From Candidatus Methanomethylophilus sp. 1R26 (GTDB lineage Archaea > Thermoplasmatota > Thermoplasmata > Methanomassiliicoccales > Methanomethylophilaceae), in contig NZ_LOPS01000047.1 in NCBI RefSeq assembly GCF_001481295.1, positions 21,462 to 85,461 on the forward strand: 64,000 bases of DNA, in the 5' to 3' direction. Positions within the stretch are counted from its first letter, which is position 1; the number at the start of each line of letters is the position of its first letter. Made by a program: the position numbers and the translations under genes. Below are positions 1-64,000 of this stretch, piece after piece. The notes beneath the pieces are model-generated. The model had not been told where the DNA came from, did no database searches, and was given only the letters and a program-made list of their open reading frames with translations.

Positions 1-1055
1 ACGCCCTCGCGCAGGGAACGGGAGGTCACCCCGTAGCGTATCGACACTAGGGCCTCGACCCAGGCCCCCAGGAGGTCGCACGCCTTGACCCTCCTGCCGT
101 CGCGCACCGGGTCCGACGAGACGGTGAAGGGGTCACAGGCGAAGAACTCCAGCTCGGACCTCCATCCTTCCGGGATCAGGGGCATGATGCGGGAGTTCAT
201 GAGCTCGCCCTCGATGCCGTCCAGCAGCTGCGGGAGGCCGCTGACCCTGGTCTTCACGGGGGTGATGACATCCTTCGTGAGGACCTCCGGAAGGTCGTGG
301 AACAGCCCGGTGAAGAAATCGCAGTACACCTGCCCGGCGGACGCCCCGGCATCGCGGTCCGCCAGGTACGCGCAGTCGGCGACCAGGAGGGAGTGGCCCA
401 GGACCGTGGTCTTGGGTATCCTGGGGGTCCTCGCCCATCTCTGCTGGAACCTCAACTGGCCGATGATGTTCACGAAGTGCCAGAGCTTCGAATCCGGGGA
501 CATCATCTCCCTGACCCCGGCCAGGTCCCTGTGCTGGAGGACCTGCCTGTCGATCTCGTCCTTGGTGTCCTCTATGCCGTAGACCGAGCGGTTCGCATCG
601 TAGATGGTGATGAACTCCCAGCGGGTCGCCAGATAATGAGCGGCGCGGATTATGGCGTCCTCTTTGGTATCCTTCGGCGACCCCAGGTACCTGCGGAAGC
701 TTTCCGTGAACCCGTCCGGCATGCCGCCGACGCGCTTCGAGAACTCGGCCAGGACGTATTCGCTGACCTCCCCGGCCTTCTCCTCCTCGATCCGGTGGAA
801 GATCTGCGGCTTCAGGTCGGTCAGGGCCACCCTCTGGATGAAGGAGAAGAGGCAGCGCTCGATGAGGGCCGGCCAATCGACCCTGTTCCCGGCGTCCTCC
901 TCGCATTTCCCCAGGATCCATGCGATGGCCGCCTTGTGGGCCTGCTTGTCCAGCTCGGTGAGGTCCAGCGTGCGGAGGTGGTCGTTCCACCTGTGCATGT
1001 TCGAGGCATCGAACATGTAGTAGACCATGGCGGCGTTCAGCGCTTTCTGGGTCAT
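1..1055 (-). CDS. HD-domain hydrolase, YfbR-like (partial, C-terminus off window)
   Basis: The frame is open from an ATG at 1055 to the left edge, giving 351 residues and no stop, so the C-terminus is missing. Residues about 200-270 carry an HD phosphohydrolase signature: an RW motif near 206, His221 in a GHSLLVAD helix, and His253-Asp254 in GLFHDLPEVLTKD followed by TPVK. This is the spacing of YfbR-type 5'-deoxynucleotidases (established family knowledge). The first 190 residues are helical and may hold a degenerate second HD fold. The start overlaps the stop of the upstream membrane-protein gene by ATGA, so the two are probably co-translated. The substrate cannot be read from sequence; nucleotide hydrolysis is an inference. 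Confidence 0.75.
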   Translation of the reverse strand, partial: MTQKALNAAMVYYMFDASNMHRWNDHLRTLDLTELDKQAHKAAIAWILGKCEEDAGNRVDWPALIERCLFSFIQRVALTDLKPQIFHRIEEEKAGEVSEYVLAEFSKRVGGMPDGFTESFRRYLGSPKDTKEDAIIRAAHYLATRWEFITIYDANRSVYGIEDTKDEIDRQVLQHRDLAGVREMMSPDSKLWHFVNIIGQLRFQQRWARTPRIPKTTVLGHSLLVADCAYLADRDAGASAGQVYCDFFTGLFHDLPEVLTKDVITPVKTRVSGLPQLLDGIEGELMNSRIMPLIPEGWRSELEFFACDPFTVSSDPVRDGRRVKACDLLGAWVEALVSIRYGVTSRSLREG

Positions 1056-1381
1056 CTGCCCTCCGTCAGATCCTCGATGGCCGCGCCGTTATCTGCCTTG
1101 TATTCTCCGGTGAGGTCGATGAGGAACCCGTCGTCGGGGAAGCGGGACAGCTCCGCGGAGATCGCGCGGTCGTTCTCATAGTCCGCGATGGCGGACCTGT
1201 TCCTCCTGGAGCATACCTCGAACGCCGCGATGCCGGCGATGATCATGATGTACCCAGGGACCATGAGCGCTCCCGGGACAGGCCCGTCGGACAGGCCGGT
1301 GCTGTCGAACATGGCGAGCACCGAAACGACGATGCCTGCCGCCAACAGGACCAGAGATGCCTCCGGGAGTCCGAACTTCAT
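1052..1381 (-). CDS. small two-helix membrane protein, unknown function
   Basis: This 109-residue protein has two clear hydrophobic segments, about residues 8-25 and 38-57, followed by a charged soluble tail rich in Asp and Glu. I recognise no family motif. Its stop overlaps the ATG of the HD-domain gene (ATGA), which suggests a two-gene operon in which the membrane protein could anchor or partner the hydrolase; that is inference only. The gene is divergent from the aminotransferase, and the interval 1382-1517 must hold both promoters. No frameshift is evident. Confidence 0.6.
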   Translation of the reverse strand: MKFGLPEASLVLLAAGIVVSVLAMFDSTGLSDGPVPGALMVPGYIMIIAGIAAFEVCSRRNRSAIADYENDRAISAELSRFPDDGFLIDLTGEYKADNGAAIEDLTEGR

Positions 1382-1486
1382 GCTTTCGGTAACGCACGGA
1401 CGATGTTATAAAGGTACCATTGAGAGCCCTCGGGACACCGCACGGTATCCGCAGAGGGACGCTGCCTCCCGCGCCCGCGCGTCCGA

Positions 1487-1495
1487 GATATATAG
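1487..1495 (+). promoter_or_regulatory. TATA box of the aminotransferase operon
   Basis: GATATATAG is centred about 26 nt before the ATG at 1518, so transcription would start at or next to the start codon. This supports 1518 as the start and a leaderless mRNA. Confidence 0.55.
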
Positions 1496-1517
1496 GGGCT
1501 CCCTCATATGCCCGGTT

Positions 1518-2669
1518 ATGAACAGAGGCATGAAAGTCTCGGACAGGCTCCAGTCCGTCCCGATGTCGGGGATCAGGAAGATGTTCGATCTGGCAGGGCC
1601 CGGGTCCATCAACCTCGGGCTCGGAGAGCCTGACCTCGACCCGCCGAAGGAGGCTGTGGAGGGCATGAACGCGGCCGCGCTCGCGGGGAAGAACAAGTAC
1701 TCCCCGACGGCCGGCATCCCGGAGCTCAGGAAGGCCGTGGCCGAGCGTTACTCCATGTACGCCGGCGGCCTGGGAGCGGAGAACGTCATCATCACCCCGA
1801 GCGGCTCCACGGCCCTCCTCGAAGTGTCCCAGTCGTTCGTGGACCCCGGGGACGAGGTCCTGGTCCCGTCGCCCGGCTTCGTCATCTACGGCCCCCACGC
1901 GAAGCTCGCCGGCGGGAAGGCCGTCGAGTACCGGCTGACCGAAGGCGACTTCCAGCCGGACACCGACGATATCCAGTCCAAGATAACCCCGAGCACCAAG
2001 ATGATCGTGGTCACCAACCCGTCCAACCCGACCGGCGCCGTCCTGACCGAGGAGACCAGGAACGTCCTCGCCGACATCGCCGCGGACAAGGACGTCATGA
2101 TCCTCTCCGACGAGGTCTACGAACCGTTCATCTACGAAGGGAAGCACCAGTCGTTCCTCCCTTACCTGGACCGCGCGGTCGTCGTCGGAGGGTTCTCCAA
2201 GATGATGGCCGTCACCGGATGGAGGCTGGGGTTCGTCATTTCGGGCCCTAAGCAGACTGACGCCCTCATCAAAATGCAGTACCATGTCTGCGCCAGCCCG
2301 GGGATGCCGGCCATGTACGGCGTCCTGAACGCCCTCCCGCACATCGACCCCTACCTGGACAATGCCAGGAAGATTTACAGGGCAAGGAGGGACCTCATCA
2401 CCAAGAGGCTCAACGAAGTGCCGGGGTTCAGCATCCTGCCGCCCAAGGGCGCGTTCTATGCCTTCCCCTCCTACGACATGGACATGAAATCGGCAGACCT
2501 GGCCGCCGAACTGGTGAAGGCCGGGCTCATCTGCACCCCCGGCTCCGCGTTCGGGACCTACGGCGAGGGGCACCTCAGGTTCTCCTACGCCGCCAGCGAG
2601 GAGAAGATCTCCAAGGGGATGGACATACTCGAAAGCACCGTCAGGCGCATCAGGAGGGAAGGCGCATGA
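1518..2669 (+). CDS. class I/II pyridoxal-phosphate aminotransferase (aspartate/aromatic type)
   Basis: The 383-residue product is a fold-type I aminotransferase. It shows the N-terminal substrate loop (NLGLGEPDLDPP), the cofactor-contact stretch TNPSNPTGAVL, the SDEVYEPF aspartate region, and the Schiff-base lysine at about residue 228 in GGFSKMMAVTGWRLG. The open frame extends upstream to 1188, but the TATA box at 1487-1495 fits a leaderless start at 1518; Met at 1530 is the alternative. The stop overlaps the next gene (ATGA), followed in the same way by mevalonate kinase. Family knowledge supports transamination of aspartate or aromatic amino acids to 2-oxoglutarate; the exact substrate is not decidable here. 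Confidence 0.88.
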   Translation: MNRGMKVSDRLQSVPMSGIRKMFDLAGPGSINLGLGEPDLDPPKEAVEGMNAAALAGKNKYSPTAGIPELRKAVAERYSMYAGGLGAENVIITPSGSTALLEVSQSFVDPGDEVLVPSPGFVIYGPHAKLAGGKAVEYRLTEGDFQPDTDDIQSKITPSTKMIVVTNPSNPTGAVLTEETRNVLADIAADKDVMILSDEVYEPFIYEGKHQSFLPYLDRAVVVGGFSKMMAVTGWRLGFVISGPKQTDALIKMQYHVCASPGMPAMYGVLNALPHIDPYLDNARKIYRARRDLITKRLNEVPGFSILPPKGAFYAFPSYDMDMKSADLAAELVKAGLICTPGSAFGTYGEGHLRFSYAASEEKISKGMDILESTVRRIRREGA

Positions 2670-3190
2670 ACGATGACGACCCGAACGCGCACCTCTTCGG
2701 GGACGATTTCCCCGAGGAAGGTTCCGAGAAGGCAGATGAGGCCCAGGAGTTCGTCTACGGGAAGAACGGGAACAGGGTCAGCGCTATGAACGACCTCTGG
2801 TTCGAGAACCTGTCGAAGCAGGTAGAGGCCATGGAACTCCCCGACACCAAGGCGAAGATGCAGATGGTGTTCAAGCTGACCGCGCAGGCGGTCCTCGACA
2901 TGTTCGCCGACTCCCAGCCTCCGGAATCCGCGCCCGATACGTTCTCGGATTTCGACATATTCATGGGCGTGGCGCTCACGAACATGGAGTACGGGGTCAA
3001 CCTGTTCGCGGAGCAGCAGAAGGCCCTGCAGGCGGTGGACCCCTCCAAGTTCAAAGACGACGAGGAGTACACCCGCGCGCTGTCGGACCTCGAGGACGCC
3101 TGGTGGGACATCCCGCAGCCTCTCCTGGGCGGCAGGAACCCCAACGACGCGATAAAAGAGACCCTCGCCAAATACGGGCTGAACCGATGA
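2666..3190 (+). CDS. acidic soluble protein of unknown function
   Basis: A 174-residue acidic protein with no signal peptide or membrane segment. The first 35 residues are rich in Asp and Glu and probably disordered; the rest looks helical, with a Trp/Pro-rich patch near the C-terminus (WWDIPQPLLGG). I do not recognise the family. It overlaps both neighbours by ATGA (2666-2669 and 3187-3190), so it is translationally coupled to the aminotransferase and to mevalonate kinase. The intact frame and tight coupling make it a real gene. Confidence 0.7.
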   Translation: MNDDDPNAHLFGDDFPEEGSEKADEAQEFVYGKNGNRVSAMNDLWFENLSKQVEAMELPDTKAKMQMVFKLTAQAVLDMFADSQPPESAPDTFSDFDIFMGVALTNMEYGVNLFAEQQKALQAVDPSKFKDDEEYTRALSDLEDAWWDIPQPLLGGRNPNDAIKETLAKYGLNR

Positions 3191-4200
3191 CGTACGTTTC
3201 GGCTTCGGCCCCCGGGAAGTTCGTCATCCTGGGGGAGCATTCGGTCGTCTACGGCAAGCCGGCGATATCCGTCGCCATGAACATGCGCTTCAGCATCCGC
3301 GTCAAGAGGAGCGACAGGTACATGGTCAACAACCAGCCGGCGGCGCCCTACAACATGAGCCCCCACATGAGGTACATCTCGGACAAGATAGGTACTTCCC
3401 CGGTGTCGATCTACGTCGACGGCAGGGTGCCCTCGGGCTCCGGCCTAGGATCCTCGGCGGCGCTGTCCAACGCCTACGCGGCGGCTATCAGCTGCCTGGA
3501 GGGGCTGCCCACCGACGAGGAGTCCATAGCCAGGCTCGCCTATGAGGCGGAGTACGCCGCGCAGGGCAGGGGCAGCCCGATGGACACCTCGGCCTCCGCT
3601 CACGGCCATGCGATAGCCCTCAACGTCCCCTACGACGATGAGGACTTCCTCTGGCACATCGACAACGGAGAGAGGTCCTGGGACATATCCAAGATAGACG
3701 TCCCCGAGATGCACTTCGTCATCGGCAACACCGGGATCAAAGCAGCCACCGGCCCCCTGGTGGAGAAGGTGAGGGAGTACACCGAGAGCAGCAGGTTCGC
3801 CTCGGAGATCATCGAGGAGCTCGGCGACGTCGCCCTGGACGGCATGAAGGCCATGAAGAACAACGACCTCGAGGAGCTCGGGGCCCTGATGACCTACGAC
3901 CACCGCCTGCTGTCGATCCTCGGGGTATCCTGCAACGAACTGAACCACATGGTCGATGCCGTCCTCCCGTACTCCTACGGCGCCAAGCTGACCGGCTCGG
4001 GCGGAGGAGGGTGCATGGTAGCGCTCACCGACCGTCCGGACAAGGTCTCCAAGGAGATCCGCGCCCACGGCGGCACGCCTTATATCGTCAAGACCGGTGT
4101 CCCCGGCGTCACCGTGAAGATGCGGGAAGGGGACGGCAGGAACAGGCGCCGCTGGAGGCAGAAGAAGAAGGGCGCTCCGACCGGCAAAAGCAAAGAGTGA
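3187..4200 (+). CDS. mvk: mevalonate kinase
   Basis: A 337-residue GHMP kinase that phosphorylates mevalonate in the isoprenoid (archaeal lipid) pathway. Visible motifs are the N-terminal APGKFVILGEHSVVYG, the phosphate-binding GLGSSAA loop at about residues 86-92, and the C-terminal LTGSGGGGC at about 268-276. The start at 3187 overlaps the previous stop (ATGA) and fits the family N-terminus. The last 25 residues form a basic tail (RNRRRWRQKKKG) beyond the usual domain, perhaps for membrane or nucleic-acid contact (inference). It converges with the lipid operon that uses the isoprenoids it feeds. Confidence 0.93.
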   Translation: MTYVSASAPGKFVILGEHSVVYGKPAISVAMNMRFSIRVKRSDRYMVNNQPAAPYNMSPHMRYISDKIGTSPVSIYVDGRVPSGSGLGSSAALSNAYAAAISCLEGLPTDEESIARLAYEAEYAAQGRGSPMDTSASAHGHAIALNVPYDDEDFLWHIDNGERSWDISKIDVPEMHFVIGNTGIKAATGPLVEKVREYTESSRFASEIIEELGDVALDGMKAMKNNDLEELGALMTYDHRLLSILGVSCNELNHMVDAVLPYSYGAKLTGSGGGGCMVALTDRPDKVSKEIRAHGGTPYIVKTGVPGVTVKMREGDGRNRRRWRQKKKGAPTGKSKE

Positions 4201-4213
4201 GAAAGATACGGCC

Positions 4214-4248
4214 CCGGGGGGCCGGAAAAAAGGGGCCTTCCGGCCCCC
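4214..4248. terminator. bidirectional hairpin between mvk and geranylgeranyl reductase
   Basis: GGGGGCCGGAA (4216-4226) is perfectly complementary to TTCCGGCCCCC (4238-4248), with an A-rich loop on one side and TATTTT after it. It lies between two convergent genes. Confidence 0.6.
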
Positions 4249-4255
4249 GGTATTT

Positions 4256-5451
4256 TCAGATGAGGTCCTCGAATCCCTCGACGACCTTGGGGAACTTCTC
4301 CTTGATCGCCTTGAGAAGGTTCTCGACGTTGACATGCTCGATGTCGGCGTCCTTGATCAGCTTGACGACCTGGTTGATGGTCTCATCGTCGAGCTCGGCG
4401 AGGCGCTCCTTGGCCATCCAGTCGCGGTAGAGGTTATCCTCCATCCTGTCCCTGATCTTCTTGTCGTAGGGCTTCAGGGCGGCCGCGGAGTAATCTCCTT
4501 TCTTCTTGCACTCAGCGAGGACCTCTCCGGCGTACATCCCGGAGATGCAGGCATGGCCGATGCCGCCTCCCGTGATCGGGTCGATGAGCCTCGCGGAGTC
4601 TCCGACGAGCAGGACATTGTCGGCGGAGTAGCCTTTCTCCAGGCCGGGGCAGGTGGAATCGAACCCTCCGTCGATCTCGAGGATCTGGGCGTGCTTGAAC
4701 CTGGGGTCCTCGGCGATGAACTTGTCGAGGAACTGCTTCGGGCGGACGCCGTTCTTGCAGAAGGTACCCATGATCCCGATGCGACGTTGGCGACGCCGTC
4801 GCCCTTGGGGAAGATCCAGAGGTACCCTCCGGGAGCGACCTCGAGGCCGAGGCGGAACTCGCAGAACTCCATGCTGCAGTCGATCCCGGCCATCCTGTAC
4901 TGGATGCACGGCTCGATGTCGTTCATCTTCAGGTTGGTATCGATGCCGCACCAGCGGCCGACCTGGGACTCCACGCCGTCAGCGCCGACGATGCAGTCGC
5001 AGTAAATGTCGAGAGGCTCGCCCATGGAGACGCAGTGCGCGCCGACGATCTTCCCGTCCTTCATTATGGGGCCGGTCATCCAGGTGCGCATCATGAGCTT
5101 AGCGCCCGCCTTGACGGCGAGCTTGGCGATGCCCTTGTCGAACAGGTGCCTCTCGAGGACGTATCCGACCTCGGCGCCGGCCTTGGTCTCATCCAGCTGG
5201 AACGAGGTCCCGTCCGGGGAGACGATGACCGCGCCTTTCATGTCGGCGCGTATCCACTCGGGCTCGGGCTTGATCCCGATCTCGGCGAACATCTTCTTGG
5301 AAACACCCTCGGCGCACCTGAGGGGCGCGCCGATCTCGGCCTTCTTCTCGATGAGTATGGTGTCGATGCCCTTCTCGGCGCAGGATTTGGCCGCCATTCC
5401 TCCGGCGGGCCCCGCTCCGACGACAAGCACCTCGCATTTCAGCTCCTTCAT
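4256..5451 (-). CDS. geranylgeranyl reductase (one frameshift)
   Basis: A flavoprotein of the geranylgeranyl reductase family, which saturates the isoprenoid chains of archaeal lipids using reduced ferredoxin (established for the Methanosarcina acetivorans homologue). The N-terminus has the FAD fingerprint G12-x-G14-x-x-G17 and IEKKAEIGAPLRCAEGVSK; the FAD/substrate motif LLVGDSARLIDPITGGGIGHA follows the shift. A one-base loss near 4782 (GTCGGCATC expected, GTCGCATC seen) splits the frame; restoring it gives about 398 residues. The start overlaps the ferredoxin stop (ATGA). The missing base is most likely a sequence error, since neighbouring genes show the same kind of loss. Confidence 0.88.
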
Positions 5452-5621
5452 TCCTTCGCCTCCATGGACAGGGCCCCGACAGGGCAGAGCCTGACGCAGC
5501 GGCCGCAGCGGTTGCAGGCATCGCTGAACGTCAGCACGTAATCGCAGAGGAAGATAGCGTTCTGGGGGCAGCATCCGACGCATCCCCCGCAGTGCAGGCA
5601 TTTGTTCGTATCAACCTTCAT
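5448..5621 (-). CDS. 2[4Fe-4S] ferredoxin of the lipid operon
   Basis: A 57-residue ferredoxin with two cluster motifs: C8-x2-C11-x2-C14-x3-C18-P and C36-x2-C39-x2-C42-x3-C46-P. The ATG at 5621 is chosen because AAGGAGTG lies at Shine-Dalgarno distance; a GTG at 5630 that overlaps the upstream stop is the alternative. It sits between tetraether synthase and geranylgeranyl reductase, with stop/start overlap to the latter, and is the likely electron donor to one or both. The same three-gene order occurs in Methanosarcina acetivorans (MA1484-MA1486, from memory). Confidence 0.9.
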   Translation of the reverse strand: MKVDTNKCLHCGGCVGCCPQNAIFLCDYVLTFSDACNRCGRCVRLCPVGALSMEAKE

Positions 5622-5626
5622 CCGAT

Positions 5627-7270
5627 TCACTCCTTGTTCTCAGCCGGGGCCTCGTCCGGGTCCTTGGGCACGATCAGCGCCTCGGCGAGCTGCTTGGCCT
5701 CCTCCTTGTGCTTCTCCTTCCACTCGGCCAGAGGAACGGAGAACTTCTTCTCGGTCTCCACGCGCATCTCGATCCCGCTGTTGTAGGCGCAGAACGGGAT
5801 GATCTTGCAGTCGGGAGTGACGTAGTGGATGGAGCACCTCCTTACCCTCTCGACATCGTAGTTGTAGGAGTCCTGGAAGTGCATGGCACCGACGTACATG
5901 GCCCCCCAGGAGAACTTGGCGAGGGCGGCCTTGGACTTCTTGCTCATGATGCTCACGAGGGCGTTGATGAGGTCGTTCTTGGTCATGCCCTCGGGCAGAC
6001 CGGCCTCGTTGATGCAGTTGAGCAGGAGCTTCCTGACCTTCAGCACCGTGAGCTTCTTGAACGCCGCCGTCTCCGCCTTGTGCGATATCTCGTCCATGCC
6101 CTTCACGAACCTGTCGACATCGATCATCCTCGGCATGGGCATGACGTTGTCCTTGTCGTCGATGAAGAGGTAGGTCGCGAGCCCGCAGTGGGGGTGCGTC
6201 GGGAACGTGATCTTGTTCTGTCCCAGGATAATCGACGCGTAGTTCGAGATGCCGGCCACGGTGGGCACCGGGTACCAGTCGTCCATGGTGGTGAATCCAG
6301 TCTCGTCGTTGATCGCCTTGGCGACGTCGGTGAGGGTGATCCTGCCCTTGTCGACCTCCTCGTGGGTGACCCTTCCGGTGAACGCGACAGGCTGGTAGTT
6401 CACTCCTCTGACGACCTCCCTGTGCTTGATGGCGAACTTCAGTATGTCCCCGATCTCGTCGTCGTTCAGGCCGCGGACAGTGGTGACGACGAGGACGATG
6501 GACGGGCTGTGGCCGGTCTCCTCCCTCAGCTTCATGCAGTTGGCGATGACGCCCTCCTTGACCTTCATCATCCAGCGGCCGCGGGACCTCCTGTAGATGT
6601 CGTCGTTCAAGCCGTCGAACTGGAGGTAGATGGTGTTGAGCCCGGCCTGCGCGCAGGCCTTGAGCTTGTCGTAATGGTTGCAGAACTCGATGCCGTTGGT
6701 GGCGATCTGCACCTGGGCGAAGCCCCTCTCCTTGGCGGCCTTGATGACGTCGACCAGCCTGGGATAGACGGTGGGCTCTCCTCCGGAGAACTGGACCGCG
6801 GTGCATTTGATGGGCTCCTCGCTCCTGAGGGCGTCGAGCATCTTGCAGACGGTCTCGAAATCTGGCTCATACACATACCCGGCATCGTTCGCGTTGGCGA
6901 AGCAGATGGGGCATTTCATGTTGCACCTGTTGGTCAGGTCGATGTTGGCCAGGGCGGTGGGCGACATCATGTCGATGCGCTCCCCGTCGATGACGATGTG
7001 GACGTTCTCGCCGTCCTTGAGCGACTTGTCCATAGGGTTCCTGAGCCCCGTGCCGTCCTTCGCGTATTTCTCGGCCTGCAGGTATTTCTTGGCGTCGGAC
7101 CAGTAAAGGTCGCAGAAGTGGCCGTGCTCCGGGCAGTCCTTCTCCATATAGACCTTCCCGTCCTTTTCGAAAACATTGGCCTCGAGCAGTTTGCCGCACT
7201 CGGGGCATATGGACCGCGTCTTCTTCGGCAGTCCGACGGCCGCCGAATAGGGCTTCACAGTTGCGCTCAT
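5627..7270 (-). CDS. tes: radical SAM tetraether lipid synthase (Tes, MJ0619-like)
   Basis: A 547-residue radical SAM protein. The N-terminal Cys sites are CPEC (22-25), C46 in DCPEHG and C53. The radical SAM cluster is C116-x3-C120-x2-C123 in CNMKCPICFAN, followed by FSGGEPTVYP. Further cysteines near the C-terminus (HCGLATYLF, DCKIIPFCAYN) could bind auxiliary clusters. This layout matches the MJ0619/MA1486 group shown to join lipid tails into GDGT tetraethers. First gene of the tes-ferredoxin-geranylgeranyl reductase operon. The TATA box at 7285-7299 places transcription at the ATG, so the mRNA is probably leaderless. Intact frame. Confidence 0.88.
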   Translation of the reverse strand: MSATVKPYSAAVGLPKKTRSICPECGKLLEANVFEKDGKVYMEKDCPEHGHFCDLYWSDAKKYLQAEKYAKDGTGLRNPMDKSLKDGENVHIVIDGERIDMMSPTALANIDLTNRCNMKCPICFANANDAGYVYEPDFETVCKMLDALRSEEPIKCTAVQFSGGEPTVYPRLVDVIKAAKERGFAQVQIATNGIEFCNHYDKLKACAQAGLNTIYLQFDGLNDDIYRRSRGRWMMKVKEGVIANCMKLREETGHSPSIVLVVTTVRGLNDDEIGDILKFAIKHREVVRGVNYQPVAFTGRVTHEEVDKGRITLTDVAKAINDETGFTTMDDWYPVPTVAGISNYASIILGQNKITFPTHPHCGLATYLFIDDKDNVMPMPRMIDVDRFVKGMDEISHKAETAAFKKLTVLKVRKLLLNCINEAGLPEGMTKNDLINALVSIMSKKSKAALAKFSWGAMYVGAMHFQDSYNYDVERVRRCSIHYVTPDCKIIPFCAYNSGIEMRVETEKKFSVPLAEWKEKHKEEAKQLAEALIVPKDPDEAPAENKE

Positions 7271-7284
7271 GACGGTTGCATTTG

Positions 7285-7299
7285 TTTATTATTAAATAA
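7285..7299 (-). promoter_or_regulatory. TATA box of the lipid operon
   Basis: On the minus strand ATTTAATAATAA is centred about 24-26 nt before the tes ATG at 7270, consistent with a leaderless transcript. Confidence 0.6.
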
Positions 7300-7376
7300 T
7301 ATTCTCCGTCGATTCGGCACGGGGCGCTCCCCTGCCAGAGGGATAATGCGGCAGTTGCCCCTGACTGCAGTGCGCC

Positions 7377-7388
7377 CGCTTATTATCC
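7377..7388 (+). promoter_or_regulatory. TATA box of the large surface-protein gene
   Basis: CGCTTATTATCC is centred about 27 nt before the ATG at 7410, predicting a leaderless mRNA. Confidence 0.55.
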
Positions 7389-7409
7389 CCGGAGGGCGAA
7401 ACGCCTGCC

Positions 7410-10400
7410 ATGAAAGGGACAGCGATACGGGGGGACCGCAGGGGAGGCATGCCGTTCGCCCTGGCGGCGGTGGCGATCCTCCTGTCGGTCACCGCATACG
7501 GAGCGGTGCAGGCGGAGATCGAGGGAGCCAGGGACGGGGCGGAGGACTCCTGGAGGTCGGTGAAGGCGATAGATTCGGCGGCCGACGGCATAACGGCGTT
7601 CATAGAGCAGGGGATGGGGGAGAACGTACGGTCGGTGAGCCTCGATCCGGACGCCGGCGGGCTGGACGGCCGCCGCGCCGAGTCTCCGAACGGATGGAGC
7701 GGTGGATGGGGTCCATGTTCCCGGCCGAGGACTCAGGCGTCCTCGTGAAGCTGAACGGATGGACTGCGGAGCTGAACGTGGAGGACCTGAGGACCCAGGA
7801 GGGCCTGTACGCCGCGGACGGCTACACGCCCGCGTACCTCTACGCCGCCGGGACCGCTGACCTGACCTTCGAATCCGACTCCGGGAAAGCGCATCGGACG
7901 GTGGAGCTGAGGGCGGACGGAAGCTGCGCCCTGCCCCTCGCCATCGAGCGCGGGACGCTGTTCGAGAGCCTGCTCGAAGGCAACGGATCGATGATGTCCC
8001 AGATGATGCAGTACCAGCTGTCCTCTCTCGCTCAGTCGAGGATCATGAGCGGATACGGGGCATACGTGTCCGGAGAGAAGGGGACGGATTCTGTCATCAC
8101 CGCCGAGGACGTGAAGGAGGCGTACAGCACCGTTCTCCGCGCAGCCGAGAGCATCGTCTTCAGGGACGCGGACGGGGAGATCGTCGGAGGCACGCGCGAC
8201 ATCGGGATGGACCTGGTCAGGAGCAGGGGAGGGCTGACCGTGGACCTCTCCGGCATGTACTCGCAGATAGCCTCTGCATCGATGGACAGGCTGATCGGGA
8301 AATGGTTCGACTACTTCCTCGGGTCGGAGATCATCAGCGCCCTCGACGGCGTCGCAGATACCCTGGCCGATGCCTGGGACTCCCTGGTCTCCTTCCTGAC
8401 GAACAAGAAGACCGACTACTCGGCCGCTCCTTATATCAAAGAGGTCACCGGGAGGTCGGACTTCTCGGTGCGGGGATCGTTCGAGCTCCGCGTCCCGTCC
8501 CCGGCCGAGAACATGGGGGAGGTAAGCATCACGGTGCCCTACCCGGAGGCGGACCTGCTGCATTACGGGACCGTGGACCATTTCAAGAAGACCTACCGCG
8601 CGGACACAGACGGGCTCATGGAATGGATCACCAGCGTAGCGAACGGCGCGCTGGCACAGATAGCGAAGCGCAATCGATGGGGACCGCCGCGATACAGGAC
8701 AGGGGGAGCTTCGCCGATTCGGTGAGGGCGTTCGCGGAGGAGAACGCCTCCAGGTGCGACGCCGACTTCCTGAAGATACTCACCGCCCAGGTCCGCGCCG
8801 AAGGATACCCGGACCCGTTCTACACGGCGATATACAGGACCATCGAGGAGAACAGGGCCGACATCTGGACCACGGACCCGGAGGCGATCCTCCGGGACCG
8901 CCTGCCGGAGATCCGCGGCCTGCTGGTGTCCGCCTATTCCGAAGCGGGAGCGGACAGTGCCCTGGCGGAGAGCTACGCCGATGCCGGGATCGCCTCGCTC
9001 ACGACCGCCGCCTGGAACCTGGCACAGTTCAGGGAGTACTCCGACAAGGTCGATGCCGAGGTCGCCGGGCTGTCGGCCCTCTGCGAAGTGGAGAAGAAGA
9101 GCAGCGCGATAATCCAGAAGGGCTGCGCCAAGATCCTCAGGCTCCCGCTGATAGCGACTTCGTTCGATACCGAGAAGCGCTTCGCCGAGCTGGCAGAGGA
9201 GTTCGCCCAATCCGTCGGCGCCGATCCTTTCGAAGGGCTGCGCGAGTATGGGAAGGAAGGGACGTTCGAGCTCCTGGGAGATGCCTCGAGCTTCGAGAAG
9301 CTCACCGTGGAGACGGATTCCCGCCCTTCGGTCTCGATCGCTAGGAACAGCGGGTCCAGCTCCCACTGCACCGACCTCTGCACTTTCGGGGCGGATTTCT
9401 GCTCGGTGTTCTCCGTGGAGGTGAATGATACCGTCACCTACAGCGTGACCGGGAGCGGCCCGCTCCAGAGCAGGCTCGGGACGGGCAACTGCGTCTTCAG
9501 GGCCTCGGTCCCGGTCAGCCTGAAAGCGGACGTGCCGGTGGTCTCCGGATGGCCCCTGAGCGGTTTCGAATACTCCGCAACCGACACCATAACAGAGGAT
9601 GCCTGGAAGAAACTGGCAGAGTGGGCGGGAGAGCTGGCCGACCCGCTCATCAGCTACCTGCGCACAGTTGGCGAGCTCGGAGAGAGGCTGGCCGGTGCCG
9701 TCATGGAGATCGTGCGGGATTCCGGCATAGTCCGGGAGATCTACGAGCTCATCGGCTCCCGCACTGAGATGCTCGGCGAGGCGGTGGAGAAGATCCTCAA
9801 CGATTCGGCCGGGAAGGTTCTGGAGTCTCTGACCGGAGAGGTGCAGGAGATCATCGACATCAAGGCCAGCAGCCAGACCGTCGGGATCGGCTACATGGGA
9901 TGGAAGCTCACCTTCACGGTCTACGCCAAGAACATCGACAAGAGCTCCAAGGACCTGCTGAAGATCGGCGCCGAAGGCACCCTCGGGGGCTCCCCGATGA
10001 AGGCCTGGCTCACAGTGTCCCAGAACAGCAGCGGGTACAAGGTGCACGGGGGCTTCGGGTACACCGGCGACGGCTGGGGGATAAGCGGGACCTTCAACCC
10101 TTCGATGTACAGATCGGACCGCATCCTGACCGTCGACGGTCATTACGGGGACACAGAGGTGAGCATCTCCTTTCCGGAGGTCCAGGAATACCGGCAGATC
10201 GATGTCCGCCTTTCCGACATCCCCGGCATGGGCACCGTGCTCTCCAACCTCCCGTCCCCAGTTCCCGGCACCCTGATATCGGTGGACGCGGGCGCGGAGC
10301 TGAAGTACAATGTCCCGATGGAAGAGGGCCTTCTGATAAACGAGGCCGAATCCAACCCTGCGGGGGAGGACAAGGGCTCGGAATGGGTCGAGCTGCTGAA

Positions 10401-11342
10401 TTTCTCCAGGTCGGAGATCAGCCTCGACGGCATGTCGCTGAGGAACTCCCGCGGCGCAACATGGGGGCTGAGCGGCACGATCGGGCCCATGGAGCACAAG
10501 GTCGTGACGTTCCCCGTAGCATTCCTGAACAACAGCGGCGAAAAGCTCGAGCTGCTGGCCGCCGACGGGTCCGAGATCGGCCATACGCCGAAGTTCAGCG
10601 ACAGCGCCAACGACAGCACGACGTACCAGAGGACGGTCGACGGGTGCACCCAGTGGAAACGCGGGGAAGGCAGCCCCGGCGAGAAGAACTCGGGGCTCTT
10701 CGATGCGACGGTTACCTGCTCTCTTCGGCCAAGGACATTGTCAAGGACGCGGCGCTGGAAGCGATCGACGAAGCAGGGCACGTGACGGACGTGGACGGCC
10801 TCAGCCTGCTCTGCAAGAAGATAACCCAGAAGGTGATGGACAAGGTAGCGGAGGACATATCGGGGATGATCGTCGGCGCCCGCCTGTTCGCGGAGTGCCG
10901 CCTGCATGATGCGTCCGGAGCGGCATGCACCGGGTTCCAGGCGTACATCGAGGTCGACCGCGGCACCGCCTCCGATGCCCTGAAGCTCCTGATGGGGCGC
11001 GCCGCCGAGCTGCTGCTGCACATCGACGACCCGTACAAGGTCAGCATCGCCGATGTGGCGCTCGGGGACGTGTACATCGGCGCGGAGGCGTTCGCCGGGA
11101 TCGGGGTGCCGAAGTTCATCGACATGAGCGGGTCCCCCGAGACCAGCGCATCCATCGACGTCAACGTCAACGCGGAGGCCGTCTCGAACCTGCTGGGACA
11201 TGACAGCGGAGCGAAGTGGAAGGTCAACGCCGGCATCGTGGTCCGCGACTGCCCGGCGTCCGCCGTCTCGTTCGGCAGCAAGTACGACAGCAGCATGAAG
11301 CACGACCTCTGGCTCATGCGCATGACCGTCTCCGGGAAGTGA
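7410..11342 (+). CDS. very large surface/pilin-like protein with lamin-tail domain (three frameshifts)
   Basis: One gene read across three single-base losses, near 7680 (GCCCGAG expected), 8690 (CGGCAATC expected) and 10707 (GCCGACGG expected). Restored length is about 1311 residues. The N-terminus has basic residues followed by a single membrane helix (MPFALAAVAILLSVTAYGAV), resembling archaeal prepilin-like proteins of the haloarchaeal 'RVPFALIGVLLL' type (inference). The body is long and mostly extracellular in character, with helical stretches and Cys pairs. Residues about 970-1080 (LLINEAESNP, GSEWVELLNFS, LDGMSLRNSRG) form a lamin-tail (LTD) fold. It is divergent from tes. Its role is unknown; a cell-surface scaffold is an inference. 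Confidence 0.75.
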
Positions 11343-11388
11343 ATATCGGAGGGTGTTCCGGGCGCGAACGCAGGCGTCCCGGCACATC

Positions 11389-11398
11389 CTTATTTATG
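11389..11398 (+). promoter_or_regulatory. TATA box of the NOG1/polymerase D operon
   Basis: CTTATTTATG lies about 26 nt before the ATG at 11421, supporting that start over the in-frame ATG at 11409. Confidence 0.5.
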
Positions 11399-11420
11399 CG
11401 CGATTACAATGGACTTCCAT

Positions 11421-12433
11421 ATGGCCGGAATGAACACGCAGATACCGACGGTCCTGACCGCCGAGGAGCTCATGGACAAGGCATTCCGCAGGGCCAGCAG
11501 GATCAGCAAGAAAGGCAGCGACTCCTTGGACACCAAGAAGAAGACCGCCCTTGCCAGGATCACGGCCTCGGGCGACATAGTCGAGACGACTCTCGTCGGC
11601 TACATCCAGAAGTTCCCCAGGATGGAGAAGGAGGACGACTTCTTCCCGCAGCTCGTGGACCTGGTGATAGGGATAGACCGCTACAAGAAGGCCCTGGGGG
11701 CCCTCAACTGGTGCGCCGGGAGGACGGAGCTGCTGAAGAAGCAGTCCCTCCGCGAGGTGCGCAGGACGAAGGACCCGGAGATAATCGAGTCCATCAGGAA
11801 AGGCTTCTACGGCAGGCTGGGGTCCTATGTCGACCAGATATCCAAGGACCTGCTCTTCCTGCAGGATGCCAAGAACAAGTTCAGGGACCTCCCGTCGATC
11901 GACCCCAAGATCCCGACCGCCGTCGTGGCCGGGTTCCCGAACGTCGGCAAGAGCAGCCTGGTGACCTGCATCAGCACCGCGCGCCCGAGGTCGCCCCCTA
12001 CCCGTTCACCACGAAAGGGATCACCATCGGGCACATCAAGGACGACTGGAGGATGTTCCAGATAGTGGACACCCCCGGGCTCCTCGACAGGAGCTTCGAG
12101 GACAGGAACGACATCGAGAAACAGGCGGTGCTGGCACTTAGGTACCTGACCGACATCATGATCTTCGTCCTGGATCCCTCGGAGACCTGCGGGTACCCGA
12201 TGGAGAAGCAGGAGGACCTGCTGAGGACCGTCCGCGAGAACTTCGACGGCGTCCCCATAATCGTCGTCGAGAGCAAATGCGACGTCCTCAGGACTGACCA
12301 TGACGCCATCCGCATCTCCGCCGCCACCGGCGAGGGGATGGAGGAGTTCAGGCAGATGCTCATCGGGAAGCTGAGGGAGATCCTGCGCAGCAGGCCCCTC
12401 GAAGAGCCGGAGGCTCCAGAGGCATCCGAATGA
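11421..12433 (+). CDS. NOG1-family GTPase (one frameshift)
   Basis: A TRAFAC-class GTPase of the NOG1/Obg branch, expected to act in large-subunit ribosome biogenesis. An N-terminal helical domain (about 1-150) precedes the P-loop GFPNVGKSSLV at 161-171. After a one-base loss near 11977 (ACCGCCGCG expected, ACCGCGCG seen) the G2/G3 elements PEVAPYPFTTKGI and VDTPGLLDR follow. The fourth G motif is ESKCD rather than the usual NKxD, so Asn is replaced. Restored length about 337 residues. The stop overlaps the DNA polymerase start (ATGA), linking ribosome assembly and replication genes in one transcript. Confidence 0.88.
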
Positions 12434-15400
12434 GCGAGGTCGCCGTCAGCGACGAGATGAGGGCTTATTTCAAAAGCCTCCAGGAGCAATCCGACGCGAT
12501 CTTCGACCTGGCCGAGAAGGCCAGGAAAGAGGGCAAGGACCCGGTGGAGAAGGTCGAGATACCCAGGGCGGAGGACCTGGCCTCGCGTGTGGAGGAGCTG
12601 CTATCCGACTATCACGTGGAAGGCGTCGCGGACCTTATCCGCCAGAAGACCCAGGAATACGGGAACAGGGAGATCGTCGCCATCAAGGTGGCGGAGGAAT
12701 ACGCCAAACGCCCGGGCGAGAGCCTCGACAAGACCCTCGACAGGGCCGTGAGGCTCGGCCTCGCCATCATCACCGAGGGCATATTGGTCGCTCCCCTGGA
12801 GGGGATCGCGACCACCAAGATCGGCCATAACGCCGACGGGTCCACCTTCGCCGACCTGGTCTTCGCCGGACCTATCAGGCGTCCGGAGGTACCGGGCAGG
12901 CCATGTCCGTGCTCATCTGCGACGTCGTGAGGCAGGCGCTCGGCATCGGGAAGTACATCCCCACCGAGGGAGAGATAGCCAGGTTCGATGAGGAGATCCC
13001 GCTGTACAAACAGTGCCAGCATCTCCAGTTCACCCCCACTTCGGAGGAGATCAGGACCATCGTCAGCGAATGCCCTGTCATGGTCGACGGCGAAGGGACC
13101 GAACGCGTGGAGATTTCCGGTTTCAGGGACCTGCCGCGCATATCCACTAACCGCGTCAGGGGAGGCGCCTGCCTGGTCATCGCCGAAGGCATGTGCCTGA
13201 AGGCATCCAAGCTGAAGAAGCACGTCGACAAGCTCGGGATCAAAGGCTGGGACTTCATCGGAAAGTACCTCGACATGCACAAGGCGGTCGACACCGACAC
13301 CAAATCCAAGAAGAAGATCGTTGAGCCCGCCTACAAGTATCTCAAAGATATGGTCGCGGGAAGGCCCATCTTCGGCCATCCCTGCCGTTTCGGAGGCTTC
13401 AGGCTGCGTTACGGCCGCGCCCGCACGTCCGGTCTCGCCGCCCTCGCCTACAACCCGGCGAGCATGTACGCCATGGACGAGTTCATGGCGATAGGAACGC
13501 AGCTCAAGATTGAGCGCCCCGGGAAAGCCTGCGTCGTCACCCCCGTCCGTTCGATCGAGGGCCCCACGGTCCTCCTGAACAACGGCGACCTGGTATACTG
13601 CGGCACCAAGGAAGAGTACATCAATATCAGGAACAAGGTGGCGGAGGTCGTCGACAACGGCGAGATCCTCGTGCCGTTCGGAGAGTTCTGCGAGAACAAC
13701 CACGTCCTCGTGCCCTGCGGGTATCCTACGGAGTGGCACAGGGAGGAGATAAAAGCGGCGAACGGAGGCGTCCTGCCGGACGATTGGGAGGACCCGACGT
13801 ACGAGCGCTCGAAGGAGATGAGCAGGCAGTTCAAAGTGGCCCTCCACCCGAAGTTCAACCTCTTCTGGTCGGACATAGAGCTGCCCAGGCTGAAGGCCCT
13901 GAGGGGATATCTCGCCGAGAAGGCGAAGTTCCGTGACGGCCGCATATTCGTACCTACCGACCGCCAGCCTGTCCCCCAGCGTAAGGACGACGACCCGACG
14001 ATGAAGAGGGTCCTGGAGGACCTCGGCGCCCTCCACCGGATGCAGGGGAACATCATCGCCATCGAGCAGAAGTACTGCCTGCCGATGATCGACTGCCTCG
14101 GCCTGAAGGTCGAGGGCGACAGGCTGGTGGAGAACGGCGATTTCGACGGGGAGGACTCGCTCGATGCCGTTTCCAAGGCGGCCGGCTACAAGGTGATGGC
14201 CCGCGCGATGACCCGCATCGGCACCCGTATGGGAAGGCCGGAGAAGGCCAAGGAGAGGACCGGGTCTCCGCTGTGCCAGTGCCTGTTCGCCCTCGGCGAA
14301 GAGGACAGCCCTAACCCTCAGAAGGACACCCTGTCGGTGATCAAATCGCTCCAGCAGGAGAACCACCTGGCTGCCGCCAGGAAGGTCATCAATGTGGCAA
14401 TGGGGGCCCGCAGATGCCCCGTCTGCAACCGGGAGACGTTCCGCTGCTGGTGCAGGGACTGCGGAGTGCATACCTTCCCGTTCGAGAAGGCGAAGAAAGA
14501 GGGCGCCAAGAACTCCACCGTCGCCGTGAACGTGGAGGCCGAGTACAAGGCGGCCATGGACGCGGTCGGCGAGAGCGACTCCAAGCAGACCCTCAAATGC
14601 ACCGATAAACTCACGTCCCGCACCAAGACCCCGGAACTGATGGAGAAGGGGATACTCAGGCGCAGGCACAATGTGTCGATCTTCAGGGACGGAACCATAC
14701 GTTACGACATGACCGATATCCCCATCACCCACTTCAGGCCGAGGGAGATCGGGCTCACCATCGAGAAGGCGCATGAGCTCGGATACACTCACGACTGGAA
14801 CGGCGCGCCGCTCACCGACCCGGAGCAGATCGTGGAGCTGAAGTGCCAGGACATCATCCCCGCGAGGGAATGCGGAGATTACATGGTCCGCGTTTCCCAG
14901 TTCGTCGATGACGAGCTCGAGCTGATCTACCATCTGCCGAGGTACTACAAGTGCGATAACCGGTCCGATCTGATCGGGAAGGTCGTCTTCGGGCTGGCCC
15001 CGCACACGTCCGGCTGCATCCTGTGCAGGATCATAGGATACAGCAACATCCGCGGATGCTACGGCCACCCCTTCTACCACGCGTCCAAGAGGAGGAACTG
15101 CGACGGCGACGAGGACTGCATAATCCTGGCCCTCGATGCCCTGCTGAACTTCTCCAGGGTGTTCCTGCCGGACCGCAGGGGAGGGCTGATGGACTGCCCG
15201 CTCGTCCTGACCACCAGGCTGGACCCGAACGAGATCGACAAGGAAGCGCACAACGTCGACTGCAGGAGGTTCTACCCCCGCGAGTTCTACTATGCCGCCA
15301 TGGACATGAAGGACCCGAAGGAGATGGAGAAGCAGATGGACCTGGTGGGAGGGAGGATCGGCACCCCGGCGCAGTACGAGGGGCTGGGATTCACCCACGA

Positions 15401-15851
15401 CACCCCGGACATCTCCGAGGGGCCCAAGGAGTCCGCATACACCACCTTAGGCTCCATGAGGGACAAGATGTACGCTCAGCTGAACCTCGGCATCAAATGC
15501 CGCGCGGTAGACGCCAAGGATGTGGCGCTCAAGGTCATCAACAAGCACTTCATGCCCGACATGATCGGAAACCTGAGGAGCTTCGCCACCCAGACCGTCC
15601 GCTGCACCAAATGCGGTACGAAGTACCGCCGTGTGCCCCTGGCAGGCGTCTGCACCAAATGCGGCCACGAACTGAACCTCACCGTGCACGAAGCGTCCGT
15701 CCGCAAGTACCTCGAGGTCTCCAAGGACGTCTGCGAGAAGTACGATCTCGACAACTACACCAAGGAAAGGATCGGCATCATCGAGGCCAGCATGGACTCC
15801 CTGTTCAACAACGACAAGATCAGGAAGACCAAACTGACGGACTTCTTCTGA
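12430..15851 (+). CDS. polC: DNA polymerase D (PolII) large catalytic subunit DP2 (one frameshift)
   Basis: The catalytic subunit of the archaeal D-family replicative polymerase; restored length about 1140 residues. The conserved FAGPIR-SGGTGQAMSVL motif (about 145-165) is interrupted by one missing base near 12878. Other landmarks are the Cys cluster CPVCNRETFRCWCRDCG (about 661-677), the catalytic NCDGDEDCIILALDALL (about 889), and a C-terminal zinc ribbon with two CTKCG pairs (about 1058-1080). The canonical intein site in NCDGDED is uninterrupted. The last residues KTKLTDFF fit a sliding-clamp (PIP) motif. The small subunit is not in this window. Confidence 0.93.
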
Positions 15852-15876
15852 GGGCCGATCCTGATGAATTGAAAAA

Positions 15877-15906
15877 AACCGGCCCGCCGGGGCCGGAAAT
15901 GTTTTT
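15877..15906. terminator. bidirectional hairpin between polC and rpoD
   Basis: CCGGCCC (15879-15885) pairs with GGGCCGG (15890-15896). An A7 tract precedes and a T5 tract follows, so it can end transcription from both convergent genes. Confidence 0.65.
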
Positions 15907-15908
15907 GA

Positions 15909-16805
15909 TCAATAGCCGCGGGGCTTGACAGGGTGCTCTTCGGCGCCCACGAGGGCGTCGGCCTGCGAAGCGATGGCAAGGGCCTCGGCGCTGAGGATCT
16001 CGACGGCCTTGTCGAGGACCTGCCTGGCGGTGAGGGAGCCGTCGGTCTCGAACTTGAACAGGAAGCTGTCGTCCTTCCAAGTGATCTTGACGACCGGCTT
16101 GTCATCGTGCATGAGGGCGGAAGCGGTGCTGCCGAAGGAGATGGCCTTCCATTTGTCGGCGACCTCGAGCCTGCCGTCCCTGACCTCGAACAGGCCGGGG
16201 CAGGTCTCGGCGAGCTTCAGGGTGTCGGAGTCGGACGCCCAGTTGGGGTCGATCTCGATCTCCGGCTCGTAGGAGTAGCCGACACCGAAGGCGGCCTGCC
16301 ATTTCACGTGCTGCTTGGCCGTGCCCATGACCGCAGTGGCGTAGATCAGGACCGCCTGGTCGGCGGTGAGCTCCACGATGGGGATGAACTCGTCCTTCAC
16401 CTTGAGCGAGCTGTCGCCCAGGGGGAGGAGGTCTCCCGACATGACGGTCGCGGGCCCGTGCTTGTTCAGACTGTACATGATGGTGCAGTGCGGGCAGCCT
16501 TCGCCGCCGCACTCGCACTTGTCGCGGAACGTGAACTGGGAGTAGTCGGTGGGCACGGGGATCATCCCGAGCCTGTGGGCGATGACCTCGTCGAAGAGGG
16601 AGGTCACGCTCTCGTACTCCTTGGCGTTCTCGTCGAGGTCGTTCTCGTCCTGGATGGGTCCCAGGTGGAACTCCACCTTGTCGATGGCCATCTTGGGGAT
16701 GTCCTGCAGCATGGTGCGCCGGAGGGCGTTGGCCATCGCCGGCGAGGAGTCCTTCAGGATGAACTTCGCCTTCCTGTCCTCCATCTCGACGATCTCGATC
16801 TTCAT
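15909..16805 (-). CDS. rpoD: DNA-directed RNA polymerase subunit D (Rpo3)
   Basis: A 298-residue assembly subunit of archaeal RNA polymerase, equivalent to Rpb3. The dimerisation signature [13 protein letters not shown] lies at about 21-33. Four cysteines, C97-x-C99-x4-C104-x2-C107, match the zinc loop of yeast Rpb3. The ferredoxin-like [4Fe-4S] insertion of some archaeal D subunits is not evident: the following region has a single Cys (ETCPGLFE). It closes an operon uS13-uS4-uS11-rpoD, the classical archaeal alpha-operon order. The tail is acidic/Pro-containing and intact. Confidence 0.95.
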
Positions 16806-16817
16806 GACAGGTCCTCC

Positions 16818-17207
16818 TCAGACCCTGCGTCCCCTGCGTCCGCCCTTGGGCTTGGTACCGTCGTGGGGTATCGGGGTGACATCCTCGATGCGCCCGATGG
16901 TGAGGCCGGCACGTGCGAGAGCACGGACAGCGGCCTGGGAACCGGAACCGGGAGAGGTCCCCTTGTTGCCTCCGGGGGCCCTGACGCGGACATGGATGCC
17001 GGTGATGCCCTTCTCGGCGGCGACCTCGGCGATCCTCTCGGCGGCCTTCTGCGCCGCGTAAGGCGAGGACTCGTCCTTGGCCTGCTTGACGATCATTCCG
17101 CCGGTGACCTTGGCCAGGGTCTCGGCCCCGGTGATGTCGGTCAGGGTGATCATGATGTTGTTGTAGCTCGAGTAGATGTTGGCGATTCCCCATTTCATCT
17201 GTGCCAT
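16818..17207 (-). CDS. rps11: 30S ribosomal protein uS11
   Basis: A 129-residue uS11, normal length for archaea, with the family blocks [18 protein letters not shown] near the start, the G-rich [20 protein letters not shown] centre and the C-terminal [19 protein letters not shown]. The basic C-terminus RRGRRV binds 18S/16S rRNA in the platform. The ATG shares its first base with the last base of the uS4 stop (TGATG), indicating coupled translation. Intact frame. Confidence 0.97.
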
Positions 17208-17850
17208 CAGTTGTCAGCCTCCGTGATTCCTGCCTCTGCCGCGTCGGCCCTGGCGGCCGCCGCGTTCTCTGCATCTGCCTGGGCCCTGGCGGCGTCCCTG
17301 GCCTCGGATCCGGCGCCGGCGTGGCGGCCGCGACCCTCATCGGGTGGTTCTCGTCGGTGAACGGCGAGGCGGGGTTGTAGGAAACGGTCCCCTCCTCTTC
17401 CCTGAGGACAAGGTATCCGGGAACGGTGACCTTGTGCCCGTCGACGAAGATGTGCCCGTGGTTGATGAGCTGCCTGGCCTGCTTGGGGGTCGCTGCGAGC
17501 CCCTTCTGGTAGACGATGGTCTGCAGGCGCCTGCTGAGGATGTCCTCGTCCTTCAGGACGAGGATGGCGTTGAGGTCCCCTCCGGTGACGGGGAGGACGC
17601 CGAGGCGTGCGCATTTCGCGATGAGCGCGTCGGTCTCGATCTGAGCCTGCTTGTCGCCAGTCCTGAGACGGGCCTGGAGCTCCCTGGACTGCTTCCTGAA
17701 GTTCCTGAGCATGGTCTCGGCTTTCCAGACCTCGGTCTTGTTCTTCAGACCGAAGGCCCTGACGATCTCGTTCTCCTGCTTGATCCTCTCTCCCTGCCAA
17801 GGGTGGGAGGGGGTGTCGTAGGTCTTCCTCGAGAATTTAGGATCTCCCAT
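17207..17850 (-). CDS. rps4: 30S ribosomal protein uS4 (one frameshift)
   Basis: The primary 16S-binding protein uS4, restored length about 214 residues. The N-terminus [18 protein letters not shown] and the S4 RNA-binding domain ([32 protein letters not shown]) are typical. One base is missing near 17328, after HPMRVAA, where the frame moves into an Ala-rich C-terminal tail ending EAGITEADN. The gene length modulo three confirms a single loss. As uS4 is essential, a sequence error is likelier than mutation. It lies between uS13 and uS11. Confidence 0.93.
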
Positions 17851-17860
17851 TCAAAACACC

Positions 17861-18445
17861 TCACTGAGTCTTGGGTGCAGCGCTTGCGGCTTTTGCATCC
17901 GATTTCTTCTGAACTCCGACTGCGAGGCCCTTCCTTCCGTTGGACCTGGTCCTCTGACCCCTGACCTTGTGGTGGGTGTCGTGCCTGACTCCGCGGTAGT
18001 TGCGGATCATCTTCATCCTGTTGATGTCGTCGTCCTGCATGATCCCGAGGTCCTGGCCGATAAGATGCATGTCGGCGCCGGTCTCGTAGTCCATCTGGCG
18101 GTTGACGGCCCAGGAAGGAGCGTACTGAACGTAATCGATGACGAGCTTCTCAAGGTCCTTGATCTGCTCATCGGAAAGGGATCCGATCTTGGCGGATCCG
18201 TCGAGCCCGGATTTCTTGACGATGATCTGGGCGACCCTCTTTCCGACTCCTTTGATGCTCTGGAGCCCGATGACGACGTGCTTCTGACCGTCGATATCGG
18301 AGTTCGCCATACGGACGATGTAGTTGAAATCCTCGCCCTCGGTCTTCGCGGGGCCTTTCTGCTGCTTGCCGGCCGCGGCCTTCTTCTTGTCCGCGACGGT
18401 CTTGGGCTCCGCAGCCTTCTGATTGCTAGCTTTGGGTGCTGCCAT
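17861..18445 (-). CDS. rps13: 30S ribosomal protein uS13
   Basis: uS13 of 194 residues. The start at 18445 is chosen because GGAGG lies 8 nt upstream; an in-frame ATG at 18544 would add a poorly conserved stretch. The first 40 residues are a Lys/Ala-rich extension absent from most bacterial homologues. The core contains QSIKGVGKRVAQIIVKKSG (helix-two-turn-helix) and the C-terminal basic RGVRHDTHHKVRGQRTRSN, which contacts 16S and tRNA. It is the first gene of the uS13-uS4-uS11-rpoD operon. Confidence 0.95.
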   Translation of the reverse strand: MAAPKASNQKAAEPKTVADKKKAAAGKQQKGPAKTEGEDFNYIVRMANSDIDGQKHVVIGLQSIKGVGKRVAQIIVKKSGLDGSAKIGSLSDEQIKDLEKLVIDYVQYAPSWAVNRQMDYETGADMHLIGQDLGIMQDDDINRMKMIRNYRGVRHDTHHKVRGQRTRSNGRKGLAVGVQKKSDAKAASAAPKTQ

Positions 18446-18584
18446 ATTCTGTTCCTCCGTAAATGTTCCCGGCGCCTTCAGGCGCAGGGAATGCTCAAGC
18501 GCGGGGCCCGCACCGGGACGCGCTCTCGGTTTTCGTCCTGGCATGCAGAACGGGTCCCGAGTTTACGTTGGATGCTCGATTCCA

Positions 18585-18600
18585 TTATAGTATAAAAACA
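18585..18600 (-). promoter_or_regulatory. TATA box of the uS13 operon
   Basis: Minus-strand TTTTTATACTATAATG predicts a start near 18562, leaving a leader of about 115 nt that contains the GGAGG ribosome-binding site. Confidence 0.45.
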
Positions 18601-18655
18601 TGGGCGCAGAGACAGCGCACGCGGCCGTCAGAGCCTGCCGAGCTGAAAGTATTGA

Positions 18656-18741
18656 TGGTGCCGATGGCCGGATTCGAACCGGCGAACCGCTAGGGAGCAG
18701 ATCTTGAGTCTGACGCCTTTGGCCAACTCGGCTACATCGGC
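18656..18741 (-). tRNA. tRNA-Leu(CAA)
   Basis: The minus strand folds with acceptor GCCGATG/CATCGGC, D-arm GCCGAGTTGGCC, anticodon stem CAGA/TCTG with loop CTCAAGA (anticodon CAA), a long type II variable arm and T-arm CCGGTTCGAATCCGG. Discriminator A and an encoded CCA (18656-18658) follow. No intron is visible. Confidence 0.95.
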
Positions 18742-18767
18742 TTGCTGTTCCCCAGAAGCGTCCGGGG

Positions 18768-18778
18768 ATATTTAGGTT
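18768..18778 (-). promoter_or_regulatory. TATA box of tRNA-Leu
   Basis: Minus-strand CCTAAATATCC lies about 30 nt upstream of the tRNA 5' end, the expected archaeal spacing. Confidence 0.5.
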
Positions 18779-18820
18779 CCTAGTGCCGGACGGCCCAGAG
18801 GGCCGCCGGCCGAGGATCCC

Positions 18821-19711
18821 TTACGGGGAAGTGGTGATCTCCCCGCGCTTCCCGTCGATGTAGAAGGTGTACTCGAACTGGGAGACCATGCCCCCGTCGA
18901 CCTCCTTCAGGATGTTGAAGCCGGAGAGGACCCCCTTGCGCAGCAGGAACCTGACCCACTTCTCAGCGTCCGGGTAGTCGCAGGACCTGGCGCAGAACGG
19001 GGAACTCGGGAACTCCTTCTTAGCGTACTCGAGGAAATCGTCGGCGCCCTCGTTCCCGGTCTTCTTGTCGTTGGACAGTATGACGATGTTCCCCCATTTC
19101 CCGTTGACGACGTACCCTCCGCCGTTGGTGGCGAAGGGCTCGATGGCCACCGTCATGCCGGATTTGATCACAGTCTGATCGCCGGAATCGTAAGGCGGCA
19201 CGGAGAATCCCGCGTGGAGGTTCCAGCGGTCGATCTGGTGCCCGCAGAGGTTCTCGACGACCTTGAAGCCGGAGCCTTTCACGCTGTTCTCGATCACAGA
19301 GCCGACATCGCAGAGCCTGACGCCGTCGCCGATGAACTCGCCGACGGTGTCCCTCGCCTTCTTGGCGGCGGCCACGAGCTCGGTGTAATCGCGGGTGCCG
19401 ACCTCGACAGTCCCCGCGGTGTCCCCGATGTAGCCGTCGAGCATGCCGCCGCAGTCGATCTTGACGACGTCGCCGGTCTCGAGGACGGTCTCGTCCTTGC
19501 AGGACGGGGTGTAATGGGCGGCCTCATCGTTCCTGCTGATGTTGCAGGGGAACGAGAGCCCGCACCCGTGCTTGCGGATGTACCCCTCGACTTCCTGCGC
19601 GATATCGTACAGCTTCGCTCCCGGCTCGCAGAGGCTCATGCCGAGCTCTCTGGCGGCGCCGGATACCACTCCGACCTTGCGGAGCTTCTCCAATCCGTCC
19701 GCGTCAAGCAT
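18821..19711 (-). CDS. map: methionine aminopeptidase, type II
   Basis: A 296-residue type II enzyme that removes initiator Met from new proteins. All expected residues are present: His66 (AAHYTP), metal ligands Asp86 (VKIDCGG), Asp97 (YIGDTAG), His158 (LCGHQI), Glu191 (AIEPFA) and Glu280 (SQFEYTF). The segment between His158 and Glu280 carries the type II insertion. It is the last gene of a group with Sua5 and a metallo-hydrolase upstream on the same strand, 15 nt behind Sua5. It uses a TAA stop, uncommon in this window. Confidence 0.95.
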   Translation of the reverse strand: MLDADGLEKLRKVGVVSGAARELGMSLCEPGAKLYDIAQEVEGYIRKHGCGLSFPCNISRNDEAAHYTPSCKDETVLETGDVVKIDCGGMLDGYIGDTAGTVEVGTRDYTELVAAAKKARDTVGEFIGDGVRLCDVGSVIENSVKGSGFKVVENLCGHQIDRWNLHAGFSVPPYDSGDQTVIKSGMTVAIEPFATNGGGYVVNGKWGNIVILSNDKKTGNEGADDFLEYAKKEFPSSPFCARSCDYPDAEKWVRFLLRKGVLSGFNILKEVDGGMVSQFEYTFYIDGKRGEITTSP

Positions 19712-19726
19712 TCAGAACATCTCTTA

Positions 19727-20341
19727 TCATTTGTCAGTGATCGGTCCGGGGCGGACGATCTCGTACTCCCTGTCCTTGAGCCATACAATGGTCGACGGCC
19801 TGTCGGAGGTGCTGGGCCCGGCATCGATGTACGTGGACACCGTATCGCCGAAGGCGACGCGCGCCATCGAGATGTCTGTGGCATCGGGATGGAAATGCCT
19901 GTTGGCCGAAGTGGCGACGATGGGGCCGGCGCGCTTGGCGAGCTCGATGGCCATCGGGTGGTCGGGGATGCGGATCCCCACCTTGTCCGAGGATGCCGTG
20001 ACGATGTCAGGGACCTCGGGCCTCTTCTTTATGATGATGGTCAGGGGCCCCGGGAGGAACGCCTTGATGAGCTTGTCGGCGTTCTCGTTGAGGACGGCGA
20101 TGGATTCCATCATCTTCCTATCGGCGACGGCCACGGAAAGGGCCATGTCGAACGGGCGGTTCTTGGCAAGGTAGAGGTTCTTCACAGCGGCCTCGTTGAA
20201 TATGTCCGCTCCGATCCCGTAGACGGTATCGGTAGGGTAAACGACGAGTTTTCCCTCGGAGATATCCTCTGCACCTGACATGGCGGCCTGGATGCAGTCA
20301 TCGTTGAGCCCGTTGGAGCAATCGCACTTTATGATCCTCAA
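19727..20341 (-). CDS. sua5: L-threonylcarbamoyladenylate synthase (Sua5/YrdC domain)
   Basis: A 204-residue YrdC-domain protein that makes threonylcarbamoyl-AMP for the t6A modification of ANN-decoding tRNAs. Family motifs are KLVVYPTDTVYGIGAD near residue 30, LAKNRPF, LPGPLTIIIKK and VGIRIPDHP. It is the short, YrdC-like form, with no C-terminal Sua5 domain. It starts one base after the metallo-hydrolase stop. A t6A-dependent methylthiotransferase occurs elsewhere in the window (44005-45239), which uses the product of this pathway. Confidence 0.92.
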   Translation of the reverse strand: MRIIKCDCSNGLNDDCIQAAMSGAEDISEGKLVVYPTDTVYGIGADIFNEAAVKNLYLAKNRPFDMALSVAVADRKMMESIAVLNENADKLIKAFLPGPLTIIIKKRPEVPDIVTASSDKVGIRIPDHPMAIELAKRAGPIVATSANRHFHPDATDISMARVAFGDTVSTYIDAGPSTSDRPSTIVWLKDREYEIVRPGPITDK

Positions 20342-20342
20342 T

Positions 20343-20948
20343 TCACCAGCCTTCCATCATCGTCAAAGCGGTCCTCACTGACATATTTCCGTCCGCTGAG
20401 ACCGTTCCGTGTCCAGGATAGAGGTATGAGATATCAAAATTGCGCAGCTTCTCGAGCGACGCTATCATGTCCTCGGCAGACCCTCCCGGGAAGTCCGTGC
20501 GGCCGACACCGCCGTCGAACACAGTATCCCCGGAGAACAGCGAATGCGAGATCTCATCGTAGAGGCAGATGCTCCCGGGAGTGTGCCCGGGCGTCTCGAT
20601 GACGCGGAGCCTGTATCCTCCGAGATCGAAACTATCCGTCTCCCCGATCGGCCCGCATACCATCGGGCGGGCGGCTGCGCCGGCGATGGCACGTGTCTCG
20701 CGCCAATCGGCGTATGCCATGCAGCCGAACTCGTCCTGTATGTCCGGAGCTCCGCCGATGTGATCGGTATGGCAGTGCGTGAGGATCATGAGATCCAGTT
20801 TCCTGTCCCCCAGTATGCTGCGGATCTGGGATATCACGCCTGAAGAATCATCGCCGCACCCGGCATCGATCAGGCAGGTCCTGTCCGATACGAGCAGGTA
20901 GATATTGGAATTGAAGCCCCTGTGCGCTTCTATCAGATGTATCGTCAT
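20343..20948 (-). CDS. metallo-beta-lactamase-fold hydrolase (glyoxalase II-like)
   Basis: A 201-residue MBL-fold protein with H58-x-H60-x-D62-H63 (LTHCHTDHIGG), a later His in ETPGHTPGSICLY, the SGDTVFDGGVGR bridging Asp, and a final YPGHG His: a complete binuclear metal site. The start at 20948 (MTIHLIEAHR) fits the family; the frame is open further upstream to 21044, but that extension is hydrophobic and overlaps the 23S terminator. Thioesterase (hydroxyacyl-glutathione hydrolase-like) activity is the usual annotation, but in an archaeon the true substrate is uncertain. Confidence 0.85.
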   Translation of the reverse strand: MTIHLIEAHRGFNSNIYLLVSDRTCLIDAGCGDDSSGVISQIRSILGDRKLDLMILTHCHTDHIGGAPDIQDEFGCMAYADWRETRAIAGAAARPMVCGPIGETDSFDLGGYRLRVIETPGHTPGSICLYDEISHSLFSGDTVFDGGVGRTDFPGGSAEDMIASLEKLRNFDISYLYPGHGTVSADGNMSVRTALTMMEGW

Positions 20949-20992
20949 CCGAATGAGGATAGAACGGCGGAGATGATAAACGAATCCGTCAG

Positions 20993-21035
20993 AAACAAAA
21001 AACAGAAAAGAATTGGAAAGAAAAAATGGAAGAGA
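20993..21035 (-). terminator. oligo-T terminator after 23S rRNA
   Basis: On the minus strand, downstream of the 23S processing stem, runs of T6, T3-4 and T6 occur within 40 nt (around 21021-21026, 21008-21012 and 20996-21001), the usual archaeal intrinsic-termination signal. Confidence 0.5.
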
Positions 21036-21040
21036 GACTT

Positions 21041-21054
21041 TCATACGAAACCTG
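21041..21054 (-). repeat. 23S rRNA processing stem, 3' arm
   Basis: Fourteen bases are perfectly complementary to 24000-24013. Together they close the pre-23S transcript and would form the usual bulge-helix-bulge cleavage stem. Confidence 0.7.
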
Positions 21055-21059
21055 TTTGA

Positions 21060-23993
<2,934 letters not shown>

Positions 23994-23999
23994 CACGTC

Positions 24000-24013
24000 C
24001 AGGTTTCGTATGA
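24000..24013 (-). repeat. 23S rRNA processing stem, 5' arm
   Basis: Perfect 14-base complement of 21041-21054, located just upstream of the mature 23S 5' end. Confidence 0.7.
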
Positions 24014-24150
24014 TCGATCGTCATAGGGTATTGTTCCGCCTCTCTTCCTGTGCGGTACCCTCAATCTCTTCCCCGCATGAGTCATCCTCACCGGGTGCAT
24101 GATGATGAGTCAGGTTTCGCGCCCAACTCAGCAAAAATCCCAGATGCGAG

Positions 24151-24164
24151 GGTTATATTTAAGC
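24151..24164 (-). promoter_or_regulatory. TATA box, proximal 23S promoter
   Basis: Minus-strand CTTAAATATAACC predicts a start near 24130, leaving a leader of about 120 nt before the processing stem. The leader between 24014 and 24130 holds no gene. Confidence 0.55.
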
Positions 24165-24283
24165 CTTCGCATTCAGAAGATTTTCGCTGTTTTTAGGCAG
24201 CGAGCCTTCCCTCTATAATTCGCAAGTAATTCTTGCGGATCACACGATGTTACACATCGCGCATACCCCTCTACACACAAGTA

Positions 24284-24297
24284 GTATATATAATTAA
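24284..24297 (-). promoter_or_regulatory. TATA box, distal 23S promoter
   Basis: Minus-strand TTAATTATATATAC lies about 130 nt upstream of the proximal box, suggesting tandem rRNA promoters. The interval 24165-24283 contains no gene. Confidence 0.45.
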
Positions 24298-24313
24298 CGG
24301 GGGACCGGTTTCG

Positions 24314-24728
24314 TCACGGCGTGAAAACTGTGAAAATGAGGCCAGGAATGCATTTTTTGAGCCTCATGAGGTCCGGGTAGTACAGGCGGATGCGGTCTTC
24401 GGAGTGCACGCGGCGCCCGAGGATCCTGGCGACGACCGCCGTCTCGACCGTTCCGTCTATCTTCCAGCCCCCTTCCTCGGAGGTTGTGTCCGTCGAGACG
24501 AACAGCGGAAGCTTGAGCAGTATCTTCTCCTGGTCCGTGCAGATCGAGCTGAGGTAGTCTATGCCGGCCCTGCTGAAGGATGCCTTCTCCCCCGTTGCGC
24601 GTCTCGAAGGTGTCGCCGCCGTTCTCTATGTAATCCATGAGCGTGCGGCGCCTGACCGGCAGTTCGCTGTTCATCCCTGCGAGCATCGCCTTGATGTTGC
24701 GCGGATCGTCCTCGATGCCGAACTCCAT
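24314..24728 (-). CDS. UPF0216/DUF61 family protein (one frameshift)
   Basis: A conserved archaeal protein of unknown function, about 137 residues once repaired. Family features are the N-terminal MNSELPVRRRTLMDY, then YLSSICTDQ, LLKLPLFVSTD, GWKIDGTVETAVV and the final YPDLMRLKKCIPGLIFTVF. Near 24592 one A is extra (CGCAACGGG seen, CGCACGGG expected, restoring TGEKASFSRAG), the only clear insertion among the window's frameshifts. The minus-strand TATA-like stretch at 24765-24782 and a GGGAGAGC site precede the ATG. Function is not known for the family. Confidence 0.8.
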
Positions 24729-24796
24729 GCTCTCCCGGCCCTCCTTCGTCTTCCTTTGCCCTTATCTTATTTATTATATTAAAGGAGGTAAGAAAC

Positions 24797-24901
24797 ATGG
24801 CCGGGCCGCTGTGCCTGCCGCCTGGCGGCCGCAGGGCCCTTCTCCGCGCACGTGATGCCGGATACAACGCAGTCCTGACGGGCCGGCAACTCGCTTTATA
24901 A
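24797..24901 (+). CDS. candidate 34-residue small ORF upstream of nifB
   Basis: An ATG at 24797 follows AAAGGAGGT by 7 nt, the strongest Shine-Dalgarno match in the window, and opens a 34-codon frame (MAGPLCLPPGGRRALL...) that stops at TAA inside the nifB TATA box. An A/T-rich stretch at 24763-24780 could be its promoter or that of the divergent DUF61 gene. I recognise no homologue. It may be a small protein, a leader peptide for nifB, or chance. Confidence 0.3.
   Translation: MAGPLCLPPGGRRALLRARDAGYNAVLTGRQLAL
24893..24901 (+). promoter_or_regulatory. TATA box of nifB
   Basis: GCTTTATAA is centred 26 nt before the GTG at 24923, predicting a leaderless mRNA and supporting the GTG start. Confidence 0.55.
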
Positions 24902-24922
24902 CTGCACCCGATACGTGGTCGC

Positions 24923-26164
24923 GTGTCTGTCAATCCCGAACTCGAGAAGGCTCTGCAGGAACACCCGTGCTACAGCGAGGCCGCCCACACTGCCTATGCG
25001 CGCATGCATGTCCCGGTGGCCCCCAAGTGCAACATCCAATGCAATTTCTGCAACCGCAAGTTCGACTGCAGCAACGAATCCCGCCCGGGAGTCACCAGCG
25101 AGGTCCTGACCCCGGAGCAGGCGGCAGCGAAGATCGCCTACGTGCGCGAGCGCGTCCCCAACCTGAAGGTGATCGGCATCGCCGGGCCGGGGGATCCTCT
25201 GGCCAACGAGGAGACTTTCGAGACCCTCGCCCTCGTGAAGGAGAGGTTCCCGGACCTCACTCTGTGCATTTCGACCAACGGCCTCGCCCTGCCGGACAGC
25301 GCGGAGAGGCTGTACGGCCTCGGCGTCAGGTTCATAACCGTGACTGTCAACGCCCCGGACGAGGAGACCGGGGCCGAGGTCTACGGATCGGTCATCTGGG
25401 AAGGCAGAAGGCTCACCGGGAGGGAAGGGGCGCGGATACTGCTGTCCCGGCAGATGGAAGGGATCGAGAAATGCGCCGCCCTCGGGATGCTGGTGAAAGT
25501 CAACATCGTGATGATCCCCGGGAAGAACGCGGACAGGATCCCCGAGATCGTGAAGATGGCCAAGGCCAAGGGAGCCTACATTGTCAATATCCTGCCGTTC
25601 ATCCCCGTGAAGGGGACCGCTTTCGAGAACCTCCGCCCTCCGACCGCGGAGGAGAGAAAGGCCCTCATGGACCTGTGCTCGGCGGACGCCCGCATGATGC
25701 GCCATTGCCGCCAGTGCCGCGCGGACGCCGTGGGCCTGCTGGGAGAGGACCGCTCGGCGGAGTTCGCCGGCTGCGGGTACGGGTCCGGCAACGGCTGCGG
25801 GCCTGCGGAAACCGGCCCTAACATGGTATCGTTCCGCACCGGGAAGTACGTGATAGCGCTGGCCTCCGAGAACGGGAGGAACGTCGACAGCGGCTTCGGC
25901 AGCGCCTCCCGCTTCCTTGTATACTCAGCTGACGGCCCGGACATCAGGTTCCTCCGCGAAGTCCGCCCGGCCGATCTCGCGAAAGAAGTAGCAGGACGCT
26001 CCCACAAGGAGCACGTAGAGGAGATCGTGACCCTCCTCGACGACTGCGACATCATAGCCGTGAAGGAGATCGGCGATATGCCGAGGGCGGTCATCGAGGG
26101 ACGCGGGAAAAGGGTCATCGTCACCGATGGCGGAGTGAGGGAGACCGTGTCCTCGGTACGCTGA
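24923..26164 (+). CDS. nifB: NifB-like radical SAM protein fused to a NifX-like domain
   Basis: A 413-residue protein. The N-terminal radical SAM domain has HPC (14-16), the cluster C36-x3-C40-x2-C43, and the NifB block FDCSNESRPGVTSEVLTP; a second Cys group, HCRQCRADAVGLLGED, lies near residue 260. From about 310 onward (VIALASENGRNVDSGFG) a NifX/dinitrogenase-cofactor-type domain follows, an arrangement seen in many NifB proteins. NifB makes the NifB-co precursor of nitrogenase cofactor. No nifHDK lies in this window, so nitrogen fixation cannot be claimed. The GTG start is supported by the TATA box. Confidence 0.85.
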   Translation: MSVNPELEKALQEHPCYSEAAHTAYARMHVPVAPKCNIQCNFCNRKFDCSNESRPGVTSEVLTPEQAAAKIAYVRERVPNLKVIGIAGPGDPLANEETFETLALVKERFPDLTLCISTNGLALPDSAERLYGLGVRFITVTVNAPDEETGAEVYGSVIWEGRRLTGREGARILLSRQMEGIEKCAALGMLVKVNIVMIPGKNADRIPEIVKMAKAKGAYIVNILPFIPVKGTAFENLRPPTAEERKALMDLCSADARMMRHCRQCRADAVGLLGEDRSAEFAGCGYGSGNGCGPAETGPNMVSFRTGKYVIALASENGRNVDSGFGSASRFLVYSADGPDIRFLREVRPADLAKEVAGRSHKEHVEEIVTLLDDCDIIAVKEIGDMPRAVIEGRGKRVIVTDGGVRETVSSVR

Positions 26165-26168
26165 TCCC

Positions 26169-26201
26169 CCGCCGGGCATCCCGGCGGCCTGTTTTCCCTT
26201 T
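26169..26201 (+). terminator. hairpin terminator after nifB
   Basis: CCGCCGGG (26169-26176) pairs with CCCGGCGG (26180-26187) and is followed by GTTTTCCCTTT. Confidence 0.65.
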
Positions 26202-26219
26202 AATCTGGTTTTATCTCCA

Positions 26220-26234
26220 TTTTTTAATATATTT
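26220..26234 (+). promoter_or_regulatory. TATA box of the ABC exporter operon
   Basis: TTTTTTAATATATTT is centred about 27 nt before the ATG at 26255, predicting a leaderless mRNA. Confidence 0.6.
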
Positions 26235-26254
26235 AGGAATGCTTAAATTATTTC

Positions 26255-28034
26255 ATGGAAGCAAGAAAGAGGCTGAGAAGGCTCACTGCCTATGCCGGCC
26301 GCTACAGGTACCTGACATACGCCTCGCTGGTGCTGTCGGCGGCGAGCGCCCTCCTGTCCGCGGTCCCGTATTATTACATATGGAAGATACTGGACGAGAT
26401 CATCGGCTCGATGCCGGATTACAGCGAGGCCTACGGCGTGGTCGGATACGGCATCGCCGCCCTCGCCTTCACAGCGGCCTCGGTCCTGGTCTACATATGC
26501 GCCCTGATGTGCTCGCACCTGTCGGCCTTCCGCATAGCCAAGAACATGAGGAAGGATATGCTCGGACGCATCCTGAGCCTCCCTCCCGGGGCCCTTGACG
26601 CAGCCGGGACGGGGAAGATCAGGAGGACCGTCTTCGATTCGGCGGCCGCCACCGAAACGTACATGGCCCATCAGCTGCCGGACCGGGCCGCGCCTGCGTC
26701 CTGCCGGTCGCCTTCGCCGTCCTGCTGTTCCTATTCGACTGGCGCCTGGGCCTGGTGTCCGTGCTAGTGGTCGTCATGGCGGCCGCCGCCATGCTCAGCA
26801 TGGCAGGCGGAAAGGCCCTCAGGAAATCCCTGGAGTCCTACCAGACGGCGCTCGCCGGCATGAACCGGGAGGCCGTGGAGTATGTGCGCGGCATGTCCGT
26901 GGTGAAGACCTTCCAGCAGACCGTGGACTCATTCCGGGAGTTCAAGGCGTCCATCGACGGTTTCGGCGAATGGGCCGTGAAGTACACCATGTGGTGCCAG
27001 AAGCGCATGACCGCTTTCGTGGTCATCTCCAGTTCGGCCATCTCCCTTCTGATAATCACCGCCCTCGCCCTGAACGGCGGGACGGACTGGTCCTCGGGGT
27101 TCCTGTCCGACTTCATCTTCTACGTGGTGTTCACGCCCATCATCTCGCTCCTCCTGCTGAGGATAATGTACTCGAGCAGGGAGGGGATGATCGTGGACGA
27201 TGCCCTCGCCCGCGTCGATGAGCTCCTGGCACAGGGGCCGCTCCCCGAGCCGGAATCCCCGAAGGCCCCCGAGAACATGACCGTGAGGTTCGAAGGAGTC
27301 ACGTTCACCTATCCGGGCTCGGAGACCCCTGCCTGAGCGGGGTCGACATGGAGATCCGCCAGGGGGCCGTGACCGCTCTCGTGGGTCCCAGCGGGAGCGG
27401 GAAGAGCACCGCCGCCGCCCTGGCCTGCCGGTTCTGGGATCCGCAGGAGGGGAGGGTGACCATCGGCGGCATCGATGTCAGGGACATCGGCAGCGCGAAG
27501 ATGGGCGAGATGGTCTCGTTCGTGTTCCAGCGCAGCGGCCTGCTCAAGGACACCCTGCTGAACAACGTCAGGGCCGCCCGCCCGTCGGCGACAGAGGAGG
27601 AGGTGGCCGAGGCCCTGCGCAGGGCCCAATGCAGCGACATCGTGGCCAAGCTCCCAGAGGGGCTCGGCACCATGCTGGGGCCCGGGGGAGCGCACCTCTC
27701 CGGCGGGGAGGTCCAGAGGCTGGCCATCGCCCGCGCCTTCCTGAAGGATGCGCCCATCGTGATCCTCGACGAGGCGACGGCGTTCGCCGATCCGGAGAAC
27801 GAATACCTCGTCCAGAGGGCCTTCGAGGAGCTTTCCGCCGACAGGACGGTGCTGATGATAGCACACCGCCTGACCACGGTGCGCCGGGCCGACCGCATAT
27901 ACGTGATGGACGGAGGGATGATATCCGAGTACGGGACCCATGACGAGATGGCCTCCGGGAACGGCAGGTACAGCCGCATGTGGAAGGAGTACACCGAATC
28001 CGTCGACTGGAAGATCGGGGGGACGCCGCAATGA
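26255..28034 (+). CDS. ABC exporter half-transporter 1 (two frameshifts)
   Basis: A fused permease-ATPase of about 593 residues after repair. The N-terminal half has six hydrophobic segments of the type I exporter fold; the C-terminal half has Walker A VGPSGSGKST, signature LSGGEVQR and Walker B IVILDEATAFADPENE. One base is missing near 26690 (between HQLPD and VLPVAFAV) and one near 27335 (GCCCTGAGC expected). The DEATAFADPENE wording is frequent in gut-microbe exporters related to YbtPQ/IrtAB. The stop overlaps the second half-transporter (ATGA), so the two probably form a heterodimer. The substrate is unknown. Confidence 0.85.
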
Positions 28035-29790
28035 CACTGAGATCGCGCACATGCGAGCGCCTGGCACTCACCGACGAAGGCTATGACAACTACGTCAGGA
28101 GCACGGCCGGCAGGGTGGCCTTCAACTGCACCCTCATCATACCTGTGATGGCGGCGTTCCTGCTCATATGCGACGTCATGGGAGACAACAGCTACGACTT
28201 CGACATCAGCGTCTGGGTCTATGCGGCCATCCTGTGCGTTTCCGCCGCCCTCTCCTATGCCGTCTACCTGTGGTCCTACGACCGCTCCTACACCGATGTC
28301 TACCGGGAGAGCGCGAACGTCCGCACGGCGATAGCCGAGAGGCTCAGGAAGCTGCCGATGCCCTTCTTCGAGAAGAAGGACCCCACCGACATCACCGAGA
28401 GAATCATTGGAGACGTGACCCAGCAGGAGCAGGCCATGTCAGAATGGTTCCCGCTCATGGCGAGCGCCATGATCTTCGTCGGAGCGATGAGCGTGGCGAT
28501 CCTCCTCTTCAACCCCCTGCTGGGCGCCGCCGCCCTGTGGCCCGTGCCGATATCGATCGCCATGGTGTTCCTCTCCAAGAGGGTCCAAAACAAGTACAAC
28601 GGCCGCAAGTCCAAGGCTCTCCTGGAGGTCAACGAGGGCATACAGGAGTACCTGGAGAACCTGTGCGACCTGCGCACCAACGGCGCCGGGGAGGATTACC
28701 TCGCCGGCTGAACAGGAAGATGGACAAGGCCGAAAAGAGCCAGATATCGGCAGAGCTGGCGGTATCGGTCTTCGTGGTGGCCGCCCAGCTGCTGCTGAAG
28801 TTCGGCATCGTGACCACGGCCGCCGTCGGAGGATGGATGCTGACCGAGGGCAGCGTCAGCGTCTACGTGTTCATCGGCTACATCATCCTGGTGGGAAGGG
28901 TCTACGACCCGCTGGACCAGGCGCTGCAGATGCTGGCCGCCATCAACTCCGCCGAGTACAACATATCCCGCCTGAAGGAGGTCAGGGACCTCCCGGAGCA
29001 GACCGGCAGGCAGGATTTCTCCCCGGACGGGCACACCGTGTCGTTCGAGGACGTGGGGTTCTCCTACGAAAGCGGGAACGCTGCCCTCAGGCACATCAGC
29101 TTCACGGCGGAGCAGGGCACCGTGACCGCGCTCGTGGGGCCCAGCGGGAGCGGCAAGAGCACGGCGGCGAAATTGGCGGCCAGGTTCTGGGACATCGATT
29201 CCGGGAAGATAACCCTGGGCGGGACGGATATCTCGGAGATCGATCCGGAGACGCTGCTCTCGCATTACTCCATCGTGTTCCAGGACGTCGTCCTGTTCAA
29301 CACGACCGTCCGCGACAACATCAGGGTCGGGCGCCGGAACGCAACGGATGAGGAGATCGAGACAGCCGCCGAGGCGGCCGCCTGCGGGGAGTTCATCAGC
29401 AGGCTGCCGGAGGGATATGACACGGTGATCGGCGAGAACGGGGCCAAGCTCTCAGGCGGCGAGAGGCAGAGGATCTCGATAGCCAGGGCCCTCCTGAAGA
29501 ACGCCCCCGTCATCCTCCTGGACGAGGCCACCGCCTCCCTCGACGCCGAATGCGAGAGCCAGGTGCAGAGGGCGATATCCGCCCTCATAAAGGACAAGAC
29601 CGTGCTGGTGGTCGCCCACAGGATGAGGACCGTCCGCAATGCCGACTGGGTCGTGGTCCTTTCCGACGGGGAGATCGCAGAGCAGGGGACGCCCGGGGAC
29701 CTCCTGGCCAGGAATGGGATCTTCGCCGGGATGGCCGAGCTGCAGTCATCCTCCGGCAGCTGGAAGATAGGCTCCGCGGACGGGGCCTGA
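28031..29790 (+). CDS. ABC exporter half-transporter 2 (one frameshift)
   Basis: Partner of the preceding gene, about 586 residues after repair. Six membrane segments occupy roughly residues 30-310; the ATPase domain has Walker A VGPSGSGKST, signature LSGGERQR and Walker B VILLDEATASLDAE with the switch His in VVAHRM. A base is missing near 28708 (GCCGGGCTGAAC expected), restoring YLAGLNRKMD. This half has canonical catalytic residues, while half 1 has ATAFAD, so both ATP sites look usable. A GC hairpin and T6 run (29795-29820) follow the stop. Confidence 0.87.
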
Positions 29791-29821
29791 GGGCGGCCCT
29801 GCGCCCCCGGGCTCTTTTTTA

Positions 29822-29834
29822 AACTACTTATAGG
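29822..29834 (+). promoter_or_regulatory. TATA box of alaS
   Basis: AACTACTTATAGG predicts a start near 29856 and a short leader of about 16 nt before the ATG at 29872. Confidence 0.45.
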
Positions 29835-29871
29835 GGCACCCTATAGCGCGCACACATTCGGAAGTGCGCGC

Positions 29872-31644
29872 ATGGAAGCACAGGAACTCAGAGAAGCATA
29901 CATCAATTTCTTCAAAGCAAGGGGCCACGTCCAGATCCGCTCGGCCTCCCTCATCCCCGAGAACGACCCCACCGTTCTCTTCACCACCGCCGGGATGCAC
30001 CCCCTCGTGCCCTATCTCCTGGGCGAGAAGCACCCTGCCGGGAAGCGCCTCACCGACTTCCAGAAGTGCGTCAGGACCGGCGACATCGACGAGGTCGGGG
30101 ACGCCAGCCACCTGACGTTCTTCGAGATGCTCGGGAACTGGTCCCTGGGCGACTACTTCAAGAAGGAGTCCATCGCCTGGAGCTACCAGCTCCTGCAGGA
30201 GGTCCTGCACATCCCGCCCGAGCAGCTGGCCGTCACCGCCTTCGCCGGCGACGCCGATGCCCCCAAGGACACCGAGACCGCCGAGCTCTGGAAGGCCCAG
30301 GGCATCGCGGAGGACCACATCTTCTTCCTCCCGAAGGAGGACAACTGGTGGGGCCCCGCCGGCCAGACCGGCCCCTGCGGGCCCGACACCGAGATCTTCT
30401 TCATCGACAAGACGAAGAAGCCGTGCGGGCCGGAGTGCCGCCCCGGCTGCCACTGCGGGTACTACACCGAGATCTGGAACAACGTCTTCATGCAGTACTT
30501 CAAGGACGCCCAGGGGAAGTTCTCGCCCCTGAAGCAGAAGAACGTCGACACCGGGATGGGCCTTGAGAGGGCGCTCCGCGTCGTCAACGGCGTCGAGACC
30601 GTCTACGACACCCCGCTCTTCACCCCCATCCTCGGCAAGATCGAGGAGCTCTCCGGCAAGCCGTACGCCGAGAACCAGAAGGCGTTCCGCGTCATCGCGG
30701 ACCACATGCGCGCCTCCACCTTCCTCATCGCCGACGGCGTCGTCCCCGCCCGCATGGGCGGAGGGTACATCCTCCGCAGGCTCATCAGGAGGGCGAGCCG
30801 CTACATGAACCAGCTCGGTGTCGAGGGAGCTCGCCTCTCTGAGATCTCCGAGGTCGTCATCCGCGACTACAGCAAGGCCTACCCCGAGCTCAGTGAGAAC
30901 AAGGAGAACATCCTGAACACGGTCTCCGCGGAAGAGCAGAAGTTCCATTCGACCCTCAAGAAGGGACTGAGGAAGCTCGACGAGGTCATCGCCTCCTGCG
31001 GCGACTCCAAGGTCCTCGACGGGAACGAGGTCTTCCACCTTTACGACACCTTCGGGTTCCCCATCGAGCTCACCAAGGAACTCGCGGCAGAGAAAGGCTA
31101 CAAGGTCGACGAGGAGGACTTCAAGAACAGGTTCAAGCAGCACCAGGAGACCTCCAGGATGGACACCAACCAGGTGTTCAAGGGCGGCCTCGCAGACCAC
31201 TCCGAGGAGACCACCAAGCTCCACACCGCCACCCACCTGCTGAACGCCGCCCTGAGGAACCTCATCGACCCCAACATCAGGCAGAAAGGCAGCAACATCA
31301 CCGCCGAGAGGCTCAGATTCGATTTCAACTTCGACAGGAAGCTCGAGCCCGAGGAGATCGCGAAGATCGAGAAGTACGTCAACGACGCGATCAAGGCCGA
31401 CATCCCGGTGGTGTGCGAGGAGATGACCCTCGAAGAGGCCCGTGCCAGGAACGCCATCGGCGTGTTCGACAACAAGTACGGGGAGCGCGTCAAGGTCTAC
31501 ACCATCGGTGACGTCTCCTGCGAGATCTGCGGCGGCCCCCATGTGAAGCACACCGGCGAGCTCCAGGGATTCAAGATCCTCAAGGAGCAGAGCTCGGCGG
31601 CCGGCGTCAGGCGCATCAAGGCCGTCGTCGGCAAATTCGACTGA
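29872..31644 (+). CDS. alaS: alanyl-tRNA synthetase, short bacterial type
   Basis: A 590-residue AlaRS. The catalytic domain shows FTTAGMHPLVPYLLGEKHP and LTFFEMLGNWSLGDYF. The editing domain keeps all four metal ligands: H451-x3-H455 (HTATHLL), C550 and H557 in CEICGGPHV. It stops right after the editing domain, so the C-Ala oligomerisation domain of most bacterial and archaeal enzymes is absent. Wording is that of short bacterial forms and not of archaeal AlaRS, which open with a different N-terminal block and are near 900 residues. It is the likely sole AlaRS or a transferred copy; which of these cannot be told here. Confidence 0.9.
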   Translation: MEAQELREAYINFFKARGHVQIRSASLIPENDPTVLFTTAGMHPLVPYLLGEKHPAGKRLTDFQKCVRTGDIDEVGDASHLTFFEMLGNWSLGDYFKKESIAWSYQLLQEVLHIPPEQLAVTAFAGDADAPKDTETAELWKAQGIAEDHIFFLPKEDNWWGPAGQTGPCGPDTEIFFIDKTKKPCGPECRPGCHCGYYTEIWNNVFMQYFKDAQGKFSPLKQKNVDTGMGLERALRVVNGVETVYDTPLFTPILGKIEELSGKPYAENQKAFRVIADHMRASTFLIADGVVPARMGGGYILRRLIRRASRYMNQLGVEGARLSEISEVVIRDYSKAYPELSENKENILNTVSAEEQKFHSTLKKGLRKLDEVIASCGDSKVLDGNEVFHLYDTFGFPIELTKELAAEKGYKVDEEDFKNRFKQHQETSRMDTNQVFKGGLADHSEETTKLHTATHLLNAALRNLIDPNIRQKGSNITAERLRFDFNFDRKLEPEEIAKIEKYVNDAIKADIPVVCEEMTLEEARARNAIGVFDNKYGERVKVYTIGDVSCEICGGPHVKHTGELQGFKILKEQSSAAGVRRIKAVVGKFD

Positions 31645-31658
31645 AACCTCTTTCACGG

Positions 31659-31677
31659 GGGCCTCCCGGCCCCCGAA
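31659..31677 (+). terminator. hairpin after alaS
   Basis: GGGGGCC and GGCCCCC pair around a four-base loop, 15 nt after the stop codon. Confidence 0.5.
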
Positions 31678-31755
31678 TAATGGACGATGCCGAGGTCCCG
31701 TACGGATGCCTGTTTGACATTGACATCGGGGCGGCATGTGAACATGTCGGCAGCC

Positions 31756-31766
31756 AGTTTTATTCC
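31756..31766 (+). promoter_or_regulatory. TATA box of cobA
   Basis: AGTTTTATTCC lies about 28 nt before the ATG at 31790, consistent with a leaderless or near-leaderless mRNA. Confidence 0.45.
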
Positions 31767-31789
31767 GTTATAACCGCCATTCCACTCTC

Positions 31790-32329
31790 ATGGAAGAAAG
31801 CCAGGACCCCAGGGAGCAGCTCGGATTGGTGCAGATATACACCGGCAACGGGAAAGGCAAGACGACGGCAGCCCTCGGGCTCGCTCTGAGAGCCTCCGGA
31901 AGGGGCCTGAAGGTCCTTTTCCTGCAGTTCCTGAAGCCGGAAGGGGGATACGGGGAGCAGCTCGCATGCGCGAAGATCCCCGGCATAGACCTCATACCGA
32001 TGGGGCTGGACCACTTCGTGGGAATAGCCAAGGGAGAGGACGTCGCCGCGGCTCACAGATGCCTCAGCAAGGCTGCAGAACTGATGGGCACCGGCAGGTA
32101 CGATGTGGCCGTGCTCGACGAGAGCGTGAACGCCGTCAGGCTGAAGCTGATCACCTCGAAGGAGCTCATAGACGTGCTCAAGAGCCGCCCGGAGCATGTG
32201 GAGGTCATCCTCACGGGGAGGGGCGCGACCGAAGACCTCGTCGATTATGCGGACCTGGTGACCGATATGAGGCTGGTGAAGCACCCGTTCGATAAGGGGA
32301 TAGACGCCAGAATCGGGATAGAATATTGA
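31790..32329 (+). CDS. cobA: cob(I)yrinic acid a,c-diamide adenosyltransferase (CobA/BtuR type)
   Basis: A 179-residue P-loop protein of the CobA/CobO/BtuR family, which adds the adenosyl group to the corrinoid cobalt. The nucleotide loop GNGKGKTTAALG is at residues 19-30, with FLQFLKPEGGYGE and the VAVLDESVNAVRL strand-acid motif following, and GRGATEDLVDYADLVT near the C-terminus. Corrinoids are central to methylotrophic methanogens through methyltransferase corrinoid proteins and to cobalamin-dependent enzymes. It is a single gene between alaS and tRNA-Ala. Confidence 0.92.
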   Translation: MEESQDPREQLGLVQIYTGNGKGKTTAALGLALRASGRGLKVLFLQFLKPEGGYGEQLACAKIPGIDLIPMGLDHFVGIAKGEDVAAAHRCLSKAAELMGTGRYDVAVLDESVNAVRLKLITSKELIDVLKSRPEHVEVILTGRGATEDLVDYADLVTDMRLVKHPFDKGIDARIGIEY

Positions 32330-32400
32330 ACAGGCGTCCCGGAAAACCAGCATCCGCGCATGCAGATGCACTCGGATCAGACAGCGGACAGGATATACAA

Positions 32401-32476
32401 TGGTGGACAGTGCGCGATTTGAACGCGCGGCCTCCTGCTTGCAAAGCAGGCGATCTTCCAGCTGATCTAACTGCCC
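32401..32476 (-). tRNA. tRNA-Ala(TGC)
   Basis: Acceptor GGGCAGT/ACTGTCC, D-arm, anticodon stem CCTGC/GCAGG with loop TTTGCAA (anticodon TGC), T-arm GCGCGTTCAAATCGCGC, discriminator A and encoded CCA (32401-32403). No intron is visible. Confidence 0.96.
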
Positions 32477-32519
32477 GTTAGCCCGTTAAACCTCAGGCTG
32501 TGCGGACGATTGAGCGGGC

Positions 32520-32530
32520 GGATATATAAC
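32520..32530 (-). promoter_or_regulatory. TATA box of tRNA-Ala
   Basis: Minus-strand GTTATATATCC lies about 48 nt upstream of the tRNA 5' end. Confidence 0.5.
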
Positions 32531-32681
32531 TTTTCATGGCCCGCTTGCATCTCTGATGGCTGCAGGAGCATATGTTCCAGATATCCGGACGGAGGATACC
32601 GGCCGCCTGTCAGGGCATCGGCTTATTATATCCGCCGCGCATGGAAGAACGAGGAACCGGGGCGCGTCCCTGGTATGAACT

Positions 32682-33740
32682 ATGTACGTCCTCGGCGAGA
32701 AACTCAGAATGTCCCTGTTCGGGAAGAGCCACGGCCCGTGCGTCGGCTGCATTGTCGAAGGAGTCCCGCAGCACGATCATAGATGCAGAGGCTGTCGCGC
32801 ACGACATGGCCCTCCGCCGCCCTTCCCCCGGCATCGGGACGGCCAGGCGCGAGAAGGACGAAGCGGTGTTCGTTTCCGGCGTCAGGGACGGGAAGGCGGA
32901 CGGCAACCCGATCATCATCGAGATAGCCAACGCCGACACGGACGATTCCAAGTACCTCCCGTTCGAGGAGACCCCGCGCCCCGGCCACGCCGACCTGCCG
33001 GCGCTCCTTTCCATCAGGAAGTTCGACATCCGCGGCGGAGGGCAGTTCTCCGGGCGCCTGACGGCGCCGATCGTCGCGGCCGGCGCGATCGCAAGGCAGA
33101 TACTGGAACGGAAGGGCATCCGCATCGCCTCGTTCTGCAGGTCGATCGGCACCGTGTCCGATGATGCCGAGCGCACCTTCGCGGACGCGAGGCTTCCCGC
33201 GCGTTCCCGACCCGCGCCTGCAACGCGGAACTGGATTCGAAGTTCTCCGAGGAGATAATGGCCGCCAGGAAGGACTCGGACAGCATCGGGGGGACGGTGG
33301 AGTGCATCGTATCGGGGCTCCCCATCGGTTTCGGCGGGATATGGTTCGAGAGCCTCGATGCGGAACTGGCCCATGCCGTGTTCTCCATCCCGGCCTGCAA
33401 GGGCGTCGAGTTCGGAAAGGGGTTCGGGCTGGCGAGGATGCGCGGGTCCGAATCCAACGACTGGTACCGCATGGACGGCGGCAGGATAGTCACCGAATCC
33501 AACAACATGGGCGGTATCGTCGGAGGGATGTCCGACGGGGCCGACCTGGTCTTCAGGGCCGCGTTCAAGCCCACGCCGACCATCGGGAAGAAGCAGGACA
33601 CCGTGAACCTCAGGACCGGAGAGAACGCCGAGCTCTCCGCCGAGGGAAGGCACGATCCGTGCATCGCGCCGAGAGCGGCGGCGGTCGTGGAGGCCGTATC
33701 AGCACTAGTCATCGCAGACCAGATGGAAAGGGGGTTCTGA
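32682..33740 (+). CDS. aroC: chorismate synthase (two frameshifts)
   Basis: The last enzyme of the shikimate pathway, converting EPSP to chorismate with reduced FMN. The N-terminus MYVLGEKLRMSLFGKSHG holds the first catalytic His; RRPSPGIGTARREKDEA, RPGHADLPALL and RGGGQFSGRLTAP follow, then CNAELDSKFSEEIMAA, ACKGVEFGKGF and the SNNMGGIVGG block. The frame moves at 32768 (two bases missing or one extra, after EGVP) and again near 33193 (GCGGAGGCT expected, restoring ADAEASRAFPTRACNAEL). Restored length is about 352-353 residues. Followed by chorismate mutase, the next pathway step. Confidence 0.9.
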
Positions 33741-33741
33741 A

Positions 33742-34377
33742 ACGGCTGACGATTACCTCGAAGGGAAGAGAGCTGAGATCGCCGAGACCGACAGGGAGAT
33801 CATAAAGCTCCTGAGGAAAAGGCTCGACATAGCCACCGACATCGGCCGCTACAAGGCCGAGAACGGCATGGAGGTCTACGATCCGAGCACCGCCCGCAAG
33901 GTCATAGACCGCTACCGCTACCTGGGAGCGGAGAACGGCATGGACCCGGACCGCTGCGAGGCCATCTGCCGCGCCATAATGGAAGAGTCCTGCGCCAACG
34001 AGGAGAGGGTGTCCGGCGCCCGGCAGGATGAGGCGCAGGATGAACAGCCGGAGGACACGCCGGACGACAACACTGCAGGCAGGAAAGCAGCGATGGAATA
34101 CCGGAACACCGGCATCATCCTGGCAGCTGTGCTCATCATAGCCTCGGCGGCCGTTTCCTTCATCGGTAGCGATGATGCGGCCAACGCCGCGATAAAGTTC
34201 TGCCTTACGCTGCTGCCGATAGCCCTTGCGCTCTCAAGCTTCCTGCTGGCCTGGAAGGATGCGCCCGAGACCCGCGGAAGCGATGAGCTCAGGAGCCTCA
34301 GAAGGCGGACCTGGCTCTTCGGCGGGATATTCATCTTGTTCTCTGTGATCATGCTGGCCCTGTACGCGATGTACTGA
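33742..34377 (+). CDS. chorismate mutase with C-terminal three-helix membrane domain
   Basis: Residues 1-82 match the AroQ helical chorismate mutase: KRAEIAETDREIIKLLRKRLD, then ATDIGRYKAENGMEVYDPSTARKV (written in parts, about 9-54), with the Arg and Lys of the active site in place. An acidic linker (about 85-115) leads to three hydrophobic segments at about 123-142, 150-171 and 190-210. The reading frame has no ATG, GTG or TTG at the right place: the expected start is ACG at 33742, 2 nt after the aroC stop and 7 nt after GGGGG. The first ATG (33868) would delete the catalytic first helix. Product 211 residues from the ACG. Confidence 0.78.
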   Translation, partial: TADDYLEGKRAEIAETDREIIKLLRKRLDIATDIGRYKAENGMEVYDPSTARKVIDRYRYLGAENGMDPDRCEAICRAIMEESCANEERVSGARQDEAQDEQPEDTPDDNTAGRKAAMEYRNTGIILAAVLIIASAAVSFIGSDDAANAAIKFCLTLLPIALALSSFLLAWKDAPETRGSDELRSLRRRTWLFGGIFILFSVIMLALYAMY

Positions 34378-34389
34378 GGCCGCGAACAG

Positions 34390-34415
34390 TCCCGCGGACA
34401 TATCGCGGGAAAAAT
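34390..34415. terminator. hairpin between chorismate mutase and ilvD
   Basis: TCCCGCG (34390-34396) pairs with CGCGGGA (34404-34410) and is followed by AAAAAT; it sits between convergent genes, and a second hairpin (GGCAGGGG...CCCCGCC) lies 10 nt beyond. Confidence 0.5.
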
Positions 34416-34447
34416 AACGGCAGGGGAGAACCCCGCCGAAAAGTTTT

Positions 34448-36096
34448 TCAGTCTCCGAGGTAAGCGCCGCTCACTCCGTTGCTGACGAGCTTGCGGTACT
34501 TCTTCTGGACGCCGGTGACCGGCCTGTCCACGATCTTCACGGCCGCCAGGCGCGCCTTCATCTCCTCATCGGAGATGCGGGCGTTGAGCTTCCTGTTGGG
34601 AATGTCGATGTCGATGATGTCCCCGTCCCTCAGGGCGGCGATGGGGCCTTTCTCGTATGCCTCGGGCGATACGTGGCCGATCGCCCCTCCGCGGGTAGCG
34701 CCGGAGAACCTGCCGTCGGTGATGAGGGCAACGGACTCTCCCAGGCCCATTCCCTGGATGATGCTGGTGGGCGCGAGCATCTCGGGCATTCCGGGCGCTC
34801 CCTTGGGGCCCTCGTACCTGATGACGACACAGTCGCCAGCGACGATGCTGCCGGACTTGATGGCCTCGGTGGCGTCCTTCTCGGAGTCGAACACGCGGGC
34901 GCGTCCGGAGAAGACCATCATCTTGGGGCTGACGGCCGCCTGCTTGATGACGGATCCCAGCGGGGCGATGTTTCCCTTGAGGATGGCGATGCTCCCTGCT
35001 TGTGGTACGGGTTGTCCAGGGGCCTCAGGACGTTGGCGTCCTTCACCTCGGCCGCATCGGCGATCTCCAGGATTGACCTGCCGTTGACGGTGGGCGCGTC
35101 CTCCAGGTGGTCCCTCAGCCTCTTGAGGATGGCAGGGACTCCGCCGGCGTTGTCCAGGTCGCGGATGTGGAATTCCCCGGCGGGCCTGAGGCTCGTTATG
35201 TGGGGGATCTCCCTGGAGATCCTGTCGAACTCGGAGAGGTCTACGGGGCATCCGAACTCCTTGGAGATGGCCGGGATGTGGAGGGCGGTGTTGGTGGAGC
35301 CTCCGATGGCCATGTCCACGCAGATGGCGTTGCGGAAGGAGTGGATGTTCACGATGTCGCGGGGCTTGATGCCCTTGCGGACCAGCTCGACGATCTTCTT
35401 ACCGGATTCCTTCGCGATCCTGAGCTTCTTCTCGTCCACGGCGAGGGAGGTCCCGCAGCCGGTGAGGGACATCCCGAGGGTCTCGGTGAGGCAGGCCATG
35501 GTGTTGGCGGTGAAGAGGCCGGAGCAGCTCCCAGGTCCGGGGCAGGCGGCGCACTCGACGGATTTCAGGTAATCTGCGCCCTCGGTGCCGACCTGCACCT
35601 GGCCGATCGCCTCGAAAACGGTCTGGAAATCCACGACGTTCCCTTTCAGGTTCCCGGCCTCCATGGCGCCGCCGGTGACAATCAGGGCGGGCACGTTCAT
35701 CCTCCCGGCGGCCATCAGCATGCCGGGGGTGACCTTGTCGCAGTTGGAGACGCCGACCCAGCCGTCGAGGGCATGGCCTTCGACCATGACCTCGCAGCAG
35801 TCGGAGATGACCTCGCGGGAGATCAGGGAGTACCTCATCCCCTTGTGGCCCATGGCGATGCCGTCGCAGACCGCAGGGGTCCCGAAGACGAACGGGACGC
35901 CGCCGGCCTCCCTGATCCCCTCCTTGACGGCCTCGACGATCTTGTTGAGGTGTATATGACCGGGGACGATCTCGTTCCAGGAATCGGCGATCCCTATGAA
36001 CGGCTTATCGAAATCGGCATCTCCGAGCCCGTCGGCGCGGAGAAGGCTTCTGGCAGGGGCAGCATCGATGCCCTGCTTGATGACATCGCTTCTCAT
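34448..36096 (-). CDS. ilvD: dihydroxy-acid dehydratase (one frameshift)
   Basis: The Fe-S enzyme that makes 2-keto acids for valine, leucine and isoleucine. Residues 1-380 include [19 protein letters not shown], the cluster cysteines in SNCDKVTPG and [17 protein letters not shown], and [15 protein letters not shown]; after the shift come [34 protein letters not shown] and the C-terminal [23 protein letters not shown] is missing in a G-run near 34998 (CAGGGGAGC expected). Restored length about 549. The start at 36096 is supported by the TATA box at 36126-36136. Confidence 0.93.
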
Positions 36097-36125
36097 GGTA
36101 TCAGTGCGGCCTCTATGGCAACATC

Positions 36126-36136
36126 GATTAATAATT
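36126..36136 (-). promoter_or_regulatory. TATA box of ilvD
   Basis: Minus-strand AATTATTAATC predicts a start near 36105, giving a leader of about 9 nt. Confidence 0.5.
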
Positions 36137-36254
36137 GACGTTGCACAGAAGCGATGATGAAAAGAAGGCTGTCGCCTTTCGGCGGCAACCCGTCCGGAGT
36201 CCATCAGGGGGCAGAAGCCCCTATGGAAAGGAAATGAATGGTTTTTAAGGGATT

Positions 36255-36569
36255 TCAGGCGCCGCGGAGAACGATCTCGATGTTGACGCCATCGGGAACC
36301 TGGATCCTCATGAGCTGCCTGAGAACGCGGTCATTCGCATCGAGGTCGATGAGCCTCTTGTGGATGCGCATTTCCCACCTGTCGTAGGTTTCGCTGCCCT
36401 CTCCGTCGGGAGACTTCCTGCAGGGGATCCTGAGCTTCTTGGTCGGCAGGGGAACAGGGCCGCGGATGGCCACTCCGGTCCTCTGGGAGATGCCCTTGAT
36501 CTGGTTGCAGACAGAGTCGACCATAGCAGGGTCGGTGCCGCTGAGAGAGATTCTGGCACGCTGGGACAT
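36255..36569 (-). CDS. rps10: 30S ribosomal protein uS10
   Basis: A 104-residue uS10, last gene of the str operon. Family blocks are [14 protein letters not shown] at the start, [26 protein letters not shown] in the middle and [17 protein letters not shown] near the end. The start at 36569 fits the family; a GTG 12 nt upstream is possible. A GC hairpin (GGGGCTTCTGCCCC, near 36207-36220) downstream probably ends the operon. Intact. Confidence 0.96.
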
Positions 36570-36626
36570 GGTATATTGCACCTTGGGGTTTGGGATTCGG
36601 GGAGGAGATCCTCCCCAAATCCGGAA

Positions 36627-37892
36627 TCAAGCCTTCTCGACGGAGATGCAGACTCCGGCGGCGACGGTCTGTCCCATGTCACGGATCGCGAACCTGCCCA
36701 GAGGCGGGAACTCCTTGACGGGCTCCACGACGAGGGGCTTGGTGGGGACGATCTTGACGAAGGCGATGTCACCGTTCTTGATGTAGTCGGGGTGGTCGGC
36801 CTTGTGGGCTCCGGAGTGGGGGTCCACGGTGTACATGAGCTCCTCGAACTTGCACGCGACCTGAGCAGTGTGGCAGTGGAAGACGGGGGTGTATCCGACG
36901 GTGATGACCGAGGGGTGGTTCAGCACGACGACCTGAGCGATGAAGCTCTTGGCGACGGACGGAGGGTTGTCGACGGGACCGGCGACGTCTCCCCTCTTGA
37001 TGTCGTTCTTGGCGACACCGCGGACGTTGAATCCGACGTTGTCTCCGGGGACGGCCTGGGGCAGGGACTCGTGGTGCTCCTCGATGGATTTGACCTCTCC
37101 CTTGACGTTGGAGGGCTCGAAGATGACGGTGGTGTTGGGCTTCAGGATTCCGGTCTCGACACGGCCGACGGGGACGGTTCCGACACCGGTGATGGTGTAG
37201 ACGTCCTGGACGGGCAGCCTGAGGGGCTTCTCGGTGTGCTTCTCGGGGACCTTGAGGTCGTCGAGGGCCTGGAAGAGGGTCTTGCCCTTGTACCAGGGGG
37301 TGTTGGCCGAGAGGGTCTTCACGTTGTCGCCGCAGTAGGCGGACACGGGGATGAAGGGAATGGTCTCGGGCTTGACGCCGACGATCTTGAAGAGCTTGGA
37401 CATGGCCTCGACGGTCTTGTCGTAGGCGGCCTTGTCGTACTTGACGGCGTCCATCTTGTTGACGGCGACGATGATCTGCCTGATTCCGAGGGTGGTGGCC
37501 AGGAAGACGTGCTCCTTGGTCTGGGCCTGAGGTCCCTCGACAGCGGAGCAGGTGATGATGGCCGCGTCCGCCTGGGAGGTTCCGGTGATCATGTTCTTGA
37601 CGAAGTCACGGTGTCCGGGGGCGTCGATGACGGTGAAGTAGTACTTGTCGGTGTAGAACTTCTTGTGCGCCACATCGATAGTGACTCCCCTCTCCCTCTC
37701 TTCCTTGAGACCGTCCATGATCCAAGCGAAGTAGAAGGTTCCCTTTCCTTTCTCCTCAGCCTCTTTCTTGTATTTCTCAACGAGGTGAGGGTCGATGGCA
37801 CCGGCCTCGAGGAGGATCCTCCCGGTGAGGGTGGACTTTCCGTGGTCGACATGCCCGATGATGACTAGGTTCATGTGCTCCTTTTCTGCCAT
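36627..37892 (-). CDS. tuf: translation elongation factor EF-1 alpha (aEF1A)
   Basis: A 421-residue GTPase that delivers aminoacyl-tRNA to the ribosome. G motifs are complete: GHVDHGKST (13-21), DAPGHRDF, and NKMD. Domain 2 and 3 landmarks include [18 protein letters not shown] and [25 protein letters not shown] precedes the ATG at ribosome-binding distance. An internal promoter is likely at 37945-37958. Intact frame with strong use of GC-ending codons, as expected of a highly expressed gene. Confidence 0.98.
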
Positions 37893-37944
37893 TTCAATGT
37901 CTCCTTTCCAAACCCAGATAGGGTTACTTTTGGTCGATAAGGCT

Positions 37945-37958
37945 GTTTATATTAAAAG
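37945..37958 (-). promoter_or_regulatory. internal TATA box upstream of tuf
   Basis: Minus-strand CTTTTAATATAAAC lies in the 97-nt gap between fusA and tuf, after a short hairpin (GGACCGAGTCC), suggesting that tuf has its own promoter within the str operon. Confidence 0.5.
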
Positions 37959-37989
37959 GTTTAGACCGAAGGACTCGGTCCGGGCCCGT

Positions 37990-40200
37990 TCAGAGCCCGG
38001 AGTAGTACTTCGCGTCGTAAGGCTCCGCGCTCAGGCCCTTCCTGGTCCTGATCTCGGTGACGACCTTGGACTGCAGGTCGGGGAACATCTCCTCGAACCC
38101 GGCGTTCTCGGTCGACCAGAGAGCGCGGCCCTGGGTGGCGCCCCTGATGTCGGAGGTGAAGCCGAACATGTCGGAAACGGGGCACTTGGCGCTGATCGTC
38201 GAGTCGGCTCCGTCCTGTCCCATCTCGAGGATGGTACCGCGGCGCTGGGTGATCATGCTGATGACCGCTCCGGTGTAGTCGGGGGGCACGCTGATGAAGA
38301 CGTGCTGCATGGGCTCGAGCAGGACGCGGCCGGCCTCGCACATCGCACCGTAGATACCGTCCCTGACGGCGGGGATGATCTGAGCGGGTCCCCTGTGGAT
38401 GGTATCCTCGTGGAGCTTGGCGTCGATGAGGACGACCTTCAGCCCGGAGCACTTCTCCGCGGCAAGGGGCCCCTTGGACATGGCCTCGTCGAACGCGTCG
38501 GCGACGAGCTCCATGGTCTCGTTCAGATACTGGATACCTTTGGTGGCGTCGATCAGCACGTTGTCGAACTTGAACTTCACGATGCCCTTGGCCTGGATGG
38601 GGTCGGACATGCCGAGGTCCATGACCTGCTTGGCGAGCGCCTTGGGGTCCTTGATCTTCGCGTCGGGGTCGATGTCGCCCTTGTGGATGGCGTCGCAGAC
38701 TCCCTTCTCCAGCTTGGAGACGACGAAGGTGAACTTGTTGTGCTTGTTGGGCGACCTGCCCTCGAAGCCCTGGGGGTTCGTGCCCTTGACGCACTCCCTG
38801 TACACCACGATGGGCGGGGAGACGACGATGGGGACGCCCTGCTCGTTCTGGATCCTGTAGACAGTGATCTCCAGGTGGAGCTCTCCCATACCGGCGATGA
38901 GGTGCTCTCCGGTCTCCTGGTTGATCTCGATGGCCAGGGACGGGTCGGCCTTACCGATGGTCCTGAGGACCTCGACCAGCTTGGGCAGGTCCTTGGTGTC
39001 CTTGGCCTCGATGGCCTCGGTGACGACAGGCTCGGAGTAGTGGGCCATCTTCTCGAAGGGGGTGATGTCCTGCAGGCTGGACACAGTGGAACCGGCGATG
39101 GCGTCCTTGAGCCCGGTGACCGCGACGATGTTCCCCGCCATGGCGTCCTCGATGGGGATCCTGTCGGCGCCGACCATCAGGGCGACGGTCTGCACGCGCT
39201 GGGGCGCGGGCTGGCCGGCGACGTAGAGGGTCTGGCCTTTCAGGATGGTCCCGGAGAACAGCCTTCCGACGGCGACCTCTCCGGCATGCTTGTCCATGAT
39301 GATCTTGGTAACCATGAAGACGACATCTCCGGAAGCATCGCAGTTGAGGAGCTCCTTCCCGACCTTGGACTCGAGGTCCCCTTTCCAGATGATGGGGATA
39401 CGGATCTTCTGGGCGAGGGTCGGGGGCTGGATGTGCTCGATGGCCATCTGCAGGGCGACCTCGTGCAGGGGGATCTTCTTCGCGAGCTCTTTCTGGCCGC
39501 CTTCCTTGTTGCAGTAGTCGAAGATGTCCGAGAAGGTGATCCCGGTCTTCTTCATGTACGGAGCGGAGATGGCCCAGTTGTTGTACGCGGACCCGAACGC
39601 GACGGTGCCGTCCTGGATGCTGACCTGCCACTCCTTGTTGAGGGGGGCCGGGAGGTTCGCCTTGATCTTCTCGTTGAAGGTGGCGATGAGCTTGGAGAAC
39701 CTCTGGATCATCATGTCCTTGGTGACCTGCTGCTCGACGATCATCCTGTCCACCTTGTTGATGAACAGCATGGGCCTGACCCTCTCTTTGAGGGCCTGCC
39801 TGATGACGGTCTCGGTCTGGGGCATGATACCCTCGACCGCGCAGCAGAGGATGTAGACACCGTCGAGGGCCCTCATGGCCCTGGTGACGTCTCCTCCGAA
39901 GTCCACGTGGCCGGGGGTGTCGATCAGGTTGATGAGATAGGACTTGCCGTTGTAGTGGTGGACCATCGATGCCGATGCGGCGTTGATGGTGATACCCCTG
40001 GCTGCCTCCTGCTCATCGTAATCGAGGACACGCTGCTTTCCTGCGAGGTCCTCGGACATCATACCGGCACCCGCGATGAGGTTGTCGGAGAAGGTGGTCT
40101 TGCCGTGGTCGATATGCGCTGCGGTCCCCAGGTTCCTGACGAACTCGGGGGTCTTCATGATGGTCGTCGCATACTTGACATTCTCTTCTTTACGTCCCAT
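37990..40200 (-). CDS. fusA: translation elongation factor EF-2
   Basis: A 736-residue translocase GTPase. Motifs are AHIDHGKTT (28-36), DTPGHVDFGGDVTRAM and NKVDR. The domain IV tip KLHEDTIHRGPAQIIPA carries the His that is converted to diphthamide in archaea and eukaryotes. The ATG at 40200 follows AGGTGTGAGA; the GTG at 40206 is less likely. Third gene of the str operon, downstream of uS7. Intact. Confidence 0.98.
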   Translation of the reverse strand: MGRKEENVKYATTIMKTPEFVRNLGTAAHIDHGKTTFSDNLIAGAGMMSEDLAGKQRVLDYDEQEAARGITINAASASMVHHYNGKSYLINLIDTPGHVDFGGDVTRAMRALDGVYILCCAVEGIMPQTETVIRQALKERVRPMLFINKVDRMIVEQQVTKDMMIQRFSKLIATFNEKIKANLPAPLNKEWQVSIQDGTVAFGSAYNNWAISAPYMKKTGITFSDIFDYCNKEGGQKELAKKIPLHEVALQMAIEHIQPPTLAQKIRIPIIWKGDLESKVGKELLNCDASGDVVFMVTKIIMDKHAGEVAVGRLFSGTILKGQTLYVAGQPAPQRVQTVALMVGADRIPIEDAMAGNIVAVTGLKDAIAGSTVSSLQDITPFEKMAHYSEPVVTEAIEAKDTKDLPKLVEVLRTIGKADPSLAIEINQETGEHLIAGMGELHLEITVYRIQNEQGVPIVVSPPIVVYRECVKGTNPQGFEGRSPNKHNKFTFVVSKLEKGVCDAIHKGDIDPDAKIKDPKALAKQVMDLGMSDPIQAKGIVKFKFDNVLIDATKGIQYLNETMELVADAFDEAMSKGPLAAEKCSGLKVVLIDAKLHEDTIHRGPAQIIPAVRDGIYGAMCEAGRVLLEPMQHVFISVPPDYTGAVISMITQRRGTILEMGQDGADSTISAKCPVSDMFGFTSDIRGATQGRALWSTENAGFEEMFPDLQSKVVTEIRTRKGLSAEPYDAKYYSGL

Positions 40201-40245
40201 TCTCACACCTGATTAATCGTGTTGTTGTGCAGTTGCTCGGAGCGC

Positions 40246-40890
40246 TCATCTGGCAGACTGTGCCACGCGCTCGGATTCCTCTTTCTTAGCTACGGCGAAC
40301 GAGGTCATGTCCCCGCGGGAGGCGAGCATGAGCTCGTCGGCAAGGCAGTCCTCGATGGATTTCTTGTTCTTCGCGGAGGCAGCGACGACTCCGGTCGCGA
40401 TGTTCCTCAGCGCGATGTCGAGCCTCCTCTGGGGGGAGATGTCGACGGCCTTGGGCACGGAGATGCCTCCGAACTGCAGCCTGGTGACCTCCTCGCGGGG
40501 GGCGGCGTTCTCGATGGCCTCGACGAGGACCTGGACGGGGTTCTTCTTGGCCTTCTTCTCGATGATCTCGAAGGCATCCTCGACCGCCTTGTACGCCTTC
40601 ATCTTCTTCCCGGTGTACTTCTCGGTCCTCATGATGTTGTTGATGAGCCTCTCGACGATGCTCAGCTTGGACTTGCCGAACCACATGTTGGCGTGCTTGC
40701 CTCCGGAGTGGGGGACGGCGGTCGAGTTGAGGTCGATGTACTTCGCGAGGCCGGCATCGCTGATGACGATCTCGGAGGTGTCGTATTTGCCGAACACGGG
40801 CGCGTGGGGCGCCGAGGGCTTCTGCTGCTCTTCGACAGGGACCTCAGCGGCCGCCTGCTGCTCCTGAACCTGGACTTCTTCATCTGCCAT
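40246..40890 (-). CDS. rps7: 30S ribosomal protein uS7
   Basis: A 214-residue uS7. The first 35 residues are a Gln/Ala/Glu-rich extension ([19 protein letters not shown]) common in archaeal homologues but low in complexity. The core includes [37 protein letters not shown] and [23 protein letters not shown] at 40890 is preferred because GAGGTG precedes it; an ATG at 40905 overlapping the uS12 stop (ATGA) is the alternative. Ends near the 30S head; intact. Confidence 0.96.
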
Positions 40891-40901
40891 GATAGCACCT
40901 C

Positions 40902-41330
40902 TCATCTGGTGGGCTTCTGGACCCTGCCCCTGACCATCTCGTCCAGGGAGACGTTGTTGACCTTGATGACCTTGTAACGGACCCCGGGGATATCTCCGTA
41001 GGACCTTCCCATCCTTCCGCCGATACCCTCGACGAGGACCTCATCGTGCTCGTCGATGAAGTTGATGGCGCCGTCGCCGACCGCGAAAGCGGTGATCTGG
41101 CGTCCGTTCTTGATGAGCTGGACCTTGACGCACTTCCTGATGGCGGAGTTGGGCTGCTTGGCCTCGATACCGACCTTCTCCAGGACGATGCCGCGTCCCT
41201 GGGCGGAGCCCTCGAGCGGGTCCGATTTCTCCCTGAGCTTGAGCACCCTCTTCTTGTATCCCCTGTCGAGCCAGCGGAACTTCTGCCTGTCTGCCTGCAT
41301 TTTCCTTGCAGTGAATAGACCGTTTCCCAT
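40902..41330 (-). CDS. rps12: 30S ribosomal protein uS12
   Basis: A 142-residue uS12 of the decoding centre, first gene of the str operon. Family blocks are [26 protein letters not shown], in which [10 protein letters not shown] is the streptomycin-loop region, and [18 protein letters not shown] with a C-terminal RGRVQKPTR. The leader (41331-41410) holds a perfect short hairpin, CGCTCTCAGAGCG. Intact. Confidence 0.97.
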
Positions 41331-41432
41331 AGTTGTTCACCAAACTTCGTTTTTCGCTCTGAGAGCGTGATGCCCCGTGCGTGAAAACAACTGTTTTCGA
41401 TACGCGTGGCTAATCTGAGCGTCGCTATTAGT

Positions 41433-41448
41433 AGATTATATTTAATGG
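41433..41448 (-). promoter_or_regulatory. TATA box of the str operon
   Basis: Minus-strand CCATTAAATATAATCT predicts a start near 41413 and a leader of about 80 nt. Confidence 0.55.
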
Positions 41449-41619
41449 CTTGCAACCCAGGGGGCCCCTGCGGATGCTCCCGGCGGGGAAGCGCCTGCCG
41501 GGCCCCGGAGCGCCGGACCGGGGATGACGGCTCCGGACGGCCTGCGGCCGCTATACCCGCCATCGGCACGTCCTCAGGCTGAACAAACGGACAGCGGTTC
41601 GCCTTATCCTCAGACAAAC

Positions 41620-41632
41620 GTTTAATAATAAT
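41620..41632 (+). promoter_or_regulatory. TATA box of pyrG
   Basis: GTTTAATAATAAT predicts a start near 41652, about 12 nt before the ATG at 41664. Confidence 0.5.
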
Positions 41633-41663
41633 CCCCGCGGTGGGAGTTTCCCGTTGATTTGAG

Positions 41664-43287
41664 ATGAAGTTGATTTTCGTCAGCGGCGGAGTCATCTCCG
41701 GTTTGGGAAAGGGCATCACTGCCTCTTCTATTGGCCTCCTCCTGAAGTCCAGGGGGATCGCGGTCACGTCCATAAAGATCGACCCTTACCTGAACATCGA
41801 TGCGGGCACCATGAACCCCTTCGAGCACGGCGAGGTGTTCGTGCTCGACGACGGCGGAGAGGTCGACCTGGACCTCGGAAACTATGAAAGGTTCATCGGC
41901 CTCCGCCTCGGGAAGGACCACAACATCACCACCGGCAAGGTCTACCGCACCGTCATCGAGAACGAGCGCGAGGGGAAGTACCTGGGCAAGACGGTGCAGA
42001 TCATACCGCACATCACCGACGAGATCAAGCGCAGGATCACCGCGGCGGCCCGCTCCTCGGGGGCGGACGTCGCCATCGTCGAGCTCGGAGGCACCGTGGG
42101 CGACATCGAGTCGATGCCGTTCCTGGAGGCCGCGAGGCAGCTCGGCAGGGACCTGGGCAGAGAGGAGAACGTCCTCTTCATCCACACGACCCTCATCCCC
42201 ATCATGGGCTCTGTCGGCGAGGAGAAGAGCAAGCCCACCCAGCATTCCGTCCGCGACCTCATGTCCGCGGGGATCAAGCCCGACATCATCGTGGGGCGCT
42301 GCTCACGCGAGCTGAGCCCGGCGGCCCGCTCCAAGATCGCCATGTTCTGCGATGTCGACGACCGCGCGGTCATCTCCTGCCCCGACGCCCGCTCGATCTA
42401 CGAGGTCCCGCTGATCCTCGAGAGGCAGGGCGTGGCGGACTACATCGTCAGCAGGATGAAGCTCGCTCCGATGACGTCCGGCCGCCACATGGAGAAGTGG
42501 GAGGCCTTCCTCGGTCGCGTCCTCAACCCGACCTCCGAGGTGACCGTGGCCCTGGTCGGCAAGTACACCGCCCTCGCGGATGCTTACCTGAGCCAGCTGG
42601 AGGCCCTCTCCCACGCAGGTGCCGAGAGGAGCTGCCACGTGAAGGTGAAGTTCGTCGACAGCGACACCCTCCTGCACTGCGACCCCGCTTCCATCCTCGG
42701 AGAGGCGGACGGCATCCTCATCCCCGGAGGGTTCGGGGTGAGGGGAGTCGAGGGCAAGATCGCCGCGGCCAAGTTCGCCCGCGAGAACGGCATACCCTCC
42801 TGGGCGTGTGCCTCGGGTTCCAGGTGGCGACCATCGAGATCGCCCGCGACGTCATGGGCCTGGCCGATGCGGACTCCACGGAGTTCGCGCCGGACACCGG
42901 CAACCCCGTCATCTTCATCATGCCCGAGCAGGAGGGCGTGAAGCAGATGGGCGGCACCATGCGCCTGGGCGCCCAGACGGTGCTGGTGAAGGAAGGCTCC
43001 AAGGCCGCGGAGCTGTACGGGAAGACCGTCATCTCCGAGAGACACCGCCACCGCTACGAAGTAAACCCCAGCTACATCGATGCCTTCGAGAAGGCGGGAT
43101 GGAAGTTCACCGGGCGCTCCGAGGACGGCTCCAAGATGGAGATCGGCGAGCTGCAGGGGCACCCGTACTTCGTCGCATCGCAGTTCCACCCCGAGTTCAA
43201 GTCCCGCCCCATGGAGCCTTCGCCGCTCCACCAGGCCTGGTGGATGCCGCCATGGAGCATGCCCGCGCCGTCCGCAGGAAAGGCTGA
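41664..43287 (+). CDS. pyrG: CTP synthase (two frameshifts)
   Basis: Makes CTP from UTP, ATP and glutamine. The synthase domain opens [22 protein letters not shown], with [21 protein letters not shown] and [15 protein letters not shown]; the glutaminase domain has IPGGFGVRG, the nucleophile Cys in LLGVCLGFQ, and the His-Glu pair in [11 protein letters not shown]. One base is missing near 42798 (ATACCCCTCCTG expected), immediately before the nucleophile, and one near 43228 (CAGGGCCTGG expected), after which the protein ends [17 protein letters not shown]. Restored length about 541. Both losses are in G/C runs. Confidence 0.94.
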
Positions 43288-43318
43288 AGCATCGCCGCGC
43301 GCCATCGCGCGCACGTAT

Positions 43319-43328
43319 ACTTTATAAG
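43319..43328 (+). promoter_or_regulatory. TATA box of the aIF2-beta operon
   Basis: ACTTTATAAG predicts a start near 43350; GAGGCGAG then lies between it and the ATG at 43366. Confidence 0.55.
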
Positions 43329-43365
43329 AAGGGTCACGATAGCGAAAGCGTTAGAGGCGAGAAGA

Positions 43366-44001
43366 ATGGGAGAAGAGGAAGATTACATGGCCATGCTCGA
43401 CCGGGCGAAATCGCAGATCCCCGACGTCATCGAGCAGCACGAGAGGTTCGAACTCCCCGAGCTGGACATCATCCAGGAGGGGAAGATCACCATCTTCAGG
43501 AACTTCATCGACATCACCGACAAGATCAGGAGGGAGCCCCAGCACCTCCTCCAGTATCTCCTGAAGGAACTCGGTACCCCCGGCGACCTCGAGGGGCGCA
43601 GGGTTGTCTTCAAGGCGAAGATCGCACCCCAGCGCATCGACGAGAAGATCCGCGACTACACCGAGACGTACGTCATCTGCTCCGAGTGCGGCAGGCCCGA
43701 CACCCACATCGAGAAGGAGGACAGGATGTCCATCCTCGTCTGCGAGGCGTGCGGCGCCAGAAGGCCCATCATGGTGAGGAAGGCCGCCAGGCCCGAGGAT
43801 GCCAACACCCTCCGCTCCGGCGACATCATCGAGGTCACCATCAACGATGTGGGGAAGAAAGGCGACGGCGTCGGGAAGTACATGGACTACCTCGTCATCG
43901 TTCCCGGCACCAAGCGCGGGACCAGGGTCAACGTCAAGATCACCAACATCTCGGCGAAGACCGCATTCGGCCTCCCCACCACCGAACCCGTGAACCACTG
44001 A
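43366..44001 (+). CDS. translation initiation factor aIF2 subunit beta with C-terminal TRAM domain
   Basis: A 211-residue beta subunit of the initiator-tRNA carrier aIF2. The core (about 20-95) has ITIFRNFIDITDKIRREPQHLLQYLLKELG (in parts), followed by the zinc ribbon CSEC...CEACG (about 105-127). Residues about 145-205 (LRSGDIIEVTINDVGKKGDGVGKY, GTRVNVKITNI) form a TRAM RNA-binding domain, an addition found in some euryarchaeal homologues. The gene precedes a methylthiotransferase by 3 nt. Confidence 0.93.
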   Translation: MGEEEDYMAMLDRAKSQIPDVIEQHERFELPELDIIQEGKITIFRNFIDITDKIRREPQHLLQYLLKELGTPGDLEGRRVVFKAKIAPQRIDEKIRDYTETYVICSECGRPDTHIEKEDRMSILVCEACGARRPIMVRKAARPEDANTLRSGDIIEVTINDVGKKGDGVGKYMDYLVIVPGTKRGTRVNVKITNISAKTAFGLPTTEPVNH

Positions 44002-44004
44002 AGC

Positions 44005-45239
44005 ATGAAGTACTTCGTCGAGTCGTACGGCTGCACGATGAACTACGGGGAGGGCGAAGAGCTCGCCGAGCGCCTGGACGGCCTCGGATACGGGCGCGCC
44101 CCCTCCGCCGATGCAGCCGATCTCGTCGTCCTCAACACCTGCACCGTAGTGGAGACCACGGAGAAGCGGATGATCAAGAGGATGAACGAGCTTAAGGCAG
44201 CCGGCAAGAAGGTCATCGTGACCGGCTGCATGGCCAAGGTTCAGGCCGGCAGGATCAATGTACGCCTGCCTGGGTCTCTTATAATACCCCCGGAGGACTA
44301 CGGCAGGTTCGCCGATGAAGTCGCCGGGGCCTACGGGTGCGGCGAAGCCGTGACTTCCGAGCATATCGGCACCACGGCGATAATCCCTATAGCCCAGGGC
44401 TGCCGCGGCAACTGCACCTACTGCATCACCCGTTTCGCGCGGGGGACCCTGAAAAGCTATGAACCCACGGCCCTGAAGAAAAGGTTCTGCGACCTGCTGG
44501 ACCGCGGAGCCAAGGAGATCCTGCTCACGGCCCAGGACACCGGATGCTACGGCAGGGACATCGGCACCGACCTCGGGGAATTGGTCAGGTCCCTGCTGGA
44601 AAAGGACGGAGACTACCGCATCCGCATCGGGATGATGAACCCCAACAGCCTGATGCCGGTTCTGACTCCGTCATGGACGTTTTCGAGGACCCGCGCGTCT
44701 ACCGGTTCCTCCACATCCCAGTGCAGAGCGGCAGCGATGCCGTCCTGGAGAACATGAGGCGGCATTACACCTCGGAGGATTTCTTCAGCCTGGTCGGCAG
44801 GATAAGGGAACGCTGGCCGGACATGAGCATCGCCACCGATCTGATAGCCGGGTTCCCCGGCGAGAGCGAGGAGGACCACGAGGCCAGCATGGGCCTCATC
44901 AGGAAGCTGAGGGCCGACACGGTGAACATCACGCGTTTCTCCGCCAGGCCCGGCACTGAGGCGTTCTCTATGGAGCAGCTCAACGGGAGGATCCTCAAGG
45001 AAAGGTCCACCGAGCTCACGGCCGTCAAGAACGAGACCGAGAAGGACGTGAACTCGTCCATGGTCGGGAAGACATACTCCGCGCTCGTGAGCGAGAGGTC
45101 CGAAGACGGGTCCGTCATAGCCAGGACGGACAACTACCGCCCCATCGCCATACGCGAAGAGATCCCGCTGGGAACGTTCATCAGGGCGACGGTTACTGAT
45201 GCCTTCCCTACATACCTGATAGGGAAGAGAGCTGACTGA
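44005..45239 (+). CDS. tRNA methylthiotransferase, archaeal MtaB/CDKAL1 type (one frameshift)
   Basis: A radical SAM enzyme expected to convert t6A37 to ms2t6A37 in tRNA; about 411 residues after repair. The N-terminal UPF0004 domain carries the second-cluster cysteines C10 (ESYGCTMN), NTCTVVE and TGCMAK; the radical SAM motif is CRGNCTYCITR, with ILLTAQDTGCYG later; the C-terminal half ends in a TRAM-like domain (YSALVSERSEDGSV). One G is missing near 44662 (CTGGACTCC expected). Archaeal MtaB branch assignment is from motif wording. Pairs logically with Sua5 at 19727. Confidence 0.88.
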
Positions 45240-45336
45240 GCCGATCCCTCAGTTTTTATTCTGAAGGCCTGCCTCCGCATGCCTTCTCCCGGAGATACCG
45301 GCGGTATATTGAAGCCGAATTCAGCCGATTATCGCT

Positions 45337-45349
45337 CATATTTTATACG
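45337..45349 (+). promoter_or_regulatory. TATA box of tRNA-Gln
   Basis: CATATTTTATACG predicts a start near 45369, just before the tRNA 5' end at 45372. Confidence 0.55.
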
Positions 45350-45371
45350 GAGAATTGCTGGGTCGGATTAC

Positions 45372-45447
45372 AGTCCTGTAGTGTAGCGGTCAATCATTCG
45401 GGCCTTTGGAGCCTGCGACCCCGGTTCGAATCCGGGCAGGACTACCA
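45372..45447 (+). tRNA. tRNA-Gln(TTG)
   Basis: Acceptor AGTCCTG/CAGGACT, D-arm, anticodon stem CGGGC/GCCTG with loop CTTTGGA (anticodon TTG), T-arm CCCCGGTTCGAATCCGGG, discriminator A and encoded CCA. No intron. Confidence 0.96.
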
Positions 45448-45789
45448 CTCATTGTATTCTGACGGAGCCTGCATTGACCTGCGGTGTATTTTTCGCAGCT
45501 GACGATCGATGATCGGCGGCCGCAGAACGATTCGACCGCAGCGTATGCCGTCCGATGCCTTCTTGCCGGATAAGGACCTTATCGTGCAGCGAACATAGGC
45601 AGCAATGCAGAAAGCAGATGTCCGATGAAGAACGAAGAAAGACGGCTATGAAGACGTGTCTGAATCAAAGCAAAACAAAGATAGAAATGAAATGGCGTTC
45701 GATGCTACGTTTAGTGCGTGGTAAGCTGCCTAGGAACTGCCGAGAAAACCTTTACGATTTTCCTTGCAATTAATTCGCTATATGTGTGA
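45448..45789. other. spacer between tRNA-Gln and 16S rRNA; no gene recognised
   Basis: I see no convincing gene. The stretch nearest the 16S gene is its 3' trailer and contains one arm of the processing stem (45717-45730). Codon-like bias is absent, and the reading frames here are short. Confidence 0.5.
45717..45730 (-). repeat. 16S rRNA processing stem, 3' arm
   Basis: Complementary to 47325-47338 at 13 of 14 positions, with one A-C mismatch. Confidence 0.6.
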
Positions 45790-45811
45790 GGGTTGGGCCG
45801 AAGCCCAACCC
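45790..45811 (-). terminator. strong hairpin after 16S rRNA
   Basis: GGGTTGGGC, a TTCG tetraloop and GCCCAACCC give a perfect 9-bp stem just after the 16S 3' end. It may serve processing, protection or termination; it has no long T tract directly after it. Confidence 0.55.
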
Positions 45812-45815
45812 TGCG

Positions 45816-47282
<1,467 letters not shown>

Positions 47283-47324
47283 AAATCTTATTGACATCGT
47301 CATCAGATGAATGAAACTGAAACT

Positions 47325-47338
47325 GGCAGTTTACCACG
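47325..47338 (-). repeat. 16S rRNA processing stem, 5' arm
   Basis: Complementary at 13 of 14 positions to 45717-45730. A further GTG/CAC pairing beyond a three-base bulge suggests the archaeal bulge-helix-bulge cleavage motif. Confidence 0.6.
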
Positions 47339-47519
47339 TTTCACCTATGTCCCGTGACGGCACACTCTAAGAATGTCCGTTATTTCACGAGACATTCGTA
47401 GCATCGAACGTCAGAGTTCAAGAGTGCACTTCCGATCGCGGAAGGAGATCTTGACTCTCCACATACGAGAACAGATGTTTTGAGGTTCTGTTCCCGCGCA
47501 TTCCCCTGTAAACAGAGGA

Positions 47520-47530
47520 AGTATTTAACC
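47520..47530 (-). promoter_or_regulatory. TATA box, 16S promoter P1 (proximal)
   Basis: Minus-strand GGTTAAATACT predicts a start near 47500, about 215 nt before the mature 16S. The leader from 47283 to 47500 holds no gene. Confidence 0.5.
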
Positions 47531-47634
47531 ATTTCTTCCGGGATGTTTTTCAACAATCCGAAAGCACAGCACAGTGTCGAAACAGCTCATGAAAGCCGCT
47601 CCGATTGCGTCGTGTGAATCTCCTGATTCCGGGG

Positions 47635-47649
47635 CAGTATTTAATACTT
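47635..47649 (-). promoter_or_regulatory. TATA box, 16S promoter P2
   Basis: Minus-strand AAGTATTAAATACTG lies about 115 nt upstream of P1 and repeats its TTAAATACT core. Confidence 0.5.
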
Positions 47650-47721
47650 CCGAGGAAGCAGTTCTTTCCCCTTCAAGCACCGGTGTTCCCGATGTTTCAA
47701 GGTAAACCCCACTAATTATGA

Positions 47722-47734
47722 CTAATATAAATAG
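47722..47734 (-). promoter_or_regulatory. TATA box, 16S promoter P3 (distal)
   Basis: Minus-strand CTATTTATATTAG lies about 87 nt upstream of P2. Three boxes in 215 nt suggest tandem rRNA promoters. Confidence 0.4.
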
Positions 47735-47842
47735 ATTTTCATTGGTTCAAATGCGGACCCGTCTAAAATCATCCGACAATCCAGAATTAGCTGCTCTTCG
47801 ATCGGAAAATGTCGCCGCCGGCGTAAAGCAGCAATCTGTCAC

Positions 47843-47852
47843 ATTTTAATAG
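47843..47852 (+). promoter_or_regulatory. TATA box of tRNA-Ser
   Basis: ATTTTAATAG lies about 30 nt before the tRNA 5' end. Confidence 0.5.
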
Positions 47853-47877
47853 GAATAACTGATATGCGCGACCGCAG

Positions 47878-47965
47878 GTGGAGGTGGCTCAGCCTGGTAA
47901 GGCGTCAGACTGCTAATCTGATGTCACTAAGTGACCCGGGGGTTCGAATCCCCCCCTCCACGCCA
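47878..47965 (+). tRNA. tRNA-Ser(GCT)
   Basis: Acceptor GTGGAGG/CCTCCAC, D-arm, anticodon stem CAGA/TCTG with loop CTGCTAA (anticodon GCT), long type II variable arm (GTCACTAAGTGAC), T-arm GGGGGTTCGAATCCCCC, discriminator G and encoded CCA. Confidence 0.96.
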
Positions 47966-48093
47966 TCTGCTTTTTGATATATTGCATTCGAAGAACAGCC
48001 GCTGATCACATATCTGTATTCATCGATAAGCCGCCCGCCGTCCGACACCTTTGCTTTGTCTTTTATTATACTATAGTATAGGCAAAAGGACAC

Positions 48094-48402
48094 ATGGCTG
48101 CGATGAGGCACACAGAGACCTATGCGGTCCGCTGCGGGAGAAATAAGACGGCTTCCCTCACCTGCTGCATCGAGATGCACTTCGTCGCGGAAGTTACGGA
48201 GCGCCGGAGGCCCGTGACATGCTGGCGGTTTTCGACAGCTGCGCGGGCGGATACTCCGAAGGTACAGGTATTGTCGCCTGACCTTCCCCGGCCCGAGGAC
48301 GAAGACATCCGCCGCGTGAGCACCGTCACCGGGGCATCGCTGTCCGAGCTGAGGGACGGATCCTTGCCCAGAAAATCTGCTGCACCCGGATCCGCATACT
48401 GA
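48094..48402 (+). CDS. doubtful 102-residue ORF, possibly decayed
   Basis: TTTTATTATAC at 48061-48071 is 28 nt before the ATG, so a leaderless transcript is possible. The frame reads sensibly at the start (MAAMRHTETYAVRCGRNK) and the end (PRPEDEDIRRVSTVTGASLSELRDG). In the middle a second frame (GAPEARDMLAVFDSC, from about 48204) looks more protein-like, which suggests two frameshifts or decay. I recognise no family. Confidence 0.25.
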   Translation: MAAMRHTETYAVRCGRNKTASLTCCIEMHFVAEVTERRRPVTCWRFSTAARADTPKVQVLSPDLPRPEDEDIRRVSTVTGASLSELRDGSLPRKSAAPGSAY

Positions 48403-48548
48403 CAGACTTCTCCCCCGCCGTTGTATCCCGTCGGCTCCGATGATCATCCGCAGAACCGACGGGAATCCGTCCGAAAGGAATATCGGAAGACGAATGACCG
48501 AGGATACGGGAACATACTCAGTGTTCTCGGGTGGATTCCGACCCGTTC

Positions 48549-48650
48549 ATGAACGGCGCCGGCTGCTGCCCCGGCCGCACCTGTGCCGGAAGGTACAGGC
48601 AGGCATAGGACAAGATGAAGAAGATGATCGACGGACGGCATTCCGATTAA
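48549..48650 (+). other. candidate Cys-rich short frame with an in-frame TAG
   Basis: From ATG 48549 the frame reads MNGAGCCPGRTCAGRYRQA, then TAG at 48606-48608, then DKMKKMIDGRHSD and TAA. It would be 33 residues if TAG were read as pyrrolysine, which the likely host lineage can do. Frameshift or chance is just as possible, and the lead-in frame (MTEDTGTYSVFSG, 48495) would need one lost base to join. Confidence 0.15.
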
Positions 48651-48779
48651 GAGGTCCGCCCTCCTCGAAGAGAGCCGTGCGTCTGCATCGGATGGGGCCC
48701 CATTTCTATGTTGGGAAATGGTCATGGGTGGAAATCCGTGAATGAATTGTAATTACATTAATTCGACAGTGATATAGCG

Positions 48780-48790
48780 CGTTTTATATC
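48780..48790 (+). promoter_or_regulatory. TATA box of the TerB-like gene
   Basis: CGTTTTATATC is centred about 26 nt before a TTG at 48811 and 35 nt before the ATG at 48820. Confidence 0.5.
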
Positions 48791-48819
48791 GAACCGCCAT
48801 ATTACAGAGTTTGATTATC

Positions 48820-49275
48820 ATGAGCGAGTTCGATAAACTTTGCAAAGAATTCGAGAAGATCGACCCTGCTACATACATCGCACTGCTGGCAGCTAAATCC
48901 AGGGACGTGCTTGCCGGGATGGCCGCAGTCACCGGAGACCTCGTATCCGCGGTCGAGTCCTATGTGGACATCGTCATGATGGCGGTCGCCTCCGACGGCA
49001 AGCTCTCCAAAGAGGAGTTCGCCCTCATCGCGCCCGGTCTTGCCGCAGCGGTCGGCCAGCCCATCACCTACGAAGATGCGAAGAAGATCATGAACAAGTC
49101 CAAATTGGACTCCAGGGACAATAAGGCCGCCGTTGACGCTCTCGTGGACCTCGTCGGGTCGGTCTCCCCCGAGATCAAGGATGACATCGTCATCCTCACC
49201 ATGGTCATCTGCGCCGCAGACGGCAGGATCTCCGGCAAAGAGAAAGCCTGGATCAAACAGCTCATCCGCGAATGA
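48820..49275 (+). CDS. TerB-like (tellurite-resistance-fold) protein
   Basis: A 151-residue helical protein. Two related acidic segments, VASDGKLSKEEFALIAPGL (about 57-75) and CAADGRISGKEKAWIKQL (about 131-148), match the DGxxxxxE metal-binding repeats of the TerB family. No membrane segment. TerB-type domains occur in stress and phage-defence contexts as well as alone; nothing here shows which applies. The ATG at 48820 gives MSEFDKLCKEFEKID; a TTG at 48811 would add three residues. Convergent with the truncated asparagine-synthase gene; a hairpin (CTGCCCCGC...GCGGGGCAG, 49322-49345) separates them. Confidence 0.7.
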   Translation: MSEFDKLCKEFEKIDPATYIALLAAKSRDVLAGMAAVTGDLVSAVESYVDIVMMAVASDGKLSKEEFALIAPGLAAAVGQPITYEDAKKIMNKSKLDSRDNKAAVDALVDLVGSVSPEIKDDIVILTMVICAADGRISGKEKAWIKQLIRE

Positions 49276-49346
49276 TTTCATTTTCAGGGGCCGGAGGACA
49301 GACCGTCCTCTGTCCCCCCCCACTGCCCCGCAGAAGAGCGGGGCAG

Positions 49347-49805
49347 TTAAGGTGCGTTTTGGATTTTCACCGATCGCACATTCCCTCCGAAATACTCATC
49401 ACTGCCTTGGCTCGTTAGAATGACTGGCTCATGAGCCGCACGGCATACTGTGAAGAGCTGGAGTTCATACGAGATGGTGAAAGGGTCGCTGACCTTGGTA
49501 GCCAAGATCAGTTCCCTTATGTCGTTCTCGATAGTCTCTTCGCTTATTCTGCAGTGAACCCACGGGAGCCCCAGTTTCTCGGCCAGTTCCTTTCCAGCTG
49601 CGACGTCGAATGAGTCGTCCGTTCCGCAGGTGCAGCAGGTGACCGATCTGGCGTATTTCTTTGCGAGTGCGGCAACCAATCCCGAATCCATTCCGCCGGA
49701 GAAAGCGATTCCCACTTCCCTGCCTTGGCAGGCCTTGCGGACGGCTTCTTCGATTGCATTGCCGAGAGCTTCGTATTTCGCCAACTGTATCTTCCCACGT
49801 TTCAA
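49347..49805 (-). pseudogene. asparagine-synthase-like ATP-pyrophosphatase domain, truncated
   Basis: 152 residues with the PP-loop SGGMDSGLVAALAKKYA (about 35-51), the ELAEKLGLPWVHCRIS adenine-pocket region, and a second conserved block ILTSQGSDEYFGG near residue 130, after which the protein ends within 13 residues at a TAA. Full asparagine synthetases and their single-domain relatives continue 100 residues or more past this block, so the C-terminal part seems lost. It lies 120 nt from an integrase remnant on the same strand. It could be a functional minimal form, but truncation is likelier. Confidence 0.65.
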
Positions 49806-49925
49806 GGCTTAGACGAGCACTATCACGTCGGATTGTTGCTTTTTCTGAAAAGAAAAATCCCCAAGCTTCGAGTTCTGATTCTCTCCTCGCATCGGGTAAA
49901 TCGTTTCGGGAAGTATTTTTAGGTT

Positions 49926-50178
49926 TCACAGGTCGAGGGCGTCGTCGACGGCGGTTGTGGCACTCTTCATTTTCCTCGGATCAGCTTTGAGGTAATGGTT
50001 GACGGTCGTGTCGATGTGGGAGTGCCGCATCATCCTCCGCAGTGTATCGAGCTCCGTTCCCGCATCCGCGAGATTGGTGCAGTAGAATCTCCGAAGGGTG
50101 TGGCAGGTCGCATCGATGTCGGTCTTTCCTTTGAATTTCCTCATGGTCTCGTCCACGAATCTCGTGGCCGCTGCCGGA
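49926..50178 (-). pseudogene. tyrosine recombinase (integrase) C-terminal remnant
   Basis: The frame reads VIRPAAATRFVDETMRKFKG, then CHTLRRFYCTNLADAG, LRRMMRHSHIDTTVNHYLKADP. These are the H-x-x-R box, the second His and the catalytic Tyr of XerC/D-type recombinases. An in-frame TGA (about 50189) and lack of the N-terminal DNA-binding and first-Arg regions show that only the last 80 residues remain. A GTG at 50156 could start a 76-residue product, but it would not be active. It marks a past integration event beside the radical SAM pair. Confidence 0.75.
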
Positions 50179-50246
50179 CGAATTACCCACCAGCATCAGA
50201 TGTGGAAGAACCCAAATAAACATACCCCGATACGGAAACATCTGCC

Positions 50247-50939
50247 TTGACAGTGAGATGCCTCAAATCGGAGATCCAGTGCCTGAACGCCGTCATCGGG
50301 TGCACGAGAGGATGCGAATACTGTTACGCCAGAGCCGTCACCAAGAGATACCATGTGACGGACAACTTCTACGTCCCGCGGTTCTTCCCTAACAAACTTA
50401 GGATTCTGAACAGGAAGCGCCCCCACATCTATTTCATGACCGGTATGAGCGACCTCTCCGATTGGAAGGAGGATTGGATCAGGGTCACCATGGATGCCGT
50501 CAGGGATAATCCGCAGCATCAGTACATCTTCCTCACCAAATCGCCTGAGAAGCTGGATATGGATTGCGATATGGAGAACGTATGCTTCGGCGTGACGGTG
50601 ACGATGGATTCCGAGAAGGGAAGGATAAAGGAACTGCGCAGGAACGTACATGCCGAAAGCTATCACATAACATTCGAACCGATGTTCGATAAGATAACGG
50701 ACGTGGACTACGAAGGCGTGGATTGGATAGTCGTCGGTACGGAGACCGGGAACCGCAGAGGAAAGGCGGTATCGCAGCGCGACTGGATACAGGATATCGC
50801 CGATTCCGCTGCGGATGCGGGAGTGAAGGTGTTCATGAAGGAGGACGTCGTTAACATCATGGGCGAAGAGAACATGATACAGGATCTCCCAGACGCATAC
50901 GAGGAACTGCTGAAGGTACAGAAGGAGTGGAGGAAATGA
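50247..50939 (+). CDS. radical SAM protein, DUF5131 (phage Gp37/Gp68-like)
   Basis: About 230 residues. The cluster motif CTRGCEYCYAR is at residues 19-29, early in the protein, followed by TGMSDLSDWKEDWIR, IFLTKSPEKLD and WIVVGTETGNRRGKAV, the wording of the DUF5131 family, which is common in phages and mobile DNA and has no settled function. The start is TTG at 50247 or GTG at 50253; the A/T-rich box at 50214-50223 is about 27 nt upstream. The stop overlaps the next radical SAM gene (ATGA). GC content looks lower than in housekeeping neighbours, and the frame is intact. Confidence 0.8.
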   Translation: MTVRCLKSEIQCLNAVIGCTRGCEYCYARAVTKRYHVTDNFYVPRFFPNKLRILNRKRPHIYFMTGMSDLSDWKEDWIRVTMDAVRDNPQHQYIFLTKSPEKLDMDCDMENVCFGVTVTMDSEKGRIKELRRNVHAESYHITFEPMFDKITDVDYEGVDWIVVGTETGNRRGKAVSQRDWIQDIADSAADAGVKVFMKEDVVNIMGEENMIQDLPDAYEELLKVQKEWRK

Positions 50940-51832
50940 GCGACATCGTGATCAAAGAGATAGAGACGAAGAACATAATGACCAAATCATCCGGCCCCTT
51001 GGGCGGATATGCCGTCAATCCGTATACCGGGTGCACCCACGGATGCAGGTACTGCTACGCTTCCTTCATGAAGAGGTTCACCGGACACACCGAACCCTGG
51101 GGTAAGTTCCTCGATGTCAAGGATTGGCCTGCAATCGATCCATCCAAATACGACGGACAGACCGTGCTTCTCGGCACGGTCACCGATCCCTACGTGCCGC
51201 AGGAGAAGAAGTACCTCAGGACGAGAAAACTCCTGGAACAGCTGGTCGGGAGCAAGGCAGACATCACGATATGCACGAGATCCGATCTGGTCCTGAGGGA
51301 TCTCGATATCCTGAAGGAACTGGACAAGGTGACCGTATCATTCTCCATCAACACGCTGGACGAATCGTTCAGGAAGGATATGGATAAGGCCGTGAGCATA
51401 GAGAGGAGACTGGATGCCATGAAGGCTCTGTATGACGAAGGCTTACGTACCGTCGCCTTCATCTCGCCCGTATTCCCCGGGATAACGGACATCGAGGCGA
51501 TCATCAGAAGGACCAAGGACCAATGCGACCTGGTGTGGCTGGAGAACCTCAATCTCAGAGGAGGATTCAAATCGGATATCCTGTCGTACATCAAGGAGGA
51601 ACATCCCGATCTGGTGCCACTGTACAAGCAGATATACACCAAGAAGGACCGTTCCTATTTCATCAATCTCGAAAAGAAAGCTGAGGCGCTGGCACAGGAA
51701 CTCGGATGTCCGTTCACCAACAACTGGACCCCTTACGGCAGGGCGGAACCGGGACATCCCGTCATCGTGGACTATTTCTATCACGAGGAGGTCAGGAACA
51801 CCAACAATACGGGTATAAGGAACAGGAAATAA
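50936..51832 (+). CDS. radical SAM protein, spore-photoproduct-lyase-like family
   Basis: A 298-residue radical SAM protein with CTHGCRYCYASFMKRF at about residues 33-48, LGTVTDPYVPQEKKY, ICTRSDLVLRDLDILKEL and SFSINTLDE, the layout of the SPL-family radical SAM proteins. It lacks the C-terminal substrate Cys region of true spore photoproduct lyase as far as I can see. ATG at 50936 overlaps the DUF5131 stop and follows GGAGGAA. It ends in TAA. Two different radical SAM enzymes translated as a coupled pair suggests a joint modification pathway; substrate unknown. Confidence 0.8.
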   Translation: MSDIVIKEIETKNIMTKSSGPLGGYAVNPYTGCTHGCRYCYASFMKRFTGHTEPWGKFLDVKDWPAIDPSKYDGQTVLLGTVTDPYVPQEKKYLRTRKLLEQLVGSKADITICTRSDLVLRDLDILKELDKVTVSFSINTLDESFRKDMDKAVSIERRLDAMKALYDEGLRTVAFISPVFPGITDIEAIIRRTKDQCDLVWLENLNLRGGFKSDILSYIKEEHPDLVPLYKQIYTKKDRSYFINLEKKAEALAQELGCPFTNNWTPYGRAEPGHPVIVDYFYHEEVRNTNNTGIRNRK

Positions 51833-51882
51833 GCCGTTCGGTCCGTTCCGGAAGGGGGAGTCCTTATTCGACTATTAAAGAA

Positions 51883-51911
51883 ATAAAACTTTCATTTTTG
51901 TAAAGTTTTAT
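51883..51911. repeat. 29-bp palindrome, copy A (downstream of the ATPase gene)
   Basis: ATAAAACTTT (51883-51892) and AAAGTTTTAT (51902-51911) are perfect 10-bp inverted arms around a 9-nt spacer, CATTTTTGT. It lies 4 nt beyond the ATPase stop. Arms and spacer length are identical to copy B. Confidence 0.85.
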
Positions 51912-51915
51912 CGCA

Positions 51916-53142
51916 TTAGAATTTAAACCCGTCCCCAAGAAGAAAATCATTGACCAGGTGCAGCATTATGATTCCGGATCTGTCGATTTGTATAGGATCC
52001 ATCGATATGATGTACTTCGGATAGTTGTCTCTGATTTTAAGGAATGGTGCTTCCTCTCTTTTCTCGGTCTTCTGAGAATCCATGAGATACGTTACCTGTA
52101 CGTACGCCGTATGTCTCCCGTCGGATACGACGAAATCTGCTTCGCAATCCCTTAGTTTCCCGACCTGCACATCATATCCCCTGGAATTTAGTTCGTTGAA
52201 TACGATATTCTCCAAAAGATGTCCCATCTGGATGTCGTGTCTGCGTTTCGGATAGGATGTGTAAAGGGAAATGTCTGCAACATAAGTCTTGTAATGGGTT
52301 TTCAAGGCCTTCTTCCCGGAGATATCGAACCGCATACACTTATCGACCAGTTTGCTCGCGAAAATGACTTCGAGATACCTATTCACTGTATTGGGATTGG
52401 TCCTGATATTCTCTGAACGGAGATATTTCGAGATTGATGTCGAAGAGATTTCGGCACCCGGTGTGGAAAGCAGATAATCCAAAAGCTTGCTCAGTAAGGT
52501 TTTGTTTCTTATCTTCTTGCTTTTTAATATATCCTTGTTGATGGTCTCTTCGATGACCGACCGTATGTAGAGAGTCCTGTTCTCTTGATCGGTATATGTT
52601 ATACCCTTGGGATAACCCCCCGTGAATAGATAATCCTGAAATAGGTCGGTATTGGAGTAAGATATGCCATTCAGCGTATAGAATTCCTCTATTTCAGTCA
52701 ATGAGAATGTGAATATTCTGAATTCTATGTAGCGACCGGTCAGTTTTGTTACCAATTCCCCACTTAAGAGATACGAATTCGAACCTGTGATGAAAACCGA
52801 TACACCATCATTACGGTATGCATTGATTAGGGGCTCAAATCCCTTCACGTTCTGAATCTCATCTACAAACAGGAATCTGTCTCCTTTGCAATTCCTGAAC
52901 CCGTCGTCTATCAGCTTTTCCAAAGAATCGGGAGTGCGGATCTTCAGGTTATTTTTACTATCCAGATCGATATACACGATTGTTTTCTCGACTTTTGTAT
53001 CAGTGCCGAGATCGTCCATTATCTGTTTCATAATTGTAGATTTTCCGCATCTGCGAGCCCCTGTCAGGACCTTGATTATGTCCTTATCATTGTAAAATGG
53101 ACGGATTTTAGAAAGGTATTTTTCCCTCCTAAGTTCTTTCAT
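51916..53142 (-). CDS. AAA+ ATPase with DUF4143 C-terminal domain
   Basis: A 408-residue protein. The ATPase domain has Walker A GARRCGKST at about 28-36 and Walker B RFLFVDEIQN near 90-100, followed by the sensor-type SNSYLLSG. A winged-helix-like region lies near 215-265. The C-terminal DUF4143 part contains CEADFVVSDGRHTAYVQV, which resembles a PD-(D/E)xK core but has Gln where the last acid is usual, so nuclease activity is doubtful. The gene is strikingly A/T-rich, ends in TAA, and is bracketed by two identical-arm palindromes; copy B covers its TATA box. All this points to a transferred cassette, possibly self-regulated. Function of the family is unsettled. Confidence 0.85.
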   Translation of the reverse strand: MKELRREKYLSKIRPFYNDKDIIKVLTGARRCGKSTIMKQIMDDLGTDTKVEKTIVYIDLDSKNNLKIRTPDSLEKLIDDGFRNCKGDRFLFVDEIQNVKGFEPLINAYRNDGVSVFITGSNSYLLSGELVTKLTGRYIEFRIFTFSLTEIEEFYTLNGISYSNTDLFQDYLFTGGYPKGITYTDQENRTLYIRSVIEETINKDILKSKKIRNKTLLSKLLDYLLSTPGAEISSTSISKYLRSENIRTNPNTVNRYLEVIFASKLVDKCMRFDISGKKALKTHYKTYVADISLYTSYPKRRHDIQMGHLLENIVFNELNSRGYDVQVGKLRDCEADFVVSDGRHTAYVQVTYLMDSQKTEKREEAPFLKIRDNYPKYIISMDPIQIDRSGIIMLHLVNDFLLGDGFKF

Positions 53143-53163
53143 AGATTTGATTATATAAAGTAA

Positions 53164-53174
53164 GGATATAAAAC
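53164..53174 (-). promoter_or_regulatory. TATA box of the ATPase gene, inside palindrome B
   Basis: Minus-strand GTTTTATATCC is centred about 27 nt before the ATG at 53142 and overlaps the left arm of palindrome B (53168-53177), so a protein bound there would block TBP. Confidence 0.55.
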
Positions 53175-53196
53175 TTTCATAATCGAAAAGTTTTAT
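53168..53196. repeat. 29-bp palindrome, copy B (promoter of the ATPase gene)
   Basis: ATAAAACTTT (53168-53177) and AAAGTTTTAT (53187-53196) flank a 9-nt spacer, CATAATCGA. Arms are identical to copy A at 51883-51911. Confidence 0.85.
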
Positions 53197-53245
53197 TTTG
53201 TTAATTTAAACATTGAATCATAAGAAGTTGCACATCCGCCGCTGT

Positions 53246-53662
53246 TCACGGCCGGACTGCGCCCAGGTCCCGGCAACGATCCGAGACCCAATCGTTCGGC
53301 GCATAGATGGAGAGGAGGTTCTCGCCGGGGAGCATTGCACCCAGGGCACGGAGGGCTTCGGCAAGACGTTCCAGCCACAGACCCTCCCCTTTGGAGCATG
53401 AGCCGAACAGGTAAACGGTCCTTCCCGAGAACACGCCGCCGTTGTCGAAGAGGAACTTCTTCACCGGGGCAGTGTACTTCTCCTTACCGGTCGCCGGGCA
53501 TCCCAGGAACACTATCCCAGAAGCTGCGATCTTCGATGGATCTGCTTCCTGCACCTTCGCGAAATACACCTCATCCCCTGTGGTCGCGGCCCCTTCCCGG
53601 ATGAGCTCTGCCATCTCGCGGGTATTGCCTGTATTGCTGTCGTAGATTATCGACCTCAGCAT
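53246..53662 (-). CDS. flavodoxin-family protein
   Basis: A 138-residue flavodoxin-like protein. The FMN phosphate loop DSNTGNTREMAELIREG begins at about residue 7, and the second loop VFLGCPATGKEKYTAPVKKFL and YLFGSCSKGEGLW fit the isoalloxazine region. It would carry electrons at low potential. The start at 53662 is chosen because the TATA box at 53682-53694 puts the transcript start there; the frame is open to 53770. It is divergent from, and 88 nt from, a phosphoesterase. Redox partner unknown. Confidence 0.82.
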   Translation of the reverse strand: MLRSIIYDSNTGNTREMAELIREGAATTGDEVYFAKVQEADPSKIAASGIVFLGCPATGKEKYTAPVKKFLFDNGGVFSGRTVYLFGSCSKGEGLWLERLAEALRALGAMLPGENLLSIYAPNDWVSDRCRDLGAVRP

Positions 53663-53681
53663 GCGCCGCGCCAAGGGCCGT

Positions 53682-53694
53682 CTGTTTAAAACAC
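53682..53694 (-). promoter_or_regulatory. TATA box of the flavodoxin gene
   Basis: Minus-strand GTGTTTTAAACAG is centred about 26 nt before the ATG at 53662. Confidence 0.5.
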
Positions 53695-53720
53695 GTACCG
53701 TGCCGATTGCCGGGGGACGG

Positions 53721-53729
53721 GGATAAGTA
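53721..53729 (+). promoter_or_regulatory. TATA-like box of the phosphoesterase gene
   Basis: GGATAAGTA is centred 26 nt before the ATG at 53751. A short palindrome (GCGGGAGATAATCCCGC, 53734-53750) lies between them. Confidence 0.4.
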
Positions 53730-53750
53730 CAATGCGGGAGATAATCCCGC

Positions 53751-54401
53751 ATGAGATTCCTCGTGATCACCGACCTTCATCAGAAGGCTTCTAACATAGA
53801 ATGGATCAACAAGCTGATCGAATCGGAGAGAACCGATGCGGTCCTGTTCTTGGGAGATGTCACTGACATGGGGACCTCCGACGACGCCGTCGAGATCCTC
53901 TCCTCGATACGCTCCAAGGTCTATTGCCTGCCCGGGAACTGCGACCCGCACGACCTTCCGGAGAAGATATCGTCCGTGGCCGTCGATATGCACGGGAAGT
54001 CGGCCGAGATAGGCGGATACTACATCGCAGGGCTCGGAGGCTCCAACATCACCATCTTCGGCACCCCCTTCGAACTGACCGAGGAGGAGATCGACGCGAA
54101 GCTGAGGCCGATATCCCGGAGGGGGATGGTCCTCATGACCCACGCTCCCGCCTACGGGACGCTCGACCGCATCCCGAACGGGACGTCGGTCGGCAGTCCG
54201 GCGATAAAGAAGATCTGCGACGAGTTCCGTCCGCTCGTGGCGCTCTCCGGCCATATACACGAGGACGTCGGAGCGAGGTACATCGGCGGCACGCTTTACG
54301 TCAACCCCGGACCTGCCAGGGACGGACACGCCGCCATCCTGGTGCTGGACGGGGACCGCGCATACGTCAGGTTCGTCGGGCCCACAGATCCCGCAGACTG
54401 A
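53751..54401 (+). CDS. calcineurin-like metallophosphoesterase
   Basis: A 216-residue protein with the metal-binding motifs DLH (residue 8-10), FLGDVTDMG, PGNCD in place of GNHD, and the two late His sites LMTHAPAYG and SGHIHED. The NPGPARDG block is typical of small archaeal phosphoesterases of the MJ0936/YfcE group. The Cys in GNCD is common in this archaeal subgroup. Phosphodiesterase activity is expected; the substrate is unknown. It precedes eS8 by 40 nt, but a separate promoter is likely there. Confidence 0.87.
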   Translation: MRFLVITDLHQKASNIEWINKLIESERTDAVLFLGDVTDMGTSDDAVEILSSIRSKVYCLPGNCDPHDLPEKISSVAVDMHGKSAEIGGYYIAGLGGSNITIFGTPFELTEEEIDAKLRPISRRGMVLMTHAPAYGTLDRIPNGTSVGSPAIKKICDEFRPLVALSGHIHEDVGARYIGGTLYVNPGPARDGHAAILVLDGDRAYVRFVGPTDPAD

Positions 54402-54403
54402 TA

Positions 54404-54414
54404 CTATTAAATAT
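54404..54414 (+). promoter_or_regulatory. TATA box of rps8e
   Basis: CTATTAAATAT predicts a start near 54435, about 7 nt before the ATG at 54442. Confidence 0.5.
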
Positions 54415-54441
54415 GCGTCCACGATAGCAGAGGCGATTAAC

Positions 54442-54822
54442 ATGGCACTATGGCAGGGTAAATCCAACAGGAAATCCACCGGCGGCAGGCACATCCTCGC
54501 CCGCGGGAAGAGGAAGTTCGAAATCAGCAGGGAACAGCAGTTCACCAGGATCGGCACTGAGTCCCTGAAGCAATACCGCGGAATGGGTGGGTCCAAGAAG
54601 GTCGGAGTCCTCTACGCCGAGTATGCCAACGTCGTCGACAAGAAGACGAACACTGTCAAGAAAGCGAAGATCCTCACCGTTACCGACAACCCTTCCGACA
54701 GGAACCTTGTCCAGCGTAACATCCTCAACAAGGGCGCCAAGATCAAGACCGAGCTCGGAGAGGCTGTTGTCACCTCCAGGCCCGGGCAGTGCGGCGTCGT
54801 CAACGCAGTGCTCGTTGAGTGA
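54442..54822 (+). CDS. rps8e: 30S ribosomal protein eS8
   Basis: A 126-residue eS8, an archaeal/eukaryotic 30S protein with no bacterial counterpart. Characteristic blocks are WQGKSNRKSTGGRHILARGKRK (written in parts), YRGMGGSKKVGVL, ILTVTDNPSDRNLVQRN and the final SRPGQCGVVNAVLVE. Intact, standard length. It is followed after 158 nt by SRP19, which has its own promoter. Confidence 0.97.
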   Translation: MALWQGKSNRKSTGGRHILARGKRKFEISREQQFTRIGTESLKQYRGMGGSKKVGVLYAEYANVVDKKTNTVKKAKILTVTDNPSDRNLVQRNILNKGAKIKTELGEAVVTSRPGQCGVVNAVLVE

Positions 54823-54942
54823 GACCCAGCGCCATCTTACCCGGGGCCTGCCCCCGGGACTTATCAACGCTTTCCCGATTTCGGTTCTCTCTGTATTTTT
54901 CTGTACCTTTCTGCGGCCGTGAAGATGCGTTCGCGGGAAACA

Positions 54943-54953
54943 GGTTATTATCC
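54943..54953 (+). promoter_or_regulatory. TATA box of the SRP19 operon
   Basis: GGTTATTATCC predicts a start near 54973, about 8 nt before the ATG at 54981. Confidence 0.5.
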
Positions 54954-54980
54954 CTCGGCTGTATCGAGAGGAATGATAAC

Positions 54981-55274
54981 ATGGCTTACGACGACGACAC
55001 GGCCATCGTTCTGTGGCCGGAATATTTCGACTCAAACCTCTCCCGCAGGCAGGGCAGAAGGCTCCCCGTCTCCAAATGCGTGAAGGACCCGTCCCTGGAC
55101 ATGATCGCCAAGGGCGCGATAATTCTGGGCCTGGAGTACAGGATCGACGAGGGCAAAAGCTATCCGTCCGACTGGACCTCGAAGAAGGGCTGCGTCCGGG
55201 TAGAGAAGGGCAAGATGAAGAAGACGGAGATCATCCCACGCATAGGCGAGATCCTGGTCAAGAACGGCGCGTGA
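54981..55274 (+). CDS. signal recognition particle protein SRP19
   Basis: A 97-residue SRP19, which binds SRP RNA and prepares it for SRP54. Family features are VLWPEYFDSNLSRRQGRRLP at the start, then the ALEGLEYRID-equivalent GLEYRIDEGKSYPSDW, and the late basic VRVEKGKMKKTEIIPRI. ATG at 54981 gives the family N-terminus; the frame is open to 54819 without conserved sequence. It precedes the NAD(P)HX repair gene, whose start is 5 nt beyond the stop. Confidence 0.93.
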   Translation: MAYDDDTAIVLWPEYFDSNLSRRQGRRLPVSKCVKDPSLDMIAKGAIILGLEYRIDEGKSYPSDWTSKKGCVRVEKGKMKKTEIIPRIGEILVKNGA

Positions 55275-55279
55275 GGCAA

Positions 55280-56686
55280 ATGATATCCGCGCTTGATTCC
55301 AAGGTCATGGATGCCAACTCCGAGGCCCTCGGGGTCGGCACAGATATCCTCATGGACAACGCCGGGAAGGCCTTGGCCGACTTCCTGACCGAGAGGTTCT
55401 CCGGCAGAAGGTTCATCATATTCTGCGGACGCGGGAACAACGGAGGGGACGGATCGGCGGCCGCCTGCCACATGAAGGGAGAGGACGTTACCCTCTGCTT
55501 TATCGGAAACCCTGAGAACATCAGATCGCATTCTGCTGCAGCGTTCTATGCCAAGGCCGACTGCCCGAAGGTCCCGTTCGATTCTCCCGGGACCGGCTAC
55601 GATGTGCTCGTCGATGCCGTTCTGGGGACCGGCATATCCGGAGAGCTGAGGCCGGAGTATTCCGCATACATAGACCTCACCAGGAGATTCAAGGGAACGA
55701 TCGTCTCGGTGGATGTGCCCACCGGGTTCGGCACCGGCAAGCAGGTCATACCGGACTTCACTGTCACCATGCATGACATCAAGGAGGGCATGGACACCGG
55801 GAACTGCGGGGAGATCGCGATTGCCGACATCGGCATGCCGGAGAGAGCATACACCCACACCGGCCCCGGAGACATGTACAGATATCCCCGGCCCGATTCC
55901 CGCAGCCACAAAGGTGCCAACGGGCGTCTGCTGGTCATAGGCGGAGGGCCTTTCTACGGCGCTCCGGCGATGGCGGCCATGGCCGCCATGAGGACCGGGA
56001 TAGACCTGGCCACTGTCGCCGTCCCTGAGAATTGCTACCATGAGGTCGCGGCCGTTTCGCCTGTGCTGATGGTCCGTCCGCTCAAAGGGAACATCCTGCG
56101 CCATGAACATGTGAAGGAGCTGCTGGACATGGCCGAATGCAGCGATGCGGTCCTGATAGGTCCGGGCCTCGGGCGCGATCCGGAGACTTCCGAGGCCGTG
56201 AGGGAATTCGTCTCGCTGTGCAGCAGGCCGCTCGTCATCGATGCTGACGGCCTGAATGCCCTCGGCATGGACTTTACGGCCAGGAATCCTGAGACAGTCC
56301 TTACGCCCCACCATATGGAGTTCATGCGCCTCACCAACAGCGAGGGGAACACGGAGAACGCCATGGCTTCCGCGGCGCACATGGGCGCCGTGATCGTGCT
56401 GAAGGGAAAGGACGACATCATCACCGACGGCAAACGGGTCAGATACAATTCGTCCGGAACCGTGGGGATGACGACCGGCGGGACAGGGGATGTCCTGGCC
56501 GGGATAATAGCCGGATTGATGTCCAAGAAGATGGGAGCTTATGATGCAGGCTGCCTCGGAGCGTACATATCCGGAAAAGCAGGCGAACGCGCCTTCGCAA
56601 AGCTCTCGTACGGGATGATAGCCACGGACGTCATCAAATACATACCCAAAGCGATCGGCAACGGGCTGGACCGTCTGGGCATCTGA
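55280..56686 (+). CDS. nnr: bifunctional NAD(P)H-hydrate epimerase/dehydratase
   Basis: A 468-residue metabolite-repair enzyme. Residues 1-200 are the epimerase (YjeF-N) domain, with MDNAGKALADFL, FCGRGNNGGDG and the catalytic Asp in VDAVLGTGISGE. Residues about 215-468 are the ADP/ATP-dependent dehydratase domain, with GRLLVIGGGPFYGAPAMAA, IGPGLGRD, VIDADGLNAL, TPHHMEF and GTGDVLAG. Together they recycle hydrated NADH and NADPH. ATG at 55280; a GTG at 55271 overlapping the SRP19 stop is possible. The stop shares a base with the next ATG (TGATG). Confidence 0.94.
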   Translation: MISALDSKVMDANSEALGVGTDILMDNAGKALADFLTERFSGRRFIIFCGRGNNGGDGSAAACHMKGEDVTLCFIGNPENIRSHSAAAFYAKADCPKVPFDSPGTGYDVLVDAVLGTGISGELRPEYSAYIDLTRRFKGTIVSVDVPTGFGTGKQVIPDFTVTMHDIKEGMDTGNCGEIAIADIGMPERAYTHTGPGDMYRYPRPDSRSHKGANGRLLVIGGGPFYGAPAMAAMAAMRTGIDLATVAVPENCYHEVAAVSPVLMVRPLKGNILRHEHVKELLDMAECSDAVLIGPGLGRDPETSEAVREFVSLCSRPLVIDADGLNALGMDFTARNPETVLTPHHMEFMRLTNSEGNTENAMASAAHMGAVIVLKGKDDIITDGKRVRYNSSGTVGMTTGGTGDVLAGIIAGLMSKKMGAYDAGCLGAYISGKAGERAFAKLSYGMIATDVIKYIPKAIGNGLDRLGI

Positions 56687-57486
56687 TGGCCGATATCCAG
56701 CCGGTTCCCGGCATTCCCGCGCTGAAGATAGACGACACACTGGTGATCGGCGACCTCCACATCGGCGTGGAGGCGCACATGGGCGCCAAAGGCGTCCATC
56801 TGACCTCGCACACCGACATGATGTTCGACAGCATCATAGAGGCTGCCGGGACCGATATCGACCGCATAATAATGATCGGGGACATCAAAGACTCTGTGCC
56901 CGGCTCGACACGTCAGGAGTACCGCGAGATACCCGCATTCTGCGACAGGCTCCTTGAGCATTTCTCTGAGGTCTGCATAGTGCGCGGAAACCATGACACG
57001 TCTATAGAGGAGTTCGTTCCGGGAGCGGTCCGCATCTATCCCGCGACAGGGATGGCAGTGGGGAACATTGGCCTGGTCCACGGCCATACTTGGCCCTCGG
57101 CCGAAGTCATGTCCAAACGGACATTGGTCATGGGGCACTGCCATCCTACCGTCCTCTTCAGGGACGGTGTCGGGTCCCATATGTCGGAGCCATGCTGGCT
57201 CCGCGGCAGGTTCGTCAAGGAGTCTGACGAAAGGTATGCGCACCTCCCGGAATCTTTCATCGTCGTACCAGCTTTCAACAGGCTCCTGGGAGGATCCCCG
57301 GTCAATGCCATCGGAACGCCGCTGCTCGGGCCGATAATGAACTCGGACCTGGTTGACCTCGATGATGCGCGCATCTATCTCCTGGACGGCATAGATCTGG
57401 GTCTCCGCAAGGATCTGATGGTGAAAGACCGCAAGTTCAGAAGATGGAACGATGACGAGAATTCGCCCCGCCATTCGTCGCTCTGA
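56686..57486 (+). CDS. archaeal calcineurin-like phosphoesterase
   Basis: A 266-residue metallophosphoesterase of the archaeal MJ0037-like group. Motifs are VIGDLHIGVE (about 20-29), MIGDIKDSVPG, RGNHDTSIEE, LVHGHTWP and MGHCHPTV, which complete a binuclear metal site. It differs from the smaller phosphoesterase at 53751. It overlaps the nnr stop by one base. Homologues often sit near DNA-repair helicase genes in archaea; none is present here. Substrate unknown. Confidence 0.85.
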   Translation: MADIQPVPGIPALKIDDTLVIGDLHIGVEAHMGAKGVHLTSHTDMMFDSIIEAAGTDIDRIIMIGDIKDSVPGSTRQEYREIPAFCDRLLEHFSEVCIVRGNHDTSIEEFVPGAVRIYPATGMAVGNIGLVHGHTWPSAEVMSKRTLVMGHCHPTVLFRDGVGSHMSEPCWLRGRFVKESDERYAHLPESFIVVPAFNRLLGGSPVNAIGTPLLGPIMNSDLVDLDDARIYLLDGIDLGLRKDLMVKDRKFRRWNDDENSPRHSSL

Positions 57487-57575
57487 ATGACTGTGCGCCG
57501 ACAGCAGTATCGCGGCAGACTGATGCGGCCGCGCGAGCATACACTGGCATTATTCACAGCCCGTTTGAAAATGAT

Positions 57576-57610
57576 CCCCGCAGTGCCGGGGAAGGGGGCT
57601 TGCGCCCCTT
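57576..57610. terminator. double hairpin after mvhA
   Basis: CCCCG...CGGGG (57576-57591) and AAGGGG...CCCCTT (57592-57610) lie between the convergent phosphoesterase and mvhA genes. Confidence 0.5.
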
Positions 57611-57618
57611 GAGAGGTT

Positions 57619-59132
57619 TCAGTTCCTGGTGACGGTGTCGTACAGGGACCCGTCGGCGTTCCTGATCTCTGCGGTCAGAGGCATCTGTCCAGGCAGAGAG
57701 TGGGTAGCACAGGAGTTGCAGGGGTCGTATGCCCTGAAAGCCATCTCGACCATGTTCAGGAGGCCGGGCGACACATCGTAGTTCTTGATGAGGGCCTTGG
57801 CGACCTTGGCAACGTCCATGCACATCGGGCCGTTGTTGTTGGTGGTTCCGACGACCATGTTGCAGGCGGTGACGATCCCGTTCTCGTCGCAGGTGTAGTC
57901 GTGGGTCAGGGTTCCGCGGGGAGCCTCGACGCATCCGACACCGCGTCCTCCGGGAACGAGGTCGAACTGCTTGATGTTGGGGTCGGTGAGCTTGTCGGAG
58001 TACGCATCCTCCTTGAGCTTCTCGGCCGCATACAGCATCTCGATGAGCCTGGCCCAGTGGGTGGCGAGGGTGTACTGCACGGGCTTCCCGTCGGTGGCGC
58101 CGAGTGTCTCGCGGTAGACCTTGAGCTCCTCGTTGGCGAGCGGGGTGGAGATGTCCTTGCAGACGTTCAGCCTGGCGAGCGGAGTCGCTCTGTAGATGCC
58201 GGAGTCGGGCCCGTCCACGAGTCCCTTGTATCCGGCTTCCTCAGGTACGGGAACTTCTCGTAGGACCAAGGCTCGGACGCCTCGGCGATGTGGTCGAGGT
58301 AGTCCTTCGGGTCATACAGGTCGGCCTGCTTGCCGTCCTGGTCGACGACGCGGACCTTACCGTCGTGGAACTCCAGCTGACCCTTGTCGTTGACAAGGCC
58401 CATGTGGTAGGTCTCGTGGTAGTAGAGGTCCTTGTTGAGGATGATATCGAGGTACTCCTTGTTGCCGAGCACGAGGTCGTGGAAAACCTTGAGCGAGGTC
58501 TGGGAGAACTTGACAAGCTCATCGGTGTAGGACTGGATCTCCGCCGCCTCCTCCTTGGAGATGGCCTTGGAGACTCCGCCGGGAACTCCCATGACAGGGT
58601 GGGTCGGCTTACCGCCGATGATTCCCTGGATCCTCTGGGCGTTGGCGCGGGCCTTCAGAACAGCGCTTCCGAGCTCGAGGCCGACAGTGCCGACGACTCC
58701 GAGGATGTTCCTCTGCGCTGCAGGCGCAGCGGGCCCCTCGACGAAGTCGGCGGAAGCGAGCGCGTAGAAGTGCGCGATGTGGCTGTGGATGAAGTGGGCG
58801 TGATAGAATGTGTCCCTGATGTGGAACGCGGCCTCCGTGGGCTTGGCATTGAAGCATCCGTCGATAGCCTTGGTGGATGCAAGGTGGTGGGCTCCGGGGC
58901 AGACTCCGCAGAGCCTGGCGGTGATCTGGTTGAGCTCGGTCACACGCCTGCCGATGCAGAATCTCTCGAATCCCCTGACCTCGGGAACCTGCCAGTATGC
59001 GTTCTTCACATTCCCGCTGTCGTCCAGGAAGATCTCGATCTTCCCGTGACCCTCAAGACGGGTGATGGGGTCGATGGTCACACGGTCGCCGGTGACTTTC
59101 TTCTTCTCATCCCAAATGATTGGTGCTGCCAT
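57619..59132 (-). CDS. mvhA: F420-non-reducing [NiFe] hydrogenase large subunit MvhA (one frameshift)
   Basis: The catalytic subunit that splits H2 for flavin-based electron bifurcation with HdrABC. N-terminal nickel ligands are C75 and C78 in RLCGVCPGAHH; the C-terminal pair is in YDPCNSCATH, followed by a tail (SLPGQM...TVTRN) that is probably cut off during maturation. DPITRLEGHG near residue 21 is the L1 start. One base is missing near 58242 (CTGAGGGAAGCC or similar expected), giving FPYLREAGYKGLVDGP; restored length about 504. Last gene of the hdrA-mvhD-mvhG-mvhA operon, 18 nt behind mvhG. Confidence 0.95.
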
Positions 59133-59150
59133 TTGATTTCATCCTCCTAT

Positions 59151-60398
59151 TCAGGCAGAGGGTGCCTCTTCTGTGACGGACCTGTTGATGAGGGACTTCC
59201 CGAGAGTGAACGCGTAGAAGTATCCCAGCGGATCCTTGATGGTCGACATGATCTCGATGATCTTCTGCTCGTCGATGACGGGGTCGTCGTCGAGGACCGG
59301 GAACAGGGAAGCGATGGCGCTGAGAGCGCTGGCTCCGTGCTCCTGGACGAAGTGGGTCGGACCGTAGCATCCGCGGCAGGGCTGGCCGGCCGCAGTGCAG
59401 CGGGCGTTGCATCCGCCGACGGTCGCGGGACCGAGGCAGAGGATGCCCTGGTCCATGAGGCACTTCTTGGGGTCGACATCGACCTGGTAAGGCTCATAGA
59501 TCTTCGTGATCCTCTTGTACTCCTTCTCGCGGGGGCACTCGTCGCAGAGGCACTTCTCGGTGACTCCGAACTCGTATCCCTTCGGGGGCAGAGCGACGCC
59601 GTTGTAGACGAAATCGACTATGCCCTTGAGCATCTGGGAGATGGACTCCTGAAGGGGAGGGCATCCGGGGATGTAATAGTCGACGTCGATGACATCATCG
59701 AGGGTCTTCACGGTGTCGTACAGGACAGGCAGGGTGAGCGTACCCTCGGGAGCCTGGTACTCGGATTCGGGCACCTGGGGCTTGCCGGCGTGGTAGTCCT
59801 TCTGGAACTGGGCGCTGGTCGGGGTCTTGGTGTAGACGTAGTCGAGGATCTCGTCGGCTCCGCCCTTGACCAGGTTGGCCAGCGCAGGGGTTCCGCCGAA
59901 GCAGGCGCAGGACCCGTAGCTGACGACGATCTTGGACTTCTGCCTGAGAAGCTTGACCATCTCCTCGTTCTCGGTGTTCCTGACGGCACCGTTGATGATG
60001 GAGACGGTGATGGAACCGTCCTCCATGGCCTCGATGTCGTCCTTCTTGCCGTCGGCCGCGATAGGCCACATGACGATGTTGGCGAACTGGCCGATGGTCA
60101 GGACCCTCTCGTTGGTATCGAGCAGGGAGACATCGCATCCTCCGCATGCTGCGGCCCAGTAGATGGCCAGGTTGATCTTGCCGTTCGCCGGAGGGGCAGG
60201 CAGGGTCTCGCCGAGGTCCGCGAAGGGGTACTCGGTGTGGCCGTGCTTCCCGTTGACGGCCTTGCCAGCTTCGCCGGAAGCGGCAGGGGCGGCCGCGGGG
60301 GCCTCCTTGGATTTCGCCGGGGCCGCAGCCTTGGCTGCAGGGGCCTCGTTCTTCTCTTTCTTATCCTTCTTCTTGAACAGGTTGCTGAAGAATCCCAT
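59151..60398 (-). CDS. mvhG: hydrogenase small subunit MvhG with N-terminal extension
   Basis: A 415-residue Fe-S subunit. The core begins near residue 72 with LAIYWAAACGGCDVSLLD (proximal-cluster cysteines), then YGSCACFGGTPALANL, YIPGCPPLQE, and the distal-cluster Cys run ILCLGPATVGGCNARCTAAGQP...CRGCYGP. The first 70 residues are unusual: MGFFSNLFKKKDKKEK, an amphipathic start followed by a Lys/Ala/Pro linker. This resembles membrane-targeting N-termini (inference), whereas standard MvhG is cytosolic. No Tat-type RRxFxK signal is present. Intact frame. Confidence 0.93.
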   Translation of the reverse strand: MGFFSNLFKKKDKKEKNEAPAAKAAAPAKSKEAPAAAPAASGEAGKAVNGKHGHTEYPFADLGETLPAPPANGKINLAIYWAAACGGCDVSLLDTNERVLTIGQFANIVMWPIAADGKKDDIEAMEDGSITVSIINGAVRNTENEEMVKLLRQKSKIVVSYGSCACFGGTPALANLVKGGADEILDYVYTKTPTSAQFQKDYHAGKPQVPESEYQAPEGTLTLPVLYDTVKTLDDVIDVDYYIPGCPPLQESISQMLKGIVDFVYNGVALPPKGYEFGVTEKCLCDECPREKEYKRITKIYEPYQVDVDPKKCLMDQGILCLGPATVGGCNARCTAAGQPCRGCYGPTHFVQEHGASALSAIASLFPVLDDDPVIDEQKIIEIMSTIKDPLGYFYAFTLGKSLINRSVTEEAPSA

Positions 60399-60404
60399 AT
60401 TGGT

Positions 60405-60869
60405 TCAGGCCTCCTTGGGGTGTGCCCTGACGTTCTCTTCCTGGGCGATGGTCTTCGCGGAGGTGACGGGGGTGGGGCCGAGGGCCTTGATCTCGTCGAT
60501 GAACGATGTCATGACGGTCTGGAACTTCTCTCCCTCGGAAGCGGAGACCCACTCGAGCCTCAGCCTCTTGGGGTCGAATCCGTACTGCTCGAGGACGAGC
60601 CTCAGGAGAGCGATCCTCCTCCTTGCCCTGTAGTTGCCACCGATGTAGTGGCAGTCGGCAGGGTGGCATCCGAGGACGATGACCCCGTCCGCTCCTTTGG
60701 AGAGGGCGCGGAGGACGAACTCGGGGTCGATCCTCGCGGAGCACATGGTCCTGATGATACGGAAGTTGGGAGGCATCTGGCGCCTCCCGACTCCGGCGTT
60801 GTCGGCGCCCGCGTAGGAGCACCAGTTGCAGCAAAATGCTACGATCAGAGGTTCAAATTCTTCTGCCAT
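60405..60869 (-). CDS. mvhD: hydrogenase iron-sulfur subunit MvhD
   Basis: A 154-residue [2Fe-2S] subunit that passes electrons from MvhAG to HdrA. Cysteines occur in FCCNWCSYAGADNAG (near 12-15), MCSARIDPEFV and LGCHPADCHYIGGNY, the conserved MvhD set. The ATG at 60869 is preferred because AAGGAGTG lies upstream; a GTG at 60878 overlapping the hdrA stop (GTGA) is the alternative. It is a separate gene here, unlike the HdrA-MvhD fusions of some other methanogens. Confidence 0.94.
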   Translation of the reverse strand: MAEEFEPLIVAFCCNWCSYAGADNAGVGRRQMPPNFRIIRTMCSARIDPEFVLRALSKGADGVIVLGCHPADCHYIGGNYRARRRIALLRLVLEQYGFDPKRLRLEWVSASEGEKFQTVMTSFIDEIKALGPTPVTSAKTIAQEENVRAHPKEA

Positions 60870-60874
60870 TGGTA

Positions 60875-63800
60875 TCACTCCTTCTCCATGAGGGGCCTGT
60901 CGAACAGAGCATCGATCTCAGCGATTATCTGCGAGTTCCTGAACCCTCTCTGCTCCATCGCACCGGACGGGCAGGCCGCGACGCAGCATCCGCATCCCTT
61001 GCAGAGACCGGCGTTGACCTGGCTGATAGGCCTTCCGTCAGGTCCGTTGACGATGGTAATCGCGTGGTACTCGCAGCATCCCTCGCAGGTTCCGCAGCCG
61101 TTGCAGAGCTGGGGATTGGCGACGGAAGCAACGATACCCTCGGAGACCAGGTGGTCCTTGGTGATGATGGTGAGCATCCTGGAGGCGGCTCCGGATCCCT
61201 GGGCGATGCACTCGTCCATGAACTTGGGCCAGTGGGCCGCTCCGGCGACGAAGACGCCCTCGGTCGCGAAGTCAACGGGCCTGAGCTTCTGGTGGGCTTC
61301 GAAGTAGAAGCCGTCCTTGCTCAGCGGGACCTTGACCATGACCGCGAGCTTCTCCTTCTCCTCACGCATAGGCGCGATTCCGACGGACAGGGCCAGAGTG
61401 TCGACGGGTATCTTCACTTCCTGGCCGAGGGTGGTGTCGAACGCCTCGACGAAGCTGCCGTCGTACTTGGGCAGAGCATCGTCGTTGACGCGCCTAAGGA
61501 ACCTGACCCCGAGCTGGCATGCCTTGTAGTAGAGGTCCTCCCTGAAGGCGTAGGTCCTGATGTCCTTGTGGATGATGGTGACGTTGGCGGTGGGGTCGGC
61601 CATCTTGATCTCGATGGCGTCCCTGATCGCGCTGGCGCAGCAGACCCTGCTGCAGTATCCGACATTCTCATTCCTGGATCCGATGCACTGGATGAACACG
61701 ACGTCCTTCCCGGTGAACTTCCCGGCGGCGACCTTCTTCTCGAGCTCGATGTGGGTGAGCACCTTGGGGTCGGAGCCGTAGTTGTATTCGACGGGCTTGT
61801 ACTGGGCGGCACCGACGGCGAACAGGATGGCACCGGCGGGGATCTCCTCTCCGCTGGCGAGCTCCACGGTGAAGTTGCCGACGTATCCGGGGATGTCCTC
61901 GATGACAGCGTTCTTGTGGACGGTGATCAGCGGGCAGGACTCCACCTTCTTGATGGTCTCGGCGAGGAACTCGGAGACAAGCTTGCCGTCCTCCCTGTGG
62001 ACGAAGTTCCTGGCGAATCCTCCGAGCTCGGCTTCGCGCTCGAAGAGGTCGACCTTGACTCCCTGGGCGGCGACGTCGAGGGCCGCGGTCATACCGGTGA
62101 TGCCTCCGCCGATGATGGCAGCGGACTGGGTGACGGGGATCTCGGCTCCCTCGAGAGGCTCGAGCAGGCAGGCCTTGGCAACGGCCATCCTGATCAGGTC
62201 CTTGGCCTTGGTGGTGGCCGCCTCGGGGGCATGCATGTGGATCCACGAGCACTGGTCGCGGATGTTGGCCATGTTGTAGAGGTACTTGTTCAGACCGCCG
62301 TTCCTGCATGCCTCCCTGAAGAGGGGCTCGTGGGTCCTGGGGGTGCAGGACGCGACGACGACGCGGTTCAGGTCGTGCTCCTTGATGAACTCGGAAATCT
62401 GGGTCAGGGTGTCCTGAGCACAGGCGTACTTGGTCTCGACAGCCACTACGACATGGGGCAGGGTCTTGGCGTACTCGACGCAGGCGGGAACGTTGACCAC
62501 AGAGCCGATGTTGATACCGCAGTGGCATACCCAGACACCGATGCGGGGCTCCTTGCCGGCGACATCCTTCTCAGGCGGGTACACCTTGGGCTTGCAGGGC
62601 ACGAAGTCGGGGTCCTTGACGATGAAGGCACCGGCCTTGGCGGAGGCACCGGATGCCTCGGCGACAGAGGTCGGGATGTCCTTGGGCGCCGCGAAGGCAC
62701 CGGTCACGAAGATGCCCTTCCTGGTGGTCTCGAGCGGGTTGAAGACGGTGGTCTTGGCGAATCCGTACTCGTTCAGCTCGATGCCCAGGGTCTGGGCGAG
62801 CTGCTCGGCGCCCTCGGGCGCCTCGAGGCCGACGGACAGGACCACGATGTCGAAGGTCTTCGACGCGGGGTTGTTGTCCTTGTCGGTGTAGTTGACGGTG
62901 ACCTGCTTGGTCTCAGGGTCCTCCTCGACATTGGATACGCGGGCTCCGCGGTGCATGTGGATGCCGTACTCGTCCTCGGCCCTCTTGATGTAGGCCTCGA
63001 ACTCCTTCCCGTAGGACCTGATGTCCATGAAGAAGATATCCTCGTCAACATCCCCGTGCTCCTTGGTGATCTGCGCCTGCTTGGTCGCATACATGCAGCA
63101 CACGGACGAGCAGTAGGTCTTCCAGTTCTTCTTATGGGACCTGGATCCGCAGCACTGGATCCATGCGACGGACTTGGGGCCCTTCTCGCCGGCGCCTTTC
63201 TGGGCGACACCGAACTTGTCGTAGACGATGGTGGAGGGCACAGGTATGTGTCCGTCGAACGGACCGGCCGCGCCTTCCATCCTCTCGTACTCGATGGCGG
63301 TGACGACGTTCTTGAACCTTCCGTATCCGTACTCGGACGCGTTCTTGGCGTTCCAGACGGAGAATCCGGCTGCGACGACGATGGATCCCACGTCGAGGGT
63401 CAGGTCCTGGTCTTTGTCCTCGTAGCTGATGGCCTGCTTGCCGCAGACCTTCGCGCAGACACCGCACTTGTTCTCAAGGAGCTTCTTGCAGTATCTGGGG
63501 TCGATGAGCGCCACCCTGGGCACAGCCTGAGAGTGGGGGATGTAGATTGCCCTCCTGGTGGTGAGGCCGTACTCGAACTCGTTGGGGATCCCGCGGGTCG
63601 GACACTTCGCGACGCAGTCTCCGCACGATGTGCAGAGGGTCGGGTCGACGTACCTGGCCTTCTTGGTCACGGTGACCTTGAAGTTTCCCGCCTCCCCGTC
63701 GACCTTCTTGACCTCGTGATAGGTCATGAGGGTGATGTTGGGGTGACCGGCGGCATCCGCCATCTTGGGCGACAGGATGCATGCCGAGCAGTCGTTCGTA

Positions 63801-63949
63801 GGGAAGGTCTTGTCGAGCATGCACATGGTCCCTCCGATCGTGGGCAGCCTGTCCACGAGGTAGACGTGGATGTTCCTGTCCGCAAGGTCGAGAGACGCCT
63901 GTATACCGGCGATTCCTCCGCCGATCACAAGAGCAGATTTGGTTGTCAA
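60875..63949 (-). CDS. hdrA: heterodisulfide reductase subunit A, tandem (double) form
   Basis: A 1024-residue HdrA with two flavin modules. Module 1 (about 1-460) opens ALVIGGGIAGIQASLDLA and has the NDCSACILSPKM Cys site, a ferredoxin segment CTSCGDCVAKCPT and WIQCCGSRSHKK with YCSSVCC. About 480-620 is the usual HdrA N-terminal domain (VWVCHCGINIGSVVNV, VVVASCTPRTHEPLF). Module 2 (about 620-1024) has IIGGGITGMTAALDVA, FIQCIGSRNENVGYCSRVCC and a C-terminal 2[4Fe-4S] domain (CNGCGTCEGCC, CKGCGCCVAACP). The start is TTG at 63949, 6-7 nt after GGAGGT; the nearby ATG is out of frame. Standard HdrA of hydrogenotrophic methanogens is about 650 residues, so module 1 is additional. HdrB and HdrC are not in view. 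Confidence 0.93.
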   Translation of the reverse strand: MTTKSALVIGGGIAGIQASLDLADRNIHVYLVDRLPTIGGTMCMLDKTFPTNDCSACILSPKMADAAGHPNITLMTYHEVKKVDGEAGNFKVTVTKKARYVDPTLCTSCGDCVAKCPTRGIPNEFEYGLTTRRAIYIPHSQAVPRVALIDPRYCKKLLENKCGVCAKVCGKQAISYEDKDQDLTLDVGSIVVAAGFSVWNAKNASEYGYGRFKNVVTAIEYERMEGAAGPFDGHIPVPSTIVYDKFGVAQKGAGEKGPKSVAWIQCCGSRSHKKNWKTYCSSVCCMYATKQAQITKEHGDVDEDIFFMDIRSYGKEFEAYIKRAEDEYGIHMHRGARVSNVEEDPETKQVTVNYTDKDNNPASKTFDIVVLSVGLEAPEGAEQLAQTLGIELNEYGFAKTTVFNPLETTRKGIFVTGAFAAPKDIPTSVAEASGASAKAGAFIVKDPDFVPCKPKVYPPEKDVAGKEPRIGVWVCHCGINIGSVVNVPACVEYAKTLPHVVVAVETKYACAQDTLTQISEFIKEHDLNRVVVASCTPRTHEPLFREACRNGGLNKYLYNMANIRDQCSWIHMHAPEAATTKAKDLIRMAVAKACLLEPLEGAEIPVTQSAAIIGGGITGMTAALDVAAQGVKVDLFEREAELGGFARNFVHREDGKLVSEFLAETIKKVESCPLITVHKNAVIEDIPGYVGNFTVELASGEEIPAGAILFAVGAAQYKPVEYNYGSDPKVLTHIELEKKVAAGKFTGKDVVFIQCIGSRNENVGYCSRVCCASAIRDAIEIKMADPTANVTIIHKDIRTYAFREDLYYKACQLGVRFLRRVNDDALPKYDGSFVEAFDTTLGQEVKIPVDTLALSVGIAPMREEKEKLAVMVKVPLSKDGFYFEAHQKLRPVDFATEGVFVAGAAHWPKFMDECIAQGSGAASRMLTIITKDHLVSEGIVASVANPQLCNGCGTCEGCCEYHAITIVNGPDGRPISQVNAGLCKGCGCCVAACPSGAMEQRGFRNSQIIAEIDALFDRPLMEKE

Positions 63950-64000
63950 TTCATTACCTCCGTTCCCAATTTTTGGTTGGAATGAGGAATAGGATGGCAA

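Follow-up and report, generated by a model that had tools for sequence, protein, structure and literature searches.

The AAA_14-DUF4143 ATPase gene studied here is bracketed by two copies of a 45-bp palindrome, one lying over its promoter and the other over its stop codon. From the arrangement of these sites, we judge it probable that the palindrome acts as the ATPase's own operator and that the copy after the stop codon marks the far end of a compact unit, which would be gained and lost as a whole. The locus lies in a 64,000-nucleotide stretch of contig NZ_LOPS01000047.1 from Candidatus Methanomethylophilus sp. 1R26, referred to below as the window.

The ATPase gene and its product

The gene (51916..53142, minus strand) encodes a 408-aa protein, and its assignment was based on Pfam, PADLOC, an AlphaFold2 model and fold matches. 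It had originally been described as free of frameshifts and far richer in A/T than its surroundings. Both points were borne out, the ORF being intact and the GC content of the gene being 41.8% vs. 59.9% for the window. Pfam returned AAA_14 (3.3e-30, 105.2 bits, cut-off 27), DUF4143 located C-terminally to it (6e-14, 52.5 bits, cut-off 28.1) and a third, sub-threshold match to ATPase_2. The PADLOC model PDLC04787 (PDC-S01) matched residues 3-403 (4.7e-125, 415.7 bits), which makes the protein a member of the PDC-S01/AAA_14-DUF4143 family (COG1373).

The AlphaFold2 model had a pLDDT of 91.3. The domain order is an AAA+ STAND-like domain followed by a C-terminal domain of PD-(D/E)XK fold, with a probable winged-helix region. 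In fold searches, the AAA+ domain matched archaeal ATPases and DNA-bound Orc1/Cdc6, and a PD-(D/E)XK-like fold was also recovered. No match covered the entire chain well, a result that does not argue for absence. With the archaeal AAA+ structures SSO1545 (2fna) and PAB2304 (2qen), the match left out the C-terminal DUF4143 domain. Across 60 sequences, the PD-(D/E)XK motif residues E311, E334 and Q349 were invariant and D336 was present in at least 90%. The complete catalytic motif was not found, the position of the canonical lysine being read as T (QVT) in the window protein. By reading, this position is variable across a 28-row alignment, and a different residue may take its role. Besides the three Pfam matches given above, no known transposase domain was detected in the unit, and comparison with PHROGs gave no match at E <= 0.01.

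The same genome yielded 20 DUF4143 matches including the window gene, part of them to gene pieces. Upstream of two more distant paralogs (L010 and L011), palindromes are replaced, by eye, by roughly three direct repeats in a run, and some DUF4143 paralogs of this genome have other upstream repeats.

The two palindromes of the window

The original prediction placed the sequence ATAAAACTTT-N9-AAAGTTTTAT at 51883-51911 and 53168-53196, and both occurrences were recovered with zero mismatches in the arms. These 29-bp palindromes are real, yet their size had been underestimated, since the 29-mer is only the core of a 45-bp palindrome. In relatives, the full site reads TTAACG..ATAAAACTTT-N9-AAAGTTTTAT..CGTTAA, with 18-nt arms and a 9-nt spacer. 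The outer 8 nt of each arm are eroded in the window and near perfect in several relatives.

Neither copy is assigned to a strand. The downstream one, the candidate second site or unit end, spans 51875..51919 and overlaps the stop codon (51916-51918), from which its core is 4 nt away, as had been noted. The upstream one, the proposed operator, spans 53160..53204 and lies over the TATA box, also in agreement with the earlier description: the TATA-like sequence TTTTATA (53167..53173, minus strand, -31 to -25 from the ATG) falls in the right arm, at the gene-side end of the palindrome. The absence of any further copy in the window held at up to 3 mismatches (0.00 expected from 100 shuffles), and at the same tolerance the genome itself (G000, 1.72 Mb, 82.85% complete) gave no third site.

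Within the order, the palindrome flanks genes of one clade

We have searched 147 genomes of the order for the arm-N9-arm pattern, allowing up to 2 mismatches, and obtained 14 sites in 9 genomes. Comparison of coordinates revealed that all 14 flank a gene of the window-ATPase clade or a piece of one: 12 adjoin a complete gene, one a gene cut by the contig end (G074) and one a truncated copy (G091:C33). This is the outcome that the original prediction had asked for, every copy in the genome and its relatives being found beside a DUF4143-clade gene or gene piece. A reversed control pattern matched two of the 147 genomes, with one site each, so single sites carrying two mismatches may arise by chance. 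Counting the window's own, the eight closest members (L035-L042) all have the upstream site, and seven of them have the downstream site. Scattering of the pattern through the genome and lack of conserved flanks, which the original prediction had named as arguments against itself, were thus not observed. A whole-genome regulon was rejected as an explanation because the pattern occurs at the cassette only (own genome and the 147 genomes of the order), and a dispersed or REP-like repeat was rejected for the spellings searched (own genome and Bifidobacterium).

The truncated copy (L082, 6865-7143), in a different genus, retains 279 bp from the 5' part of the window cassette at 98.9% identity and ends after about 60 codons.

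In more distant subfamilies of the order, the upstream palindromes are shorter and, by eye, often repeated about 44 nt apart. Upstream regions scored above shuffles at p <= 0.01 in 16 of the 28 loci of the order and in 14 of the 43 loci of a dereplicated viral-contig set. The latter set was obtained by leaving out L161 and collapsing the remaining 62 viral loci to 43 by similarity. L048 (wrong frame) and L058 (partial), as listed, were left out of set A1 and of this shuffle test.

A fixed 45-bp geometry in archaea and bacteria

The genome collection provided 80 loci, 79 of which were usable for a test of palindromes bounded by TTAA (L207 was too close to a contig end). This form, which was defined post hoc after inspection, was found upstream of 28 of the 79 DUF4143 genes vs. 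8 of 347 neighbour genes; it is missing from the remaining 51 loci. The width was exactly 45 bp in 25 of the 28 loci, with 41-53 bp allowed, and in 29 of 33 when a looser set together with the archaeal loci was considered (43-49 bp allowed). A general palindrome score exceeded shuffles (0-1 of 100 as high) at 35/79 loci, compared with 52/347 neighbour genes.

The interior of the palindrome varies. By eye, AGTTAAGGGGG..CCCCCTTAACT is common to several bacterial loci, and TTCCGGGGGG..CCCCCCGGAA is common to several Bifidobacterium. Arm similarity followed protein identity with r = 0.37 (0 of 2000 permutations as high), a coefficient that still includes host relatedness. Related genes are also borne by 233 plasmid records. 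At the four plasmid loci inspected (Acinetobacter, Bacteroides, Lactobacillus and Moraxella), the upstream palindromes were weaker, with neither the 45-bp TTAA form nor a clear downstream copy.

The position relative to the promoter is likewise constrained. In all eight archaeal clade members, TTTTATA or a close variant lies in the right arm as a TATA-like box that starts 31-27 nt ahead of the ATG. For 22 of the 28 bacterial loci, the best -10 hexamer starts 13-15 or 22-25 nt past the palindrome; these windows were picked after seeing the data, and 22 was reached in 0 of 1000 replicates of each of two null models (means 4.4 and 5.0). These distances are about one helical turn apart. In addition, CTTG, the start of a -35-like TTGA box, lies 0-1 base past the palindrome in 14 of the 28 bacterial loci. 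The site is thus a dyad that overlaps or abuts the core promoter of its own gene. Because an arm covers the TATA-like box or extends to the -35 region, regulation would more likely be negative. The fixed geometry, the fixed promoter position in two domains and the occurrence at its own gene only make the upstream copy operator-like, in line with one half of the original proposal, operator or unit end.

The copy after the stop codon

An operator by itself needs no copy past the stop codon. We have looked for a matched downstream palindrome at 77 of the 80 loci and found it in 13, about a sixth, one of them (L224) being weak (26/42 bases). Flank alignment of 76 loci recovered 11 of these 13 copies along with five unrelated flank repeats located elsewhere. 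Within the TTAA-form loci, 9 of 28 have a downstream copy; the majority of relatives that carry an upstream site are without it.

In 17 cassettes selected for having both copies, upstream and downstream sites were 83% alike, vs. 50% between cassettes, and a site's own partner was its best match in 15 of the 17. For L040, the automatic choice in this pairing test fell on another palindrome, and a true pair exists. Dialister-type G147 has two cassettes (L225/L282 and L284), each with its own, different matched pair. The unpaired spacer also agreed in 8 of the 17 pairs by eye; those pairs, about half, are therefore of common descent or kept alike, and not two independent hairpins. A tandem second ATPase gene was discarded as the source of the downstream copy, no second DUF4143 ORF being seen by eye in ten loci.

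The 2.1-Mb G147 genome has 18 matches to the window ATPase. It also contains a separate repeat of about 80 bp in dozens of places, one of them directly upstream of one cassette.

Gain and loss of the cassette

Related genomes were compared for empty sites, as the original prediction had suggested. The same-species genome G035 is without the cassette: window positions 49275 and 53239 pair with positions 7901 and 7994 of L093, with 92 bp between. What G035 has no counterpart for at this place is an island of about 3.9 kb (49310..53241, no strand, left edge approximate) that holds the cassette, and not the cassette alone. In G083, the cassette of G091 is absent from the syntenic site and is replaced by 31 unmatched bp, with no target-site duplication recognised. 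At the place of the G081 cassette, five relatives (G072, G076, G077, G082 and G087) have 66-138 bp; about 140-160 bp beside each G081 palindrome are not conserved, so the edges of that cassette are unreadable. For G147, no empty site was found among five relatives because the flanks are not syntenic.

A sharper edge was obtained with the 95%-identical G044 copy, which resembles the window as far as the outer limit of the 3' palindrome and no further. Beyond the upstream palindrome, the likeness to the window goes on for another 37 nt. This stretch (53205..53241, no strand) is common to G044 and G091:C33, and at its far end it looks like part of an asparagine-synthase-like gene.

The island has further contents. 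Beside the cassette, two radical SAM genes at 50247-51832 match the NCBIfam "radical SAM mobile pair" A and B models (TIGR04471 below its cut-off and TIGR04470 above). In the window, G091 and G044, asparagine-synthase-like gene fragments (49347-50156; L082; L079) all break at or next to the same DEYFGG codons, and a tyrosine-integrase fragment is near them in the window and G091. Judged from these sequences, a larger integrative element bearing the ATPase cassette seems to attach repeatedly at the DEYFGG breakpoint.

In Bifidobacterium, eight cassettes from eight species lie in seven contexts, flanks being common to G195 and G257 only among the 28 pairs. In five species, the alignment to B. 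subtile starts at query position 900/901, some 5 nt beyond the TTCC border of the upstream palindrome, and ends near the stop codon; at such divergence, functional conservation alone could produce these edges. In G221, the two flanks of the B. subtile site enclose a single perfect palindrome, with the gene absent. A search of 112 Bifidobacterium genomes for the spelling gave 12 sites in 11 genomes: eight adjoin an intact gene (7 genomes), three are solo and one is at a remnant. No DUF4143 ATPase gene was found within 1.5 kb of the G164, G221 and G239 palindromes, and that of G175 stands beside a 28-residue C-terminal remnant of the gene. Multiplied near-identical copies were not found, the two sites of the own genome forming one locus and the 112 Bifidobacterium genomes having at most one locus each for the spelling searched.

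On either side of the solo palindrome of G164:C12 (L356) is another gene with ATPase-like Walker motifs, which suggests that this site is a hot spot for ATPase-like genes.

A transferable cassette, as first proposed, is consistent with the sharp 3' edge against G044, the seven Bifidobacterium contexts and the G221 solo palindrome at the orthologous site. Against it, the window copy is inside the island, and the downstream site is missing from most relatives that have the upstream one.

Alternative explanations and proposed mechanism

The ATPase-nuclease might be an unusual recombinase or transposase that inserts and excises its own single-gene mobile element, with the palindromes as termini. 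We find this unlikely, since neither a target-site duplication nor a known transposase was recognised, the site is never multiplied within a genome (own genome and Bifidobacterium), most members are missing the 3' copy and the window copy sits within a larger island. Moreover, by our reading the window copy has QVT and no canonical PD-(D/E)XK lysine, and a transposon end needs no phased promoter position. It also seems improbable that the ATPase, with its PD-(D/E)XK-like domain, would recognise its private 45-bp palindrome, silence itself and use paired copies, or a solo copy in a recipient, as sites of recombination to excise from and re-enter genomes, as a selfish single-gene element devoid of a classical transposase. 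Conversely, both sites could be regulatory only, the unit being moved by islands, integrases and plasmids and the solo sites being leftovers of ordinary gene deletion. The integrase fragment and radical SAM mobile pair in the island of the window cassette, the 233 plasmid records with related genes and the G175 palindrome retained beside its 28-residue remnant would agree with this, whereas the sharp 3' edge and the precise G221 solo site suggest recombination between copies, and we regard the regulatory-only reading as doubtful. The long stems, and one copy directly after the stop codon, would suit terminators or RNA hairpins with an insulating role. This is very improbable: the upstream copy precedes the transcription start implied by the promoter and would be outside the transcript, and the spacer, which does not pair, agrees too in about half of the pairs. 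Finally, another regulator could bind the palindrome, against which stands the difference in spelling between paralogs of one genome.

For the operator and unit-end reading, we propose that the ATPase would bind its own 45-bp palindrome as a symmetric oligomer and keep its promoter low. The ATP state or a signal from an invader would perhaps change this repression, and the second site may serve looping or a tighter shut-off. Recombination between both copies might remove the gene and leave one site, which would account for the solo sites.

Relation to known systems and significance

In REPtrons, a RAYT gene encoding a Y1 HUH transposase lies between REP palindromes, and REPs are widely scattered in the genome. 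The window cassette is similar in having a single gene between two similar palindromes; it differs in that only the bracketing sites are present in its genome and no transposase domain was found by Pfam. BrxR and CapW are WYL-domain regulators that bind inverted repeats. Their loci, like the window locus, combine a defence-associated gene with a palindromic operator, as we propose here. There, a dedicated regulator binds, whereas in the window the palindrome goes with a solitary ATPase gene and the unit encodes no separate regulator. The available text of PMC9122601 deals with WYL-domain regulators of phage-defence loci.

Among the closest known systems is PDC-S01 itself, which PADLOC lists as a candidate for phage defence. 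According to the available text of PMC12988326, it joins an ATPase and a PD-(D/E)XK-like domain in one protein, just as the window gene does, and ranks as the fourth commonest defence across all prokaryotes, with 9,986 systems in Archaea and 29,494 in Bacteria; most such defence candidates await experimental validation. The window gene has a cis-acting site, whereas none is described for PDC-S01 in that text, and "palindrom" does not occur in its main part. A table in the available text of PMC10782964 gives 19 COG1373 genes among genes common to gut genera. The family is already known. In the open-access subset of the literature that we have searched, no paper on the palindromes, the 45-bp cross-domain geometry or the promoter phasing was found.

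A private and conserved promoter site would offer a biochemical handle on this family, to ask which DNA is bound, what lifts repression and whether the nuclease-like domain acts at this site. The paralogs with different spellings would provide a natural set from which to work out the DNA-recognition code of the protein. Should recombination also take place at the paired sites, the cassette would represent a new type of single-gene mobile unit.
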